Notes under the pieces: model-generated | Database searches by the model: none | Told to the model about the DNA's origin: nothing | What the model saw: the letters and a program-made list of their open reading frames with translations, nothing else | Made by a program: the position numbers and the translations under genes | NCBI GenBank assembly: GCA_022448945.1 | Contig: JAKVCV010000014.1 | Coordinates: 62,001-126,000 of the forward strand | Reading direction: 5' to 3' | Source: Saprospiraceae bacterium | GTDB lineage: Bacteria; Bacteroidota; Bacteroidia; Chitinophagales; Saprospiraceae | Length of the DNA stretch: 64,000 bases | Shown here: positions 1 through 64,000 of the stretch, one piece after another | Layout of the letters: every line of letters starts with the position of its first letter | Numbering within the stretch: position 1 is the stretch's first letter

Positions 1-1
1 T

Positions 2-1696
2 TTAGAGGAAAAAATATTTAATACAGTTAGTTTTTGGTGTGTTGTTGCCATGGGTATAAACTGCTTATTAAATTTATTATTAGCGACTGAATTTATTTAT
101 AATTTATTAAACATTACAATCTTTCTGATTTATGTATACTTTTATTACAGTTCAAAAGTTCAAGGCAAATTCAAAACACTAGTAGTACCTTTTGCCATAT
201 TTACTGTAAGTATTTTAACTGCTCTATGGTTCATTGGCGGTGGTTTAAATAGTGATATCCCATTTTATTTTCTTCTAATTATATTAATATTATTTTTTAT
301 TCTTCCTTCTAAAGCTGGATTTCTATTTATAAGTGTTTTATTTCTTTTGATGTTAAGCTTGGTTTTAATTGAATTGTATAAACCTGAATTAATTTTAAAG
401 CTATTAACTGAAGAAGAAAATTTATTACATAAGATAAATGCAATATTTATTTCAATGCTTGTATATTATAAACTACTAGATACAGTAAAAAAACAATATG
501 ATTTAGACAGAAAACAATTAAAAGAAAATAATGAAAAGCTTATAAAATATACGGAGGAGAAATCAAGATTTCTTGCAAATATGAGCCATGAAATTCGAAC
601 ACCTATGAATGGTGTGATTGGAGTTGCTGATTTACTTGCAAATACAGAACTTGATTCAGAAAAAAAAGATTTAGTAAATACGATTCAAATAAGTGGCAAA
701 AGATTATTAACAATAATTAATGAAATACTTGATTTTTCAAAAATTGAAACAGGCTTAGTTGAGCTAAACAACCATCCATTTTCACTATCTGATTGTATTC
801 AGGAAGTATTTAAAATAGTTTATCCTGATTTTAGTAAAAAAGCTTTACAATTAAGAACAGAAATAGAGGATGATGTTCCTGATTTGATTTTTGCTGATTC
901 AGGGAAGCTTACTCAGGTGTTAATCAATTTAATTGGAAATGCTATAAAATTTACAGAAGATGGCTTTATAAAAGTTAAAGTTGGTTTATACAATAAATTT
1001 AATAATCAATTAAAATTTGAAGTCATAGATAGTGGTATAGGAATACCTAAGGAAAATCTTAAAAAACTATTTGAATCATATACCCAAGTAAATAATCCAG
1101 CAACGATAAAATCGGGAACTGGTTTGGGATTAGCGATAACAAAAAAGCTTGTATTATTAATGGGAGGAAATATTGAAGTTGAGTCAACACCTAAAGTTGG
1201 ATCAAATTTTATTTTTACCATCGACTTTAAAAATATCAAAAACCCAGATAGACAGAAAAAATATAATTTCAAAGATATTAATATTGAATCATTAAATATT
1301 TCAAATGATTCTCTTTCAACTAAAATTCCACTGAAGATTCTAGTAGTTGAGGATGATCTGATTAATCAAAAAGTTATCAAAAAAACTTTAGAAAGTCTAG
1401 GTTACAATATTGATATCGCTAATAATGGACAAGAAGCGCTATATAAAATACGTAAAGGTTTATATAATCTTATTTTTTTAGACATTCAAATGCCTATAAT
1501 GGATGGTATGGAAACTATTACTCAAATTAAATCAAATAAAAAATTAAGTAAAAACTCTGAAATAATAGTAGCATTAACTGCTAATGTGATGAGTGAAGAC
1601 AAAGAAAAGTGTTTAAATGCCGGAATGAATGATTATTTGTGCAAGCCTTTGGTTCGTGGAGACATCATTGGAATGATTCAGAAATGGTTTGGATAA
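2..1696 (+). CDS. Hybrid sensor histidine kinase with C-terminal receiver domain (5'-truncated by window edge)
   Basis: Membrane sensor kinase that should autophosphorylate on His and pass phosphate to its own receiver domain. Numbering from the ATG at 50: hydrophobic membrane segments fill roughly residues 1-130. A short helix leads to the HisKA domain with the H-box MSHEIRTP (His180). The HATPase domain follows (N-box LIGNAIKF, then DSGIGI and GTGLGLAI), and the receiver domain is about residues 428-545 with phospho-acceptor Asp478 in FLDIQMP. The reading frame is open with no stop back to base 2, and that upstream stretch reads like the rest of a membrane helix. The true start is therefore probably outside the window. 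There is no DNA-binding output domain, so a separate partner must carry the output. Signal unknown. Confidence 0.9.
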   Translation, partial: LEEKIFNTVSFWCVVAMGINCLLNLLLATEFIYNLLNITIFLIYVYFYYSSKVQGKFKTLVVPFAIFTVSILTALWFIGGGLNSDIPFYFLLIILILFFILPSKAGFLFISVLFLLMLSLVLIELYKPELILKLLTEEENLLHKINAIFISMLVYYKLLDTVKKQYDLDRKQLKENNEKLIKYTEEKSRFLANMSHEIRTPMNGVIGVADLLANTELDSEKKDLVNTIQISGKRLLTIINEILDFSKIETGLVELNNHPFSLSDCIQEVFKIVYPDFSKKALQLRTEIEDDVPDLIFADSGKLTQVLINLIGNAIKFTEDGFIKVKVGLYNKFNNQLKFEVIDSGIGIPKENLKKLFESYTQVNNPATIKSGTGLGLAITKKLVLLMGGNIEVESTPKVGSNFIFTIDFKNIKNPDRQKKYNFKDINIESLNISNDSLSTKIPLKILVVEDDLINQKVIKKTLESLGYNIDIANNGQEALYKIRKGLYNLIFLDIQMPIMDGMETITQIKSNKKLSKNSEIIVALTANVMSEDKEKCLNAGMNDYLCKPLVRGDIIGMIQKWFG

Positions 1697-1755
1697 TTCA
1701 ATTGAGTTTGCAAAACAAAAACTGATAGTATTTTATGGGTAATTTTAAAGGATTA

Positions 1756-3705
1756 CTAAACCGCTTTACCTTTTTCCAATAACTCTTTTGCCTGTTTAAC
1801 CCATTGTGTTATTTTTTTTGGTGGTGTGGAAATAACTTTACTTAATAAATCCTTATTCTCTACCGAAATATCGGCAAATTGTTCAAAATTAAAGATACCA
1901 AAATCATGTAATGTTTCCTCAACCATTGTATCAATTCCTATGATTTCTTTTAGGTCGTCAATAGTATTAATCTCTTGTAGCCTGGTATTATTTTCATTAT
2001 CATTTCCGTTGTTAATATGCATCTCCAAACTAAGAATTTTTTCTTGATATCTAATTTTTTCTTTTTCAAATTTAGCAATCTCTTTTTGTTGTTCTTCGAC
2101 ATTTTTCATTAGCCGATTGATCATTTTAATCAATTTATCCTGGCCATGTACACCTGTACTAACATTAGATTTTTCTAATTCTTCAATTCTATCTTGTAAC
2201 TCAGCTTTAGAAAATTCTAGAATACGTTTTTCAGCCTTAATGGTACGTACTAATTTTGCTAATTTTTTATTCTCATTACGAATTAAATCTAATTCTGCTA
2301 ATACTTGCTCCTGTAAAGTTTCATGTTCGTGACTAATGCGATCTTTTTCAAGTTTTGTAGATGAAAGTTCTTTGTTAATGTCAAAATAACGTTTTTTAAG
2401 ATTCTCAAAAGTATCATTTAAAGCATCAAATTCACCACCAGACATAGATCTTTCTTTATTGTATCGCTCCCTCATTTTATCTAATTCTTTGGCCAATTGC
2501 TTTTTGTTCTTTTCTAATTCTTTGGCTTTCTCTTTGTTTTGTGCCAATTCATGATTTGATGACTCTAACTTTTTAACCCAAGTCTTAGCTTCAGTCTCTA
2601 ATTTGGTAAACTTTTCATTTGAAGATTCCATATACTGATTATATGCAAGCTCCAGATTTTCTTTTTCTTCTACAGTATTTTGAAAAGCATCTTCGAGAGT
2701 AGAATGTTTGTCTTGAAGGTTTTCAAAACGATCGTCAAGTATTTGTTCTCTTTTCTTGACTGCAACATAATCTTTTTCTAGATCTTTGAGGTTGTTTTGG
2801 ATTTCTATAAGTTCTTTAGTAGCTTTTTTCTTTTCTTCTTCTAATTCTTTTGCTAAACTTAACCTATCTGCATCAGCTTGATTATATGCATCTAAATACT
2901 CATTAGAATGATTTGATGAATCTTCTAATTTTGCCTGTAGAGAAGTTAAATGACTGCTTAGCTTTTGAATCTCAGAATTTGTGCTTGCTTGATAACTTTC
3001 GTATGCTTTTGATATCTCTACCTTTTCTTTTACCGAATCCTGTAATGTGATATCAAGATTTTTATATTTTTCTTTCCATTCAGATAATTTATCATTATAA
3101 GAATTAGTTTTATTCTTTATCTTTTGATAATCATTTTTTAATTGAGCCATAGAAGCATTTACAACTTCAATTTCTTCATTAGCATCTTCTATTTCAGTCG
3201 ATAATTTATCATTTTCATCTTTTAACTGCATTAAACTTTCCTGCAATTTTTCATTTATTCTATTTGATTTAGCAAGTTGAAACTTGGCAGTTTCATATTT
3301 ATCAGTTGCCTTTTTTGTTTTTAATCTTAAATCCTTTATTTCATTTTCTTTTCTATTCTTATAACTGTCAAAATCATGTTGAAGTTCTTTATGTCTATTA
3401 TTGTTGCCCGAAAGGTCTCTTTCAAGTTTTTCGTAATCCAATTTTAGACCATCAAGTGTAGATTCAGCAGTTACTAAAGCAGTGTCAACATCTAATTTGC
3501 TATCATATAAGCTATCATATCGTTTTTTAATTTTTTCTAACTCTATTTGGGCCTTATTGATGTCATTGCCGTTCTTTGATTTTTTACCTTTAGGATGACT
3601 TAAATGTTTAGGAGTACCTTTTTTATCAACCCTTTGCATAAACCAAGCAAGAAAGAATCCTAGCAAAGCCGAACCAATACCCCAAAAAATTAAAAAACTA
3701 AACAT
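1756..3705 (-). CDS. Membrane-anchored long coiled-coil protein with C-terminal helix-hairpin-helix-like domain
   Basis: No characterised homologue recognised. Residues 1-22 form one hydrophobic N-terminal helix followed by Arg/Lys, so the protein is probably anchored in the inner membrane with a cytoplasmic body. Residues about 50-580 are nearly continuous heptad-type coiled coil rich in Lys, Glu, Leu and Asn. The last 65 residues (IDDLKEIIGI then FEQFADIS and ITQWVKQAKELL) resemble the helix-hairpin-helix module of the 'flap endonuclease-1-like' proteins common in Bacteroidota. The usual Gly-Ile-Gly-Pro turn is replaced by GIDT, so DNA binding is doubtful. It lies downstream of the triple-OmpA gene on the same strand, 156 bases away. 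A structural or tethering role is inference. Confidence 0.75.
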   Translation of the reverse strand: MFSFLIFWGIGSALLGFFLAWFMQRVDKKGTPKHLSHPKGKKSKNGNDINKAQIELEKIKKRYDSLYDSKLDVDTALVTAESTLDGLKLDYEKLERDLSGNNNRHKELQHDFDSYKNRKENEIKDLRLKTKKATDKYETAKFQLAKSNRINEKLQESLMQLKDENDKLSTEIEDANEEIEVVNASMAQLKNDYQKIKNKTNSYNDKLSEWKEKYKNLDITLQDSVKEKVEISKAYESYQASTNSEIQKLSSHLTSLQAKLEDSSNHSNEYLDAYNQADADRLSLAKELEEEKKKATKELIEIQNNLKDLEKDYVAVKKREQILDDRFENLQDKHSTLEDAFQNTVEEKENLELAYNQYMESSNEKFTKLETEAKTWVKKLESSNHELAQNKEKAKELEKNKKQLAKELDKMRERYNKERSMSGGEFDALNDTFENLKKRYFDINKELSSTKLEKDRISHEHETLQEQVLAELDLIRNENKKLAKLVRTIKAEKRILEFSKAELQDRIEELEKSNVSTGVHGQDKLIKMINRLMKNVEEQQKEIAKFEKEKIRYQEKILSLEMHINNGNDNENNTRLQEINTIDDLKEIIGIDTMVEETLHDFGIFNFEQFADISVENKDLLSKVISTPPKKITQWVKQAKELLEKGKAV

Positions 3706-3742
3706 TTTATATTTTTTTATAAGAAAAAGAATTTATCATTAC

Positions 3743-3759
3743 TTATCTAATTTAGATAA
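3743..3759. promoter_or_regulatory. Short perfect inverted repeat upstream of the coiled-coil gene
   Basis: TTATCTA-att-TAGATAA is a 7-base perfect inverted repeat with a 3-base centre, about 38 bases before the ATG at 3705. It lies in the gap between the OmpA-like gene and the coiled-coil gene. It could be an operator or a small RNA hairpin. AT-rich DNA produces such palindromes by chance, so support is weak. Confidence 0.25.
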
Positions 3760-3861
3760 ATTGGATAGAATATAATTAATGAACGCAAAAGTCTAAATAC
3801 ACATATTTATAATGTTTTATTTAGATTATTCATTTAGAAGCTTTTTAAAGATATGACTAGT

Positions 3862-5211
3862 TTACCTTGTTTTATTAATATTTGGTGGCAAAACATATAA
3901 TTTAGGTGTACTGCCATCATAAGAAATAAATAAATCAACCCTTCTATTAATTTGCTGGCCGTATTGAGTGGTTTCCTCACCCAAAGGGTGGGTATCACCA
4001 GCTGATTTTACTCTAATGCGATCAGGATTAATACCATGACTCATAAGAAAATCCTGAGTATATCGAGCTCTGTCGGAAGCTAAATCATAACTTTTTTCTT
4101 TCGAATCTAACATATTACTATGTCCAACACAAAAAACTTTTGCTTTTTCATTAATGCTAAGATACAAAATTAAATCATTTATATAACTTTTTATTTTATC
4201 ATCAATAATTATCTTATGTCCTTCTTTTTCAAAATTTTTAAACCTAAATACCTGTAAATTCTTAAATCTCTTCTCTATTCTTCTTTTTCTTTCATCCTGA
4301 GATCTAATGTTATCTTTTGTAAATGGTACAAATTCATATCCTACTGCATTAGGCAAAAACTTTCCGTATAAAGAAGATTCAAAAATAGCAATTCTTGCAT
4401 CTTCTATCCCTTTTATTTCAATTTGACGACCATTTGCTCCCATACCCATTAAAAGACTCCTTACCTGATTTGCTCTAGCCATACCCAAATTTAGAAGTGC
4501 AGTTTCATTAAATTCTTTAGGATGATTATATCCAGATAGTATAATTTTTCGTTTCGGATGATTATTTATATAGCTTACTAACAACTTTAAAGTTCTTGTC
4601 AATGATTGACTAGGTTTATTCATTAAAAAACTAGCACTAGAATGTTTAAAAACTAAGTTATTATTGGTCTGGATATGAAATTTATTGGAATGATCATTAA
4701 CTTCAAAAGGGGCAATACATGAAAAAATAAAATCAACTGCACCAACTACAATATTTTTATTTTCATGTTTTAATAAATCATCTTTTCTTCCTGTTTGTAT
4801 TTTTAATTGGTAATCAGGTGTCCCCACATTTTTAAATAATTTATAAATAGAATCTGCTCGGGATTTTGCTAATTGCTCACCTCCTACTTCATTTATAGTA
4901 TATAAGCCAATAATTGTTATTCTTTTTAATGGATTCGACTTAACATATTTAATAACTTTCATCAAACTTTCAGTAACTATTGGGATAAGTATAGGATCTG
5001 CTTCATTTTTAGAAAATAAAATAGCTTTATCTAACTCTAATCTAAAATCATCCTTATCTTCTATCAACATTTTACCGGGAATATCTTCTAAATTGACATC
5101 TTCTAAAGTATGTTGATTTAAAAAAGTTTCTGAATACAAAACACCACCTATCAACCAAAAGATCAATAAGATTGCAGTAATTATAGCATATTTAGTATTT
5201 CTTCTACTCAT
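3862..5211 (-). CDS. Inner-membrane-anchored protein with three tandem OmpA-like domains
   Basis: Residues 9-27 are a single membrane helix. The C-terminal domain (about 322-430) is a clear OmpA-type peptidoglycan-binding fold with LASDRARYTQDFL and NRRVDLFIS. Two earlier segments repeat the same pattern: about 62-140 with LAKSRADSIYKLF, and about 187-270 with LGMARANQVRSLL. Each keeps the RA core of the helix that normally contacts diaminopimelate, followed by a beta strand. The architecture is TM-OmpA-OmpA-OmpA, which is unusual. The protein probably sits in the periplasm, held to the inner membrane and touching the cell wall. It lies 29 bases downstream of the penicillin-acylase gene and upstream of the coiled-coil gene on the same strand, suggesting a shared envelope function. 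Confidence 0.8.
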   Translation of the reverse strand: MSRRNTKYAIITAILLIFWLIGGVLYSETFLNQHTLEDVNLEDIPGKMLIEDKDDFRLELDKAILFSKNEADPILIPIVTESLMKVIKYVKSNPLKRITIIGLYTINEVGGEQLAKSRADSIYKLFKNVGTPDYQLKIQTGRKDDLLKHENKNIVVGAVDFIFSCIAPFEVNDHSNKFHIQTNNNLVFKHSSASFLMNKPSQSLTRTLKLLVSYINNHPKRKIILSGYNHPKEFNETALLNLGMARANQVRSLLMGMGANGRQIEIKGIEDARIAIFESSLYGKFLPNAVGYEFVPFTKDNIRSQDERKRRIEKRFKNLQVFRFKNFEKEGHKIIIDDKIKSYINDLILYLSINEKAKVFCVGHSNMLDSKEKSYDLASDRARYTQDFLMSHGINPDRIRVKSAGDTHPLGEETTQYGQQINRRVDLFISYDGSTPKLYVLPPNINKTR

Positions 5212-5240
5212 AAATATTTATCTTTAAGAAGCAATACGAG

Positions 5241-7748
5241 TTAATGTATAAAATCTTGTGAACAAATTATTTGATCAGAATTCTTTTGTGAATCTTTCAT
5301 AAAAAGTAGTTTATAGTGTTCACCTTTAGCCCATTTATCAATCATATTTGAATAATAAAAACTCCCTGGGTTTTCAGATTGCCCCCCAGGATATATACCA
5401 TAAGCATTTATATTGTTTCCTAATTCAACAACCATTTTCCATGATGGACCTGGACGTCTATCGAGTGCGTTAAGAGCAGATCTATGGCCATCGGTGTCTA
5501 TAGAGTCAAAACTAAAAGCTGGAACTTTTGACAAATGTTGAACGACTGTAGAACGGTATTTCTTCCAGGGTAAAATATTAGATATATCATATTTAAATTT
5601 ACTACACGTTTTTTTAAAGGCTAATGTGATTATATCATCAATTCGTTCTATTTTTTTAGTATTAACAATATCAAAAATTGGATTCTCTATATCCCGTTTC
5701 ATCAGATTCAATAAATTAAATTGTTCTGGTAGTTTAATGTTTTCCTTTTTAAGGAAATTATCATTTTCTGACAAAGCAAAAATTTCATCATAAATTAAGG
5801 TTCTAAGTGAATCAAACCATATTTCAAATACTGTAGGTTCAATCTGGTTACCTGTAAATTTATAATCCCAATCTTTAAGAATATGCCAAATTTCTAACTC
5901 ATTTTTATGTAAATCCCCTTTTTTTAAATATTTTTTTAGCAAAGACATAAAGTCTTCTGCCTTTTGACTATAGGAATCAAATTGCAAATCCATCATATCT
6001 TTTACTGTAATATTTTCCATTTCCGCAAGACGTCTATTCAAATACCTTCCTCTGTATTCTTCAAAATAACCATAAAATTCATAGGGATAATTATTTGGAT
6101 TAATAGAATGTTGGTTTGCAGAAGCTACAAATTTTTTATTTGGATTGTATTCATGTGGTATATGTTCTTGAGGTATGTAGCCTTGCCATAGTTCTTTAGA
6201 TGAATTTCCTTGTTGAACAAATTTACCTTGCATTTTTTTTCGTATAGGTAATTTCCCCTGTGTCCATAGTGCAATATCTCCATTTTTTGCTGCAAAGACT
6301 ATATTTTGAGCAGGACATGCAAAATGTTTTATAGCATCTTTGTAATCTGCATAATTTTTCCCTTTCATTAATTTCAAAAAAGTTAGAGGCTCTTCTGAAG
6401 GATCGTGTAATGTCCAACGCAATGCAAAATCCTGATTATTTGAAGAATGTGCTATGGGGCCTATATGGGTCATTAGTATAGTATCTAAAATTGTTTGAGA
6501 GCCTCGAACTTTAATCTGTTCTACAACAATTTCAGATTGCATAAAAGTACTATCGAACCAATAAAATTGTTTTTCTTTATCTTTCCATTGAATTGCATAC
6601 CAATCTCTTACATCATGTCCAACATTAGTAACACCCCAAGCAATATTTTCATTAAAGCCTGAAATTACGCCAGGAGCACCAGGGAGAGAAGCACCATAAG
6701 AATTAAATTCCGGTGTATATAATTGTACTTCAAACCATATTGAAGGCAGGTTTAATTTCAGATGAGGATCATTACAAAGTATTGGGTTGCCTGATGCTGT
6801 TTTTGAACCTGATACAGCCCAATTATTGCTGCCCACTCCTTTTGGAGAATAGTTTATAGAAAGGCTATCAAAATCAAGTTTGCCGAGATACAAACCAATA
6901 GGTTCTTCTTCGTTTATTACTACAGGATTATTTATTTTTACAGGCTCTAGTATAATTGGTGATTGTTCTTCAAAATAATCCCCATACAAACTATTAAACT
7001 TTTCTAGCCCTAATTGTTTAAGGAGTGCTGTTAACTGAAAATCATGATTTCTTCCCGTTAATGTTCTACCCATGCTTTTCATCATTAATGCAGATTTAAG
7101 GTTTGTCCATTTTTCAGGATAATAATCTTGTAGTTTATATAACAAAGGTAATTCACTATATGATAATGTATTGATATAAGCATTCACACCAGCTGTATAG
7201 GCATCCAGCACTTTAAATTCCTCAGGTCTTTTTGACCATTCATTAATTGCATTTCTAGCTCCTAATGGTATGCCGATACGACGAGTAAGTTTATCTTTTT
7301 CAATTAATATTTTTTTTAATTTATCAGTAGTTCCTAATATTTCAGTAAGCCGTCCAGCAGCAGCATGTGTCTGCAATTCCATCTGCCATAATCGTAAAGA
7401 AGCAGTAACATAGCCTTGAGCAAAAATGACGTCTGAGATATTATCACCAAAAATATGAGGGACCAACCTATTGTCATATTGAACTTTTACGGAAGAAGAA
7501 AGAAATTTATTTTTAATAATATTGTTAAATGAAGGTATCGCCCCTTCTGCATTTTGCCAAAAACCATGAGAAGGGCTTAGTAATTTACCCATTGGTGGTA
7601 TAAATCTCTCTGTTGATTCTACAATGGTTTTACTTCCATCTGTATTAAATATTGTTTTTTGCGGTGAACCAGTAGTGTGAGACTTATTTAATGTGAAAAT
7701 AAAAAACAAAGTTATCACTATTGAGAATAACAACTTTAAAAAGAGCAT
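5241..7748 (-). CDS. Penicillin acylase family protein (secreted Ntn-hydrolase)
   Basis: An N-terminal-nucleophile amidase exported by a signal peptide (residues 1-20, hydrophobic core LLFSIVITLFFIF). The family matures by autocleavage, which exposes a Ser. Here that is Ser307 in GVGSNNWAVSGSKT, preceded by an alpha chain and a linker, as expected. Downstream family signatures include NDPHLKLNLPSIWFE, PGAPGVISGFNENIAWGVTN and a C-terminal PGGQSENPGS. Length (835 residues) is typical. Possible substrates are acyl-homoserine lactones, N-acyl amino acids or beta-lactams; the sequence does not decide between them. First gene of a minus-strand group with the triple-OmpA protein. Confidence 0.93.
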   Translation of the reverse strand: MLFLKLLFSIVITLFFIFTLNKSHTTGSPQKTIFNTDGSKTIVESTERFIPPMGKLLSPSHGFWQNAEGAIPSFNNIIKNKFLSSSVKVQYDNRLVPHIFGDNISDVIFAQGYVTASLRLWQMELQTHAAAGRLTEILGTTDKLKKILIEKDKLTRRIGIPLGARNAINEWSKRPEEFKVLDAYTAGVNAYINTLSYSELPLLYKLQDYYPEKWTNLKSALMMKSMGRTLTGRNHDFQLTALLKQLGLEKFNSLYGDYFEEQSPIILEPVKINNPVVINEEEPIGLYLGKLDFDSLSINYSPKGVGSNNWAVSGSKTASGNPILCNDPHLKLNLPSIWFEVQLYTPEFNSYGASLPGAPGVISGFNENIAWGVTNVGHDVRDWYAIQWKDKEKQFYWFDSTFMQSEIVVEQIKVRGSQTILDTILMTHIGPIAHSSNNQDFALRWTLHDPSEEPLTFLKLMKGKNYADYKDAIKHFACPAQNIVFAAKNGDIALWTQGKLPIRKKMQGKFVQQGNSSKELWQGYIPQEHIPHEYNPNKKFVASANQHSINPNNYPYEFYGYFEEYRGRYLNRRLAEMENITVKDMMDLQFDSYSQKAEDFMSLLKKYLKKGDLHKNELEIWHILKDWDYKFTGNQIEPTVFEIWFDSLRTLIYDEIFALSENDNFLKKENIKLPEQFNLLNLMKRDIENPIFDIVNTKKIERIDDIITLAFKKTCSKFKYDISNILPWKKYRSTVVQHLSKVPAFSFDSIDTDGHRSALNALDRRPGPSWKMVVELGNNINAYGIYPGGQSENPGSFYYSNMIDKWAKGEHYKLLFMKDSQKNSDQIICSQDFIH

Positions 7749-7956
7749 AATTGTACGGAACTATTTTGGAAGATGTGATATATATAAATCATTATAAAAT
7801 GAGCTACAAGATAATAAAAAAATCATATCTAATAAATAATAGCATTCCTATTGCTACTAAAAAATATATTTTAATATCTATTCAAATAATTAAAATTATT
7901 TAAATTATTATTGTTATAAATTAATTTTAAATTTAAAATCACAAAAAACACGAAAT

Positions 7957-9447
7957 ATGCAATACAAATACTGTTTATTAATTATAGCTTTCATGATTTC
8001 TGCCAAAAATATTATTGCACAAAGCCCATGTAAAGAAATTGTTGGTTATTATCCGAATTGGCAATGGTATGATAGAAATAAATTAGTAGACCCTCAATCA
8101 ATTGATTACAGCAAATACACTATACTTAACTATTGTTTTATGTCCCCTGAAACTGATGGATCAATTTCAATGACTGATCCATGGGCTGATGAAAATCTTC
8201 TAAATGGTGAAATTGATTGGGTTAATGGTGGTTATATAGCAAATACATCTATTATTGATATTGCTCACAACAATGGTGTAAAAGTTTTACCTTCAATTGG
8301 TGGATGGACCTTATCTAATAATTTTCCTGCTATCGCAGCTGATCCCATTAAAAGAGCCACATTTGCCCAAGCCTGTGTTGAACTCATTGACAGTTTTAAT
8401 TTTGATGGCATTGACATAGATTGGGAATACCCTGGTTATGCGCCTCATTCAGGAACTACACAGGATAAGTCAAATTTTAATTTATTGCTACAAGATATAA
8501 GAACTGCTATTGATAGTTTTGGAGTAACTATTGGAAAAACAATGCTTCTCACTGCTGCCGTAGGAGCTGCAGAAGATAGAATGTTAGATGTTGACTGGCC
8601 AGTAGTAAGCCAACATTTAGATATCATTAATTTAATGAGTTATGATTTTTTTGGTGCATTTAGCCCACTAACTAATCATAATGCACCACTATATGCTCCT
8701 GCCCAGGGTGATTCAGGTTACAACCTCGATTCAGCAGTCATAAAATTGGTAAACGATTTTGGTGTAAACCCACAAAAAATTACAGTTGGAGTAGCATTTT
8801 ACGGAAGATCAAGTAAAACTGTAGGTGTTCCCGGTTTACATGTCCCAACAACTGGTGCTGTTGACAATATTACATTTTCAACTGACGCAGGATCACCGTT
8901 GTACTATAACATTCTAGAACAAATGAATCTATTTACAGACAATTGGGATAATCAAGCCAGGGTACCATATCTTACTGGAAACGGAACACTAAATACCTTT
9001 GTTTCCTATGACAATGAACAATCAATCGCCGAAAAGGCTCAATATATTGTAGACAACAATCTGAGAGGTGCAATTATATGGGAAATAACTGGTGATTATC
9101 TTGAAACAAGTACAGGTTCAGGGGTAATTGCTAATACTCCACTAGTTGATACTTTAAACACTGTTTTGTGTGGTTCCCCATTGTCAACAGTTCCTTTGAA
9201 ACTTGATTGGGTAATTTCCTCTTACCCTTCACCAACAAGAGGAAACCTTACCATTGAATTACCTAAAATATGTGATAATATAAACATCATTATTCGCAAT
9301 GTTGAAGGTAAAATTGTATTTACAAAAAATATCGAAAATGGAAAAATTTTCAATATTGATATCAAAGGTGATAATGGTTTGTATTTAATAGAAATTAATG
9401 CCGAAGGTTATGATCCTACAACCATCAAAGTAATGAAAAATCAATAA
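7957..9447 (+). CDS. Secreted GH18 chitinase with T9SS sorting domain
   Basis: Glycoside hydrolase family 18 enzyme expected to cleave chitin or related N-acetylglucosamine polymers. A signal peptide ends near residue 21 (IIAQ). The catalytic strand reads FDGIDIDWEYPG, giving the DxxDxDxE motif with acid/base Glu157. LLPSIGGW-type and NLMSYDFFG strands also fit the GH18 barrel. Residues about 415-496 (SSYPSPTRGNLTIEL ... GLYLIEIN) match a type A sorting domain, so the protein should cross the outer membrane through the type IX system and be surface-attached or released. It is a single gene with its own upstream region (208 bases, very AT-rich). Suggests growth on chitin or fungal/arthropod debris. 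Confidence 0.93.
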   Translation: MQYKYCLLIIAFMISAKNIIAQSPCKEIVGYYPNWQWYDRNKLVDPQSIDYSKYTILNYCFMSPETDGSISMTDPWADENLLNGEIDWVNGGYIANTSIIDIAHNNGVKVLPSIGGWTLSNNFPAIAADPIKRATFAQACVELIDSFNFDGIDIDWEYPGYAPHSGTTQDKSNFNLLLQDIRTAIDSFGVTIGKTMLLTAAVGAAEDRMLDVDWPVVSQHLDIINLMSYDFFGAFSPLTNHNAPLYAPAQGDSGYNLDSAVIKLVNDFGVNPQKITVGVAFYGRSSKTVGVPGLHVPTTGAVDNITFSTDAGSPLYYNILEQMNLFTDNWDNQARVPYLTGNGTLNTFVSYDNEQSIAEKAQYIVDNNLRGAIIWEITGDYLETSTGSGVIANTPLVDTLNTVLCGSPLSTVPLKLDWVISSYPSPTRGNLTIELPKICDNINIIIRNVEGKIVFTKNIENGKIFNIDIKGDNGLYLIEINAEGYDPTTIKVMKNQ

Positions 9448-9570
9448 AATCATGGATGAGCTATTCAAACAATCAAACTTAAATTACTATAAAAATTAAT
9501 ATTAATATAGTTTAGATGTATAGTTGAAAAATATTGTATTGTCATTAATAGGAGATTGAAATCGAAAAAC

Positions 9571-10632
9571 ATGTACGATTACATCATAGTTGGCCAGGGC
9601 ATAGCAGGAACAATGCTTGCTCATTTTCTTGATGAAAAAAACAAACGTTTTCTCATTGTAGACAAGAAACATGAACATGCAGCTTCTTTAATAGCAGCAG
9701 GAGTAATAAATCCTATTACAGGAAGAAATTTTGTAAAAAGCTGGCGTATTGACGAATTTATACCTTTTGCAAATAATATTTACAGAATCCTTGAAAACAA
9801 ATTTGATATTTCAATATTAGAATCTAGAAATATTGCAATGATTTTTAATTCTGTAAATACAGAAAACAATTGGATGGTTCGTTCTTCTAACCCTGAATTA
9901 AAAAAATATATATCAAATGATTTTCAAGTTGATTTCTATACCAAATTCATGAAAAATGTCAAAAATGGGGTTGAATTTAAAAATGGCGGGCGTGTAAAAA
10001 TAAAAGAGATTGTGCTTTCTTATAAAAAAGAATTGAAAGATAAACAAAAATACCTTGAAGAAGCGTTTGATTATTCAGAATTGAATATTCAACAAAATAA
10101 TATAGCATACAAAGGGATTTATTCAAAACGAATTATTTTTGCTGAAGGTTTTCAAGCCATCCATAATCCCTTTTTTAACTATCTTCCTTTTATGCCAGCA
10201 AAAGGAGACATGCTTCTTGTTAGAATTAACAATCACCCTGGAGAAAAAAAAATAATAAAACATGGTGTTTTTATTATAAATTTAGAAGATGATATTTATT
10301 GGATAGGAAGCACCTATAACAGAGAATATAAAACACTTAAGCCAAACTCAGATAATAAGCTGGACTTGATAAAACGACTCAAACGTGTTATTAAATCACC
10401 TTTTACAGTCATTAAGCATCTTACAGCAATAAGACCTACAGTAAGAGACCGACGACCATTTATAGGTAAACACCCAATATTCTCCAACCTTTATATTTTT
10501 AATGGCATGGGCGCAAAAGGAGCTACTCTAGCACCATATTTTGCCCATCAATTTATCCAACATCTTGAACATAATAAAATAATAGATAAAGAAGTAGATA
10601 TTAAGCGCTACATTAGTTATTTTAATGTTTGA
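9571..10632 (+). CDS. FAD-dependent oxidoreductase (DAO family)
   Basis: A D-amino-acid-oxidase-type flavoprotein. The FAD-binding Rossmann motif IIVGQGIAGTMLAHFL begins four residues after the ATG at 9571, and a C-terminal RPTVRDRRPFIG plus FNGMGAKGATLAPY closes the fold. The open frame extends to a TTG at 9556, but the ATG is preferred because it puts the dinucleotide-binding strand at its normal distance from the N-terminus. The AGGAG at 9550-9554 is too close to the TTG and rather far from the ATG, so it does not decide. Substrate unknown; relatives act on glycine, sarcosine or tRNA-modification intermediates. It stands alone between the chitinase and serine dehydratase genes. Confidence 0.85.
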   Translation: MYDYIIVGQGIAGTMLAHFLDEKNKRFLIVDKKHEHAASLIAAGVINPITGRNFVKSWRIDEFIPFANNIYRILENKFDISILESRNIAMIFNSVNTENNWMVRSSNPELKKYISNDFQVDFYTKFMKNVKNGVEFKNGGRVKIKEIVLSYKKELKDKQKYLEEAFDYSELNIQQNNIAYKGIYSKRIIFAEGFQAIHNPFFNYLPFMPAKGDMLLVRINNHPGEKKIIKHGVFIINLEDDIYWIGSTYNREYKTLKPNSDNKLDLIKRLKRVIKSPFTVIKHLTAIRPTVRDRRPFIGKHPIFSNLYIFNGMGAKGATLAPYFAHQFIQHLEHNKIIDKEVDIKRYISYFNV

Positions 10633-10685
10633 AATAATAATTAAATTTGAGTGTATTTTTAAGAAAGTCTATCCAACTAAAATTA

Positions 10686-12098
10686 CTAACATTCTGGTAC
10701 TACAACAGAGACATTAAGTGCTAAGCCTCCTTCTGCCGTTTCTTTATATTTATCACTCATATCCTTAGCAGTCTGTTTCATAGTTTTAATAACATTATCT
10801 AAACTAACTTTTGCTTTAGTTGGATCACTCGTTAATGCAATCTGACATGCAGTTAATGCTTTCATTGCCCCCATTGTATTCCGTTCAATACACGGCACTT
10901 GAACCAATCCGTTAATTGGATCGCAAGTGAGGCCTAAATGATGTTCCATAGCAATCTCGGCAGCAATTAAAACTTGTTCCGGGGTTCCTCCCATGCATTC
11001 AGTTAAACCTGCAGCAGCCATAGCTGAAGATACTCCAATTTCTGCCTGGCATCCTCCCATTGCTGCAGAAATCGTTGAACCCTTTTTAAATAGGCTACCA
11101 ATTTCTGAAGCTGTTAATAAAAAGCGAATAATATCTTTATCGCCCTGATTGGGATAAAAACTAATAAAAAACATTAAAACAGCTGGAATTACTCCTGCAG
11201 CACCATTAGTTGGTGCTGTTACAATACGACCAAAAGCTGCATTTTCCTCATTAACTGCTAATGCAAAACAACTTGTCCAATCAACTACATTACTAAATGA
11301 TGGATTCACTACTTTTATAAGTTTCATCCAGTCATCGATGTCTTTGGCAAAGACACCATTAAGTAATTTATCATTAAATCTATGAGCCCGACGCTCTACC
11401 TGCAGCCCGCCAGGTAGGACACCTTTGGTGTGACAACCTTTGTGAATACATGCACACATAGTCTTCCATATATGTAATAATCCTTTTTTTATATCTTTTT
11501 TAGAACGCATGGATAACTCATTCTGCATTACAATTTCTGAAATTGACCATTTAGTTTTTTTGAGCCATTTTCGAAGATCAGCTTCCTTATCAATGGGATA
11601 AGGAAATTCTTTTTTGGTTTTTTGGGGAGTTGTAGTTTCAACTCCTTCTTGTTTAATAAAACCTCCCCCTACAGAATAATAAGTTTCTTCTATTAATGAT
11701 TCATCTTCCAAAACAGCTGTAAAAGTTAAAGCATTAGGATGTGCAGGTAAATTTTTATATACAAATTGGATGTTTTCTATAGGAATAAATGGTATTGCAT
11801 ATTGCCCATTTATGATTAGTGAATTAAGTTTGTAAACTGATTGAATATATTTATCAATCTTTTTTGTTTTTATGGTTTCAGGATTATATCCCATAAGTCC
11901 AAGCATTACTGCAATATCGGTACCATGACCCCTTCCAGTCTTTGCTAAAGAACCATAAAGTTTGATTTGAATAGTAATTACTTGGTATTTTTCAATCTGT
12001 TCTATAAATTTTAGGGCAGCTAACCACGGACCCATAGTATGAGAACTAGAAGGGCCAACTCCTATTTTAAAAATATCAAAAACACTAATTTTTTCCAT
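10686..12098 (-). CDS. sdaA: L-serine dehydratase (single-chain, iron-sulfur type)
   Basis: Converts L-serine to pyruvate and ammonia with a 4Fe-4S cluster. The N-terminal beta domain begins [19 protein letters not shown], the family signature. In the alpha domain Cys350, Cys392 and Cys403 have the same 42- and 11-residue spacing as the cluster ligands of the structurally known Legionella enzyme. The protein ends in Cys470, as in that enzyme, where the C-terminal Cys reaches back to cap the fourth iron ('tail-in-mouth'). Full length at 470 residues. Monocistronic; convergent with the FAD oxidoreductase. Confidence 0.96.
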
Positions 12099-12190
12099 AC
12101 CGACCTAAACAATTTATAATCTTACTTGTTATAAATATTAGAAAATTCAGTTTTACGAACAGAATCAAATATTATACAAATGATAATAGA

Positions 12191-12223
12191 AAAGTCTTTA
12201 GAATAGCTAATTCTAAAGACTTT
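12191..12223 (-). terminator. Hairpin terminator downstream of tRNA-Gly
   Basis: A perfect 14-base stem (AAAGTCTTTAGAAT and its complement) around a 5-base loop. It starts five bases after the 3' end of the tRNA on the minus strand and is followed by a short T run (TTTTCTATTAT). Placement and perfection of the stem support an intrinsic terminator; the T tract is modest. Confidence 0.6.
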
Positions 12224-12227
12224 AGGG

Positions 12228-12300
12228 AGCGAAAAACGAGACTCGAACTCGCGACCCCAACCTTGGCAAGGTTGTGCTCTACCAACTGAGCTATTTTCGC
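12228..12300 (-). tRNA. tRNA-Gly (anticodon GCC)
   Basis: The minus strand folds into a full 73-base cloverleaf. The acceptor stem GCGAAAA pairs with TTTTCGC with discriminator T. The D arm contains AGCTCAGTTGGTAGAGC, the anticodon stem CAACC/GGTTG encloses the loop TTGCCAA (anticodon GCC), and the T arm contains GTTCGAGTC. The 3' CCA is not encoded. A spurious 84-codon frame covers it and was discarded. Confidence 0.97.
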
Positions 12301-12526
12301 TTTTATTATATACAAATATAATTCTATATTGTTTTATGACAAAAATTTTGCTAAAAATTTTATGATTTATGATCATTAATAACGACTTTTAAGATTGTTA
12401 TATATACTATCTCAAAGTAAAATATTATAGTTGAACACCCCAATATACTATATTTCATAACATGCTAAGACCTTACATAATAAATTAATTATCAATTATG
12501 TAAAAAGAAGCGTTAAAAATAATTCA

Positions 12527-14920
12527 ATGAAAAGCTGGTTTACACAATTTTATCTTCTGGTATTGATACTAAATTACAATTCAATTCAAGCACAAACACA
12601 AGACTTTAATCTTACGCAAATTTCAAATCTGTCTTATTCACAAGATTTAAATGATATTTGGGGATATGTTGATACTAGTGGAGTTGAATATGCTTTAGTT
12701 GGAACTCGAACTGGAACATCAATAGTTAGTTTGGCTAATGTTTCAAATCCTGTTGAAATTCTATTTATACCTGGAGCTAATTCTACCTGGAGAGATTTAA
12801 AAACATGGGGACATTTTGCATATGTAACTTGCGATCAGGGAAATGATGGTTTATTAATTATAGATCTTTCACCATTACCATCTGGTACGCCTACTTACCA
12901 ATTTTGGAAACCCCAATTAACTATTAATGGTGATAATGATTCCTTTGACAAATCACATAATCTATATATTGATGAATCTGGATATTGTTACATAGCTGGA
13001 TCTAATATCAGTAGTGGGGAAACATTTATCCTTGATGTAAATACCAATCCAGGAAACCCAATATTATTAGGTGCCACATTACCTGAATATGCACATGATG
13101 CATATGCAAGAGGTGATACACTATGGACCTCTGATATTAATGCGGGAACATTTTCAGTTTATGATGTAAGCAACAAATCAAATCCAACAATTCTTGCTAA
13201 TCAAACTACTCCAAGAGATTTTTGTCACAATGCATGGATATCTGATGATGGCCAAACGTTGTTTACTACAGATGAAAAATCAAATGCATGGATTGGCTCA
13301 TTTGATGTTTCAGATCTTGGAAACATTCAGGAAATAGATCGCTGGAGAACTCCAACTCCTAACACAATACCGCACAATACCCATACACATAATGATTATC
13401 AGGTTATTTCATATTATACAGATGGATTAATAATTTTAGACGCCAGTAAACCTGATAATCTAATTGAAGTAGCAAGGTATGACACCTATTTTGCACAACC
13501 AGAAACTGGATTTTATGGCGCTTGGGGTGCTTATCCATATTTGCCCTCTGGTCTAATTTTGGTATCAGATATTAATTCCGGTCTTTACGTCTTTCAGCCC
13601 AATTACCAAAGAGCTTGCTGGCTTGAAGGACTTGTTACGGATCAAACTACATCATCCCCTATTAATGGTGTTGAAGTTAATATTTTAAATACCTACGAAA
13701 ATGACAATTCAAATGCAAGTGGCAATTACAAAACGGGAATAGGAATATCAGGCACCTATGATGTTGAATATAAAAAATCTGGTTACATTCCTCAAATTAT
13801 TTCTATATCTCTGAATAATGGTATTGTTACCACTCAAAATGTTCAATTAGTTCCTGCCATCCCTTTTACTTTAACCGGTCAGGTAGTAGACAGTATTAAT
13901 CAAAGCATAGGGATAGGAAATGCGTCAGTATATTTAAAAAGTTCTTTATATGACTACACTGTAACTGCTGATGCCAATGGATATTTTAGTTTAATTATAT
14001 ATCCTGATAGCGATTATGAAGTCATTGCTGGACACTGGGGCAATCATGCCAAGCTATTTAATCTTAATGCACTTGATTCATCCAGTATTCCGACACAAGT
14101 TTATCCTTTAGTTAGTGGTTATAAAGATGAATTTGTTTTAGATTATGGTTGGATAACATTTGGTGATGCAACTACAGGACATTGGGAAAGAGGCATACCA
14201 GATCCAATTAGTCATTGGAGTGGAAATATTTTACCAACCGAAGGTGATATAATTGGAGACATCGGAGAGCATTGTCTAATTACAGGTAATAATGGCAACG
14301 GTGATCATGGTGTAGATGATATAGACAATGGTTATACTACTGTAATGTCACCTGCAATGGACTTAAGTAATGCTATAGATCCAAAATTAAATTTTTATTA
14401 TTTTTTAAGTGTAAATAATCCACCTGACAATTTAGATTCTTTTGTTGTATACATGACAAACGGTACTACTTATGCTGAGATAATGCATACTACAAATCCA
14501 AATTATCAATGGTCAAGCAACCAAGTATTCAGGATAACAGATTACATAAGCCTTACTAATAATATGAGGGTCTATTTCAAAGGTAATGATGATTCACAAA
14601 CTGCGATGGAAATACTTGTAGATATGTTTGAAATAACAGATACAGTAATAACGAACAATCTACAGATATTAGATAATGAACCTTTTTCTATTGATTGTAT
14701 TCCCAATCCATTTTCAATTTCCTTAAATGTAAATTTAACTTTTGAAATAGAGAATGATAACACAATTCCTCTAAAAGTATTTAATACATTAGGTCAGATA
14801 ATTCAAATACAGAATCTTAAACAAAGAACACAAAACATAGAACTAGGGTCTGATTGGAAAGCTGGTATATATTATATATCTGTTGGAGCAAAAACTATTA
14901 AAGTAATTAAATCTGACTAA
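12527..14920 (+). CDS. Secreted choice-of-anchor B family beta-propeller protein with T9SS sorting domain
   Basis: A signal peptide ends near residue 22 (IQAQ). Residues about 25-360 contain repeats of the LVIVD type (WRDLKTWGHFAYVTCDQG, LLIIDLS, HNLYIDESGYCYIAG, DGLIILDAS), a putative beta-propeller rich in His-Asn/Asp motifs such as PHNTHTHND. Two carboxypeptidase-regulatory-like domains follow (about 363-445 and 446-530). Next is a jelly-roll-like region with DEFVLDYGW and TVMSPAMDLS, and then a type A sorting domain at about 720-797 (FSIDCIPNPFSIS ... AGIYYISV). It should be exported by the type IX system. Function unknown. The next genes on the other strand encode a cytochrome c and an SCO protein, converging with only 12 bases between. 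Confidence 0.85.
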   Translation: MKSWFTQFYLLVLILNYNSIQAQTQDFNLTQISNLSYSQDLNDIWGYVDTSGVEYALVGTRTGTSIVSLANVSNPVEILFIPGANSTWRDLKTWGHFAYVTCDQGNDGLLIIDLSPLPSGTPTYQFWKPQLTINGDNDSFDKSHNLYIDESGYCYIAGSNISSGETFILDVNTNPGNPILLGATLPEYAHDAYARGDTLWTSDINAGTFSVYDVSNKSNPTILANQTTPRDFCHNAWISDDGQTLFTTDEKSNAWIGSFDVSDLGNIQEIDRWRTPTPNTIPHNTHTHNDYQVISYYTDGLIILDASKPDNLIEVARYDTYFAQPETGFYGAWGAYPYLPSGLILVSDINSGLYVFQPNYQRACWLEGLVTDQTTSSPINGVEVNILNTYENDNSNASGNYKTGIGISGTYDVEYKKSGYIPQIISISLNNGIVTTQNVQLVPAIPFTLTGQVVDSINQSIGIGNASVYLKSSLYDYTVTADANGYFSLIIYPDSDYEVIAGHWGNHAKLFNLNALDSSSIPTQVYPLVSGYKDEFVLDYGWITFGDATTGHWERGIPDPISHWSGNILPTEGDIIGDIGEHCLITGNNGNGDHGVDDIDNGYTTVMSPAMDLSNAIDPKLNFYYFLSVNNPPDNLDSFVVYMTNGTTYAEIMHTTNPNYQWSSNQVFRITDYISLTNNMRVYFKGNDDSQTAMEILVDMFEITDTVITNNLQILDNEPFSIDCIPNPFSISLNVNLTFEIENDNTIPLKVFNTLGQIIQIQNLKQRTQNIELGSDWKAGIYYISVGAKTIKVIKSD

Positions 14921-14932
14921 TTTGTAAAAGAG

Positions 14933-15337
14933 TTATTTTATTTGTGTTTTGCAATTTTCAAGTGTGTGTGTTACTTCATTTAGTTGAATGAATTGCTTTC
15001 TGTTCCCCCAGGCATTATGTATATAATTTAATATGTTCGTTATTTCAACATCCGAAAGATTTTGTACAGGATCCATACCTGTATCAAATTCAATACCATT
15101 GACTAAGATTTTGCCATGTAAACCATATTTAATAATACAAGCTGCTTTCACGCCAAGATTTTTTAACATATCTGCTTTCGCTAAGGGAGGGTATAATGCC
15201 TCAAGTCCTGAGCCATCGGACATATGACAATTTTCACAATGCCTTTTGTATAAAATAGCACCTTCATTATATGTTTTAGTAGAATTTTTACAAGACACTA
15301 AGCTTAAAAGTAGTGTATAAAAAAAAATATATTTCAT
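14933..15337 (-). CDS. Small c-type cytochrome lipoprotein
   Basis: A single-haem cytochrome c of 134 residues. A lipoprotein signal ends in the lipobox LSLVSC (Cys16). Haem attaches at Cys34-Glu-Asn-Cys37-His38, and Met88 in FDTGMDP is the likely sixth ligand. It should carry electrons at the periplasmic or outer-membrane face. It is 21 bases downstream of the SCO gene, so the two are probably cotranscribed; this pairing points to copper/haem respiration, possibly oxidase assembly or electron donation. Confidence 0.93.
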   Translation of the reverse strand: MKYIFFYTLLLSLVSCKNSTKTYNEGAILYKRHCENCHMSDGSGLEALYPPLAKADMLKNLGVKAACIIKYGLHGKILVNGIEFDTGMDPVQNLSDVEITNILNYIHNAWGNRKQFIQLNEVTHTLENCKTQIK

Positions 15338-15358
15338 ATTTTATTTTAAATATCAAGA

Positions 15359-15997
15359 TTATTCATATTTGAATAATAGTTTTAGATCTCGGATAAGGTT
15401 ATTTATCTTTTCAGGTTCAGTGCCATCATACATTCCTCGTATTTTACGATTCCTATCAACAAGTGCAATATAACCACTGTGATCAAAACCTCCAGGGGCA
15501 TCCTTTGATTCAATAGCTGTAATATAATATTGATAAGACATTTTGTATATATCCTCTTTGGTACCTGTAAGTAAATGCCAATTCTTGGAACTTATATTGA
15601 ATTTTCCTGCATACCAAGCAAGCCTACCTACTGTATCATATTTTACATCTATAGAATGCGAGAGAATCAAAAAATCTTCCCTGTGTTTGAATTCATTATA
15701 TACTTTTTTCATATTCTTTTTGACCTTTGGACAAATAGTAGGACAAGAAGTAAAGAAAAAATCGACTAGATAAATTTTATCCTCAACTACTTTTTCGGTA
15801 ATCATATTGCTATCCTGATTTATAAATATAAATGGTGGAATAACATGATCAATAGAGTCTATGACTTTTTTACCATTGACTTCCTTTTCAATTAATTGTT
15901 TAAAGCCTATAACAGGCAATCCTGATGGATATTTAGAAGATTTAAGACAGGAAATCAAAAAGCAAAATACAACTAAATAAAAAACAAAAGATCTCAT
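15359..15997 (-). CDS. SCO1/SenC family copper chaperone-like lipoprotein
   Basis: Thioredoxin-fold protein of the SCO family, which delivers copper to the CuA site of cytochrome oxidases or reduces its cysteines. The copper-binding motif CPTICP is present (Cys85, Cys89) together with the distal His173 in GGFDHSGY. A lipobox LISC (Cys17) predicts lipid anchoring. First gene of a two-gene unit with the cytochrome c gene. All metal ligands are intact. Confidence 0.95.
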   Translation of the reverse strand: MRSFVFYLVVFCFLISCLKSSKYPSGLPVIGFKQLIEKEVNGKKVIDSIDHVIPPFIFINQDSNMITEKVVEDKIYLVDFFFTSCPTICPKVKKNMKKVYNEFKHREDFLILSHSIDVKYDTVGRLAWYAGKFNISSKNWHLLTGTKEDIYKMSYQYYITAIESKDAPGGFDHSGYIALVDRNRKIRGMYDGTEPEKINNLIRDLKLLFKYE

Positions 15998-16067
15998 AAA
16001 GCGAATAATAAAACCAATGAATCATAAAAACACACAAAGATAGAAAATAAACAGACAGCTAAAAGGA

Positions 16068-17138
16068 TTAAGAAATTCTAAATGCCAAAGATGAGACAGT
16101 TTTAGTAATAAAATCACCAATTTGTTCGGTTAAGATCATGTCAGAAGTCTGTTTGTCTTCAAAAACATCCTTCATATTACGAACCTGGCCTACAGGAATA
16201 TTATTTTTTATGCAATAAGCCAAAATATCGTCTAATGTACTAGATTGGAAATTATGTTTAAGCTCATGAAATAATTGAGTTCTATTTTTAACTCTATCTT
16301 CATTTGAAGAATATGATGGGTTGTCTGCTAAGTCATGCCTATTGAAATAGGTACATAATGCTTGAAATTGTCTATCAGTGCCTATAGCTAAAACTAATTC
16401 CTTACCATCATTTGTGGTAAAAAGTTCGCCATATGGAGCAATATTTGGGTGAAGAGAGCCCATTTTTTGAGGAATATGTCCTGACATTAACCAATTTGAA
16501 GCCTGATTGGCAAGAGATGAAATTGCCGCATCCAATAGTGATACACTAATATAGGCACCATTTCCAGTTTTTATACGTTTAAGTAATGCAATTAAAATGC
16601 CTTCTTTTAGATGATGGGCTGCTAGAATATCAATAAGTGCTACAGGCATTTTTGTTGATAACCCACCAGGTTGACCATTCATAAACATGAACCCTGATTC
16701 TGCCTGAAGTACAACATCAAATGCTACACGTTCACTATCTTCTCCAAAACCAGATATATTTCCATAAATAATTTTGGAATTTATAGCTTTAAGTGATGCA
16801 TAATCCATCTTCAATTTTATTGCAGAAGATTTCCTATAATTAGCAAGAACGACATCTGCTGTTTTAACCAAAGCATAGACTTTATGTCTGTCTTCCTCAA
16901 TAGATAAGTCTAAAAACAGGACTTCTTTATTCCAGTTGATTGAACAATAGTAAGCAGATCTTTTAGCATCTTTATGCTCTTTCTCCAGTTTCCAATTTCT
17001 AGTAACATCACCTCCTGTTTTTTTATTTTCTATTTTAATAACATTTGCACCTAATTCAGAAAAAAACATACCTACTGCTGGCCCTGCTAATACAGAAGCT
17101 AGTTCTAAAACTTTTAGACCATCAAAAACATTATTCAT
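16068..17138 (-). CDS. CoA-transferase family III (CaiB/BaiF) protein
   Basis: Class III CoA-transferases move CoA between carboxylic acids through an aspartyl-CoA intermediate. The N-terminal Rossmann part reads LKVLELASVLAGPAVGMFFSELGANVIKIE, typical of the family. The catalytic Asp is Asp170 in ALIDILAAHH. Also recognisable are ISGFGED and LGSLHPNIAPYG-like segments. At 356 residues it is slightly shorter than the roughly 400 usual for the family. The carboxylate substrate cannot be told from sequence, and no beta-oxidation genes are adjacent. Confidence 0.92.
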   Translation of the reverse strand: MNNVFDGLKVLELASVLAGPAVGMFFSELGANVIKIENKKTGGDVTRNWKLEKEHKDAKRSAYYCSINWNKEVLFLDLSIEEDRHKVYALVKTADVVLANYRKSSAIKLKMDYASLKAINSKIIYGNISGFGEDSERVAFDVVLQAESGFMFMNGQPGGLSTKMPVALIDILAAHHLKEGILIALLKRIKTGNGAYISVSLLDAAISSLANQASNWLMSGHIPQKMGSLHPNIAPYGELFTTNDGKELVLAIGTDRQFQALCTYFNRHDLADNPSYSSNEDRVKNRTQLFHELKHNFQSSTLDDILAYCIKNNIPVGQVRNMKDVFEDKQTSDMILTEQIGDFITKTVSSLAFRIS

Positions 17139-17324
17139 AAATATCCAATGATTGATATTAAATTGTTAGACAAAAGTTCTTAAAAAAAGAAAAATAGGGT
17201 GTAAAACAATTGTAATGCAAAGAAGCAAAATTAAAAAAGAATTTTCTGAACTTATAAGGTTATGAATCCTATCTTCTACTTTGTGAATAAACACTCAATA
17301 CAATCAACTAAATAATTTCATTGA

Positions 17325-18704
17325 TTATTTATTAGATGTTAAAAAAGTTCGTAATTCTAGAGTATTCATAGGTCGCGCTAAAACTTCCATTTTGCTGTTT
17401 AAAACAAATATAGAGGGTGTTTTTTTAATCTTATAATCAATACAAATAGGCGATTTAAAAACCTTGTATTGACAAATATTTATCCAATTAAAATTATTAT
17501 CATTTACTGTTTTTTCCCACTTATATTTTTGCACATCTAAAGATACTGCAACCATTTCAATATCTTTATATTTATTACTATTATACCAATTTGCAAAACC
17601 TGGAAGCTCAGCCATACAATGTGCACAATGAGAAGCCCAAAACATTAAAATAGTATATTTGTTTTCTGAGCATATATTTTTAAAATTCACAAAATTCCCA
17701 TTCATATCTTTAACAGAAAAATCAGGAACAATACCACCTATCTGTAGGTTTTTAAATTGTGAAGCTCTTTGTTTTAATAATTCACTAGGACTTACATTAT
17801 CGCCACACCCCTCACCAAAAATATACTCTTCCATTATATAAGTACATAACTCATCCCATAAAGGGTTATATGATTTTGATGTATGACCAGTATTATAAAA
17901 TCCATCCAACATATCATACATGCAAAATTCAGCCACTTTTCGGTTTTTCTTTGCATATTTCATAACAACATCAACAGCATCATGAAATCCTTGTTTATTA
18001 TTTTTAATGTTATTATATCTTATAATATACTTTTGAATTCTAATAGGCAGCAATTTACTTCTCAGTATACATTCGTCTGAAAAATTAATATCATCAAAAT
18101 ATAAATTTTTTACGTATTTATTTGGTGACTGAAGATGAGAAACAATCATACCATAATATGTGCCAGGATATTGATTTGATAGACTTACCCCATATTTAAA
18201 GAGTTCGTTTTCAAGTAAGTTTATTTCTTTTGTTTTCTGCTCTCTTGAATTTTTGCTTCTCCGAACTAATTTGATTTTGGAATTTATAGACTGTTCCTTA
18301 ATAGTATATTGTTTTTTAATTTTATTTTCAATCGAATTCAGAACGTTATAATTATTCTTAATTGTATAACTATTTATCTTTAATTCAATTAAATTATTTT
18401 TTAATTCAGCTGGATTAATAACAAAATCTAAAAAGTTTGTATTTTTTAATGCAATACGATAGACTCCAGTATAATATGATCTTTTTGGAAAAATAAACTT
18501 CTTTTCATTCAATTGAACACTATCTAGAATATTTTCAGTATTACCAATCAGTTCGTATAAAAAAATCTTAACATTTCTTAATCTGACTTCATCCCCAAAT
18601 TCACCCTTAACAACAACTGCTCCCCTTAAATTTGGTGTATATTGTTGCGATATCAAATAAAGTGGCAGATAAATAATGGAAAGGACTAGTATTAATTTTT
18701 TCAT
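17325..18704 (-). CDS. TlpA/AhpC-TSA-type thiol-disulfide oxidoreductase with long N-terminal domain
   Basis: Exported thioredoxin-like protein: signal peptide to about residue 19 (LYLISQ), a 300-residue N-terminal region without recognised motifs but in the position of the DUF4369-like beta domain seen in many bacteroidete homologues, then a thioredoxin fold from about residue 320. The redox motif is WASHCAHCMAELPGF (Cys360, Cys363), with the cis-Pro region KKTPSIFVLN. Probably reduces disulfides or maintains cytochrome c apoproteins in the periplasm. Monocistronic. Confidence 0.88.
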   Translation of the reverse strand: MKKLILVLSIIYLPLYLISQQYTPNLRGAVVVKGEFGDEVRLRNVKIFLYELIGNTENILDSVQLNEKKFIFPKRSYYTGVYRIALKNTNFLDFVINPAELKNNLIELKINSYTIKNNYNVLNSIENKIKKQYTIKEQSINSKIKLVRRSKNSREQKTKEINLLENELFKYGVSLSNQYPGTYYGMIVSHLQSPNKYVKNLYFDDINFSDECILRSKLLPIRIQKYIIRYNNIKNNKQGFHDAVDVVMKYAKKNRKVAEFCMYDMLDGFYNTGHTSKSYNPLWDELCTYIMEEYIFGEGCGDNVSPSELLKQRASQFKNLQIGGIVPDFSVKDMNGNFVNFKNICSENKYTILMFWASHCAHCMAELPGFANWYNSNKYKDIEMVAVSLDVQKYKWEKTVNDNNFNWINICQYKVFKSPICIDYKIKKTPSIFVLNSKMEVLARPMNTLELRTFLTSNK

Positions 18705-19005
18705 TTAATTGTGATTAATTATGTGAAAAATATTATTTTTTTAGTTGTAAATAGGATAGTCTAATTAATTCAGAATTAGTCATAGTGGTGTATACGACAT
18801 TTTATGTTTTAAGTTAATAAAATTAACATATCCTTAAAAAGATTCGTCTCTATTTTTTATTTTGACCTCATAATTCATAAGAAAATCTAATTTTTAGATT
18901 TTAATAAAATAAGCTAAATTTACTAACTCAAATATCTAAAATTATTGATATTTGTATCTTAAGAATTTTTACGAATACATCCTTATCACAAGTAAGACTT
19001 TAAAT
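18705..19005. other. Intergenic region between divergent genes
   Basis: About 300 AT-rich bases between the TlpA-like gene (minus) and a hypothetical gene (plus), so it must hold promoters for both. The only structure I see is a 9-base perfect inverted repeat with a 3-base loop at 18882-18902 (AAAATCTAA-ttt-TTAGATTTT), which could be a hairpin or operator. No small ORF or RNA gene is supported. The open frame that runs left to a TTG at 18952 looks like non-coding extension. Confidence 0.4.
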
Positions 19006-19554
19006 ATGCCAAAGATTGAAGTAATAAATCCAGATAATATTAAAATTTGGGCATTTGATAAATCGTTGTATTTCCTCGAACAAGATGAAGATTTGTTATT
19101 ACACAAACCTGAATATGTTTCAACTCTAATTGAACTGGCTGCTCAAGATGATTGTCCTAAACAAGAAAATATTAAATCTATTTTAGAATATTATATTCAA
19201 TGGTGCTTTCTTTACCACAAAAACGAACAATTAGAAGAAATTAATCTTGTAATTTTGGATTCAAAACCTATGCTTAATACAAAGTGGTTAATAATGTGGG
19301 CTATAAATTTTCAATACATTTATAGTATATATACAAACCCTTCAAGAATTACAGAAGCTGCCTGCGATAAAATTGCCAAAGATCTAACCATTGGTGAATA
19401 CTCTAAACGGGATTTTAAAAAATTAGGGCAATTAAAGGATGAGACATATGAATATGAAGCAAAAACACCGTCCATAAAAATTCACTTTTATATTGACCCC
19501 AAAACTGGACAATGGAAAATATCAAGATATGGTAGATTGCTTAATTTTGATTGA
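19006..19554 (+). CDS. Conserved-looking hypothetical protein
   Basis: Not recognised. 182 residues from the ATG at 19006 (MPKIEVINPDNIKIW); the frame is open to a TTG at 18952 but the ATG is the more natural start. Mixed alpha/beta, no signal peptide, no membrane segment, several Trp/Tyr-rich helices (YYIQWCFLYH, WLIMWAINFQYIYSIY), and a C-terminal beta hairpin (IKIHFYIDPKTGQWKISRYG). Probably cytoplasmic. It precedes a glycosyltransferase gene by 23 bases, so the two may be cotranscribed. Codon use and length argue that it is a real gene. Confidence 0.7.
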   Translation: MPKIEVINPDNIKIWAFDKSLYFLEQDEDLLLHKPEYVSTLIELAAQDDCPKQENIKSILEYYIQWCFLYHKNEQLEEINLVILDSKPMLNTKWLIMWAINFQYIYSIYTNPSRITEAACDKIAKDLTIGEYSKRDFKKLGQLKDETYEYEAKTPSIKIHFYIDPKTGQWKISRYGRLLNFD

Positions 19555-19577
19555 TTAATATAATTATAGCATAATAG

Positions 19578-20585
19578 ATGAAGAATCCATTGATTAGCAT
19601 TCTAATTCCTGTCAAAAACTCAGCACCTTTTTTGAAGGAATGTATTGATTCAATCTTAATTCAAAGTTACTCCAATTGGCAACTAATTACCGTCGATGAC
19701 CATTCTACGGATTCTAGTTATAAATTATTAGAAGAATATGCGAGCAATGATAAACGGATAATTGTGCTCAAAAATAATGGCAATGGAATTATTGACGCCC
19801 TAAGAACAGCTTTTAAATTAGCTATTGGAGAATTAATAACCCGTATGGATTCAGATGATATTATGGCTAGGGATAAACTATTGACACTTTGTAATAATTT
19901 ACTTCAATCTGGAAAAGGACATATAGCTACAGGACTAGTAAAATATTTTTGTGCTGATACTTTGGGTAATGGTTATAAAGAATATGAAAAATGGCTGAAT
20001 AAATTAACTACTAACGGAGATAATTTTTCTGAGATATATAAAGAATGTGTTATACCATCTCCCTGTTGGATGGTCTACCGTTCTGACCTTGACAAATGTA
20101 AAGCGTTCAGTTCACACAGATATCCTGAGGATTACGATTTGTGTTTTAGGTTTTATCAAAACAACTTAAAATGTATTCCTTGTAATGAGCTTATACATTA
20201 TTGGAGAGATTCAAGAAGTCGTGCTTCAAGAAATGACCCTAATTATTCAGATAACAACTTCTTAGATCTTAAATTACACTACTTCCTAAAATTAAGTTAT
20301 AATAAAGATCATTCATTAATATTATGGGGAGCCGGTAAAAAAGGTAAAAAAACAGCAAAAATACTTATTCAAAAATCAATACCATTTTACTGGATATGTA
20401 ATAATAAAAATAAAGTAGGTAAAACGATTTATACAAAAAAAATATTAGATATTGATGACCTCAACAGGATTAAGGATCCTCAAATAATTATTACTGTTGC
20501 ACAAATTGGAGCCCAATGTGATATTATAAATGAATTGAAAAAAAAACAACTTAAAAACATGAAAGATTACTTCTTTTTTTGTTAA
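19578..20585 (+). CDS. Family 2 glycosyltransferase with C-terminal Rossmann-like extension
   Basis: A GT-A fold transferase: nucleotide-binding ISILIPVKNSAPFLKECIDS, Asp40-Asp41 and the DxD-type motif MDSDD (Asp91-Asp94), followed by CVIPSPCWMVYRSDL and YPEDYDLCFRF in the acceptor half. The catalytic domain ends near residue 235. Residues 247-335 form a separate piece beginning LILWGAGKKGKKTAKIL, a nucleotide-binding-like glycine loop, and ending after IIITVAQIGAQ. This resembles the small Rossmann modules attached to some sugar or methyl transferases. No membrane segments. Likely modifies a surface glycan, but no polysaccharide cluster surrounds it. Confidence 0.88.
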   Translation: MKNPLISILIPVKNSAPFLKECIDSILIQSYSNWQLITVDDHSTDSSYKLLEEYASNDKRIIVLKNNGNGIIDALRTAFKLAIGELITRMDSDDIMARDKLLTLCNNLLQSGKGHIATGLVKYFCADTLGNGYKEYEKWLNKLTTNGDNFSEIYKECVIPSPCWMVYRSDLDKCKAFSSHRYPEDYDLCFRFYQNNLKCIPCNELIHYWRDSRSRASRNDPNYSDNNFLDLKLHYFLKLSYNKDHSLILWGAGKKGKKTAKILIQKSIPFYWICNNKNKVGKTIYTKKILDIDDLNRIKDPQIIITVAQIGAQCDIINELKKKQLKNMKDYFFFC

Positions 20586-20603
20586 TATCCTTTATAGTTA
20601 AAT

Positions 20604-21575
20604 TCATAACATACCTAATTCAAGGTAACCTTTATATGCCTTTTGAATAGATGAGTTTAAATCGTTTTGTGCTTTCCAGTTAAAATCAGTTTCAAATTGA
20701 ACTGAAGAACATACAAAATTAGATGTCATATGTTTGTATTGTTTAAAATCCAAAACATTAACAAATCGAAATAATTTACTAAAAAAAGTAGTAGTAAGCA
20801 TTGTACCAAAAAGTAAAAATTGCGGGAGATGAATTAATTTAATTTGTTTATTCATGATAGAAGCAATAGTAAAAAACAAATCCTTATTTGTAATTTTATC
20901 TGCATGGGAAACAAAGTATATTTTATGACCATTCATTGGTTTTTGTATTATACAAATATATGCGTTTAACAAATCATCAATATCAATAAAACTTATTTCT
21001 TGTAATTTTCCATTTACAAGAACACCAAACCCTTTATTAACCATTTTAAACAACTTTAAAGTATTATAATCTCCTGGTCCCAATACAATTGCTGGTCGTA
21101 TTGAAACACAAGGAAAATCATTTAAAGTGTCTAAATATTCCTCAACAAACCTTTTGGATTTTCCATATGGTTCTATAGGATTTGCATTATATAATTCCGT
21201 CATTGTATCACCATAAACTGATGGCCCAGATGCTGCAAGAGATGAAGTAAATATGAATTTACTAAGGGTCCATTTTTGTCTTTTGATACAATTAATCAAA
21301 TGGACAGTGGCAGAATAATTATAATGTAAATATCCTTTATTTGTGGGAGCAAAAATTGCCCCAGCAAGGTGAATAACTATATCAAAAGGTGGTAAAACTA
21401 AATCTTTATTCTCAAATATTGATAAATCACCTGCAATTACATCAACACACTCAGGAAGCAACGATCTTTTCTTTTCGTTTCTCAATAATACACAAACCTG
21501 ATATCCTGATTTGACCAATAAGTTGGTTAAAGCTACACCTATAAATCCTGTGGCTCCAGTAATAAAAATTTTCAT
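20604..21575 (-). CDS. NAD(P)-dependent epimerase/dehydratase (extended SDR)
   Basis: Extended short-chain dehydrogenase. The cofactor motif is GATGFIG at residues 7-13 and the catalytic pair is Tyr137 and Lys141 in PYGKSK, with the Ser from FTSSLAAS. Relatives act on nucleotide sugars, hopanoid precursors or 3-beta-hydroxysteroid-like substrates. The substrate-binding C-terminal half (about 180-323) has no diagnostic motif I recognise. Convergent with the glycosyltransferase gene (18 bases between), so it is not part of its operon. Confidence 0.9.
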   Translation of the reverse strand: MKIFITGATGFIGVALTNLLVKSGYQVCVLLRNEKKRSLLPECVDVIAGDLSIFENKDLVLPPFDIVIHLAGAIFAPTNKGYLHYNYSATVHLINCIKRQKWTLSKFIFTSSLAASGPSVYGDTMTELYNANPIEPYGKSKRFVEEYLDTLNDFPCVSIRPAIVLGPGDYNTLKLFKMVNKGFGVLVNGKLQEISFIDIDDLLNAYICIIQKPMNGHKIYFVSHADKITNKDLFFTIASIMNKQIKLIHLPQFLLFGTMLTTTFFSKLFRFVNVLDFKQYKHMTSNFVCSSVQFETDFNWKAQNDLNSSIQKAYKGYLELGML

Positions 21576-21711
21576 AACAAACCTTTTCCAAAATTAGATT
21601 TAAATTATTGTAATAATAATTCTAAAAGAAAAAATTATAGAATTGAAATTATAAATAGTATTTTAGATAATAATAAAAATAATGAATTCTTAACAACTTT
21701 ACTTCTCGATC

Positions 21712-22410
21712 ATGAGTATTTCTAAGATCACCATCGCTGTTGATGGCTATGCAGCCTGCGGCAAAAGTACGCTCGCAAAATCTTTGGCAAAATCACTCGA
21801 CTATATATATGTAGATTCAGGTGCAATGTATCGTGCAGTAACATTATATTTTCTTGATAATAATATCGACATTAACAATTCCTTACATGTAGAACAGGCT
21901 ATCAAAAATATTAAAATCCATTTTAAAAATATAAACAATAATAATTATACATTTCTAAATAATGTAAATGTAGAAGATAATATAAGGACTCCTCAGGTTT
22001 CTGACTTCGTAAGTCCGGTCGCTACAATTTCTATAGTACGAAAAGCTATGGTTAGATTACAACAACTTATGGGGGCTCAGGGTGGCATAGTCATGGATGG
22101 TAGAGATATTGGTACTGTCGTTTTTAAAAATGCTGAGCTAAAATTATTTTTAACTGCATCTTTAGAAGAACGCACAAGAAGACGAATGTTAGAATGGGAA
22201 TTAAAAGGTATTAAGAACATAACTGCTAGAGAAGTATCATCAAACCTTCAAAAAAGAGATCATATTGACTCTACAAGAGAAGATAGCCCGCTCCGCAAAG
22301 CTAATGATGCTATCGAAATAGACAATAGCGATATGACTCCTGAAGAACAATTAGCTTTTAGTTTGGATATTGTGGAAAATGTTCTTAGAAAAACAAAAAT
22401 AAATTCCTGA
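21712..22410 (+). CDS. cmk: Cytidylate kinase
   Basis: Phosphorylates CMP and dCMP with ATP in pyrimidine nucleotide supply. The P-loop is DGYAACGKST (Lys18), then VDSGAMYRAVTLYF, the CMP-binding RDIGTVVF, and the lid REVSSNLQKRDHIDSTRE with SPLRKANDAIEID. These are all hallmarks of the family and the length (232) is normal. Single housekeeping gene divergent from the epimerase gene. Confidence 0.96.
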   Translation: MSISKITIAVDGYAACGKSTLAKSLAKSLDYIYVDSGAMYRAVTLYFLDNNIDINNSLHVEQAIKNIKIHFKNINNNNYTFLNNVNVEDNIRTPQVSDFVSPVATISIVRKAMVRLQQLMGAQGGIVMDGRDIGTVVFKNAELKLFLTASLEERTRRRMLEWELKGIKNITAREVSSNLQKRDHIDSTREDSPLRKANDAIEIDNSDMTPEEQLAFSLDIVENVLRKTKINS

Positions 22411-22440
22411 TATAAGCTTAATATATATAATATAATAACA

Positions 22441-25119
22441 TCAAAAATCTATCTTAAATCTAACATTAAATCGTCTAGAAGTAAGAACATTTGGAATTGC
22501 ATAACTTCTATTAGAAAAATCTTTTATCCATGTATTTGATGCCACATTCTTAGCATCCATTAAATTAAAAATTTCGAAGCTTAACCAAATTCCTTTAAAG
22601 CTTTTTAATGCATGCCTTGATTTTTGTTTAAACAAATCTCTATTCCCTTCATACTTCTTTTCAATGTGTGTTTTTCTATCCCAAATACCAAATGAGGCTC
22701 CAATATCAATTCTATGATATGCTTCGAAACGATAAGAGTTCCTGAATTCTATATTATTTTCAGGAATTCCAAATGGTAATCCAGTACCCACGGTAAATGC
22801 TAGGTTAAGTCTTGCCCAAGGAGCATTTGGAAAGTCATCCTGAAAGTACATAGAGAAAATTACAAGTTGATCTGTTGCTTTTGGCGCATCCGGCAACCAA
22901 GTAGTATCTATTGTGGTACCGTTAAGCGTCCTAACACCATGTTGAACTCCCTCAAAACTTTCCCTGGCTCTTAAAAAAGATAAATTAATCCATGATTCTA
23001 GACCTTCAACTAATTCACCATTTAATCTTAAATCTAAACCTGCAACATATCCTGTAGCCAAGTTGTCACCATAATACTTGATGCGTACATTATCAATATC
23101 GTAAGGGATTAAATCCCATTGATGTTTATAGTATGCTTCAGTAATAAATTTAAATTTACGTTTGAACATAATAAAATCCCATACAATCCCACCTAAAATG
23201 TGGACAGACTTTTGGGCTTTGACAGACGTATTTACATTTCCATTTAAATCACGCAATTCTCTATAAAAGGGAGGTTGATAATATAATCCTGCAGTAAGTT
23301 TAAATGTAAGATCTTTTGTTTTTTTAGTTGTATCTGCTGCAGAATTTTGATACTTTCTCGGTGTATAATACATTTGTAATCTTGGAGAAACAATGAACTC
23401 TTGATTAAGTGACCAATAACTTGCCCGAACCCCTGCAGTCATCCTAAACAAATGTTTTGAAGATTTTTGTTCCCATGTGTTCTGAACATAAGCGTTAAAA
23501 CGATGAGAATTTAAGGCTACATTACTTTTTATATAATCAGGAATATATACTGAATTTGTATCGAATGGCAATGTAAATCCTAATGAATCTATACGTCTCC
23601 ATTCTTTCAATTTATCCTTTATAATTTCATTTTTATAACCTATACCCCATTTAAACCAATGATGTGATTCATTTCCATTAGCATTGTATCTGTCATACAA
23701 CCACGTCCCTTTTAGTTGAACATTAGTGACATTAGCCTGTAAAAAATTTCTTGCAAAATGGTGCGTTTCTCCATATGCTAAAGTTCCAATAACCTCGCCG
23801 AAATTATCTTCGCCAAGTCCTGTTTCAATTTCATCTAATTTATAAAAATTAATAATATCTATTCTTTCATTTTCATTGCTTTGGTAATGTGAAGCAAGAA
23901 ATTTGATTTTTAGATTTGTCGAAACTGTAGCAATAGTATCTATGATTTTATCTCTACCTCCTAACCCCCAGGGTAAATATGTAGTAGAAAAACCTGCAGT
24001 AAAGTTTTCAAAGTTAGATATTTCCTGACCTTCAAACAGAGTTGTTAACCTCAACGCCTGATTAAACAAACCAGTTGTTGTTGAACTTTCTTGAGGTATT
24101 AAAGAATATATTGAATTAGAATAATGACCGATAGCTTCAATTTGTAATTTATCACTTACATCATAAATAAAATCACCTTGTATATCTATAAACTGAGGGA
24201 CATATTCACCTTTTACGTCTAAGGAAGCCAATAAATATGAAGTGGTCTTGTATCTGGCACCAAGCGTATATGTAAAACGATTAGGTACTCTACGTTGTTT
24301 GGAAATAGAATCTTTGTATATAGCTCCACCTAAATATACGGATGCACCTAATAAAGATCCTCCAACAGAAGCTTCAAATTTATATGGTCTACGATAATGG
24401 ACATCAAGAACAGAAGCCATTTTATCACCATATTGAGCTTTAAAACCACCAGAAGAAAAAGATAAATAGTCAAGCATATCAGCATTCGGAAAGATCAATC
24501 CTTCCTGTTGGCCAGAACGTACTAATAGTGGTCTATAAATCTCAAAATCATTTACATAAACTAGGTTTTCATCATAATTGCCACCTCGTACAGAATATTG
24601 AGATGTTAACTCCCCTCCTGTCCCTGCAGTTACTCCAGGTGCTAAATATTTTATCAAAGATGTTAGATTACCATCCGTTGTAGGTATACGCTCTAAATCA
24701 GCTTTTTCAACATGTAATGCATCTATTTCGCGCTTTTCAAAAGATTCTACAATTATCACTGGACCATCAACTGCCAACTCTTTCATAACAATATCAAGTC
24801 GTATAGCGTCTCCAGGTATAAGTTTGATACCCGTTTTTTTAAACTCACTAAATCCAGTGTATTTATATAGAATGGTAAAAGTTATATTAGCAGGAACCAA
24901 TAATTTATATTCACCATCAATGTTTGTTCCGGTTGCTATATCAGTACCCTCTATCAGAACAGTAGCATAAGGTAGTGTTTCACCTGTTTCATTTGAAATT
25001 GTACCTAAAATTGTAGCTGTACGTTTTTCATCCTGAGCGAATGAAGAAAAAACTACAAAAAAGAAGAAAAGTAAAACCAAAAATAAATTACTACGCATAA
25101 ATTGATTGATATAAATCAT
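22441..25119 (-). CDS. TonB-dependent receptor with carboxypeptidase-regulatory-like N-terminal domain
   Basis: Outer-membrane active-transport barrel. Signal peptide (FLVLLFFFFVVFSSFAQ), then an immunoglobulin-like regulatory domain at about residues 35-120 (TILGTISNETGETLPYATV). The plug is at about 135-245 (YSVRGGNYDENLVYVNDFEIYRP, LDYLSFSSGGFKAQYGDKMASVLDV), and a beta-barrel ends in the terminal Phe of FKIDF. An alternative ATG at 25098 gives a shorter signal peptide and is equally possible. No adjacent SusD-like gene, so this is not a glycan-uptake pair. The substrate is unknown. Confidence 0.93.
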   Translation of the reverse strand: MIYINQFMRSNLFLVLLFFFFVVFSSFAQDEKRTATILGTISNETGETLPYATVLIEGTDIATGTNIDGEYKLLVPANITFTILYKYTGFSEFKKTGIKLIPGDAIRLDIVMKELAVDGPVIIVESFEKREIDALHVEKADLERIPTTDGNLTSLIKYLAPGVTAGTGGELTSQYSVRGGNYDENLVYVNDFEIYRPLLVRSGQQEGLIFPNADMLDYLSFSSGGFKAQYGDKMASVLDVHYRRPYKFEASVGGSLLGASVYLGGAIYKDSISKQRRVPNRFTYTLGARYKTTSYLLASLDVKGEYVPQFIDIQGDFIYDVSDKLQIEAIGHYSNSIYSLIPQESSTTTGLFNQALRLTTLFEGQEISNFENFTAGFSTTYLPWGLGGRDKIIDTIATVSTNLKIKFLASHYQSNENERIDIINFYKLDEIETGLGEDNFGEVIGTLAYGETHHFARNFLQANVTNVQLKGTWLYDRYNANGNESHHWFKWGIGYKNEIIKDKLKEWRRIDSLGFTLPFDTNSVYIPDYIKSNVALNSHRFNAYVQNTWEQKSSKHLFRMTAGVRASYWSLNQEFIVSPRLQMYYTPRKYQNSAADTTKKTKDLTFKLTAGLYYQPPFYRELRDLNGNVNTSVKAQKSVHILGGIVWDFIMFKRKFKFITEAYYKHQWDLIPYDIDNVRIKYYGDNLATGYVAGLDLRLNGELVEGLESWINLSFLRARESFEGVQHGVRTLNGTTIDTTWLPDAPKATDQLVIFSMYFQDDFPNAPWARLNLAFTVGTGLPFGIPENNIEFRNSYRFEAYHRIDIGASFGIWDRKTHIEKKYEGNRDLFKQKSRHALKSFKGIWLSFEIFNLMDAKNVASNTWIKDFSNRSYAIPNVLTSRRFNVRFKIDF

Positions 25120-25323
25120 AAACTTTCTTAAAATATAAATGTAAATATTTTTGGTATAAAATGTCCTTTGTTAATTAATAATAATGAAAGGAAATTTAAA
25201 TTCATATAGAGAACAATAAATTTCCATTTACCGATACATATACTTTTATAATCCTTATAAGTACTTAAACGATTTTAAAACATAAAATGATTGCTAGTAG
25301 AAGGCTAAATAATAAAATTGATT

Positions 25324-25932
25324 TTATTGCAATTTTATATTCTTCACTAACCTTCCTGCTGTATCACCTGGACATTTAAATTTTATATGAGTAATAACTA
25401 CTTCAGCTTTCCCAGAAACTTTTTTTAACATAGCCTTATTTGTATTTGTTAAAGCAGCTCCATTATTCTTTAAAATAAAAGAATCACCTCTATCATTAAT
25501 ATTTATATTATACCCCATTACTCTGATTGGAATTTTAATATTTACTCCTTCTAATATACCTCGAATACCTGTCATTGTTTTAGGCGTAGCTAATTGATGA
25601 GGTAAAAGCACAGGAATTGGATTTGGTAGTCTTTTAAACATTTTTTCAAATTCAGCAATAATCTTACCCTTGTAATTTACGCTCAATTTTTCTTTTCTAG
25701 GTGCTACATTTTTGGCAGTCCATAAATAATTACCTTTCTCATTTTGTTTTATACTACCATAACTTACAGATAAAACTATATTTTTTGTATCTACATCAAT
25801 AAACTTAAGAGGTAAAACATTGTTAATACCATCATATAGGACATCAGTATCATCTGAATCCCATATAACTGATTGGGCATTTATACTAAAAGCAAGGGAA
25901 AATGTTAAAAGTATAATCAGAAATCGTCCCAT
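25324..25932 (-). CDS. Secreted stand-alone protein resembling the C-terminal domains of GldM
   Basis: A signal peptide ends near residue 19 (FSINAQ). The mature part has the layout of the last periplasmic domains of GldM, a core component of the type IX secretion and gliding motor: DVLYDGINNVLPLKF near the start, a YGSIKQNEKGNYLWTA strand, then a PNPIPVL linker. The final domain has GIRGILEGVNIKIPIRVMGYNI and ends KKVSGKAEVVITHIKFKCP followed by a short beta strand. GldM itself has an N-terminal membrane helix and four domains (about 500 residues); only the tail is here, exported as a free protein. The comparison rests on remembered family patterns. Role unknown; it might bind a GldM partner such as GldK or GldN. 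Confidence 0.6.
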   Translation of the reverse strand: MGRFLIILLTFSLAFSINAQSVIWDSDDTDVLYDGINNVLPLKFIDVDTKNIVLSVSYGSIKQNEKGNYLWTAKNVAPRKEKLSVNYKGKIIAEFEKMFKRLPNPIPVLLPHQLATPKTMTGIRGILEGVNIKIPIRVMGYNININDRGDSFILKNNGAALTNTNKAMLKKVSGKAEVVITHIKFKCPGDTAGRLVKNIKLQ

Positions 25933-26056
25933 AATTAAATTATTTTTTTATGTTTAAAAAAGACAATATACAAATTTTTAATAAAATGATTTCTGATTTT
26001 TGGGATAGCATGATAGTCTTTTTAAATTTGTGTTCATAAACAAAATAAAATTAAAG

Positions 26057-26593
26057 ATGATTCTTTCAGATATAGAGATTCTAAAAGCAATAAAAAGTAA
26101 AGAAATAGTTATTGAACCCTTTGACATTAACTGTTTGGGGACAAACTCTTACGATGTACACCTTGGAAAACATCTAGCGACATATAAAAATCGCGTTTTA
26201 GATGCTAAAAAGCACAATGAAATTGAAGCATTTGAGATTCCTGAAGATGGATTTGTGCTTCAAACCGGAATGCTTTATTTAGGAGTCACTCAAGAATATA
26301 CTGAAACGCATAATTCAGTTCCTTTTCTTGAAGGCAAATCTAGTGTTGGAAGACTAGGAATTGACATTCATGCGACAGCTGGAAAAGGTGATGTTGGTTT
26401 TTGTAATACCTGGACGCTTGAGATTTCATGTACTCACCCAGTCAGAATATATGAAGGTATGCCTATTGGACAACTAATATACTTTATGTTTCACGGCGAA
26501 ATCGAAAACTATTATAACAAGAAGAAAAATGCAAAATACAATGAAAGGACAATAAAACCTGTTGAGTCAATGATGTGGAAAAACAAATTCTGA
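26057..26593 (+). CDS. dcd: dCTP deaminase
   Basis: Deaminates dCTP to dUTP for thymidylate synthesis. Starts MILSDIEILKAI at the ATG 26057, matching the family N-terminus; the frame runs to a GTG at 26030 but that extension has no counterpart. The dUTPase-fold core contains LEGKSSVGRLGIDIHATAG, and catalytic Glu122 lies in WTLEIS. The trimer-completing GMPIGQLIYF is present. 178 residues, normal length. Single gene, convergent with the purine operon. Confidence 0.95.
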   Translation: MILSDIEILKAIKSKEIVIEPFDINCLGTNSYDVHLGKHLATYKNRVLDAKKHNEIEAFEIPEDGFVLQTGMLYLGVTQEYTETHNSVPFLEGKSSVGRLGIDIHATAGKGDVGFCNTWTLEISCTHPVRIYEGMPIGQLIYFMFHGEIENYYNKKKNAKYNERTIKPVESMMWKNKF

Positions 26594-26621
26594 GGATCCC
26601 TTTTTTTAATCTAAATTATTG

Positions 26622-27611
26622 TCAACCTCCTATTAAAATCATCGAACGATTTTGATTGTGATTAACTGGATTTGCCAACTCTTCAAAACTATTCCAACCA
26701 CCACGTTCAGCATATTTGGAGCTTACGTTTTTAAGTATAATCGATTTTATATCTTCACCATTCCTATAGGGCGTTAAAAGATCTGTTTCTTCTGTCGAAA
26801 ACAAACAATTTTTTATATGCCCATTAGCTGTTAACCTAATACGATTGCAAGTAGAACAAAATGGATTGGTAACGGTACTAATAATACCAAAACTCCCTAA
26901 ATAATTTCTTATTTTATAATTAATAGCAGTGTCATTCGGGGCATCATCAATTTTTATTAAGTTTTTACTACCATAATACTCAGACACCAAATTTAATATC
27001 GTTTTACGGGAAATACCTTTATCCCAATCCCACTTATTACCTCCAAAAGGCATGAATTCGATAAACTGAATAGTTAATGGCAAATCTTTAGTTAAGTCTA
27101 TAAAATCAGTTAATTCTTCCAAATTAATTTCTTTAATTAGTACAGCATTAATTTTAACATTAAAACCTTCACTTAAAAGTAAATATATATTAGAAAGAAC
27201 CTTATCGAAATAATCCCGTTTTGTGACTATAGCAAATTTATCCCTGTCAAGTGTGTCCAAACTAATATTTATATTATTAAGTTTAGCAAGCTTAAAAGTA
27301 TCAATAAATCGATCTGCTATTATACCGTTAGTTGTTAGAGCTAATTCAACAGGCAAACTACTTAATTGATTTATTATATATTTAGCATCTTTACGAACCA
27401 ATGGTTCTCCACCTGTTAAACGAATTTTATTAACTCCAAGCTCTACGAATTGACGAGTAATACCCATTATCTCTTCATAAGTCATTAAGTTGGATTTTGG
27501 TGCCAACTCAATTCCTTCTTCTGGCATGCAATAAAAGCACCTAAGGTTGCAGCGTTCCGTTAACGAAATTCGGAGGTAATTGTGTATTCTATTATACTTA
27601 TCAACTATCAT
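26622..27611 (-). CDS. moaA: GTP 3',8-cyclase (molybdenum cofactor synthesis)
   Basis: Radical-SAM enzyme that starts molybdopterin synthesis from GTP. The SAM cluster is held by Cys21, Cys25 and Cys28 (CNLRCFYC), followed by LTGGEP. The second, substrate-side cluster is held by Cys252, Cys255 and Cys269 (CSTCNRIRLT ... KNCLF), and the protein ends in the catalytic Gly-Gly pair. Last gene of the purine operon, three bases after xdhC. The cofactor is needed by the XdhAB enzyme encoded at the other end of the operon, so its placement links cofactor supply to demand. Other moa genes are not in the window. Confidence 0.97.
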   Translation of the reverse strand: MIVDKYNRIHNYLRISLTERCNLRCFYCMPEEGIELAPKSNLMTYEEIMGITRQFVELGVNKIRLTGGEPLVRKDAKYIINQLSSLPVELALTTNGIIADRFIDTFKLAKLNNINISLDTLDRDKFAIVTKRDYFDKVLSNIYLLLSEGFNVKINAVLIKEINLEELTDFIDLTKDLPLTIQFIEFMPFGGNKWDWDKGISRKTILNLVSEYYGSKNLIKIDDAPNDTAINYKIRNYLGSFGIISTVTNPFCSTCNRIRLTANGHIKNCLFSTEETDLLTPYRNGEDIKSIILKNVSSKYAERGGWNSFEELANPVNHNQNRSMILIGG

Positions 27612-27614
27612 ATA

Positions 27615-28580
27615 TTATTGATTGCGTATTTCTATCATTTGTGCAGCAACACTCACTGCTATTTCTTCAGGACTTTTACATTTAATGGGTATGCCTATAG
27701 GAGTATATACCCTGTCTATTTGACTAAAAGTAAATCCTTTTTCTACAATAACTTTTTTAATTACCTCAGCCTTTTTCATACTTGCCATTAAACCCATATA
27801 CTTTGAAGGTTTATCGATAAGTTGACTCAATATTAATATATCTAAAGCACGAGAAAAACTCATTATTATAATAAAATCTTTATGGGTGCTAGGTACAAAA
27901 GCCGAGACGTTCTTATAGTTAGTAACTATTTTCTTAGAAATATACTTATCATATTCTTCAGTTGATAAGTTCTTTCTATTGTCAATTAATATTACATTAA
28001 AATTAAGTAAAAACAATTGTCTACATAAAGCCAAACCTACATGCCCTGCACCTATAAGATATACTTTTTCCCTAACATCTAATAAAAATCTATATTCCCA
28101 TTCATTCTGATTATTAAATTTGTATTGGTATCCTTTCTCTGGAGTGTTGTCTGTTGTTAAAAAGAATTGATTCTCTGAAGAAAAAACACAGCAATAATCT
28201 TTTTCTGAATTATAATTGTCAATAATTGATTTAATTATTGAAAAATGATCTGAAGCATTCAAAAAATACGTAATTAAGATTTGTTCTCCAGAACATGACA
28301 AGCCAGACCAAGCATGTTTACTAGCTTGATCATGGACAAGTTTCTTGCATGTTACTTCGTTATTCCCTTTTATTAATAATTTCTTACAAGCTTCAACCTG
28401 TATATATTCCATGGCACCTCCTCCAATTGTACCAATCATTGTGTCATCGGATGCTAATGCCATTATGTGTCCTTGTTTTCCAGGACTACTTCCATGACTT
28501 TCAGGCACCATCATCAAAGCAACCTTAATACCGTTATCAAGTTTTTGATAAACAAAATTCCAAAGTATAATAATATCCAT
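27615..28580 (-). CDS. xdhC: XdhC family xanthine dehydrogenase maturation factor
   Basis: XdhC binds molybdenum cofactor, has it sulfurated and inserts it in xanthine dehydrogenase. The N-terminal domain shows MVPESHGSSPGKQGHIMA and IGGGAMEY, and the C-terminal Rossmann domain reads VYLIGAGHVGLALCRQLFLL. A Cys in GLSCSGEQILI matches the conserved GLxCGG position, though the second Gly is Ser here. The gene lies between the aldolase-like gene (10 bases) and moaA (3 bases), consistent with a dedicated role in the purine operon. Confidence 0.94.
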   Translation of the reverse strand: MDIIILWNFVYQKLDNGIKVALMMVPESHGSSPGKQGHIMALASDDTMIGTIGGGAMEYIQVEACKKLLIKGNNEVTCKKLVHDQASKHAWSGLSCSGEQILITYFLNASDHFSIIKSIIDNYNSEKDYCCVFSSENQFFLTTDNTPEKGYQYKFNNQNEWEYRFLLDVREKVYLIGAGHVGLALCRQLFLLNFNVILIDNRKNLSTEEYDKYISKKIVTNYKNVSAFVPSTHKDFIIIMSFSRALDILILSQLIDKPSKYMGLMASMKKAEVIKKVIVEKGFTFSQIDRVYTPIGIPIKCKSPEEIAVSVAAQMIEIRNQ

Positions 28581-28590
28581 AGGATAAAAA

Positions 28591-30021
28591 TTATTTCAAT
28601 CTACGTCCCTGAAGTATTTTAAGAAAAGAACGTGACTGTATTTCTTCTAAAGTTAAACCGGTAGCTAAGGCTTCATCTTCAGATATAGCTCCACTATTTA
28701 ATCCCTTTAAAAAATAATTCAAAAGGCCTTGTCCAGTAGCAGCATCATCAAATATATCTGTAGTTAAGGTGGCTTGAGCTGCCTTACTAACAAAATTAGA
28801 TAAACGACTAGCAGCATCTGAATAGCTTTCTAGAAAAAATGCATATACTGCAGCGTAACGTGCAATAAATTGAGCTGGATGTAAATCCCACCCCTGATAA
28901 AAGCCATTCCATAAAGAGTGCCTGACATGATCATAACCCATTTTCCATGCACGATGCACAACATCCGTATTTTCTTTAAGCTTGTCATAGCTGAGATTTT
29001 CTCCCTTATGCGGTCCTACTGGCATAACATTAGTAGCCCCATCGGATAGCCATATTCCAGTATGAGCTAAAGCAACCTTAGTCATATGGTGTGCAAAATC
29101 ACAAACTGGATGATCCATCGTTTGATATTTTGCAGTAATATTACAAGAAGCTGTATAATCATATGTACCAAAGTGACATGCAACCAAGCGTCCCTTTCCT
29201 GCTTTAATAAAATTCATCAATGGATTTTTACCTTCCTCAGTCATAATTGACTGGGTGGTTTCAACCATCATTTCCATTTTAAGGGTTCCAGAAGGGATAT
29301 GATTAACATTCTCGAGTATTTCAAAAAGTTGAACCAATGCTTCTACCTGAGCGGTAATTTGAACTTTAGGTAGCATAACAATAAAATTTTGAGGCAATTT
29401 ACCTCCTGTTATATTACATAAAGTACTTATAAAAATATCTAATGTTCGAATACCACGTTCTTTTAAGTCCTCACTAAAAGGTTTTATTCTGATTCCAATA
29501 AAGGGTGGCAAAGATCCTATTTCCATACCCTTGGCAACTTCTTCAGCAGCACGAATTGCTGTCTCATCTTCTTCTTCATCGGACCTATTCCCAAATCCAT
29601 CCTCAAAATCAATTCTAAAATCTTCTAAAGCTTCAGTATTAAGCTTATTTACTAATTTATTATATACTGTATATGCTAGCCAATGTGTTTCTTTTTTACG
29701 TTGTTCTTCAGAAAGATTATCTAATCTGTTTTGTAAAGTTTTCACTTCTTCTACATCTTCTGGCAATGATTGCCAACCATCTAATTGAAGTAACCTTCCA
29801 AGTATACAAAAGTTAGGAGCATAGTATGCTAAATTTTTTCTTGCCCCTTCAGCTAATTTATAAGCAATATTTGCATCAAATAGATTAGCACCACCATAAA
29901 CAGTATGGACGGGTTGACGGTCAGGTCTGTCACCATTGTAAACCTTTTGGAATGCAATATTGTGTTTACTTAGATGGTTAGAAATCTTATTTAGTTGATC
30001 TTTGTTTATTGATAAATTCAT
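28591..30021 (-). CDS. CitE/HpcH-like aldolase superfamily protein (DUF6986-like) in the purine operon
   Basis: Function not established. The fold is recognisable from the citrate lyase beta/HpcH signatures, widely spaced: GIRIKPF (the Arg of the substrate site), DFEDGFG at 138-144 (counterpart of the metal-binding DLEDAV), MLPKVQ at 216-221 and EMMVET at 250-255. At 476 residues it is much longer than CitE (about 300), with a helical N-terminal 130 residues and a C-terminal extension. Relatives of this long form are, as far as I recall, associated with ureide or purine catabolism in other phyla. Position between uraH (48 bases) and xdhC (10 bases) implies a step in purine breakdown. Handling of ureidoglycolate or glyoxylate is my inference. 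Confidence 0.75.
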   Translation of the reverse strand: MNLSINKDQLNKISNHLSKHNIAFQKVYNGDRPDRQPVHTVYGGANLFDANIAYKLAEGARKNLAYYAPNFCILGRLLQLDGWQSLPEDVEEVKTLQNRLDNLSEEQRKKETHWLAYTVYNKLVNKLNTEALEDFRIDFEDGFGNRSDEEEDETAIRAAEEVAKGMEIGSLPPFIGIRIKPFSEDLKERGIRTLDIFISTLCNITGGKLPQNFIVMLPKVQITAQVEALVQLFEILENVNHIPSGTLKMEMMVETTQSIMTEEGKNPLMNFIKAGKGRLVACHFGTYDYTASCNITAKYQTMDHPVCDFAHHMTKVALAHTGIWLSDGATNVMPVGPHKGENLSYDKLKENTDVVHRAWKMGYDHVRHSLWNGFYQGWDLHPAQFIARYAAVYAFFLESYSDAASRLSNFVSKAAQATLTTDIFDDAATGQGLLNYFLKGLNSGAISEDEALATGLTLEEIQSRSFLKILQGRRLK

Positions 30022-30069
30022 AATAATGTTAATGCAATCATTTTAAATAAAAAGTTGTAGCAATCTTAG

Positions 30070-30408
30070 TTAACTACCTCTATATGTTGAGTAACCAAAT
30101 GGATTTAATAATAGAGGAACATGGTAATGCTCTTTATCAAAAGTCTCAAAAATAATTTCTACTTTAGGATAAAAAGTCTGTGTTTTAAGGGATTTAAAAT
30201 AATCTTCAGTCATAAAAACCATTTTGTATATACCAGGCTCCAATAAAGTGTCATTATCTAGCAAATCTGATACCCTTCCATCATTATTCGTAATTCCTGA
30301 GCCAATAATAGTCCAGTTTTCTGAATTACTTTGGTGTAATTCTATTTTTACTCCTTCTGCAGGTTTACCAATACTGGTATCGAGTATATGTGTAGTTATC
30401 TGACTCAT
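30070..30408 (-). CDS. uraH: 5-hydroxyisourate hydrolase (transthyretin-like)
   Basis: Opens 5-hydroxyisourate to 2-oxo-4-hydroxy-4-carboxy-5-ureidoimidazoline. A 112-residue transthyretin fold with the N-terminal active-site His in TTHILDTSIGKPAEGV, the central YKMVF strand, HYHVPLLLNPFGYSTYRGS at the end and the diagnostic C-terminal YRGS. No peptide signal, so cytoplasmic. Its ATG overlaps the stop of uraD (ATGA), which implies translational coupling with the next step's enzyme. Confidence 0.97.
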   Translation of the reverse strand: MSQITTHILDTSIGKPAEGVKIELHQSNSENWTIIGSGITNNDGRVSDLLDNDTLLEPGIYKMVFMTEDYFKSLKTQTFYPKVEIIFETFDKEHYHVPLLLNPFGYSTYRGS

Positions 30409-30908
30409 GATAATAATTTTTGAATTCTAAGTTTAGTAATTTTATGTTGTTCAGCTGCAGCTATAAGCAATTCTTCTTTCCTATTATTTGGTAACCTTTT
30501 GAGTAAGAGATTCAACATTTGTTCAGCTGTTTTACCTGTTGCAAATACAATAAAGATAAATCCGAATTTAATTTCATAATCAGAATTTCCCTTAGCTAAA
30601 GCGTTAATGGTTTCCATTGATGCTTGTTCAACAAGTTGTTGTTCATTGCCCGCCCATTTTTTAGTAGCGTTAAACTTTTTAGCTAATGAGTCTACGTCTC
30701 CAATTTTTGGATGTCCTGAAAAAGCTTGCAAATAATCTTCTTCCTTACATTGAGCCCAAATTTCATCTGCAGCCTGATTTAAAGATTCTATACTATTAAA
30801 TGGTCTTCTAGAAGCTAAATTCTTATACCAATTACTAGAAGCACAACATTGACTAAATTTGTCTTCTAAAGTTTTTATTGAAACATTATTTAGTTCTTCG
30901 AGTTTCAT
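30405..30908 (-). CDS. uraD: OHCU decarboxylase
   Basis: Converts 2-oxo-4-hydroxy-4-carboxy-5-ureidoimidazoline to S-allantoin. All-helical 167-residue protein with the catalytic His66 in FSGHPKIGD, WAGNEQ, and the downstream EIKFGFIFIVFATGKTAEQML. Overlaps uraH by four bases; 27 bases downstream of the allantoicase gene. UraD and UraH work in sequence on unstable products, which fits their coupled translation. Confidence 0.97.
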   Translation of the reverse strand: MKLEELNNVSIKTLEDKFSQCCASSNWYKNLASRRPFNSIESLNQAADEIWAQCKEEDYLQAFSGHPKIGDVDSLAKKFNATKKWAGNEQQLVEQASMETINALAKGNSDYEIKFGFIFIVFATGKTAEQMLNLLLKRLPNNRKEELLIAAAEQHKITKLRIQKLLS

Positions 30909-30935
30909 AAAATATCTTTCTTTTAATAAAAATTG

Positions 30936-31937
30936 CTATATAATGTTGCCATATAATCGCATTCTACTAATACCACCATCTGGGTATATATTTAATCGAA
31001 CATGTGTAAAAGTTTCATCATTATCAATCAAATCAAAAAAATGTTCATTATGAGCCGATAGTTTTTGTTTAGGTAAAATTTCATTCCAATTTAAAGAATC
31101 GATATTATCTTCAGTAATCATTTCTTCATCAGACAAATTAATTGCATCAATAGAACAAGTGTCAGGATAATTACCTTTAAAATGACAAGTATCAATCAAT
31201 GCTTTATTTAACCTTCCTTCTTTAGCCAATTTAACAACTACCCAATCGCGATTGTTTATCATACGATTTCTTTTTGTCTCCCAGCCATCACCCATGTTTG
31301 CTCCTCTATTAGGCATAATTAAATTATCCATATGGCTAAAAAACATATCATTACACAACACTGATTTAGCCCCTAAGTTAGCAGAAGCTAAATCAACAAT
31401 TTGATTATTGTCATATAAACTCCAATCTACATGAACATGACCATAAACTTTAAAACGTGCTACTCCTCCATCTGGATAAATATGTAATTTGAGGTGAGTA
31501 TACACATAATCTGAAAACATATCAACATAATGCTGAGATCCGGGATTTAATGGCATCTTTTTTACTAAATTGTCCCAGTCATCGTATTTTAAAATTGTGT
31601 CAATGTCAGTATCTAAGGGCAAACAACAGCCTTCCACTGAAGCATACGGAGGATGATTACCTAAAAAGTGGTTAGTATCTATATCAAATCCCCTCAAATT
31701 CCCTGGTGCACCTAATTTAATTATACAAAAATCGTGTCCCTCTGTCCTTTTACGTCTAGATTCCCAACCATCCATCCATTTACCGTTTTCAGTATATTTA
31801 TCTTCAATGAAAATTCCCCTTCCTGGTTTGAGTAAATTATCCATAGAAGCAAAAAAATCATCTGTACAATATATTGCTTTTGCTCCAAAATTTTCGGCTG
31901 CAAGATTCTGTAAATCTATAAAATCCGGTCTTATCAT
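30936..31937 (-). CDS. alc: Allantoicase
   Basis: Hydrolyses allantoate to ureidoglycolate and urea. Two allantoicase repeats are visible: the first has LAAENFGAKAIYCTDDFF, MDGWESRRKR and FDIDTNHFLGNHPPYASVEG; the second has LASANLGAKSVLCNDMFF, GDGWETKRNR and IDTCHFKGNYPDTCSIDA. Each ends with a R-x-Y/H-G beta element (RFKVYGHV, RMRLYGN). 333 residues, normal. The choice of allantoicase rather than allantoate amidohydrolase means one urea per purine is released here and a ureidoglycolate-processing enzyme is still needed. Confidence 0.97.
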   Translation of the reverse strand: MIRPDFIDLQNLAAENFGAKAIYCTDDFFASMDNLLKPGRGIFIEDKYTENGKWMDGWESRRKRTEGHDFCIIKLGAPGNLRGFDIDTNHFLGNHPPYASVEGCCLPLDTDIDTILKYDDWDNLVKKMPLNPGSQHYVDMFSDYVYTHLKLHIYPDGGVARFKVYGHVHVDWSLYDNNQIVDLASANLGAKSVLCNDMFFSHMDNLIMPNRGANMGDGWETKRNRMINNRDWVVVKLAKEGRLNKALIDTCHFKGNYPDTCSIDAINLSDEEMITEDNIDSLNWNEILPKQKLSAHNEHFFDLIDNDETFTHVRLNIYPDGGISRMRLYGNII

Positions 31938-31967
31938 GTTTCTATTAGTTTCTCATTCGTAATCTAT

Positions 31968-32018
31968 AATCAAAAACTCTTTTTTAAAGACCACAAAAAT
32001 GAAAAAGGATTTTTGATT
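31968..32018. repeat. Long imperfect hairpin in the gap between allantoicase and allantoinase genes
   Basis: The arms AATCAAAAA and TTTTTGATT pair perfectly over 9 bases, and the inner CTCTTTTTT and GAAAAAGGA pair mostly with two mismatches, around a loop of about 15 bases. It sits in the 104-base gap, the widest in the operon. It could be an RNA-processing or stabilising hairpin or a partial terminator lowering expression of downstream genes. Weak evidence in AT-rich DNA. Confidence 0.35.
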
Positions 32019-32041
32019 TATGAAATTAATTTAGATATATT

Positions 32042-33388
32042 TTATTCACCAATTATCAATGTACCTTCTTGTTTTTTTATGAGTTCTTTGCCATTCCAAA
32101 CTAAGTTTCCTTTAACATAAGTATATTTTACCCTTCCTTTTAAATGTAATTGAGAATATGGAGATATTTTATGTCTGGCTTGAATTATTTCAGGTACAAC
32201 TTTAAACGTTTCATTAGGGTCCCATATAACTAAATCTGCATCATAGCCTACTTTAATTTTTCCCTTGTTCAACTCTTTTCCAATAAATTTAGCAGGAGAT
32301 TCACACAAGATTTCTTTTAATCTTTGGAGTGTTAAACCATATTTAACACCTTTCGTCCATAAGGCAGATAATGTGAATTGAATTCCTGAAATTCCACCCC
32401 AAGCATCTTTTAAATTACCACTATCTAATTCCTTAATATTTGGTGGTGCAGGTGAATGATCTGAACCAATAAAATCTATAGTTCCATTAATTAAAGATTC
32501 CCAAAGCAAATCGTTATTCTTACTACCTCTGATTGGTGGGGCACATTTAAATCTAGTGTCTCCATTGGGTATATTTTCAGCATTAAAGAAAAGATAGTGT
32601 GGGCAAGTTTCAACAGTAATAGGTACGCCCCTTTTTTTAGCAGCAAGAATTGAATCTAAGCAATCAGCAGAAGATATATGTACAATGTGAGTTGGATGAT
32701 TGAATTCCTCAGCCATTTTTAACATCAATTCAATAGCATCATTTTCCCATTTCTTTGGCCTTGATTTTAAATATGCCATATAGTTAGATGGATATTTATC
32801 TAAATCTGAACTATTAGTTGCAGAACCAATTTCGCAATGCGCTAAAATAGGTAAGTTGCTACCTTTTAGCGCATTATATGCAGCAATTAATGTATCTTCA
32901 TCTGAATCAGGAAATTCATCAATACCACTGTGTATAAGAAAAGCTTTAAAACCTAAAACTCCAGCCTGGGCTAATGGGATTAATTGAGAGATATTTGCAG
33001 GAATAATCCCACCCCAAAAACCGCAATGCATATGAGCCTTTTTATCAGCTACTGCAATTTTCTTTTTAAATTCTTTTACATTAATTGTAACTGGGGTGGA
33101 ATTTAAAGGCATATCCACTAATGTAGTAACACCTCCTGCAACTGCAGCAGTAGTTCCTGTGTCAAATCCTTCCCAATCCGTTCTCCCTGGTTCATTTATA
33201 TGAACATGAGGATCTATTATACCAGGCATCAATACATAATCCCCATAATCGTGAAAAATATATTCTGGTTTTTGTGATTTTCCTATTTCAATATGTACAA
33301 TTTGGCCATTTTCGATATAAATTGTATATGGACCTGCATCATTAGGTAACAAAACTTTAGAACTATAAATTGCTATTTTTGTATTCAT
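32042..33388 (-). CDS. allB: Allantoinase
   Basis: Amidohydrolase that opens allantoin to allantoate. Binuclear metal site residues: His61 and His63 in DPHVHINEPGRTDWEGF, the carbamylated Lys in GFKAFLIHSG, ILAHCE, HIVHISSADC and GSDHSPAPP. The allantoinase-type GRTDWEGFDTGTTAAAAGG-like stretch distinguishes it from dihydroorotase and hydantoinase. 448 residues, normal. 21 bases downstream of puuD. Confidence 0.96.
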   Translation of the reverse strand: MNTKIAIYSSKVLLPNDAGPYTIYIENGQIVHIEIGKSQKPEYIFHDYGDYVLMPGIIDPHVHINEPGRTDWEGFDTGTTAAVAGGVTTLVDMPLNSTPVTINVKEFKKKIAVADKKAHMHCGFWGGIIPANISQLIPLAQAGVLGFKAFLIHSGIDEFPDSDEDTLIAAYNALKGSNLPILAHCEIGSATNSSDLDKYPSNYMAYLKSRPKKWENDAIELMLKMAEEFNHPTHIVHISSADCLDSILAAKKRGVPITVETCPHYLFFNAENIPNGDTRFKCAPPIRGSKNNDLLWESLINGTIDFIGSDHSPAPPNIKELDSGNLKDAWGGISGIQFTLSALWTKGVKYGLTLQRLKEILCESPAKFIGKELNKGKIKVGYDADLVIWDPNETFKVVPEIIQARHKISPYSQLHLKGRVKYTYVKGNLVWNGKELIKKQEGTLIIGE

Positions 33389-33409
33389 ATATTTATTCTT
33401 TGCTAATTA

Positions 33410-34825
33410 TCAATCTAGCTTTGCTCCTTGCATAATCCAAGTTTCAATTAAATCACGCTCTTTCTGAGTCATTCTGGTTTTATTACCCTGAGGCATTGTT
33501 TTAGTAATAATTGCCCTGTTCATAATTTGATCTTTATATTGTACGATCTGTTCTGGAGTATCGAACATAACACCACCTTGAGCAACTATAAAAACATCAT
33601 CTGTAGGTATTTTAGAATGACATGATTGGCAGCGTTTTTGAACAATAGGAAATATAGTTGAAAAACTGACTTTTTCAGCATTAATTAAATCTTCTCTAGA
33701 TAAAGGTGCAGTTATATAAATAGCACTAATTATCAAAGAAATACTAACTGGAATAATCCAATAGTTTGTTTCACCACGTTCCCACTGATTATGAAAATGT
33801 TTGATACCGGCTCCAGCTAATGACAAAAGCGCTAAAATTATGATATTATGTTCATTTCCAAAAGTACTTGGAAAATGATTACTTATCATTATAAACAATA
33901 CAGGAAGAGTGAAATAGTTATTATGATATGAACGCCAACCCGCTTTTTGACCAAGAGATACATCTGGTTCTCTACCTTCTTTTGCAGCAAAAACCATTTC
34001 TTTTTGTGCAGGAATAATGCAAAAGAAAACATTGCCTGCCATCATAGTGCCCATAATTGCACCTAAATGAATATAGGCTGCTCTGGGATTAAAAAATATC
34101 GATAAAACATATGCGACAATTGCTAAATAAATAAACATAACTAGAAAAAACAATGGCCTTCTCTCTACAGCCAACATTTTTGGATTTGATAGCAATTCAT
34201 AAAAAGCATATGAAATTAAAATTGAAGAAATGCCAATCATTACTCCAAGAACAGGAGTCAAATGCGTTATTTCTGGATTAATAAGAAAAGATTCTGCATT
34301 AAAATAATAAACAATTATCAATAAACAAGTGCCTGTAAGCCAAGTAAAATAGGCTTCGTATTTAAACCAATGTAAATGTTTTGGCATTTTATTTGGTGCT
34401 CCTTTATATTTTTCCAGAAAATAGAAACCACCACCATGAATCGCCCAAAGATTTCCTTGTAGTTCATCTCTTACATTCGATCTATTTAAGGAGTTTTCAA
34501 GAAAGACAAAATAAAATGAAGCACCAATCCAGGCAATACCGAAAATAATATGTAGCCACCTTATAATTAAATCCATCCACTCCTGTAAATGTGCTTGCCA
34601 TGGGGTACCTTGAACTTTTATATATATAAAATAGGAAACAGTAAAAAAGAAAGCTAAAAAGCGAAACCATTTACCCAAAAAAGACATATTCAAAGCAAAA
34701 TCTTTATCTTTTTCGGTTTGGCGTATAGGGTCTTGAGCATATTGTTTAACTAAACGCTTACAGATTATTGAACCAAAAACACATAGAATGACAATGATCC
34801 CTATCATCGTTTCCACTATTCCCAT
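33410..34825 (-). CDS. puuD: Membrane-bound urate hydroxylase with C-terminal cytochrome c domain
   Basis: PuuD-type urate oxidase, an integral membrane enzyme that replaces soluble uricase and passes electrons from urate to the respiratory chain instead of making hydrogen peroxide. The first 380 residues hold about eight to nine membrane helices, with the family segments RWLHIIFGIAWIGASFYFVF and GGGFYFLEKYKGAP. The C-terminal domain has a haem-c site Cys399-Gln-Ser-Cys402-His403 and the probable ligand Met444 in TKTMPQGN. Its neighbours supply urate (XdhAB) and use its product (UraH/UraD), so the assignment is strong. Confidence 0.95.
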   Translation of the reverse strand: MGIVETMIGIIVILCVFGSIICKRLVKQYAQDPIRQTEKDKDFALNMSFLGKWFRFLAFFFTVSYFIYIKVQGTPWQAHLQEWMDLIIRWLHIIFGIAWIGASFYFVFLENSLNRSNVRDELQGNLWAIHGGGFYFLEKYKGAPNKMPKHLHWFKYEAYFTWLTGTCLLIIVYYFNAESFLINPEITHLTPVLGVMIGISSILISYAFYELLSNPKMLAVERRPLFFLVMFIYLAIVAYVLSIFFNPRAAYIHLGAIMGTMMAGNVFFCIIPAQKEMVFAAKEGREPDVSLGQKAGWRSYHNNYFTLPVLFIMISNHFPSTFGNEHNIIILALLSLAGAGIKHFHNQWERGETNYWIIPVSISLIISAIYITAPLSREDLINAEKVSFSTIFPIVQKRCQSCHSKIPTDDVFIVAQGGVMFDTPEQIVQYKDQIMNRAIITKTMPQGNKTRMTQKERDLIETWIMQGAKLD

Positions 34826-34870
34826 ATTCTTATATATTTATGTTTAGATCTTATAAAATTAAGCAATAAA

Positions 34871-37186
34871 TTATTGTTTATGTGTTTTTTCAATTCTATT
34901 GTTAATTATCACGTTACCATTTTGATTCTTATTATCATCATACAAAGCTAATAATACCCTTTCATGCGTCATAGGAGCATGAAATAAACCAATAGCATTA
35001 GGATTAAAAGCTTTAATAGCATCAGTTATTGCAAAATGTGAACCTATACCGTACATGAGTGGTGGTTCACCCACTGCTTTCGACTTTAAAATCGCCAAAT
35101 TAGGATTTTCAGTTTCCAGAAATTTAATCAATATTTCTTTAGGAGCAGAAAAAACATCAGGTACCTTATAAGTCGAGAGTGCAGAAGATAATAAAAGACC
35201 TTCATCATTATAACTCAATTCTTCCATTGTTAGCCATCCAATACCCTGAACCAATCCTCCTTCAACCTGGCCTTTATCAATTATAGGGTTCATAGACTTG
35301 CCAAAATCATGAACAATACTAACTTTATCAATAACATAAGTCCCTCTAATACAATCTAAAGTGATTTCAGTTATAGCAGTACCATATACATGATATGCAA
35401 AAGGATGCCCCTTCTCAGTAGTTTTATTGAATTTGATTCTTGGGGTTGCATAATGTCCTTTTTCAGATAATTGAATCCTTGCAAGAAAGGCATTTGAAAT
35501 GAGTTTCTCCCAATTCAATTCTGTTTTTTTATTCTCTATATAAACCCATTCATCCTCAAATTTAATATCGTTTAAATCTTTAACATTATAATGCTTCTTT
35601 ATGAAAGATAACAACCTGTCTTTTATACTATTACAAGCAATTTGGAGGGCTTTGCCATTTAGATCTGCTCCCGCACTTGCAGCTGTTGGTGATGTATTTG
35701 CTACTCTTGTTGTATTTGTAGTTTCTATTTTAATTTTATCTGGAGATAATGAAAAGGTTTTAGAAACTACCTGTAGCATTTTCGTATTAACTCCTTGTCC
35801 CATTTCAACTGCTCCAGTGCTTGCACCTACACTTCCATCCTGATACACATGTACCAATGCTCTTGCATGATTCATAGGGGTATTGGTAAAAGAAATACCA
35901 AAACAAATAGGCATAAAAGAAATACCTTTTTTAAGGTATTTATTATTTATATTAAATTTTTTAACTCGTTTACGTATCGCTTCAATTTCAAAATCCTTTT
36001 CTGCTTGATTCCATGTGCTTTGAGCTTCACATCCTTCAATAATTTGTCCATATGAAAATTCTTGGCCTTCCTGTAAGAGATTACTTTTTTGTATTATAGC
36101 CCTATCAATTCCTAATGCTTCAGAAGCTTTGGTTATGGCTGCTTCAATTACGAACATACCTTGAGGACCTCCAAATCCTCTAAAAGCAGTATTAGGTGGT
36201 AAATTTGTACGGCAACTAGTTGCAGAAATTTTAATATTAGGAACAAAATATGTATTGGTTCCATGAAAAAGAGTACGCTCTAAAACAGCTGGAGATAAAT
36301 CTGCTGATGCTCCTGCATTTTGATAATAATCAGCTTGATAAGCAATAATTTTATAATTTTCATCCAAACCAATTTTAAAATCTGATGAATATGGATGGCG
36401 TTTACCAGTCATTCGCATATCCTCTTCTCTACTGATAACTAATTTGACAGGTTTATTGCTTATGAACGCTCCAATTGAAGCGAGCACAGCAAATGGTGTT
36501 GCTTGATCCTCTTTGCCACCAAATCCTCCACCTAACCTCCTTACGTCAACCTCAACCTTGTGCATAGCAAGTCCTAAAACACGGGCTACACCTCGTTGGA
36601 CTTGAGTTGGTCCTTGAGTTGAAGAAACAACACGAATTGAACCATTTTCTACTGGAAATGCATAAGCACCCTGCCCTTCTATATACAAATGCTCTTGTCC
36701 GTTCGTATAAGCTTCACCTTCAAAAATATGAACACATTGATTCCAAGCTGTATCTATACTCCCCAATCGAAAGGTTCTCACTGGTCCAATAATTTCACCT
36801 TTTGAGGCGGCTTCTCTTGGGTCAACTATAACAGGCAATTCTTCATATTCAAATAATATTTTGTCAAGAGCTTCTCTCCCTTGTTTTTCAGTATTCGCCA
36901 AAATCATAGCCACTGGTTGTCCTCTAAAGTGAACTTCTGCTTCTGCTAATGCTGGTTCATCCGGGAAAATTCCTCCAATTTGATTTTCTCCAGGAATATC
37001 TTTATATGTAATAATATATTTTACCCCTGGCATTTTTTTTGCCTGAGAAATGTCAAGATTTATGATTTTAGCATGAGCTATAGGTGAATCAAATATTACA
37101 CCATATAAAGTGCCGCCTAATATTGGAAGATCATCAACATAAATTGATTCACCTCTTGTATGTGTATAAGAATCAATGTTTTTCAT
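34871..37186 (-). CDS. xdhB: Xanthine dehydrogenase molybdopterin-binding subunit
   Basis: Large subunit that hydroxylates hypoxanthine and xanthine. Begins HTRGESIYVDDLP as in the family; contains the molybdopterin-contacting GGGFGGKE, AFRGFGGPQGMF, GAVEMGQGVNTK and the catalytic Glu707 in KAVGEPPLMYG. 771 residues, typical of two-gene bacterial XDH. Four bases after xdhA, so tightly coupled. No iron-sulfur region of its own. Confidence 0.97.
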   Translation of the reverse strand: MKNIDSYTHTRGESIYVDDLPILGGTLYGVIFDSPIAHAKIINLDISQAKKMPGVKYIITYKDIPGENQIGGIFPDEPALAEAEVHFRGQPVAMILANTEKQGREALDKILFEYEELPVIVDPREAASKGEIIGPVRTFRLGSIDTAWNQCVHIFEGEAYTNGQEHLYIEGQGAYAFPVENGSIRVVSSTQGPTQVQRGVARVLGLAMHKVEVDVRRLGGGFGGKEDQATPFAVLASIGAFISNKPVKLVISREEDMRMTGKRHPYSSDFKIGLDENYKIIAYQADYYQNAGASADLSPAVLERTLFHGTNTYFVPNIKISATSCRTNLPPNTAFRGFGGPQGMFVIEAAITKASEALGIDRAIIQKSNLLQEGQEFSYGQIIEGCEAQSTWNQAEKDFEIEAIRKRVKKFNINNKYLKKGISFMPICFGISFTNTPMNHARALVHVYQDGSVGASTGAVEMGQGVNTKMLQVVSKTFSLSPDKIKIETTNTTRVANTSPTAASAGADLNGKALQIACNSIKDRLLSFIKKHYNVKDLNDIKFEDEWVYIENKKTELNWEKLISNAFLARIQLSEKGHYATPRIKFNKTTEKGHPFAYHVYGTAITEITLDCIRGTYVIDKVSIVHDFGKSMNPIIDKGQVEGGLVQGIGWLTMEELSYNDEGLLLSSALSTYKVPDVFSAPKEILIKFLETENPNLAILKSKAVGEPPLMYGIGSHFAITDAIKAFNPNAIGLFHAPMTHERVLLALYDDNKNQNGNVIINNRIEKTHKQ

Positions 37187-37190
37187 TATT

Positions 37191-38591
37191 TCAACAATTA
37201 TATAATTCTGGAAAGAACTTCATATAATGCGCAGTTAATAACTGTCTAAATAAAAGTCGTTTATATCTAACAGAACCTCGAACATCTCCAATCGGTGCAA
37301 CTTCAGATTGAGCAATCTCTATAGATTTATCTAAAATTGATTTATTGGGTAACTTCCCAATAAGAAATTTAGATGTTTCAAGTAAATATTTTGGTACAGG
37401 GGCTAGGCCACCAGCAGAAATATGTGCCATAGAAATTTTACATTGCTCATCAAAATGTAAACATATAGCAGAATTAACAGATGCAATATCTAGATATGTA
37501 CGTTTTGAAACTTTTTCAAAATTAAATAGGTACGAAGATGTAGGTAAAAGATAATTGATCTCTTGAACAAATTCATTTTCTTTTTTGTCCAATGTTTTAT
37601 AACCCTGAAAAAATTGATTCAATGGAATTTCGCGCAAAGCTCCATTATCATTTAAAACAATATTACTATTTAATGCTAAAAAGAAAATTGCTAAATCTCC
37701 AATTGGTGAAGCATTTACCAAATTTCCTGCTATTGTAGCCATATTCCTGATTTGGAGTGAAGAAATTAAATTAAAAAACTGATCTGTCTGCGGACATAAT
37801 TCTTTAATTACAGTAGATTGTTTTAATTCTTCAGTAGTAACAGAAGCTCCAATATGGCACCTACCCTTATCTTTCCATATTCCTTTTAAATCAGAATGGT
37901 GTAAAGTATGTATTATTTGTTTATCGAACATTTCCTCAGGTCTCTGTACATATAAATCTGTTCCACCGCCTACAAATACACTTTCTGTATTGAGTATATT
38001 TGTTTTTTGAGATTCATTTTTAAATTCATCAAGCCTTTCTTTTATAGTATTGAAATAATCAGGTAAGAATTTTTTAGAGACTAACCATTCAATAGGCCGA
38101 ACATCATCTTTGTCTACTAAACTATCGACTATAGTACCTATTGCACGTTCTATAGATTTGTATCCTGTACATCTACAAATATTCCCAGCAATAGATAATG
38201 TCCCCTGTTCCTGATTTTTTGCTTTATCTGAAAGGGCAAAACCACAAAGTGAAACTACAAAACCAGGAGTACAAAAACCACATTGAGTGCCACCGTGATC
38301 CGTTATTGCTTTTTGTGGAACATTTAAACCTTTGATATTCAAACCTTCAACAGATACTATATGTTTGTCTTTTGCATTTCCAAGTGGCATTAAACATGAA
38401 GTGACCGATTCATAATTAAGTCCATTATCATCTAGCGAGCCAACTAGTATAGTGCATGCTCCACAATCTCCTTCTCTACAACCCAATTTTGTGCCCGTAA
38501 GTGATTGTTTATATCTTATGAAATCTGCCAATACCATTCCTTTTGGCAAATTTGTTTCAACTAATTCATCATTTAAAATAAAACGAGTCAT
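37191..38591 (-). CDS. xdhA: Xanthine dehydrogenase FeS/FAD subunit
   Basis: Small subunit that carries electrons from the molybdenum site to FAD. The plant-type 2Fe-2S site uses Cys38, Cys43, Cys46 (GCREGDCGACT) and Cys66. The second 2Fe-2S site uses Cys104, Cys107 (CGFC), Cys139 and Cys141 (CRC). The FAD domain contains FVGGGTDLYV and NMATIAGNLVNASPIGD. First gene of the ten-gene operon and therefore next to its main promoter. 466 residues, normal for the bacterial FeS-FAD fusion subunit. Confidence 0.97.
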   Translation of the reverse strand: MTRFILNDELVETNLPKGMVLADFIRYKQSLTGTKLGCREGDCGACTILVGSLDDNGLNYESVTSCLMPLGNAKDKHIVSVEGLNIKGLNVPQKAITDHGGTQCGFCTPGFVVSLCGFALSDKAKNQEQGTLSIAGNICRCTGYKSIERAIGTIVDSLVDKDDVRPIEWLVSKKFLPDYFNTIKERLDEFKNESQKTNILNTESVFVGGGTDLYVQRPEEMFDKQIIHTLHHSDLKGIWKDKGRCHIGASVTTEELKQSTVIKELCPQTDQFFNLISSLQIRNMATIAGNLVNASPIGDLAIFFLALNSNIVLNDNGALREIPLNQFFQGYKTLDKKENEFVQEINYLLPTSSYLFNFEKVSKRTYLDIASVNSAICLHFDEQCKISMAHISAGGLAPVPKYLLETSKFLIGKLPNKSILDKSIEIAQSEVAPIGDVRGSVRYKRLLFRQLLTAHYMKFFPELYNC

Positions 38592-38650
38592 AAATTTTTT
38601 AATTTCTAAAAAAGTGTCTTGCTATCTTATTTCAGCTGCAATAAACAACC

Positions 38651-38690
38651 AGTATAAACTTGTAATTTTAACAAGCAAGGTAACTATACT
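38651..38690 (-). promoter_or_regulatory. Nested inverted repeats upstream of the purine operon
   Basis: Within 100 bases upstream of the xdhA ATG, AGTATA (38651) is matched by TATACT (ending 38690), and inside it CTTGT (38659) by ACAAG (ending 38675). The nested symmetry and position suggest an operator for the operon, or a regulator site shared with the divergent gene at 38860. No regulator of a known purine type (PucR, HucR-like MarR, AllR) is encoded nearby; the nearest candidate is the AraC-type gene at 39.7 kb. Confidence 0.35.
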
Positions 38691-38859
38691 TTTGCTGAAA
38701 TTATACTGATTTATAATAAAATTCTTTTCCTGATATAAGCTTAGCCAATAAATTTAAGAATGAGTAAAATATTTTTAAAAATAACCAAATTTTTTTATAT
38801 TTTAAGTAAATATTTATATTTTTATATTATGTTATGTACCAAATTAAAAACTATTCTTT

Positions 38860-39561
38860 ATGAAAAAGCAAAACATTAACAGAGAATACAACTTCCCAGA
38901 TTCTGATTTATACGCACAATGCAAAGAACGTATACAATATATTCTACGAGATCTAAAGGAGTTTGAAAGTTATGCATATCATCAAAAGAAAATTGATGAA
39001 TTCTTAAATTTATGTAAACAATTTTCAGATCTTCCTGATGACGATGAACTGATAGGGAATCAAATGGAGGCTACAGATAAAAAGAATATTGCAAAAGAGA
39101 AATTAAAAACTGCAATTCGTTCTGTAATGACTAGAGTTTCTAACAGGTACCATGTTCGTTCTGGTCATTACAGGAAATTTGGTACTGTTAAAATGAATGA
39201 CATGAGTGATCCAAAACTATTATTATGCGGTAGAAGAGTAGTCAGGGTGTCAAATAAGTTATTGGATTTTCTTTCAGAAACAGGTTTAAAACAAATACAC
39301 ATTGATACAGTACAAAAATCTGCTGCTGCATTTGAAAACGCTATTCATATTCAACAGGATAAAGTATCAGATAGAGATATTTCTGTAGAAAAACGTATTG
39401 ATTTAGGAAATAGACTATATAGAGAGCTTGTACACGTTTGCAATATTGGCAAAGATATTTGGGCTGAAAAAAACAAAGCTAAATATGAAAATTATACAAT
39501 TTACGAAAGTAATAATGACCAAAAAATTGCACGTAAGAAAAAGGAATCTGAAAAAAGATAA
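38860..39561 (+). CDS. Hypothetical helical protein
   Basis: Not recognised. 233 residues, mostly charged alpha helix, no signal peptide or membrane segment. Residues about 80-140 are basic (VMTRVSNRYHVRSGHYRKFG) and the last 15 residues are Lys/Glu-rich (RKKKESEKR), so nucleic-acid or partner binding is possible but not shown. Transcribed away from the purine operon; its promoter shares the 268-base divergent gap with xdhA. The reading frame is long, free of competing frames and begins at a good ATG, so it is a real gene. Confidence 0.72.
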   Translation: MKKQNINREYNFPDSDLYAQCKERIQYILRDLKEFESYAYHQKKIDEFLNLCKQFSDLPDDDELIGNQMEATDKKNIAKEKLKTAIRSVMTRVSNRYHVRSGHYRKFGTVKMNDMSDPKLLLCGRRVVRVSNKLLDFLSETGLKQIHIDTVQKSAAAFENAIHIQQDKVSDRDISVEKRIDLGNRLYRELVHVCNIGKDIWAEKNKAKYENYTIYESNNDQKIARKKKESEKR

Positions 39562-39714
39562 TAACATTTAAATACAAATTCTTTGTTTAATTATATTTGT
39601 AATTATTAGATTTTAAATCTGCCAATTAAAAAAATAATCAACTATTAAAATTTGTTCATTTAGTTTTTGTTTTAAATTAAAATATGGAATTATTAAAAAT
39701 CAAAAATATATCAC

Positions 39715-40521
39715 TTGGATTTTAAATATTATGAAATAGCAAAAATTAAAACAGCCGATGAAGATCTCGACATAGAACTTCACAGACATTTGTTTTATGA
39801 GTTCTTTTTTTTCTATGGAGGGAGTGGAAAACATATAATTGATTTTCAGGAATATGACCTTTCGCTTCCCTGTATTCAAATAGTGAGCCCACATCAATTA
39901 CATCAGGTTATACAATCATCGGATTCTCAAGGATATGTTATAAAGGTAAAACCTATTTTAATTTCTTCTTACCCTCGTATCAATAATTTCCTGAACAACA
40001 TACAATACAATCAACATTTTAATCCAGGTGTTTTAATCAAAGAAAATGAGCAGAGACTACTTAAAGAAAACTGTCTTTTTCTTAATTCACACAATAACAA
40101 TAACGAAGATTCCATTTTTGCATTGTTATCTTTTATTAATTTGTATATCTCTATATTAAAGAAAAATCAGAAAGAAAAAGATACCTCAGATAACAATATA
40201 AATAATGTTATTTTTACAGAATTCATGCAACTTGTTGAAAATTACTATTTGGTAGAAAAAAGCGCTGAATTCTATATGAATAAAATGCATGTTTCGCTAA
40301 ACAAGTTGAATAATATAGTAAAAGAAAGAACTGGTATGTCTGCAAAAAAATTTTTAATTCAACGCGTTTTACTTGAAGCAAAACGTTTGGTAGTACATAG
40401 TAATAAATCTGTGAAAGAAATAGCCTATGATCTTGAATTTTTGGAACCTGCTCACTTTACCAATTATTTTAAAAAACATATTGGCACCTCTCCTACTAAC
40501 TTCAAACTTATGTTCCAATAG
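39715..40521 (+). CDS. AraC family transcriptional regulator (uncertain start)
   Basis: N-terminal cupin-like sensing domain with ELHRHLFYEFFFFYGGSGKHIIDF, C-terminal pair of helix-turn-helices at about 165-265 (MNKMHVSLNKLNNIVKERTGMSAKKFL, then VKEIAYDLEFLEPAHFTNYFKKHIGTSPTNFK). The only in-frame start is a TTG at 39715; an in-frame stop at 39694 blocks any further extension. An ATG at 39684 in another frame encodes MELLKIKNISLGF and then stops at 39723. Joined by skipping one base it would give a natural AraC N-terminus. So a non-ATG start, a one-base error or a frameshift is possible. Targets unknown; it may control nearby genes. Confidence 0.85.
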   Translation: MDFKYYEIAKIKTADEDLDIELHRHLFYEFFFFYGGSGKHIIDFQEYDLSLPCIQIVSPHQLHQVIQSSDSQGYVIKVKPILISSYPRINNFLNNIQYNQHFNPGVLIKENEQRLLKENCLFLNSHNNNNEDSIFALLSFINLYISILKKNQKEKDTSDNNINNVIFTEFMQLVENYYLVEKSAEFYMNKMHVSLNKLNNIVKERTGMSAKKFLIQRVLLEAKRLVVHSNKSVKEIAYDLEFLEPAHFTNYFKKHIGTSPTNFKLMFQ

Positions 40522-40555
40522 ATTTTTAAAAACTACTTCAACCACTTCTTTCATA

Positions 40556-42352
40556 TTATAAATTAGGCACAATATCCATTTTGCGCATTAGAAAAGTAGC
40601 ATTCTTATTTTTTGCTATTCCTCGATTCAACTTATAATCAAAACTCAATTCATCGTTTTCAATTATGCTCTCAAAACATAAATTTTGAATTTCTTCTGGT
40701 AATTCATTCTGCATATTGCCCAATTCAAGATCATGAGTAGCGATTAATGCCAGGCAATTAAAATTTAAAAAATGACGAACTAGTAATTGCGAACCGAGTA
40801 ACTTGTCTTCAGAATTAGTTCCTTTTAAAATTTCATCCAGAATAATAAAAGTTGGTGTGCCATCTTTCAACGTATTAATGATATGTTGCAGTCGTAATAA
40901 TTCAGCTTGAAAATAAGAAATATTTTGACTGATTGAGTCCTGCACCCGCATCGAAGTCATAATGTTCATTAAAGAACATTTAAAAGAATCTGCACATACA
41001 GGTGCACCACATTTTGCCAATAAAAGATTTATAGCCACACAGCGAAGAAAGGTACTTTTACCCGCCATATTAGAACCTGTTACTACAAAAACCTTGTGAC
41101 GCCCACCTAATTTTGTATCACTACAAATCCTTAAAGATGAATTGATCAATGGATGTCCCAATGCTTTTGCTTCTATGAATAATTTTTCAGATTTTTCAAA
41201 CTCAGGAAAAGTAAATTCGGGGTTGTTATATTTAAAGGTAGCTAAGCTAATTAAACTATCTAATCTTGCAACCGAGTTGAGCCAATCAGATAAAAATTGT
41301 TTATTTTTCTTTTTCCAACCCTCAAGGGCAAATAAACAATGTACATCATAAAGAATAATCATATTCAGTCCTAATCCTACAAAAATATTGAGTCGCTGAT
41401 CAAAAAATCTAACAATTGAGGAAAGTTTTTCAAATGCTACCTGAGCTTCAGCTCCAGTAGATTTTATTTCATTTAGTATAACTGCTTCTTTAAAATTCTG
41501 TGCAGATGATAAGTCTAATAATGAAATATACATTTTAAGTATATCCTGGCGTTTCCCGATCTCAGTATGCTCCTTCCCTACATATTTACCTTTAACACCC
41601 AAAAGTGCAAAATTTATAAAAGCCATTAATAGTAAAGGGGCATAGTCTAAATAAAGGACAAAATATATCAATGCATATACAGAAATCAATGGTAATACAA
41701 TTCTTATAATTTTCCAAAAATTAGAATTTACAAATGCAAAAGGTGCTTCAGCCCATTGTTGCAGATAAATAATATCATCAATAGTGTCTTCTGTTATTAG
41801 GCCATTGGCCATAAAGTTCTGCCTGAAATTAATATTAGGTGATAAAACTTTTATTGCAGCCTGTTGCTCTTGGATAGCCTTTACTCCAGTAAGATTCTTA
41901 TTAAAAAGATCTGCCAATGCTTTTTTTCCTATGGAAGTAGCAGTTCTGTTTACAAAGGCAAAAAGGCTGTTTTTGCCAAATAGGTCCAGATCTGCACTAT
42001 AATTATGATGAGGATCAACATATTCTTTACCATCATCAAATTGTGCCTGATTCGTTTCAATTGCTAGAAGTTCTTTTTCGTTTATTTGAACCAACTGATC
42101 AATTATTTCTTTCTCCTCTATATGTTTTTGATGAACTTTTACTAAAAGAGCAAAAACAGGTACTACTGCTAAAAAGCTCCACCAATAATACATGGTTTCA
42201 AAATTAGAGCCACAAAATTTAATGATTAGAAAAACCATTAACAAAAACAAAATCACCCTGAGATTGCCAATCGTACTCGTAATACGGATTTTTTGTTGCT
42301 GATCATTTAGATTCTGTACTAATCTCTCTTTATATATTTTTTCTAAATCCAT
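40556..42352 (-). CDS. Membrane-anchored MutS-like ATPase
   Basis: The C-terminal half is a MutS domain V ATPase: Walker A TGSNMAGKSTFLR (Lys432), Walker B FIILDEILKGTN and the switch IATHDLELG. The mismatch-recognition N-domain of true MutS is absent. Instead there are hydrophobic helices at about 30-70 and 205-250, so it is probably bound to the inner membrane. Such MutS-related proteins are common in Bacteroidota and their function is unknown; mismatch repair is unlikely. 598 residues. Convergent with the AraC gene. Confidence 0.9.
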   Translation of the reverse strand: MDLEKIYKERLVQNLNDQQQKIRITSTIGNLRVILFLLMVFLIIKFCGSNFETMYYWWSFLAVVPVFALLVKVHQKHIEEKEIIDQLVQINEKELLAIETNQAQFDDGKEYVDPHHNYSADLDLFGKNSLFAFVNRTATSIGKKALADLFNKNLTGVKAIQEQQAAIKVLSPNINFRQNFMANGLITEDTIDDIIYLQQWAEAPFAFVNSNFWKIIRIVLPLISVYALIYFVLYLDYAPLLLMAFINFALLGVKGKYVGKEHTEIGKRQDILKMYISLLDLSSAQNFKEAVILNEIKSTGAEAQVAFEKLSSIVRFFDQRLNIFVGLGLNMIILYDVHCLFALEGWKKKNKQFLSDWLNSVARLDSLISLATFKYNNPEFTFPEFEKSEKLFIEAKALGHPLINSSLRICSDTKLGGRHKVFVVTGSNMAGKSTFLRCVAINLLLAKCGAPVCADSFKCSLMNIMTSMRVQDSISQNISYFQAELLRLQHIINTLKDGTPTFIILDEILKGTNSEDKLLGSQLLVRHFLNFNCLALIATHDLELGNMQNELPEEIQNLCFESIIENDELSFDYKLNRGIAKNKNATFLMRKMDIVPNL

Positions 42353-42452
42353 AGTAAATATGATAAATTGACTCTTTTTTTATAAATTGCCTTTCTCCTG
42401 TAAAAGTCTTACAACAAGAAGCATCAAATATCACAAAAATAACCATTAAACC

Positions 42453-43592
42453 ATGCTAATACCAACAAATATTATTACCGATAGTATTGAAATCAGACGT
42501 CATATACATCAATTTCCAGAGATTGGGAAAGAAGTGCATAATACCGTAAAACTGGTAAAAAATGAAATGGAAAAATTAGGACTTGAAGTTTATTCCAATA
42601 TTGGTAAAAATGGCCTTTATGCTGATTTAAATATACAAAATGCTAAGAATCGAATTGCATTAAGGGCAGATATGGATGCGTTGCCAATTCAGGAGATGGG
42701 AGAAAAAGTATACAAATCAAAAATTGATGGCATTTCCCATATGTGTGGACATGATGCTCATACAGCTATGTTGATAGGTGCAGCTAAAATTATAGTACAA
42801 CACAAAGAGAAACTTAAAAGAAATATTCGCTTTATTTTTCAACCTGATGAGGAAAATATACCAGGAGGCGCTCTACCTATGATTGCTGATGGCGTATTAA
42901 ATGGAGTAGATGAGATTTACGGTCAGCATGTATGGCCTACACTTAATACTGGTAAAATAGGAATCTGTAATGGCCCAGCAATGGGACAGCCCGATATCTT
43001 AAATATAAAAATTATAGGCAAAGGTGGGCATGCTGCTTTTCCACATAACACTATAGATCCTATCCCAATTGCGGCAAATTATATCAGTTCTGTCCAATCT
43101 TTGATTTCCAGAAATATATCACCATTGGAAGGAGCAGTAGTTTCATTCACAGTAATAGAATCTGGTTCAGCACATAATATTATCCCAGAATTTGTTTTAT
43201 TGAAGGCTTCTATCCGTACACTTTCTGATCCAATAAAAGAAAAAATCAAAAAAAGACTATTAGAAAAATTAGATAATATATGTGAAGCATACAACGCTAC
43301 TTTTGAATTTGATTATGTAGAAGGACACGCAATTACTTATAACAATCCAAAAATTGCTAGGCAATTAGCTAATATAATTCCTGAAAATAAAATCATATAT
43401 CCACATCCGCCATCTATGGCTGGAGAAGATTTTGGTTTTTATTCACAGGAGATTCCTGCGTGTTTTATCTTTCTGGGATGCAGAAACGAAGAAAAAGGTA
43501 TTACTGCTATGCTTCATAATCCATATTTTGACATTGATGAAACATGTATCAAAGAAGGGATTTCATTATGGTATACAATAGCTATGCAATAA
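42453..43592 (+). CDS. M20 family amidohydrolase (N-acyl-amino-acid hydrolase type)
   Basis: Zinc-dependent deacylase of the hippurate/IAA-amino-acid/N-acetyl-diaminopimelate hydrolase group. Residues: RRHIHQFPEIG, RADMDALPIQE, the metal-binding SHMCGHDAHTAML (Cys98, His100, His103), FQPDEENIPGGA with the catalytic Glu pair, GQHVWP and the terminal MLHNPYFDIDE. 379 residues, normal. No signal peptide. Cytoplasmic scavenging of acylated amino acids is likely; exact substrate unknown. Confidence 0.93.
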   Translation: MLIPTNIITDSIEIRRHIHQFPEIGKEVHNTVKLVKNEMEKLGLEVYSNIGKNGLYADLNIQNAKNRIALRADMDALPIQEMGEKVYKSKIDGISHMCGHDAHTAMLIGAAKIIVQHKEKLKRNIRFIFQPDEENIPGGALPMIADGVLNGVDEIYGQHVWPTLNTGKIGICNGPAMGQPDILNIKIIGKGGHAAFPHNTIDPIPIAANYISSVQSLISRNISPLEGAVVSFTVIESGSAHNIIPEFVLLKASIRTLSDPIKEKIKKRLLEKLDNICEAYNATFEFDYVEGHAITYNNPKIARQLANIIPENKIIYPHPPSMAGEDFGFYSQEIPACFIFLGCRNEEKGITAMLHNPYFDIDETCIKEGISLWYTIAMQ

Positions 43593-43678
43593 AAATTGTC
43601 TTTTTACTATAGCAAGTATATGCTTCCTATTACTCTTCAATAAATAAATAAATAAATATTTTACAATTGTTTTTTTAT

Positions 43679-43706
43679 ATAAAATTAACCAATTAGTTAA
43701 TTTTAT
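43679..43706. promoter_or_regulatory. Eleven-base perfect inverted repeat, putative operator
   Basis: ATAAAATTAAC-caatta-GTTAATTTTAT lies about 90 bases before the ATG of the alpha/beta hydrolase gene. Its core, TTAACCAATTAGTTAA, is close to fully palindromic and is like TetR/MarR-type operators. No such regulator gene is adjacent. The alternative is a weak terminator for the M20 gene, but there is no GC stem. Confidence 0.4.
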
Positions 43707-43796
43707 TTATCTTCGTGATGCAGAAAAGATCAATAGAGTAATTCAGCTACAATATTGAATTCCTAATAACCAATTTTAAACCTAATTAAAAGAAAA

Positions 43797-44636
43797 ATGA
43801 AACATACAGAATTTGGCTGGCATAGTCCGAGTAATGTAAAAATCTATGCTCAGAGCTGGTGGCCTGATGATCAAGCAAAATTAAAAGGTATAATTTTATT
43901 AATTCATGGCTTAGGTGAGCACTCATCTCGCTATGAACATGTGGCTGAATTTTTTACTCATTATGGTTTTGCTGTTTTATCATGTGACAGGTCAGGACAT
44001 GGAAAATCTGGAGGCAAGCTTGGTCATATAGCTAAATATGAAGAGGTATTTGATGATATTGTTAAATTACATAGTGAAGCGAGTCGAAAACACTCTCAGC
44101 TTCCTGTATTCTTATATGGCCACAGCATGGGTGGTGGTATCGTAATAGATTACTTACTAAACAAAAAACATACTGGACTAAAGGGAATAATTGCTACTGC
44201 ACCACTTCTTGAACCAGCTTTTAAGCCGCCATCTGTTCTGTTATTTATTGGAAGAATAATGCGTTCGATATACCCAAGATTCACACAAGACAATCAATTA
44301 GATGTTAAAATGATATCAAGAGACGAATTGGTAGTCCAAGCATATACAAAAGATCCTTTAGTACACAGTAAAATAACTTCAGAAACTGCAATTGGTATGC
44401 TTACATCTGGTGAAAATAGCCTTAAAAATGTTGGCAAGATAAATTCTCCTCTATTACTTATGCACGGAGATAAAGATGGCCTTACTTCACATAAGGCAAC
44501 ACAACAATTTGCCTCAAAAGCAAGTGGAGATGTGACACTAAAAATGTGGGAAGGGTTTTATCATGAACTTCACAATGAACCGGAAAAACTGGATGTTCTT
44601 GAATATATTTATCAATGGATATTACAAAAACTATAG
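43797..44636 (+). CDS. Alpha/beta hydrolase (monoacylglycerol lipase/lysophospholipase-like)
   Basis: Serine hydrolase with oxyanion stretch LLIHGLGEHSSRYEHV, nucleophile elbow GHSMGGG (Ser110), the acid in LMHGDKDGLTS and the His in FYHELHNEP. The HGxxEHSxRY segment is that of monoacylglycerol lipases. 279 residues, no signal peptide. Likely cytoplasmic lipid turnover. It is followed about 100 bases later by an SCP2 lipid-binding gene on the same strand, suggesting a common theme in lipid handling. Confidence 0.92.
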   Translation: MKHTEFGWHSPSNVKIYAQSWWPDDQAKLKGIILLIHGLGEHSSRYEHVAEFFTHYGFAVLSCDRSGHGKSGGKLGHIAKYEEVFDDIVKLHSEASRKHSQLPVFLYGHSMGGGIVIDYLLNKKHTGLKGIIATAPLLEPAFKPPSVLLFIGRIMRSIYPRFTQDNQLDVKMISRDELVVQAYTKDPLVHSKITSETAIGMLTSGENSLKNVGKINSPLLLMHGDKDGLTSHKATQQFASKASGDVTLKMWEGFYHELHNEPEKLDVLEYIYQWILQKL

Positions 44637-44735
44637 AAGATTTTTTTTAATTGTAAAAAATAAATCACTTTCTATATTTAATTCATACATTACACTATAA
44701 ACCAATACATTAATTTAATACAAACACTAGATTTT

Positions 44736-45056
44736 ATGACTGCAAAAGAATTTATAATGGGTTTTCCGGAAAGAGTTAACCCAGAAGCATTAGAAGGAAA
44801 AGGAGATACTTGTTTTCACTTCAAAATATCAGGCGATGATGGTGGTGACTTTACTGCTGTAGCCACTAATGGACAATTTAAAGTTGTAGAAGGATTAGAA
44901 GGTGAAGCTAAATGCGTTATTTCTTCAACCGATACAGTTCTGATGGATATTATCAGAGGAGACCAGAACCCAATGACAGCTGTTATGTTTGGGAAATTAA
45001 AAATTAGTAACCTTAGTGAGATGACAAAATTTGCAAAACCTCTAGGGTTAATGTAA
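44736..45056 (+). CDS. SCP2 sterol-binding domain protein
   Basis: A 106-residue single-domain protein of the SCP2 (sterol carrier) family, with CFHFKISGDDGGDFTAV, AKCVISSTDTVLMDII and the end KLKISNLSEMTKFAKPLG. The family forms a hydrophobic tunnel that binds acyl chains or sterol-like lipids. No signal peptide. A strong terminator follows 20 bases after the stop. Confidence 0.92.
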   Translation: MTAKEFIMGFPERVNPEALEGKGDTCFHFKISGDDGGDFTAVATNGQFKVVEGLEGEAKCVISSTDTVLMDIIRGDQNPMTAVMFGKLKISNLSEMTKFAKPLGLM

Positions 45057-45075
45057 AATATTGCCATTAAGTTTT

Positions 45076-45111
45076 AAAACCCCTATAGCAGCATTGCTAT
45101 AGGGGTTTTTT
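45076..45111. terminator. Strong bidirectional intrinsic terminator
   Basis: A 15-base perfect stem (AAAACCCCTATAGCA and complement) with loop GCAT, followed by a T run on the plus strand and by T residues on the minus strand. It lies between the SCP2 gene (plus) and the UbiA-like gene (minus), which converge here, so it can serve both. Confidence 0.88.
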
Positions 45112-45131
45112 ATATTTAAAAAAATTAAAAC

Positions 45132-45965
45132 CTAAATCATCAAAAAAATCAGGAGACATTGGATTATCATTGTACCATCAAGAATAGCTGTAAAATAGTA
45201 ATCATGCTTTTGAGATGGTGTAAAGGAAATACAAAAGCCAGTAAAAACTCCTGAACAAGTTAATGCTAGTGCGATATTATTAGTATAAATTTGCCATACT
45301 AAAGCAAACCATATAATTAAAATTATATAAATTAAAATAATCGTATTCTTAACACCAATTTTTGCTGGGATTGTCATTACATTATTATACTTATCAATTT
45401 CCCAATCACGTAAATCAAAAGGTAAAGTAATTAAAAAAATAAATAAGAAACGTTCAATTAGCATTCCTATAGCCTGCCCTTCTATTGGAATTTCAAATTC
45501 TATAAGTGGAATATAAACAGTAACATAAGACCAAACAAAAGCGATCAGGAATATTTTAACAAAATGCAAGTCTCTTAGTCTTAGCCTTTTAATACCTAAA
45601 AAAGGAATAATATAAGCAAGAGATAAAATTGCAGGAATTAATAATCCTAACTTAGTTGAACTTTTAAGATAAAAAAAGCAAAACCCACCTCCAATAATTG
45701 AAATAAAAATATAGATAAGTATATGACTCTTGTACTTTGAAATGACATTAAATCTTTCAACATACAAATCTTTATCTAACTTTTGAACACTCATTACTCG
45801 ATGCAATGCATAAATACAAAGTGTGGAAAAAAAAATTAGTCCTAATAAAGCAAGGTTTAAATATACATTAAGATCTAAAATATACAAGGTTTGTATAGAC
45901 ATTGCTACAGCACATAAAGCAATATACAAATTACTATACAACAGGAAATTTAATAATTTCACCAC
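45132..45965 (-). CDS. UbiA-like prenyltransferase family membrane protein
   Basis: About eight membrane helices. The second Asp-rich element DLRDWEIDKYNN, used by UbiA enzymes for Mg-diphosphate binding, is present. The first (usually NDxxD) is degenerate in ALHRVMSVQKLDKD, so catalysis is uncertain. 277 residues. No ATG is available near the start; the frame opens with GTG-GTG at 45965 after a stop four codons upstream, so a GTG start is used. Aromatic substrate unknown; no quinone genes adjacent. Confidence 0.78.
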   Translation of the reverse strand: MVKLLNFLLYSNLYIALCAVAMSIQTLYILDLNVYLNLALLGLIFFSTLCIYALHRVMSVQKLDKDLYVERFNVISKYKSHILIYIFISIIGGGFCFFYLKSSTKLGLLIPAILSLAYIIPFLGIKRLRLRDLHFVKIFLIAFVWSYVTVYIPLIEFEIPIEGQAIGMLIERFLFIFLITLPFDLRDWEIDKYNNVMTIPAKIGVKNTIILIYIILIIWFALVWQIYTNNIALALTCSGVFTGFCISFTPSQKHDYYFTAILDGTMIIQCLLIFLMI

Positions 45966-46014
45966 AACTTCATTTTGTCAAAAGAGAAATATAGAAATAA
46001 ATTACCTAAACTAA

Positions 46015-47097
46015 TTAACTAAAATACCTGAAATCTTGTTGATCTTCTATACTTTGTAAAGTATGATAAATTAATTGAATAACTGCTTTAACATCATATT
46101 TATGAGCCATTTCAACAGTTGTATGCATATATTTTAATGGAAGAGAAATTAACGCTGAAGGAACACCACCGTTAGAGTATGCAAAAGCATCTGTATCAGT
46201 ACCTGTAACACGTGATGAAGCACTTAGCTGATAGGGAATATCATTTGCATGCGCTGTTTCTCGGATAAGTTGTAACAAATTGTTATGTACAGCTGGCGCA
46301 AAAGTTAAATCCGGTCCCTTCCCGCCTTTAATATCACCATGTTTTTCAGAACTAACTAAAGGGGTATTAGTATTGTGAGAGACATCTGTAATAATAGCAA
46401 CATTAGGTTTAATTGATTGAGTAACCATCTTGGCACCATTTAATCCAACTTCCTCTTGGACGGCGTTAACCACATATAAACCAAAAGGAAGTTTGACTTT
46501 ATTTTCATGCAATAACCTCAGAACTTCTGCAATACAAAAACCTCCAATTCTGTTATCTAGTGCACGACCTATATAGTATCTGTTATTCAAGATTTCAAAA
46601 GTATCTGGATAAGTAATAACGCAACCAGGATGTATTCCCATTTCCGTTACTTCGTCTTTACTATCTGCCCCTACATCAATAAAAATGTTATCCAATTTCG
46701 GACTTAATTTAGCATCATCTCCTTTCCTGGTATGAATTGCAGGCCAACCAAAAACACCACGAACAATTCCTTTGCCAGTATGGATATTTACCCTCTTAGA
46801 AGGAGCAATGATATGGTCAGAACCTCCATTTCGAATTACTTTGATATAACCTTCAGAAGTTATATAATGTACATACCAAGAAATTTCATCTGCATGCGCT
46901 TCTATAACGACTTTATAATCAGCTTCTGGATTCACAATTCCATAAACTGTACCATAATTATCTACCTTATAATCATCTATATAAGGTTTTATATAATCTA
47001 ACCACATTTTTTGTCCAGGACTTTCAAATCCAGTAGGTGAGAAATTATTAAGGTAAGCTTCTAAAAATTGTTCAGATTGTTTTGTAATTATTGACAT
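46015..47097 (-). CDS. M42 family metallopeptidase (glutamyl/deblocking aminopeptidase type)
   Basis: Dinuclear metallo-aminopeptidase of the tetrahedral TET type. Metal ligands and catalytic residues appear in order: His68 in IEAHADE, Asp181 in RALDNRIGG, Glu215-Glu216 in VQEEVGLNGA, Asp238 in TDVSHNT and the C-terminal His in KYMHTTVEMAH. 360 residues, no signal peptide. Cytoplasmic peptide degradation. Monocistronic. Confidence 0.94.
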   Translation of the reverse strand: MSIITKQSEQFLEAYLNNFSPTGFESPGQKMWLDYIKPYIDDYKVDNYGTVYGIVNPEADYKVVIEAHADEISWYVHYITSEGYIKVIRNGGSDHIIAPSKRVNIHTGKGIVRGVFGWPAIHTRKGDDAKLSPKLDNIFIDVGADSKDEVTEMGIHPGCVITYPDTFEILNNRYYIGRALDNRIGGFCIAEVLRLLHENKVKLPFGLYVVNAVQEEVGLNGAKMVTQSIKPNVAIITDVSHNTNTPLVSSEKHGDIKGGKGPDLTFAPAVHNNLLQLIRETAHANDIPYQLSASSRVTGTDTDAFAYSNGGVPSALISLPLKYMHTTVEMAHKYDVKAVIQLIYHTLQSIEDQQDFRYFS

Positions 47098-47245
47098 ATA
47101 AATAAGTGTATTTTTTCAATGATATATTGGGTTCAAATATACAATAGTTTTGTTAAAAGAAAAATAATAGGTATTGGTGAAAATTATAAAAAGAACAACA
47201 TGCATGTAATTCTAAAATTGAGTAGGGAAATCTCGTTGGAGATAT

Positions 47246-47278
47246 AAAAAAATATCATCGTACAAATAGCCGATGATA
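47246..47278 (-). terminator. Intrinsic terminator of the LolA-like gene
   Basis: An 8-base perfect stem (TATCATCG/CGATGATA, loop of 10 at 47261-47270) lies 24 bases after the stop of the LolA-like gene and, read on the minus strand, is followed by seven consecutive T residues. Good fit to a rho-independent terminator despite modest GC. Confidence 0.65.
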
Positions 47279-47302
47279 CATTTTATTATATATACACATT
47301 AA

Positions 47303-47965
47303 TTAATCCCTTAAATCAACTTCTTTTACTCCTGGATAATTTTCCTTATTAAACCTAAAACTAGTTTTTGAGGGTTTGGCATTGTTGATGTTTTTAACGA
47401 TAAAAGTCATCCTACTCCCGTCGTCCTGAAAAATCTTAATAGAAGATATATTTGTCTGATTTTTATTAACCTTTATTCTTAATTTCTTAAAATCATATTC
47501 AGAATCAAGTGGCTTAAATTCAATGCTATACCCATGCGAATCTTCACCTGTAATGGCATAGAAAAATTCATTATCATTTTCATCAATATTAAAAATTTGA
47601 GCAGGTGTAAAACCAGAATCATCCTCTGAATCATAATCATTTACCTGAACTTCATTTTGTTTTTTTATATACATCCAAACAGTTTTGGTATCATTTATAA
47701 TAATATTACCATTATTAGTAATTCTGTATTTATCACCCTGCTGAAGAATCTTACCTTTTTGTAACTCTTTATCTTCTCCATTCTCAATTTCTAATAAATA
47801 TTCAATTTCTATTGCATCATATGTACTAAAAGTCTTTTTGAGATTTTTTAGAATTTTAGTTGCTTCAGGATCAGATTTTTCTTTAAAAGTATTTTGCCCA
47901 TTAGTGTATAAAGATAATAGCAAACAAAGAATGGTAATAATATAAAAATTATAGATTTTCATCAT
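47303..47965 (-). CDS. LolA-like outer membrane lipoprotein carrier family protein
   Basis: Signal peptide to about residue 23 (LLLSLYTNGQ). The mature protein has the LolA pattern: TFSTYDAIEIEYLLEIE, the GKILQQGDKYRI strand pair, NDTKTVWMYIKKQNEVQVND, and beta strands to the end (FRFNKENYPGVKEVDLRD, a typical bacteroidete LolA end). It may shuttle lipoproteins or lipids across the periplasm. Paralogues with other roles exist, so the exact function is not certain. Monocistronic with its own terminator. Confidence 0.85.
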   Translation of the reverse strand: MMKIYNFYIITILCLLLSLYTNGQNTFKEKSDPEATKILKNLKKTFSTYDAIEIEYLLEIENGEDKELQKGKILQQGDKYRITNNGNIIINDTKTVWMYIKKQNEVQVNDYDSEDDSGFTPAQIFNIDENDNEFFYAITGEDSHGYSIEFKPLDSEYDFKKLRIKVNKNQTNISSIKIFQDDGSRMTFIVKNINNAKPSKTSFRFNKENYPGVKEVDLRD

Positions 47966-48369
47966 TATGTAAGTTGAATAAGAAGATTTTGAGAAAAAAA
48001 ATAAGAATTCTGGTACTTAAGGTGTACTCGATATCTTGTTAAGAAATAAATACTAATAATATTAAGTTGATGTAATTGTATTATGTTTTTTGTCAAATCC
48101 AATGCCAAAAGATGATTTTATACAAAAAACTATACTTATTTATGCCATTGGTAATACACAAAACAATAATAGTCAATCTTAAATAAGTGATTTCACTCAA
48201 TATAAGCTAATATATAAGGTCAATTGAATATTGCAATTTATGCGTATATGATATATTAAATACTATATAAATCAAATTTACTTAAAAAACCTAAAATTAT
48301 CCTAAAAACTTGCAATTATAAAGTAAATGAACTTACTTTGTATTTCAAAGTACTTTTAAAACATACATT
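47966..48369. other. Intergenic region with divergent promoters
   Basis: About 400 AT-rich bases between the LolA-like gene (minus) and the membrane-protein/regulator module (plus). The right end holds the operator-like repeat annotated separately; a TTG at 48310-48312 and, 20 bases later, TTACTTTG (one mismatch to the bacteroidete TAnnTTTG box) form a plausible promoter. I see no ORF or RNA gene in the rest. Confidence 0.4.
48334..48352. promoter_or_regulatory. Operator-like inverted repeat 1 of the winged-helix module
   Basis: TACTTTG-tattt-CAAAGTA, a 7-base perfect inverted repeat, is followed directly by CTTTT so that AAAGTACTTT forms a second overlapping palindrome. It ends 17 bases before the ATG at 48370 and overlaps a plausible -7 promoter box. 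A near-copy precedes the third gene of the module at 49329. The pair is best explained as binding sites for the winged-helix regulator encoded between them. Confidence 0.65.
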
Positions 48370-49005
48370 ATGGTAGTATTAACAAAGAAAGAACAATTGC
48401 AGGAATTATCAGAGATCCGTTCATTAATGGAGCGGTCTAGTAGGTTTATTTCATTAAGTGGTATGTCAGGAATTAGTACTGGAATTTCAGCAATAATCGG
48501 TGCATTAATAGCATATTGGCGTATAAGTATATATTCGCATAAAGATGGAGGTATTTATATTGATTCAGTAAATACATTAATGTGGGAGTTAATAATAATT
48601 GCTTCCGTAGTGTTTATTGTGGCTGTATGCGTTGCTATCTTTTTTACAATCAAAGAATCAAAAAAGCAGGGTCAGAGCATTTTTGATAAAAGTAGTCAAC
48701 AACTTATCACAAATTTATTAATACCACTTGTTACTGGTGGAGCTTTTTGTATTATCTTGATTTATAATAATATGCTTTGGATGGTTGCTCCCTCTACTCT
48801 AATATTTTATGGGCTTGCTTTAATTAATGCTAGCAAATTTACACTAGACAATATTAAGTATTTAGGTTTTTGTGAAATAATATTAGGTCTATTAAACGGA
48901 ATATGGATGAGCGCTGGAAATGGTTTGTTATTTTGGTCTATTGGGTTTGGTTTATTACATATTATATATGGTGTTTTCATGCATTTTAAATACAATAAAG
49001 GATAG
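48370..49005 (+). CDS. Multi-pass membrane protein of winged-helix regulator module
   Basis: Function unknown. A cytoplasmic N-terminal helix LQELSEIRSLMERSSRFISLSG is followed by about six membrane helices (45-65, 75-98, 117-135, 138-155, 165-182, 184-205). This N-terminal pattern is shared by bacteroidete membrane proteins encoded next to small winged-helix regulators. The stop is 17 bases before the regulator start, so they are cotranscribed. No catalytic motif. May be a sensor or a stress-related membrane protein controlled by the regulator. Confidence 0.75.
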   Translation: MVVLTKKEQLQELSEIRSLMERSSRFISLSGMSGISTGISAIIGALIAYWRISIYSHKDGGIYIDSVNTLMWELIIIASVVFIVAVCVAIFFTIKESKKQGQSIFDKSSQQLITNLLIPLVTGGAFCIILIYNNMLWMVAPSTLIFYGLALINASKFTLDNIKYLGFCEIILGLLNGIWMSAGNGLLFWSIGFGLLHIIYGVFMHFKYNKG

Positions 49006-49022
49006 CTACTTATTATAATTAT

Positions 49023-49313
49023 ATGATAGAAAATCTAAATAAAGTATTTGAAAGTAGAGTTAGATTAGGTATAATGTCTATCCTAATGGTTAATGAGTGG
49101 GTTGAATTCAAAACACTAAAAGAACTTCTAAAAGTAACTGATGGAAACCTTGCCAGTCATCTCGGTGCATTAGAAAAAAAACATCTAATAGAAATAAATA
49201 AAGAATTTGTTGGCAAAAAACCTAGAACAACTTACAAGACTACATTAGAAGGAAAGGTTTTGTTTAATAAACATTTAGAGGCTTTGGAAGCATTAATTAA
49301 AAAAGGAGAATAA
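49023..49313 (+). CDS. Small winged-helix transcriptional regulator
   Basis: A 96-residue one-domain DNA-binding protein. The recognisable family pattern is SRVRLGIMSILMVNEWVEFKTLKELLKVTDGNLASHLGALE, then a basic wing KEFVGKKPRTTYKTT. No effector domain and no metal-binding Cys/His, so it is unlike ArsR sensors. Probably a dimeric repressor. Flanked by two membrane-protein genes, each preceded by a matching inverted repeat, which suggests it controls both, including its own operon. Confidence 0.92.
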   Translation: MIENLNKVFESRVRLGIMSILMVNEWVEFKTLKELLKVTDGNLASHLGALEKKHLIEINKEFVGKKPRTTYKTTLEGKVLFNKHLEALEALIKKGE

Positions 49314-49328
49314 TTTTTTTTAAATAAA

Positions 49329-49347
49329 TACTTTGAATTACAAAGCA
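49329..49347. promoter_or_regulatory. Operator-like inverted repeat 2 of the winged-helix module
   Basis: TACTTTG-aatta-CAAAGCA followed by CTTTTA, differing from repeat 1 at only one arm position while the 5-base centre changes. It lies 16 bases after the regulator stop and 32 before the next ATG, implying a separate regulated promoter for that gene. Confidence 0.65.
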
Positions 49348-49379
49348 CTTTTATTTGCAATGATTTAAATATATACAAA

Positions 49380-49832
49380 ATGGAACTAACAAAATGGCAC
49401 TTATATGTTGCAGAAAAAATCAGGATATATGTATTGATATTTATGCTATTTATCCTTCTAGACAATTCTACAATATTCAATATAGCGATAACTGATACTT
49501 TTTCAATTTCTAGTAATTTGAGCACATGGTTGACTTACAAAACAATGGGGCCACATTTTATAGATAGTTTTAACTATTATCTAGTGAATATATATTTGTT
49601 ACTTAGTGTCCTTCTATTTGGGATTTTTAAGGCTCCATACCGTAATATATGGATATTAGAATTTAGTATTCTATGTACAACACTAGTTATAATTATTAAT
49701 AGCCTTTTGATTATAGAAAATGATCATTACTATATAACAATTATAAATGCTTCTTTTCAGAGCATCAAATTAATTCCTTTAATAATAGCCTATCATTGGA
49801 CTAGGAAATTAAGAATTCCTCTTCTTATTTAA
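49380..49832 (+). CDS. Small membrane protein, third gene of the winged-helix module
   Basis: 150 residues, four hydrophobic segments (about 16-34, 60-83, 88-112, 115-140), no recognised family. Short basic C-terminus (WTRKLRIPLLI). It has its own copy of the operator-like repeat just upstream, so it is likely coregulated with the first two genes. The cytoplasmic N-terminus is short (MELTKWHLYVAEKIRIY). Function unknown. Confidence 0.68.
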   Translation: MELTKWHLYVAEKIRIYVLIFMLFILLDNSTIFNIAITDTFSISSNLSTWLTYKTMGPHFIDSFNYYLVNIYLLLSVLLFGIFKAPYRNIWILEFSILCTTLVIIINSLLIIENDHYYITIINASFQSIKLIPLIIAYHWTRKLRIPLLI

Positions 49833-49885
49833 ATCTTTATATAATTATTGAATAAGAACACTAATTGAAAAGTAGTATTAAAAAC

Positions 49886-50992
49886 TTAAGAATCCAATTT
49901 ATCAAATGCGTTTTTACCTTTAATAAAATGTTGCCAAACTATACTCTTAGGGTATACTCCGGAATTTCTAAAATATGGTTTTTGGTAGCAATATTTTTCA
50001 ATTAAAATAAGTTCCTCTTTTCGTTTGCTTTTGTAATATTTATATTGACTAAAAAATGACCTATGCGCACGAATTAATGCCCAAAAATTTGCAAATTCGA
50101 ATTGAAGCAAAAATCTTAATCCAGCTATTGCATCCAATAACAACCGAATTAAAATTATTTGATTAACTTTTTTTCTATCAGTGTTTTTATAAATAGTAGC
50201 TAAACTATTTCTGAAATTCAAAAACGCCTTATGAGGACTATGTTTTGGTAAAGTCCCCCCTCCTACATGCCATACAACAGATTCGGGACAAAAAATAATT
50301 TTATAATTCGCTCTTTTTAGTCTCCAGCACAAATCAATCTCCTCCATATGTGCCTGATAAGCTTCATCAAATCCACCAATATGATGAAAAAGATCAGAGC
50401 GTATAAATAATGCAGCTCCAGAGGCCCAAAATATTTCTTCTAGGGAATCATATTGCCCTTTATCCTCTTCTACCTCTGCAAATACACGACCTCTGCAAAA
50501 TGGGTAGCCCCATTTATCAATCCAACCACCAGAAGCTCCAGCATGTTCAAACAATTTTTTATTTTTATACATTCTAATTTTAGGCTGGCAAGCAGCAATT
50601 TGATGATCTTCTTCCATAAGATTAATTATGGGATTGATCCAATTAGATGATACTTCTACATCTGAATTTAATAAAATATAATAATCTGCTTTTATATTTT
50701 TTAAAGCCCTATTATAGCCAGCAGCAAACCAATAGTTTTTTTCCAATTCAATAAGAAACCTAGGAGTTGTTGGCAAATTATCGATGGTTTCTGAAAGACT
50801 TATAAAACCTTGATTTTTTAGATATTCTACTGAATTATCAGTGGAATTATTATCGGCAACATAAATTGCAAGATTAGGGTATTCAGAACGATAAACAGAA
50901 GGAAGAAAAGTTTCCAAATAGTTATCCTTCATTCCATTATAATTTAATATAACGATAGCAACTTTGGGTATTTTGATATTGTTGTCAGTCAT
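49886..50992 (-). CDS. Family 2 glycosyltransferase (rhamnosyltransferase-like)
   Basis: GT-A fold: VAIVILNYNGMKDNYLETFLPSV, ADNNSTDNSVEYL, the donor-metal motif LLNSDVEV, a GASGGWIDKWGYPF loop, EEIFWASGAALFIRSDLF and the acceptor-side HMEEIDLCWRLKRANY. The C-terminal 110 residues hold amphipathic helices that may touch the membrane. Similar to dTDP-rhamnose transferases acting on lipid-linked glycans; the donor is not proven. Single gene; 57 bases downstream of ribF. Confidence 0.92.
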   Translation of the reverse strand: MTDNNIKIPKVAIVILNYNGMKDNYLETFLPSVYRSEYPNLAIYVADNNSTDNSVEYLKNQGFISLSETIDNLPTTPRFLIELEKNYWFAAGYNRALKNIKADYYILLNSDVEVSSNWINPIINLMEEDHQIAACQPKIRMYKNKKLFEHAGASGGWIDKWGYPFCRGRVFAEVEEDKGQYDSLEEIFWASGAALFIRSDLFHHIGGFDEAYQAHMEEIDLCWRLKRANYKIIFCPESVVWHVGGGTLPKHSPHKAFLNFRNSLATIYKNTDRKKVNQIILIRLLLDAIAGLRFLLQFEFANFWALIRAHRSFFSQYKYYKSKRKEELILIEKYCYQKPYFRNSGVYPKSIVWQHFIKGKNAFDKLDS

Positions 50993-51049
50993 AATCCACA
51001 GGTATATAAAAATATCGTTTATGTACTATAGAATAGAAATTAAAATAAT

Positions 51050-51979
51050 TCAATTCAGTACTTTTTGAGCCAAATCTTTATCTTTTTGAAGTTGAATCTG
51101 TAATTCTTCAAGACTATTAAATTTTTTATCAGAACGTAGAAATTCAACAAAATCAATTTTCAATATATGCCCATATATATTTAGATTAAAATCAAAAATA
51201 TTAACCTCAATTGTTTGCTCTAGATCTTTATTAATTGTGGGGCGGTTACCTATATATAACATACCATGGTAAGAAGTATTATCATGATATACATGAACAG
51301 CATAAATACCTGCTGGAGGTATTAATTTATGTTTATCTGATACTTCAATATTCGCTGTTGGAAAGCCAATTTTGTTACCTATTTGGGTCCCTTTAACCAC
51401 TTTACCTTGTATACTGTATACATGGCCTAAAAGTTGTGAAGCTTTACTGACTTCACCTCTGTACAATGCATTTCTAACTTTAGTTGAACTGACAGCAATA
51501 TCAGCAACTTCCTGTTTAGAAATTTCAATAACTCTAAATTTATATTGTTCTTCAAATTTTTTTAAATAAGAAATGTTTCCCTCTCTATTTTTACCGAATT
51601 TATGATCATATCCGATAGTAATAATACTCGGTTTAAAATTGGCAACTAAAAAATCAACGATGTATTGATCTGGACTTTGCGCAGCAAATTTTAGTGAAAA
51701 AGGGACAATTACAAGTACATCAATCTTGTATTCTTTAAGCAGCGATATTTTTTCCTCTAAAGTATTGAGCAATCTAAGGTTATGACTATCATTTGAAACA
51801 ATTAATCTAGGATGAGGATAAAATGTAATCAATACTGATTGCCCACCAATAGATTTAGCTAAATCATTAATTTTTTTAATGATTTTTTGATGACCTATAT
51901 GCACCCCATCATATGATCCAATAGTCAAAACAGCATTTTTAATTATTGGCAAATTATCTAAATCCCTGTATATTTTCAT
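51050..51979 (-). CDS. ribF: Bifunctional riboflavin kinase/FAD synthetase
   Basis: Makes FMN and FAD from riboflavin. The N-terminal nucleotidyltransferase domain shows GSYDGVHIGH (21-30), ITFYPHPR and ISSTKVR-type SSTKVRNAL; the C-terminal kinase domain shows GNKIGFPTANIEV, GIYAVHVY and the EVNIFDFNLNIYG strand. 309 residues, normal. Housekeeping gene. Confidence 0.97.
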   Translation of the reverse strand: MKIYRDLDNLPIIKNAVLTIGSYDGVHIGHQKIIKKINDLAKSIGGQSVLITFYPHPRLIVSNDSHNLRLLNTLEEKISLLKEYKIDVLVIVPFSLKFAAQSPDQYIVDFLVANFKPSIITIGYDHKFGKNREGNISYLKKFEEQYKFRVIEISKQEVADIAVSSTKVRNALYRGEVSKASQLLGHVYSIQGKVVKGTQIGNKIGFPTANIEVSDKHKLIPPAGIYAVHVYHDNTSYHGMLYIGNRPTINKDLEQTIEVNIFDFNLNIYGHILKIDFVEFLRSDKKFNSLEELQIQLQKDKDLAQKVLN

Positions 51980-52040
51980 TATAATATTAAAAAGTTAAGA
52001 AACTTAAACCATTAATAATTATAGGCATAATAGTATTTAA

Positions 52041-52514
52041 TTATATTATTAATTCAAAGGCCTGATCACAACGTTCAGCCAATTTTTTTGAATCAAAAAT
52101 TTGAAAACCAAACTTCTTATATAAACTTATTGCTTCAGTTAAAACTGCAGCAGTTTCAAGTTCAAGTCTGGAAAATCCATTTTTTTTAGCAATTTTAATC
52201 AATTCAGATAAAATAAATTTACCAATACCCTTACCTCTGAATTCTCTCATAATATACATTTTACGAACCTCAGCACTTTTATCATTAATTTTATACAGAC
52301 CTCCAGTAGCTATTATCTGACCTAAATTATTAAATACAATTCCAAAAAAACCTCCATTGTTAAAATAATTAAATTCAATATCCTCTAAACAACGATCAAT
52401 CGTTCCTGGTTTTAATCCGTATTCAATCAAGACAGAAAATATTAGATTTTGGATTTCTGATTTATGTAAGTTAGTTGCCGGTTCAAAGATATATTTTACA
52501 AAAGATATTTCCAT
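52041..52514 (-). CDS. GNAT family N-acetyltransferase
   Basis: Acetyl-CoA-dependent transferase of 157 residues. The acetyl-CoA loop is MYIMREFRGKGIGKFILSELI (split here as REFRGKGIGK), followed by GFSRLELETAAVLTEAISLYKKFGFQ. The substrate is unknown; the end resembles small-molecule or peptide acetyltransferases. Six bases downstream of the SH3 protein gene, so cotranscribed with it. Confidence 0.92.
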   Translation of the reverse strand: MEISFVKYIFEPATNLHKSEIQNLIFSVLIEYGLKPGTIDRCLEDIEFNYFNNGGFFGIVFNNLGQIIATGGLYKINDKSAEVRKMYIMREFRGKGIGKFILSELIKIAKKNGFSRLELETAAVLTEAISLYKKFGFQIFDSKKLAERCDQAFELII

Positions 52515-52520
52515 AGCCCA

Positions 52521-53060
52521 TTAATATTGATGACTACTTTCTTCATTGATTTCATTGTGATGCAAATGTTCCTGTGTTGGATAGAATTGAATATAAGCTC
52601 CAAAGGCCCATCCCTTTTTACCCGTTTTAGTTTCTATTTTTATCCATGGAGCTGAAAGTACATCACCAGCAGAAATGGAAATTTTTTCCATTCCAGTACG
52701 TTCTCCCAAATCAATTACTTCCTCACCAAATTTAAGATAAGCTACTATTTCACTGCCTCTTCTAGGCTCCTTTCTCATTCTTAAGCTATCTATAGTAATG
52801 TATAAATTCTTTTTAAAAGAAGATGTATCAATTCTTCTAGTTAATAATTGTGGGGTGTCATTAGTATTTAATTTTTCTTGTTTATCATCATTAAGAGTAG
52901 TTTCGGTTGTAGAATCATTCATGCATTTGGTAAGACTATAAAACAAAAATACAAGGCAGAAAACACCTATACCAAACATTTCTAAATTATTTAACATACC
53001 CTTTGGGGGTAATTGCTGATTATCCTCCTCAGTCTTTTTTCGCCTGGGTCTGTTGGACAT
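52521..53060 (-). CDS. Single-pass membrane protein with SH3-like domain
   Basis: The best start is the ATG at 53060 (MSNRPRRKK); the frame continues to a TTG at 53108 that has no support. A basic N-terminus precedes one membrane helix (MFGIGVFCLVFLFYSLTKC), then a disordered Thr/Asp-rich linker and a bacterial SH3-type domain at about residues 87-165 (YITIDSLRMRKEPRRGSEIVAYLKFGE, KKGWAFGAYI). It ends in a His/Glu-rich tail. Bacterial SH3 domains often bind peptidoglycan or protein peptides; the partner is unknown. Upstream of the GNAT gene. Confidence 0.82.
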   Translation of the reverse strand: MSNRPRRKKTEEDNQQLPPKGMLNNLEMFGIGVFCLVFLFYSLTKCMNDSTTETTLNDDKQEKLNTNDTPQLLTRRIDTSSFKKNLYITIDSLRMRKEPRRGSEIVAYLKFGEEVIDLGERTGMEKISISAGDVLSAPWIKIETKTGKKGWAFGAYIQFYPTQEHLHHNEINEESSHQY

Positions 53061-53620
53061 ATTATATAATTTTAACTTAAAGAAATCTGAAAGCGTGAAT
53101 ATACTCAAATTTCACTTTATGTATCCTAAATTTTTGCAAAAGTAATTGAATGTTAAAACAAAAATAACAAAAGCTTTGTACCAAAGTCGAACAAATAAAA
53201 ATATTTTTTTACTTGTTTTCTATTTGAAATAACAAGGTCCTCTTGCCCATTTTATTATATGGCAATTACTTGGTTGTACGACTATTTAGGTTGAAGTTGT
53301 AGATTTGGTTTTTTTAATATCTGATATATATAATTATACCTCAATTTTGATTCTTTTTTATTGATTCTGTGTTTTAATTAAATCTGAATAGAGTAAAAAG
53401 AAAAATACATAAATTCTAATTAATGCTAATTATTTAAATTTTAATAGAATTAAACTTATTGTAGTATTAAGAACTAATTAAAGAATAAACATAAAAGAGT
53501 AAAAAAATATAAAATTGTTAAGGAAATGTTAAATGTCACAAATGAAACGATGTTGCATTTAGCAATCCGTACTTTCGCATTCCATTATTTTATATTCATT
53601 AATAAAAATCGATAAACAAA
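53061..53620. other. Large intergenic region upstream of the metal-handling cassette
   Basis: 560 AT-rich bases between the SH3 gene (minus) and the lipoprotein gene (plus). No ORF or RNA gene is supported. Near the right end TTGC-attta-GCAA (53553-53565) is a small inverted repeat and TACTTTCG (53570-53577) is one mismatch from the bacteroidete -7 box TAnnTTTG, 43 bases before the ATG. The repeat could be the site of the Fur-family protein encoded downstream; this is a guess from position only. Confidence 0.35.
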
Positions 53621-54181
53621 ATGAAAACAATGAAAATTACATTTCTAGCATTAATAGTTGTTCTAACTATTTTTTCTTCTTGCGAAAAAGAAGACCCGGT
53701 TATTCCAAATGAAGAGGAAGTGATTACAACTCTAGAATATACTATGGTAGGTTCAATGGGCGACACCGCTGTATTTACTTGGCGCGACTTAGATGGCGAT
53801 GGACCAAATGCTCCGGTTATTACACACGATACGCTTATGCCTAATGCTACATATACTGGTAGTTGCACACTATGGAATGAAACAGAAACTCCTGCTGAAA
53901 ATGTAACTATTGAAATTCAAGATGAAGCTGACGAACACCAATTCTTTTTTAGCACAACTGTTACTGATTTAGTTTTTGGATATGCAGATACGGATTCAAA
54001 TGGTTTGCCAGTAGGTCTTCAAACAACAATAACAACTCCTGCTACGATGGCGCACGGAACTTTTACTGTTACTTTAAAGCACGAACCAGTAAAAACTGCT
54101 GCTAATGTCTCTTCTGGTGATATGACTAATGCTGGTGGCTCTACTGATATAGAAGCTACATTTGATGTACACATTCACTAA
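53621..54181 (+). CDS. Secreted lipoprotein linked to a metal-type TonB receptor
   Basis: Lipoprotein signal with lipobox FSSC (Cys21), then a mature beta-rich domain with acidic patches (DLDGDGPNAPVITHDT, EDEADEHQFFF-like NADEHQFF, YADTDSNGLPVGL) and the His-containing end DVHIH. Homologues I remember are annotated only as 'type 1 periplasmic binding fold' lipoproteins next to TonB-dependent receptors. Its 3' end overlaps the receptor start by 17 bases, so it is part of that uptake unit, perhaps as a surface-exposed ligand binder. Asp/Glu/His content would fit a metal ligand, but this is inference. Confidence 0.8.
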   Translation: MKTMKITFLALIVVLTIFSSCEKEDPVIPNEEEVITTLEYTMVGSMGDTAVFTWRDLDGDGPNAPVITHDTLMPNATYTGSCTLWNETETPAENVTIEIQDEADEHQFFFSTTVTDLVFGYADTDSNGLPVGLQTTITTPATMAHGTFTVTLKHEPVKTAANVSSGDMTNAGGSTDIEATFDVHIH

Positions 54182-56519
54182 TTATTACAAAGACGTTTTA
54201 AAATACGTTTTTATATTTATATTATTAGTTCTTCCTTTTTTTGGAGTATCTAATCATAATTGTAATTATAAAATTACAGGTTTTGTTATAGATGCAGAAA
54301 CAAAAAAAGAAATTGAATCTGCTAATATTACAATATCCAATGTCTCTGCACATACTTTAAGTAATCAAAATGGTATTTTTGAATTTAGTGAAGTATGTGC
54401 AGGACATTATCATATAGAAATTTTTAGGATCGGTTATCAAACAGAAGAAATTATACTAGACGTTGAAACTGATACCTTACTCAAAATAGCGCTAAAAGCT
54501 CAAACTAATCAATTAAATACTATCATTGTAAATGATAATTTGCCTCTTTCCCATTTACCGATAAATAATAGTATTAGTAGTGATGAAATAATTGAAAATG
54601 CTGAAAAATCATTTGCTGAACAACTAGAAACAATAAATGGTGTAAGTATTTTAAAAACTGGTGCCAACATATCAAAACCTATTGTTCATGGTTTATTCGG
54701 TAATCGCCTAAACATATTGAACAATGGTATTCTTCATAGTGGACAACAATGGGGTAATGACCATAGCCCTGAAATCGACCCATTATCTTCGTCAAAAATA
54801 AGTATGATCGAAGGCGTTCAAACATTAGAGTATCCCGGTTCTAATTTGGGTGCAATAATTCTTACTGAATCAAATAAAATCGGGAATGAAAAAAGAATTC
54901 ACGGACGATTTAATTATACTTTTGAACAAAATGGCATAGGGAATGGCATAAATATTCAACTTAAACAATATACTCCTTTTATAGCATGGAAATTTAATGG
55001 CACCCTAAAAAAACGTGGCGATAAAAATACGCCAAATTACTATCTTAGAAATACTGGTTCAGAAGAAGCAAACTTTTCTATACAATTAGAAAAGCTTATT
55101 AATGATAAATGGTCAATAGATTTATTTTTTAGTAGTTTCAATACTAATATAGCTATTCTTCGTGGTGCACATATAGGGAACTTAAACGACCTTTATATAG
55201 CCTTCAACCAAACAATCCCATTTTACACCCAAGACAATTTCAGCTACGAAATTTCAGCACCAAAACAATCTGTCAATCATCATCTTTTAAAAATTCAATC
55301 GAATTATTTCATAAATGATAATCAATGGTTTCAGGTACAACTAGCAGGTCAAATAAATAGTAGAAAAGAATTCGATATCAGAAGAAATAACAGGACAGAA
55401 CGTCCTGCATTAAGTTTGTTTCAGTATACAGGTTTCTTATCAACAAAATATTACCATAAAACAGATAATAATTGGTTTTTTAAAACTGGCTTACAAATTA
55501 ACATAATTGACAATACCAATGTCCCAGAAACGGGTATATTGCCTTTGATGCCAGATTATCAAAGTTTTCGTAATGCTGCATTTATTACTGTTTCAAAACA
55601 AGTTAATCAAACATTATTTGAAGCAGGTATACGCTATGAAAATATCTATCAGGAAGTCCTGGATATTTCACAGAGTTTTCCTAGAGAAATAATTAGATAT
55701 AAAGACTTATTTCATAACGTTAGCAGCATTGTTGGATTACATCATAAATTTTCAGAAGTACTTGAACTTCAATATAACCTTGGATATATAAGAAGAAATC
55801 CTGCTGTAAATGAATTATATGCTAATGGACTACATCAAGGAGTAAGCAGTATCGAAGAAGGTGATGTTAACTTAAAAACTGAGGCTGCCATAAAAAACAC
55901 TTTAACATTTAAATTAAAGATTAAAAATCGTTTTGAACTCAAGCTTCAGGGATACCATCACTATTTCAATAATTTTATCTATTTACAAGTGCAACCTAAA
56001 CCTCGAGTAACTATAAGAGGCACATTTCCGGTGTTTGCCTATCAACAAGACGATGTTCAAATATACGGATTTGATGTCAGTACATATTTGCGTATAATAA
56101 ATGGTTTTGATCTTCTAGTTTCATACAGTTATCTACGGGGAGAACATATTTATCAGAGCTTGCCCCTTGTATATATGCCACCTAATAATATCTCCGGATC
56201 TCTTAGCTATTCTCTACCAAAACCTATTAAATTGGGTAAAAGACAGTTAGAAAACACTCGATTTGTGCTTAACAATCGCTATATTTTTAAACAGAATAAT
56301 TTGCTTGAAGAACAAGACCTTATAGCTCCTCCTCCAGGATATTTTTTAATGAGTTTTAATCTATCTTCTGAACTTCAGTTAAAAGATGTAAGAATTTGTC
56401 TATCTTTAAAATTGGAAAATGCATTAAACACTACTTACAGAGATTATTTAAATAGGCAAAGATATTATGCTGATGAGCCTGGTATTAATTTAATATCAAG
56501 TCTTAAAATCCAATTTTAA
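54165..56519 (+). CDS. TonB-dependent receptor, metal-uptake type (ZnuD-like)
   Basis: Start taken at ATG 54165, inside the last codons of the lipoprotein gene. Signal/hydrophobic segment (YVFIFILLVLPFFGVS), regulatory domain at about 35-115, then a plug containing HGLFGNRLNILNNGILHSGQQWGNDHSPEID. The D-H-S-P-E-I-D pattern follows the plug of ZnuD-like zinc/iron receptors. The barrel ends in the C-terminal Phe of SLKIQF. 784 residues. The next gene, two bases on, is a Fur-family regulator, so zinc or another transition metal is the probable substrate. Confidence 0.88.
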   Translation: MYTFTNYYKDVLKYVFIFILLVLPFFGVSNHNCNYKITGFVIDAETKKEIESANITISNVSAHTLSNQNGIFEFSEVCAGHYHIEIFRIGYQTEEIILDVETDTLLKIALKAQTNQLNTIIVNDNLPLSHLPINNSISSDEIIENAEKSFAEQLETINGVSILKTGANISKPIVHGLFGNRLNILNNGILHSGQQWGNDHSPEIDPLSSSKISMIEGVQTLEYPGSNLGAIILTESNKIGNEKRIHGRFNYTFEQNGIGNGINIQLKQYTPFIAWKFNGTLKKRGDKNTPNYYLRNTGSEEANFSIQLEKLINDKWSIDLFFSSFNTNIAILRGAHIGNLNDLYIAFNQTIPFYTQDNFSYEISAPKQSVNHHLLKIQSNYFINDNQWFQVQLAGQINSRKEFDIRRNNRTERPALSLFQYTGFLSTKYYHKTDNNWFFKTGLQINIIDNTNVPETGILPLMPDYQSFRNAAFITVSKQVNQTLFEAGIRYENIYQEVLDISQSFPREIIRYKDLFHNVSSIVGLHHKFSEVLELQYNLGYIRRNPAVNELYANGLHQGVSSIEEGDVNLKTEAAIKNTLTFKLKIKNRFELKLQGYHHYFNNFIYLQVQPKPRVTIRGTFPVFAYQQDDVQIYGFDVSTYLRIINGFDLLVSYSYLRGEHIYQSLPLVYMPPNNISGSLSYSLPKPIKLGKRQLENTRFVLNNRYIFKQNNLLEEQDLIAPPPGYFLMSFNLSSELQLKDVRICLSLKLENALNTTYRDYLNRQRYYADEPGINLISSLKIQF

Positions 56520-56521
56520 TA

Positions 56522-56938
56522 ATGAATCAAGAAACAAAAATCAATCAACTTTTAAAAAAAAGAAAACTAAAAAAAACAGATGCTAGAGTAGAACTGCTTG
56601 AACTGTTAATGAATTATCAGACAGCGATACCATTTTCTATCATTCAAAAAGAACTTAGTTCAACAGATCGTATAACATTATATAGAACATTAAAAACTTT
56701 ATTAAATAAAGGTGTAATTCATAAAGCGCTATATAATGAAAAAGATACATATTACGCACTTTGTGGAAATTCATGTAGCAATATAAGCCACGCACATAAT
56801 CACATTCACTTCAAATGTAATAAATGCATGCAAGTTAGCTGCCAGGATTTAGAAAAAGAAATCTATGTATCTATTGAAGGTTTTAAAATTGATCAAATAA
56901 ACATAACAGCTTCTGGCATTTGTCAACAATGTATCTAA
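56522..56938 (+). CDS. Fur family metal-dependent regulator (Zur-like)
   Basis: Winged helix at about 10-75 with ITLYRTLKTLLNKGVI, the family recognition helix. Metal residues are plentiful: Cys81, Cys85, His90/92/94/96 in SHAHNHIHFKC, then two structural-zinc Cys pairs Cys99-x-x-Cys102 and Cys134-x-x-Cys137. 138 residues. The spacing suits Zur or Fur. Context (receptor two bases upstream) favours control of the upstream uptake genes. A Fur box cannot be named with confidence. Confidence 0.92.
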   Translation: MNQETKINQLLKKRKLKKTDARVELLELLMNYQTAIPFSIIQKELSSTDRITLYRTLKTLLNKGVIHKALYNEKDTYYALCGNSCSNISHAHNHIHFKCNKCMQVSCQDLEKEIYVSIEGFKIDQINITASGICQQCI

Positions 56939-57105
56939 AAGACTAAATAATCCCCTTACAAGTCAGATGATTTATTAAGCTAAATTAAATAATATACCGC
57001 TTTCCCAAAAAAGTTCTTAAATTGAGGACATAAATTTATAACTTAATAAATTCTTCCTCTATTCAGCTTTTAAAGAATAATTTTATCCTTTAGAAAAAAT
57101 GGATT

Positions 57106-60100
57106 ATGATAAAGCTTTCTTTTAAAAACCCATACCTAATACTGGTATTGACAGTCATTGTAATTGTGCTTGCTGGTGTGTTAATACCCAGAATGTCTGT
57201 AGATATTCTGCCTACTTTCAAAAAATCTGCGATGCAAATCCTCACGCTGTATCCTGGTATGCCAGCAGAGGTCGTCGAAAAAGATATTACAAGTCGGATG
57301 GAAAGATGGACTGGACAATCTCCTGGTATAGAAAAACAACTTTCTAAAAGCATCATGGGAGTTTCTATGGTTACAAATTTTTATGGAGAGGATATAGATC
57401 CCGCAGAAGCTATGGCAAATACTTCAGCTTATGCAATGAGTGATATGTACTACCAACCTCCAGGAACCCTCCCTCCTATGGTTCAACCATTTGACCCAAC
57501 AGCTAGTAAACCACTTATGTTACTTACTGTAAGCAGTAAAGAAAAAAGTGGAAAGGAACTTTACGATATAGCTTACTACAATCTAAGACAAATGCTTAGT
57601 GGTGTACCAGGAATTGTAGCACCTGCTGCTTATGGTGGTTCAAAAAGACGTATACATATATATGTAAACCCGTCTAAACTTGAAGCCCTAGGGCTTTCTC
57701 AAACTGAAGTTAATGAAGCAATACAGAAAAACACTACAATGATTCCTTCTGGTATTGCCGAAATAGGTATGATGAATTATGCTATTGATGCAAAAGGGAT
57801 GATAATTGACGTGAAAGATTTTAACGATATTGTTATCACTTACAAAAACGGGAAACCTATTTATGTAAAAGATATTGGAAGTGCTGAAGATGCCTCAGTA
57901 ATACAGACTAATATTGCCCGTGTAGACGGAAAGGCACAAGTTTATTTGCCTATTTTTAAACGCCCAGGAGCTAATACCATAGCATCTGTAGAAGGTGTAA
58001 AAAAAGCTTTGCCTGCACTAAAAGAACGTATGCCTGATGATGTAAATCTAAATGTTATATTCGACCAAAGTTCTTATGTTCGTAATGCCATTTCGGGACT
58101 TACATATGCTGGTTTAGGTGGACTTACACTTGTGATAGTAATTCTATTATTATTTTTAGGATCCTTGCGCTCTGCTTTAATTGTTGCGCTAAGTCTACCT
58201 TTATCAGTTTTATTTGGCTTTATTATCTTATCCCTTACTGGTCAATCGATTAACAGTATCACACTCGGTGGTTTTGTTTTGGTTTTAGGACTCCTTGTTG
58301 ATAATTCAATTGTAGTTTTAGAAAACATAGATCGGCATCTAAATATGGGTAAAGATTCCTGGGTAGCATCAAAGGATGCTGTAATGGAAGTTGCCACACC
58401 TGTTCTAGCATCTTCTTTAGTCATAATTGTTGTGTTTTTTCCAGTTATGTTTCTGACAGGAATTGCAAAATTCTTATTCTCACCTTTAGCCATTACAGTA
58501 GCAGGTGCTATGGTAGGTTCCTATATTTTTTCATTGACTTTTGTACCCCTTCTTGCTGCCTTGCTATACGCTTCTAAAAGAAGAAAATCTAGGTCAGAAA
58601 AAAAGGAAAATATTTTTCAACGTCTAATTAGCTTAATAAGAAAAGGGTATACTTTTAGTCTAAAGGGTGCATTAAAAACTTGGTGGTTAATCCTACCAAT
58701 TGTAATTGCTCTATTTATATATTCAATAGATGTAATCAAAAATCTCGGTTATGAACTATTCCCTGAATCAGATGTCGGTCAAATGGAAATATTAGTACGC
58801 CTAGAATCAGGAACGCCACTCAAAACTACTGAAAAGACTATTAATTTGATGGAGGGAGTAATTCGAAAAGAATTGGGAGCTGAACTTCAACAACTTATCT
58901 CAAATATAGGCATCTTCTATGATCTTCCTGCTGCCTACACGCCGAATTCAGGCACACAGGATGCTTTTATAGGAATTCAAATGAAAGAAGATCATAAAGT
59001 TAGTACTGCAGAATATGCACGAAGACTGCGCAACAAATTTCACAAAATCTTTCCGGGCGTAGAAGTTAGTTTTAATACTGGGGGCTTAATTACTGCTGCG
59101 CTTAATGAAGGTAAACCTGCTCCAATAGATGTACAGATAATAGGCAATAACCTTCAATCGCTGAGAAAAATTGCTGAAAGATTACAAGATACTATCGCAC
59201 TAATACCATCAACAAGAGATGTTCGAATATTACAAAGAATCGATCAACCAACTAAAGATATTGATATTGATAGAATTAAAGCAGCAGAATTAGGTGTTGA
59301 ACCTGTTGACGCAATTAAAAACATAGTCTCTACACTAAACTCATCTGCTACTTTTGATAAAGCATTTTGGATAGATGAAAGAAATGGGAATCATTATTAT
59401 GTCGGTGTAACATATCCAGAAGAGATGATTAACGACGACCATGTCTTAAGTAATGTATCTGTTAGTAGTAACACTCACGACAAAACGATTCCATTCAGAA
59501 ACTTTTCAAAAATAAGTGAATCAACAAATCCTGTTGAAATAAATCACTACAAGTTACAAAGAGTTTTTAATGTCTATGCAACTATCGATGGATCTGATAT
59601 TGGTGCTGTATCTGATGAAATCCAAAAACGTATTGATGCAATAGATTTACCCAAAGGATACAAAGTTAGCTTTAGTGGAGAAATAGCAACAATGAAAGAA
59701 TCATTTGGAGATCTTGGACTTGGGTTGTTGCTTGCAGTAATCTTAGCTTTTCTTATTATCATTCCTTTATTTCGTTCATTCCGATTACCATTTATTATAA
59801 TACTTACATTTCCTTTAGGAATTATTGGTGTTGCACTATTAATGAATGCAACTGGAACCTACCTGAATATTCAGTCGATAATGGGAATAATAATGATGGT
59901 TGGAATTGCTGTATCATATGGAAATATTTTAATTGACCGTATAAACGTATTAATGAAAGAAGGGAAATCAAAAATAGATGCAATACTTGAAGGTGCCACT
60001 GATCGATTTCGACCTGTACTAATGACAGCTGGCACAACTATTTTTGGACTATTGCCTACTGCATTGGCAACATCTGCAGGTACAGAAGCAAATGTTCCTT

Positions 60101-60201
60101 TGGCTATTGCAGTAATAGGTGGAACTTTCATGGCTACATTTCTTACACTATATATTATCCCAATATTATATTTGTTAATTGCGAAAAACAAAATAGATTA
60201 A
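57106..60201 (+). CDS. RND efflux pump permease
   Basis: Inner-membrane proton-driven transporter, 1031 residues, with the duplicated architecture of 12 membrane helices. The first helix is LILVLTVIVIVLAGVLIPRMS and the TM4 motif is GLLVDNSIVVLENIDRH, where the usual D-D pair is D-N. The second half repeats with IQSIMGIIMMVGIAVSYGNIL and DRFRPVLMTAGTTIFGLLP. Cargo is not clear: the TM4 motif and the SVDILPTFKKSAMQ entry fit the drug-efflux (HAE1) branch, while the location after a Fur-type gene would suit heavy metals. First gene of a three-gene pump operon. Confidence 0.95.
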   Translation: MIKLSFKNPYLILVLTVIVIVLAGVLIPRMSVDILPTFKKSAMQILTLYPGMPAEVVEKDITSRMERWTGQSPGIEKQLSKSIMGVSMVTNFYGEDIDPAEAMANTSAYAMSDMYYQPPGTLPPMVQPFDPTASKPLMLLTVSSKEKSGKELYDIAYYNLRQMLSGVPGIVAPAAYGGSKRRIHIYVNPSKLEALGLSQTEVNEAIQKNTTMIPSGIAEIGMMNYAIDAKGMIIDVKDFNDIVITYKNGKPIYVKDIGSAEDASVIQTNIARVDGKAQVYLPIFKRPGANTIASVEGVKKALPALKERMPDDVNLNVIFDQSSYVRNAISGLTYAGLGGLTLVIVILLLFLGSLRSALIVALSLPLSVLFGFIILSLTGQSINSITLGGFVLVLGLLVDNSIVVLENIDRHLNMGKDSWVASKDAVMEVATPVLASSLVIIVVFFPVMFLTGIAKFLFSPLAITVAGAMVGSYIFSLTFVPLLAALLYASKRRKSRSEKKENIFQRLISLIRKGYTFSLKGALKTWWLILPIVIALFIYSIDVIKNLGYELFPESDVGQMEILVRLESGTPLKTTEKTINLMEGVIRKELGAELQQLISNIGIFYDLPAAYTPNSGTQDAFIGIQMKEDHKVSTAEYARRLRNKFHKIFPGVEVSFNTGGLITAALNEGKPAPIDVQIIGNNLQSLRKIAERLQDTIALIPSTRDVRILQRIDQPTKDIDIDRIKAAELGVEPVDAIKNIVSTLNSSATFDKAFWIDERNGNHYYVGVTYPEEMINDDHVLSNVSVSSNTHDKTIPFRNFSKISESTNPVEINHYKLQRVFNVYATIDGSDIGAVSDEIQKRIDAIDLPKGYKVSFSGEIATMKESFGDLGLGLLLAVILAFLIIIPLFRSFRLPFIIILTFPLGIIGVALLMNATGTYLNIQSIMGIIMMVGIAVSYGNILIDRINVLMKEGKSKIDAILEGATDRFRPVLMTAGTTIFGLLPTALATSAGTEANVPLAIAVIGGTFMATFLTLYIIPILYLLIAKNKID

Positions 60202-60203
60202 TA

Positions 60204-61292
60204 ATGAATAATAGCATAATTAATACAATAAGTCTGTTAATACTAATTAATATCTTAAATGTATCCTGTAGTGATCAAAGTATGGATAAATCCTTAACAA
60301 AAAACACTACTAATGATAGTTTGAAAATTCAAAATGTAGAAGTTTTAAACCCTTTATTTCGCTCCTTTAAAAGTGAATTATTGATTACAGGAACTGCAGA
60401 ACCAAACAGAAAAGTTATGTTGCATGCAATGCAAAGTGGTTCTCTAAAAACAATTTACAAAGATATAGGTGATGCTGTGAAAAAAGGGGAAATATTAGCT
60501 GTTTTGGAAAACCCTGAATTTAGCTGGAAACAGAAAACGTTAAAAGTTGAATTAAGAAGCAAAAAAATTATATTCGATAGACTAAAATCCATACAGAAAA
60601 AAACACCAGCTCTAACAACCTTACAGGAAGTAGATGATGCTGAAGCTGCATGTCTTCTGATTGAAGCAAAATTAAAAAACATAGAAGAGCAGATGGCGTT
60701 TCTAGACATAAAAGCACCTTTTTCAGGTATTGTTACCCAAAGATTTGTAGATGATGGCGCAATGATACAAAATGGAATTAATAATCCTAATGCAACCGCA
60801 TTATTTGAAATACAAGAAATTAACCCTATAAGACTTAACATTCCATTACCAGAAACAGATGCTCGATCAGTAAAAAAAGGAATGATTGCGAATGTTTCAT
60901 TTCCAGAACTTCCTGAAAAAACTTTCACCGCCAGAGTTAGTAGAACAGCAAATTCGCTTGATCCTAAATCTAAAACAATGCGTGTTGAAATTGATATTCC
61001 TAACAACAATAAAGCCATCAAACCAGGAATGTATGCAAAGGCATATATGCAATTAAGTATTAAAGAAAATGTACTTTCGTTACCGATGACTACTCAAGTA
61101 ATATTACAAAAAAAACCTTACATAATGACTGTTGAAAAAGGCATAGTAAAGAAAATAGCATTAATAAAAGGACTTTCCGATAAGGATTATTTTGAGGTAC
61201 TTAATAGTGATATAACAAAAGATGCTCAAGTAATTATAAAAGGGAAAGGTATAGTAAAGCCCAATCAGACTGTAAATCCAGTAATGAAATAA
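60204..61292 (+). CDS. RND periplasmic adaptor (membrane fusion protein) lipoprotein
   Basis: Lipid-anchored adaptor linking pump and outer-membrane channel. Lipobox LNVSC (Cys22), lipoyl-like half motifs GSLKTIYKDIGDAVKKGEILAVLENPE and IKAPFSGIVTQRFVDDGAMI, a coiled-coil hairpin (about 100-160), and a beta-barrel domain with PLPETDARSVKKGM. 362 residues, starts two bases after the pump gene. Confidence 0.94.
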   Translation: MNNSIINTISLLILINILNVSCSDQSMDKSLTKNTTNDSLKIQNVEVLNPLFRSFKSELLITGTAEPNRKVMLHAMQSGSLKTIYKDIGDAVKKGEILAVLENPEFSWKQKTLKVELRSKKIIFDRLKSIQKKTPALTTLQEVDDAEAACLLIEAKLKNIEEQMAFLDIKAPFSGIVTQRFVDDGAMIQNGINNPNATALFEIQEINPIRLNIPLPETDARSVKKGMIANVSFPELPEKTFTARVSRTANSLDPKSKTMRVEIDIPNNNKAIKPGMYAKAYMQLSIKENVLSLPMTTQVILQKKPYIMTVEKGIVKKIALIKGLSDKDYFEVLNSDITKDAQVIIKGKGIVKPNQTVNPVMK

Positions 61293-61293
61293 G

Positions 61294-62598
61294 ATGAAAA
61301 AAAATTATATTAAAATAGGAGTATTATTGTTTATGCTGTTTTCAGTACAAGTTGGTACTACACAGGACAGTATACAGCTGATAAACCTAGAAACTGTATT
61401 AAAATTGGGTGGTGCTAATAATCTGACTATACAAAAATATAAACAGAAACAAACACTTGCTTATGCAAATTTATCTAAAGCAAGAGAATGGTGGTTACCC
61501 GATTTTTATGCTGGGACTACAATAAATCAGTTATGGGGTGCCGCAATGAATGGCAATGGTCTTTTTTTTCAAGATGTAAACAGTCAAAATTTTTGGACTG
61601 GACTCGGTGTAAGTGGCTCCTGGAATTTTGCTGAAGGGATGTTTAGTACAAAAGCCAAAAAATTAAAAGCCCGGGCACACCAATACCTTACAGCAGCAGA
61701 AAAAAACAAAGTGTTATTACAAAGTATAGAGGCATACTATGATTATCTTTGTGCTCAATTATATTACATGGCATATGAACAACTTTTAATTCAAAATGAT
61801 ACAATAATTCAACAAATAAAACTTCAAGTAACTGCAGGCCTTAGATACGAATCTGAACTTTTAATTGCTAAAAGCAATCGCAATCATCTCAAAGTTGAAA
61901 GATTAAATGCAAGTATGGAACAAAAAGAGAAAGCTGCAGCTTTAATCCATATATTAAATATTCCTCCTGACACAAAACTATTTAGTTCAGATAGTCTACT
62001 CGTTCCAATTGAATTAGATAAAGAAATTGAAAATCAACAAATAGATGATTCTGTTTTTATCAATAGACCTGAATTTACTGCTGCTAATCTAATTTTGCAG
62101 TCACTTGAAATGGAAAATAAAATTTCTACAACTGCTTTATGGCTTCCCGAATTAAAATTTGGGATATATGGTTCTATGTTTGGTGATGTTTTTACCCCTT
62201 TATATCCTACAAGTGGTTTGAATTTTTCTTTAATCTGGAAATTACCAATGGGTAATATAACATATAATGGAGATCAGAAAATTTACAATGCAAAAATAGA
62301 TTTACATAAAACTGAGGTTGATGAACTTAGAGCTATTGTAAATGAAGAATATATAAGATCTCAGGGTATAATGGAAACCGCACGTGTTCAGATGAAAATA
62401 GCTTTAGAAGGTAAAAATTTAGCAGAAAAAGCATTAAAACAATGCCTCCAACGTCAAGAACTTGGTACAGTTTTACCTTTTGAAATATTGCAGGTGCAAG
62501 AAGTTTATATTAAAGCAAGACTTGATTATTTAAATTCTGTTTCTAAATATAATAAAGCACAGTATCAATTATATGTAGCATTAGGTAATGATCTTTAG
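61294..62598 (+). CDS. TolC family outer membrane channel
   Basis: Signal peptide to about residue 24, then the duplicated TolC pattern: LETVLKLGGANNLTIQKYKQKQTLA in the first half and a matching repeat with FINRPEFTAANLILQSLEMENKISTTALWLPEL later, each followed by long coiled helices ending in QVQEVYIKARLDYLNSVSKYNKAQYQLYVALG. 434 residues. Begins one base after the adaptor, completing a pump-adaptor-channel operon. Confidence 0.93.
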   Translation: MKKNYIKIGVLLFMLFSVQVGTTQDSIQLINLETVLKLGGANNLTIQKYKQKQTLAYANLSKAREWWLPDFYAGTTINQLWGAAMNGNGLFFQDVNSQNFWTGLGVSGSWNFAEGMFSTKAKKLKARAHQYLTAAEKNKVLLQSIEAYYDYLCAQLYYMAYEQLLIQNDTIIQQIKLQVTAGLRYESELLIAKSNRNHLKVERLNASMEQKEKAAALIHILNIPPDTKLFSSDSLLVPIELDKEIENQQIDDSVFINRPEFTAANLILQSLEMENKISTTALWLPELKFGIYGSMFGDVFTPLYPTSGLNFSLIWKLPMGNITYNGDQKIYNAKIDLHKTEVDELRAIVNEEYIRSQGIMETARVQMKIALEGKNLAEKALKQCLQRQELGTVLPFEILQVQEVYIKARLDYLNSVSKYNKAQYQLYVALGNDL

Positions 62599-62862
62599 TT
62601 ATAGATTTATATTTCTTTAATTAAATTGATATCAATTCGTAAAATAGAAATTAAGAAAAATATGTAAATTTATGAATATGCATTATTATTCCAATGAACA
62701 AAACCTACATAAACAAGAACTAAATGGAGTAAAAACTGCTTATTAATAAACACAAAAGATTGTAATTTGATTAAAAAATGAAGATTGAAGTCAAAAAACA
62801 CTTAAGATATTTTAATATTGTAGCTAATATGAGATTTAAGCTAAATAATACCCAAATATAAA

Positions 62863-63864
62863 ATGAATCAAAACTTTGAACATTTGGTAATAGGTGGTTT
62901 GCAAAGAAGTGGCACCTCATTATTAAGAGCAATACTTGGTAGCCATAGCGAAATATCAATTTATCAATGGGACCTTGTTTTACTTACCAAGTTCTCAAAA
63001 ATATACAGTGACAAAGTATTAAATACCAATACAAGAAAAGAGTTGATTTCTGATGTTATTAACCACTCAAAACAAAAAGCTGCTGATACAAACTTGCATG
63101 AAAATGACTTCAAGCATTTAATAAATCTGGAGTCATCATCTCCTGATTTTTTCTTTGAATTTTACAGTAATTTTTTATCCTTATATCTTAAGAAAACCAA
63201 AGGGTCCTATGTTGGCTTAAAAACGCCAGAAAATGAATTTTTTGCTCCAATTATCTATAAAAATTTCCCTAAAACTAAATTTATTCAAGTTATAAGAAAT
63301 CCTCTAGATATCGCTGTATCATTAAAAAGGATTAAATCTGACTTATGGGGTGGATCTGTAAACTATTTTTCACATATTCAAAAATGGAAAAAATCAGTTG
63401 AAAGATCTAAAATAAATTCTATCTTATATCCAAATCAATATCTTACTATAAAATATGAAGAATTGATTAGTAATCCTTCAGAAATTGTAATAAAAATATG
63501 CAAATTCCTGAATGTTGATTTTCAAGAAGAAATGTTAAACATGAAAGATCATCCCGGATGGAAAGGCAGCAATTCTTCGTTTCAAAATGAAAATAAAGAA
63601 TATGTTTTCAAGACAGAATCCATAAACCGATATCAAGATCTTTTACCAGAACATATTCAATCTTATTATTTCTATTTTTTGTATGAAAATTTAAAGAACT
63701 TTGGTTATGTTTCTAAACAAGTTAAAATACCATATATAAAAGTTATCCATTATAATGCAACATGCACTATAAATAACATTAAAGAAAGGTTAATGGACAT
63801 TATTTTAAGAAGCAAGTTATACCAACCTTTAAAACTAATAAGAAGGAAATATATAAGAAATTAA
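62863..63864 (+). CDS. Sulfotransferase family protein
   Basis: PAPS-dependent sulfotransferase. The 5'-phosphosulfate loop is GGLQRSGTSLLRAILGSH (residues 11-28) and the 3'-phosphate site is QVIRNPLDIAVSLKRI. Then comes YEELISNPSEIVIKICKFLNVDF, where the family dimerises and binds substrate. 333 residues, no signal peptide. Acts perhaps on a surface glycan or lipid, but no polysaccharide genes follow in the window. The gene has a 264-base upstream gap with nothing else visible. After its stop, bases 63865-64000 are non-coding, with a weak 5-6-base hairpin (63883-63902). Confidence 0.9.
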   Translation: MNQNFEHLVIGGLQRSGTSLLRAILGSHSEISIYQWDLVLLTKFSKIYSDKVLNTNTRKELISDVINHSKQKAADTNLHENDFKHLINLESSSPDFFFEFYSNFLSLYLKKTKGSYVGLKTPENEFFAPIIYKNFPKTKFIQVIRNPLDIAVSLKRIKSDLWGGSVNYFSHIQKWKKSVERSKINSILYPNQYLTIKYEELISNPSEIVIKICKFLNVDFQEEMLNMKDHPGWKGSNSSFQNENKEYVFKTESINRYQDLLPEHIQSYYFYFLYENLKNFGYVSKQVKIPYIKVIHYNATCTINNIKERLMDIILRSKLYQPLKLIRRKYIRN

Positions 63865-64000
63865 AACAACTATTCAGGTGTCTTAAGGTAGAGAATCCTT
63901 AGCTTTCTTTTTATTAAAGAATGCAATGATGGAACCTTTAAAATTTTTAATTAAATCAAATAAATAGTTAAATTGATTTATTCCTCAATGCAAGAACTAG

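Follow-up and report, generated by a model that had tools for sequence, protein, structure and literature searches.

Our results indicate that the protein encoded at positions 28591..30021 of the window (the whole 64,000-nucleotide stretch of Saprospiraceae DNA that was analysed) is most likely a Mg2+-dependent ureidoglycolate lyase (EC 4.3.2.3), which has the fold of CitE, malyl-CoA lyase (MCL) and malate synthase and is unrelated to AllA/DAL3. The protein belongs to DUF6986 (PF22484), a Pfam family that carries no assigned function. Furthermore, we consider it probable that DUF6986 is an independently evolved C-N lyase of the CitE / malate synthase superfamily, which would have dropped CoA, would cleave an aza-analogue of malyl-CoA, and would complete purine breakdown in Bacteroidota and many other lineages. 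Ureidoglycolate lyase is an already known activity class, and it is the family that is uncharacterised, judging from its Pfam name and from searches of the open PMC library, where the name DUF6986 is absent and where, among the papers listed, no title or abstract opening points to such an assignment. The assignment is drawn from the operon, the fold, the invariant active-site positions, and the replacement of AllA.

The gene (476 residues, ATG start) lies in a purine operon of ten genes, all on the minus strand with intergenic distances of -4 to 104 bp, in the order xdhA-xdhB-urate oxidase-allB-allantoicase-uraD-uraH-DUF6986-xdhC-moaA. The run begins with the small subunit (xdhA, 37191..38591; PF00941/PF01799, and TIGR02963 at 322 bits, below the cut-off of 467) and the molybdopterin subunit (xdhB, 34871..37186; PF02738/PF20256, and TIGR02965 at 801 bits, slightly below the cut-off of 849.5) of xanthine dehydrogenase. 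These are followed by a urate oxidase with a PF06181 (Urate oxidase N-terminal) domain (33410..34825; 373 bits), allantoinase AllB (32042..33388; TIGR03178, 509 bits), allantoicase, which yields ureidoglycolate and urea (30936..31937; TIGR02961, 414 bits), OHCU decarboxylase UraD (30405..30908; TIGR03180, 168.5 bits), and hydroxyisourate hydrolase UraH (30070..30408; TIGR02962, 145 bits), the last four all above the cut-offs of their models. Downstream of the DUF6986 gene are an XdhC-type xanthine dehydrogenase maturation protein (27615..28580; PF13478, PF02625) and, as the last gene of the run, moaA of molybdenum cofactor synthesis (26622..27611; TIGR02666, 322 bits, above cut-off). From this gene content, the chemistry of the operon stops at ureidoglycolate. 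The original prediction had described a 476-residue protein between uraH and xdhC, for which it gave no strand, as a candidate for the last step of the pathway, and had stated that nothing known for that step was present. Its coordinates are exact, the motifs it quoted are all in place (DFEDGFG from D138, MLPKVQ with P218 and K219, and EMMVET at E250-T255), and the absence it noted holds in the window's own genome for AllA and AllD, as genome-wide profile searches found no match to AllA (PF04115) or to the AllD model TIGR03175. The same genome contains a single DUF6986 copy, urease alpha was not found genome-wide above 180 bits, and no family for tartronate semialdehyde was matched among the ten operon genes in Pfam or NCBIfam. 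Divergent from the operon, on the plus strand at 38860-40521, are genes for a 233-residue protein with no Pfam match and an AraC-type regulator (268 residues), which are candidates for operon control. The terminal moaA ties molybdenum cofactor synthesis to xanthine dehydrogenase.

The match to PF22484 (585.5 bits against a cut-off of 27, E 6.8e-176, model positions 2-408 of 408) excludes that the open reading frame is due to chance. No NCBIfam model was matched at E up to 0.001, and a Pfam scan at E up to 10 listed no match to AllA/DAL3 (PF04115). A weak match to the TIM-barrel domain of malate synthase (PF01274), at 22.8 bits, is below the cut-off of 26.4. HpcH_HpaI (PF03328) was matched at 16.0 bits by the window protein and at 24.9 bits by the DUF6986 protein of Tsukamurella, both below the cut-off of 25, so that the window protein does not count as a member. 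Among solved structures, a single-sequence search gave malate synthase G as the top match with an E value of 0.46, and a profile search matched a short part of MCL with an E value of 1.4e-4. Three of five plasmid-borne DUF6986 copies are annotated as 'aldolase/citrate lyase family protein'. In viral contigs, seven stretches fitted a pattern and none of them encodes a relative.

The AlphaFold2 model of the window protein, made with 57 sequences (pLDDT 90.4, pTM 0.87), has the TIM-barrel fold of the CitE-like / malyl-CoA lyase superfamily. As aligned with VIA-align, the nearest fold to this model is R. sphaeroides MCL (4l9y, with Mg, glyoxylate, and propionyl-CoA), with Z 27.4 and rmsd 2.4 over 291 aligned residues; the list is headed by malyl-CoA lyases, human CLYBL, haloarchaeal malate synthase, and citrate-lyase-like (CitE) entries, and Foldseek returned largely the same families. 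With hhalign, a profile of 14 DUF6986 proteins matched one of E. coli CitE and seven plasmid-borne CoA ester lyases at a probability of 97.8% (E 9.5e-13), and the alignment places D138/E140/D141, R178, E254, and D288 on CitE D42/E44/D45, R76, E139, and D166, which correspond to D42, E44, D45, R76, E141, and D168 of MCL; the last two pairs were also aligned by HMMER. Across 70 distinct DUF6986 sequences, none of these six positions varies (70 of 70 for each). According to the MCL study (PMC3832036), E141 and D168 are the Mg ligands, E44 and D45 hold Mg waters, R76 is the substrate arginine, and D42 orients R76. The C-terminal D425, which lies beyond the end of the hhalign alignment, is also invariant in 70 of 70 sequences, and is a likely candidate for the counterpart of the MCL lid aspartate D299.

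The CitE residues had been predicted to be partly kept. At the metal and catalytic positions that can be aligned this understates the case, as all of them are kept, and it is further out that positions differ. N78 and K229 of CitE, invariant in 8 of 8 CitE-like sequences, are K180 and G377 in 70 of 70 DUF6986 sequences; in the hhalign alignment, P382 of the window protein keeps the IHP-motif Pro of CitE; and Q36, Y42, K180, and Q376 are invariant residues specific to the DUF6986 family. Thus the metal end of the site is kept while some positions that are invariant in CoA-using relatives are changed, a pattern that is compatible with CoA binding as well as with its loss. Passages of PMC3112382 and PMC6689899 describe the roles of CoA residues in words, with few residue numbers.

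The strongest evidence for the assignment is that DUF6986 and AllA replace each other, near-exclusively, among sampled genomes with allantoicase. In a sample of 296 genomes from the phylum of the window's organism, full-length DUF6986 (>300 bits) was found in 13 and allantoicase in 8; left out of this count were three genomes with short partial DUF6986 matches (29.3, 23.5, and 20.5 bits) and, in G034, an additional partial match. All 8 allantoicase genomes, which represent five genera, have DUF6986 (hypergeometric 1e-12, kinship ignored), and in 8 of 8 the two genes are no more than 2.5 kb apart. AllA (PF04115) is present in 6 of the 296 genomes, in 0 of the 13 with DUF6986 and so in 0 of the 8 with allantoicase, and none of the 6 AllA genomes has DUF6986. 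AllC and AllE together provide another route to ureidoglycolate, and three further genomes of the 13 contain uraH, uraD, allB, and AllC plus AllE instead of allantoicase, again without AllA. A mirror sample of 299 genomes was taken from the phylum of Ketobacter, where AllA and DUF6986 were sought in the 18 genomes with allantoicase. AllA was found in 18 of these 18, and full-length DUF6986 in 1, the Ketobacter centre genome, which had been chosen for having DUF6986; in the 17 others there was none, partial matches below 30 bits (G352, G498, G582, G591) being left out. In the own-phylum sample, the eight allantoicase genomes and the three AllC plus AllE genomes with DUF6986 have a ureidoglycolate-making enzyme and no AllA, a combination to which other genomes offer exceptions.

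A scan with one genome per species gave at least 584 relatives, of which the best 80 loci were analysed; because the best were taken, this set leans to close relatives. Bacteroidota supply most of them, and one or a few loci each come from Balneolota, Chlorobiota, Ignavibacteriota, Acidobacteriota, Spirochaetota, Cyanobacteriota/Melainabacteria, Myxococcota, Bdellovibrionota, SAR324, Pseudomonadota, and others. Among these best 80, 71 loci contain at least one ureide gene (UraH, UraD, allantoicase, AllB, AllC, or AllE). Allantoicase is present in 43, AllE in 19, and AllC in 18; allantoicase and AllE occur together in 0 of 80, and AllA and AllD are each absent from all 80. The original prediction had proposed that homologues found mostly outside purine clusters, together with a ureidoglycolate lyase elsewhere in the genome, would speak against it, and had suggested a survey for co-occurrence with allantoicase and absence of AllA. 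The distribution runs the other way on these points, and among the reactions it offered favours ureidoglycolate lyase as the predicted activity.

For 56 of the best 80 loci the protein entered the alignment (A2), and a quick tree was made from 52 DUF6986 proteins, in which the AllC/AllE label was set by AllE alone. On this tree the label of allantoicase or AllE changes five times by parsimony, with at least three changes forced by well-supported branches; the Actinomycetota rows and L050-L052 sit on long branches in the quick trees. The upstream enzyme has thus been swapped repeatedly with DUF6986 retained, as expected if DUF6986 acts on the common product. A genome-wide PF04115 search of 49 genomes from the best 80 loci found no match in 45 and a match above cut-off in 4, namely Ketobacter (182 bits), an acidobacterium (L136, 58.7 bits), and two SAR324 members (L135 and L134, 29.5 and 28.2 bits). 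L136, L135, and L134 have ureide genes near DUF6986 despite this match. The L134 locus, which contains AllE and DUF6986, also has a gene for an oxamate carbamoyltransferase subunit of the AllG type (PF06545, 289 bits), and ureidoglycolate may thus meet two fates there. AllD scored above its cut-off in 0 of 61 DUF6986 genomes, with sub-threshold relatives in 27.

The gene often adjoins xdhC, which is found in 37 of the best 80 loci, as it would if the protein were a non-catalytic or accessory component of the purine operon, for instance in xanthine dehydrogenase maturation. We regard this as highly improbable, given the invariance of all six aligned metal and catalytic positions in 70 of 70 sequences and the retention of DUF6986 in loci without a match to xdh or xdhC (e.g. 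L064, L077, L081, and L083). A few other neighbours were recorded among the best 80 of the at least 584 relatives. moaA is found in 7 of these loci, with moeA and moaC genes in others. A dCMP/cytidine deaminase family (PF00383) protein of ~158 residues, possibly a guanine deaminase, lies beside the clusters in 14 (e.g. L067:13567-14043). In four acidobacterial loci (L122, L124, L129, L132) a ~560-residue open reading frame lies downstream of DUF6986; the two that were scanned (L129, L132) match Peptidase_M49 weakly (57-59 bits), and in L132 a Uma2-family protein lies in between.

Urease gives mildly informative support. It was found above 180 bits in 12 of 61 DUF6986 genomes and not in 49, matches below 180 bits being left out (19 of 61 genomes pass the cut-off), and it is more frequent in AllC plus AllE genomes (6 of 13) than in the others (6 of 48; Fisher p 0.014, kinship ignored). 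In the AllC/AllE route, both earlier nitrogens are released as ammonia, and therefore urea is expected in these genomes only from a ureidoglycolate lyase. A urease gene lies within the fetched locus in Niastella (L088) and ~14 kb from DUF6986 in G166.

Ureidoglycolate decays spontaneously to glyoxylate and urea, as is on record in PMC3793230, so a lyase might be dispensable to a cluster, and the need for the enzyme is a matter of rate. This would leave room for a malate-synthase- or malyl-CoA-lyase-like enzyme acting on the final glyoxylate of the pathway. Such an enzyme would come from the same superfamily, in keeping with the weak PF01274 match and the retained P382, and malate synthase above 100 bits is missing from 40 of 62 DUF6986 genomes. 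However, 22 of the 62 do have one above 100 bits, and the window's own genome has one normal malate synthase (380 bits) on a different contig from the operon. In this count, matches below 100 bits, mostly partial or overlapping DUF6986, were left out (the family cut-off itself is passed in 28 of 62), and G333 and G055, with the same contig and coordinates, were both counted. DUF6986 therefore neither simply replaces nor depends on malate synthase, whose co-occurrence is not discriminating here. Moreover, a glyoxylate-consuming enzyme would be expected beside AllA too, yet in the samples DUF6986 and AllA stand in for one another, and the residues at the CitE N78 and K229 positions are uniformly changed. 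We therefore consider a glyoxylate enzyme unlikely, and prefer the ureidoglycolate lyase.

Some DUF6986 copies lie outside purine clusters. Two of the 13 DUF6986 genomes of the own-phylum sample (G240 and G156) carry divergent copies (43% and 36% identity), and the stretches fetched around them contain no purine marker; the neighbours there include TerC in G240 (L051) and a peptidase S66 gene in G156 (L052). Nine of the best 80 loci (L062, L065, L097, L117, L122, L124, L129, L131, and L139) have no ureide marker; seven have no marker at all, three of them being shorter than 12.5 kb, and in two, from contigs of 11 and 3.3 kb, XdhC is the sole marker. In Ketobacter, contig 41 carries allantoicase beside AllA, and DUF6986 lies on contig 11 (L139) beside an acyl-CoA dehydrogenase gene. 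These copies imply that the family either is not of one function or is not always clustered, and it may hold a second function. The part of the family outside purine clusters and the weak HpcH_HpaI matches would also fit a class II aldolase of the HpcH/HpaI kind, working on glyoxylate plus pyruvate or a related keto acid (e.g. 4-hydroxy-2-oxoglutarate). We find this quite improbable, as both HpcH_HpaI scores are below cut-off, the CitE-type D-x-E-D signature is invariant, and the replacement of AllA would be left unexplained.

More distant DUF6986 copies, with 29-36% identity, are found in five plasmid or large-replicon records of Actinomycetota. In Nocardia farcinica, tblastn matches place the gene between xdh-like and allantoicase-like genes, in the vicinity of uraD, uraH, and a PuuE-type gene. 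In Tsukamurella, an AllE-type gene directly follows DUF6986 in a purine cluster; this gene (L057:13260-14081) is annotated as 'bifunctional allantoicase/(S)-ureidoglycine aminohydrolase' yet aligns with AllE proteins (32-34% identity), and its label may merit a check. The Paenarthrobacter gene lies between an NCS1 nucleobase transporter gene and a gene labelled polysaccharide deacetylase, which we take to be a PuuE-type allantoinase. In Gordonia, DUF6986 is immediately before the urease genes, and in Nonomuraea none of the purine markers is near it. Arthrobacter sp. Rue61a grows on allantoin, and candidate genes for the conversion of allantoate to glyoxylate were not obvious to the authors of its genome report (PMC3534580).

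Drawing on the fold, the invariant positions, and the genomic setting, we infer metal use, substrate, and mechanism as follows. The enzyme would convert ureidoglycolate to glyoxylate and urea by an aza-retro-aldol step. E254 and D288 would bind Mg2+, E140 and D141 would hold two waters on it, and the metal would chelate the 2-hydroxyl and carboxylate of ureidoglycolate, like the 2-hydroxy-acid end of malyl-CoA in MCL. R178, oriented by D138, would polarise or deprotonate the hydroxyl. The C-N bond would then be cleaved in retro-aldol fashion, with the ureido NH-C(=O) in place of CH2-C(=O)-SCoA, and the leaving group, an isourea anion as counterpart of the enolate, would take up a proton from a lid acid, probably D425, before departing as urea. 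By analogy, ureidoglycolate, HO-CH(COO-)-NH-CO-NH2, may be viewed as the aza-analogue of the malyl end, HO-CH(COO-)-CH2-CO-SCoA, whose C-N bond could be broken like the C-C bond. The stereochemistry poses a real difficulty for this mechanism. (S)-Ureidoglycolate is the enantiomer for allantoicase and AllE, and because N outranks the carboxylate in priority, it would correspond in space to (R)-malyl, not (S)-malyl, so that glyoxylate would have to present its other face to the leaving group. It is conceivable that Q36, Y42, K180, and Q376 serve this altered glyoxylate face.

The UAH and AllD enzymes, which also act on ureidoglycolate, belong to unrelated families and give other products (ammonia and oxalurate, respectively). 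AllA/DAL3 resembles DUF6986 in the proposed reaction and in its genomic place near allantoicase, and differs in being another family, with a 162-position model. DUF6986 shares with MCL (4l9y) and E. coli CitE the fold and the six metal and catalytic positions, and in the model its C-terminal helical part lies where these enzymes bear the lid (PMC3832036). Unlike them, it has allantoicase or AllC/AllE as partner genes, would cleave a C-N bond without CoA, and, relative to E. coli CitE, has ~70 extra residues between the first strand and D-x-E-D (first strands matched by eye), with fewer extra residues in the Actinomycetota members. Malate synthase (PF01274) is of the same superfamily, with a weak similarity along the PK...E...D segment, whereas the N- and C-terminal Pfam domains shown by E. 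coli AceB are absent from the DUF6986 protein.

In summary, we propose that this operon ends its ureide chemistry with a DUF6986 lyase. Many bacteria contain the pathway up to ureidoglycolate with no AllA to complete it. To our knowledge, a C-N lyase within the CitE / malate synthase superfamily would be new. Enzyme annotation has been more confused than most at the final step of the ureide pathway (PMC3793230), and the proposed role of DUF6986, if true, would fill such gaps and replace the vague label of an aldolase or citrate lyase family protein. It would also add C-N cleavage to a superfamily known for C-C bond chemistry and thioester hydrolysis (PMC3832036), and would complete purine breakdown in Bacteroidota and in the many further lineages that carry such clusters, among them probably Actinomycetota.
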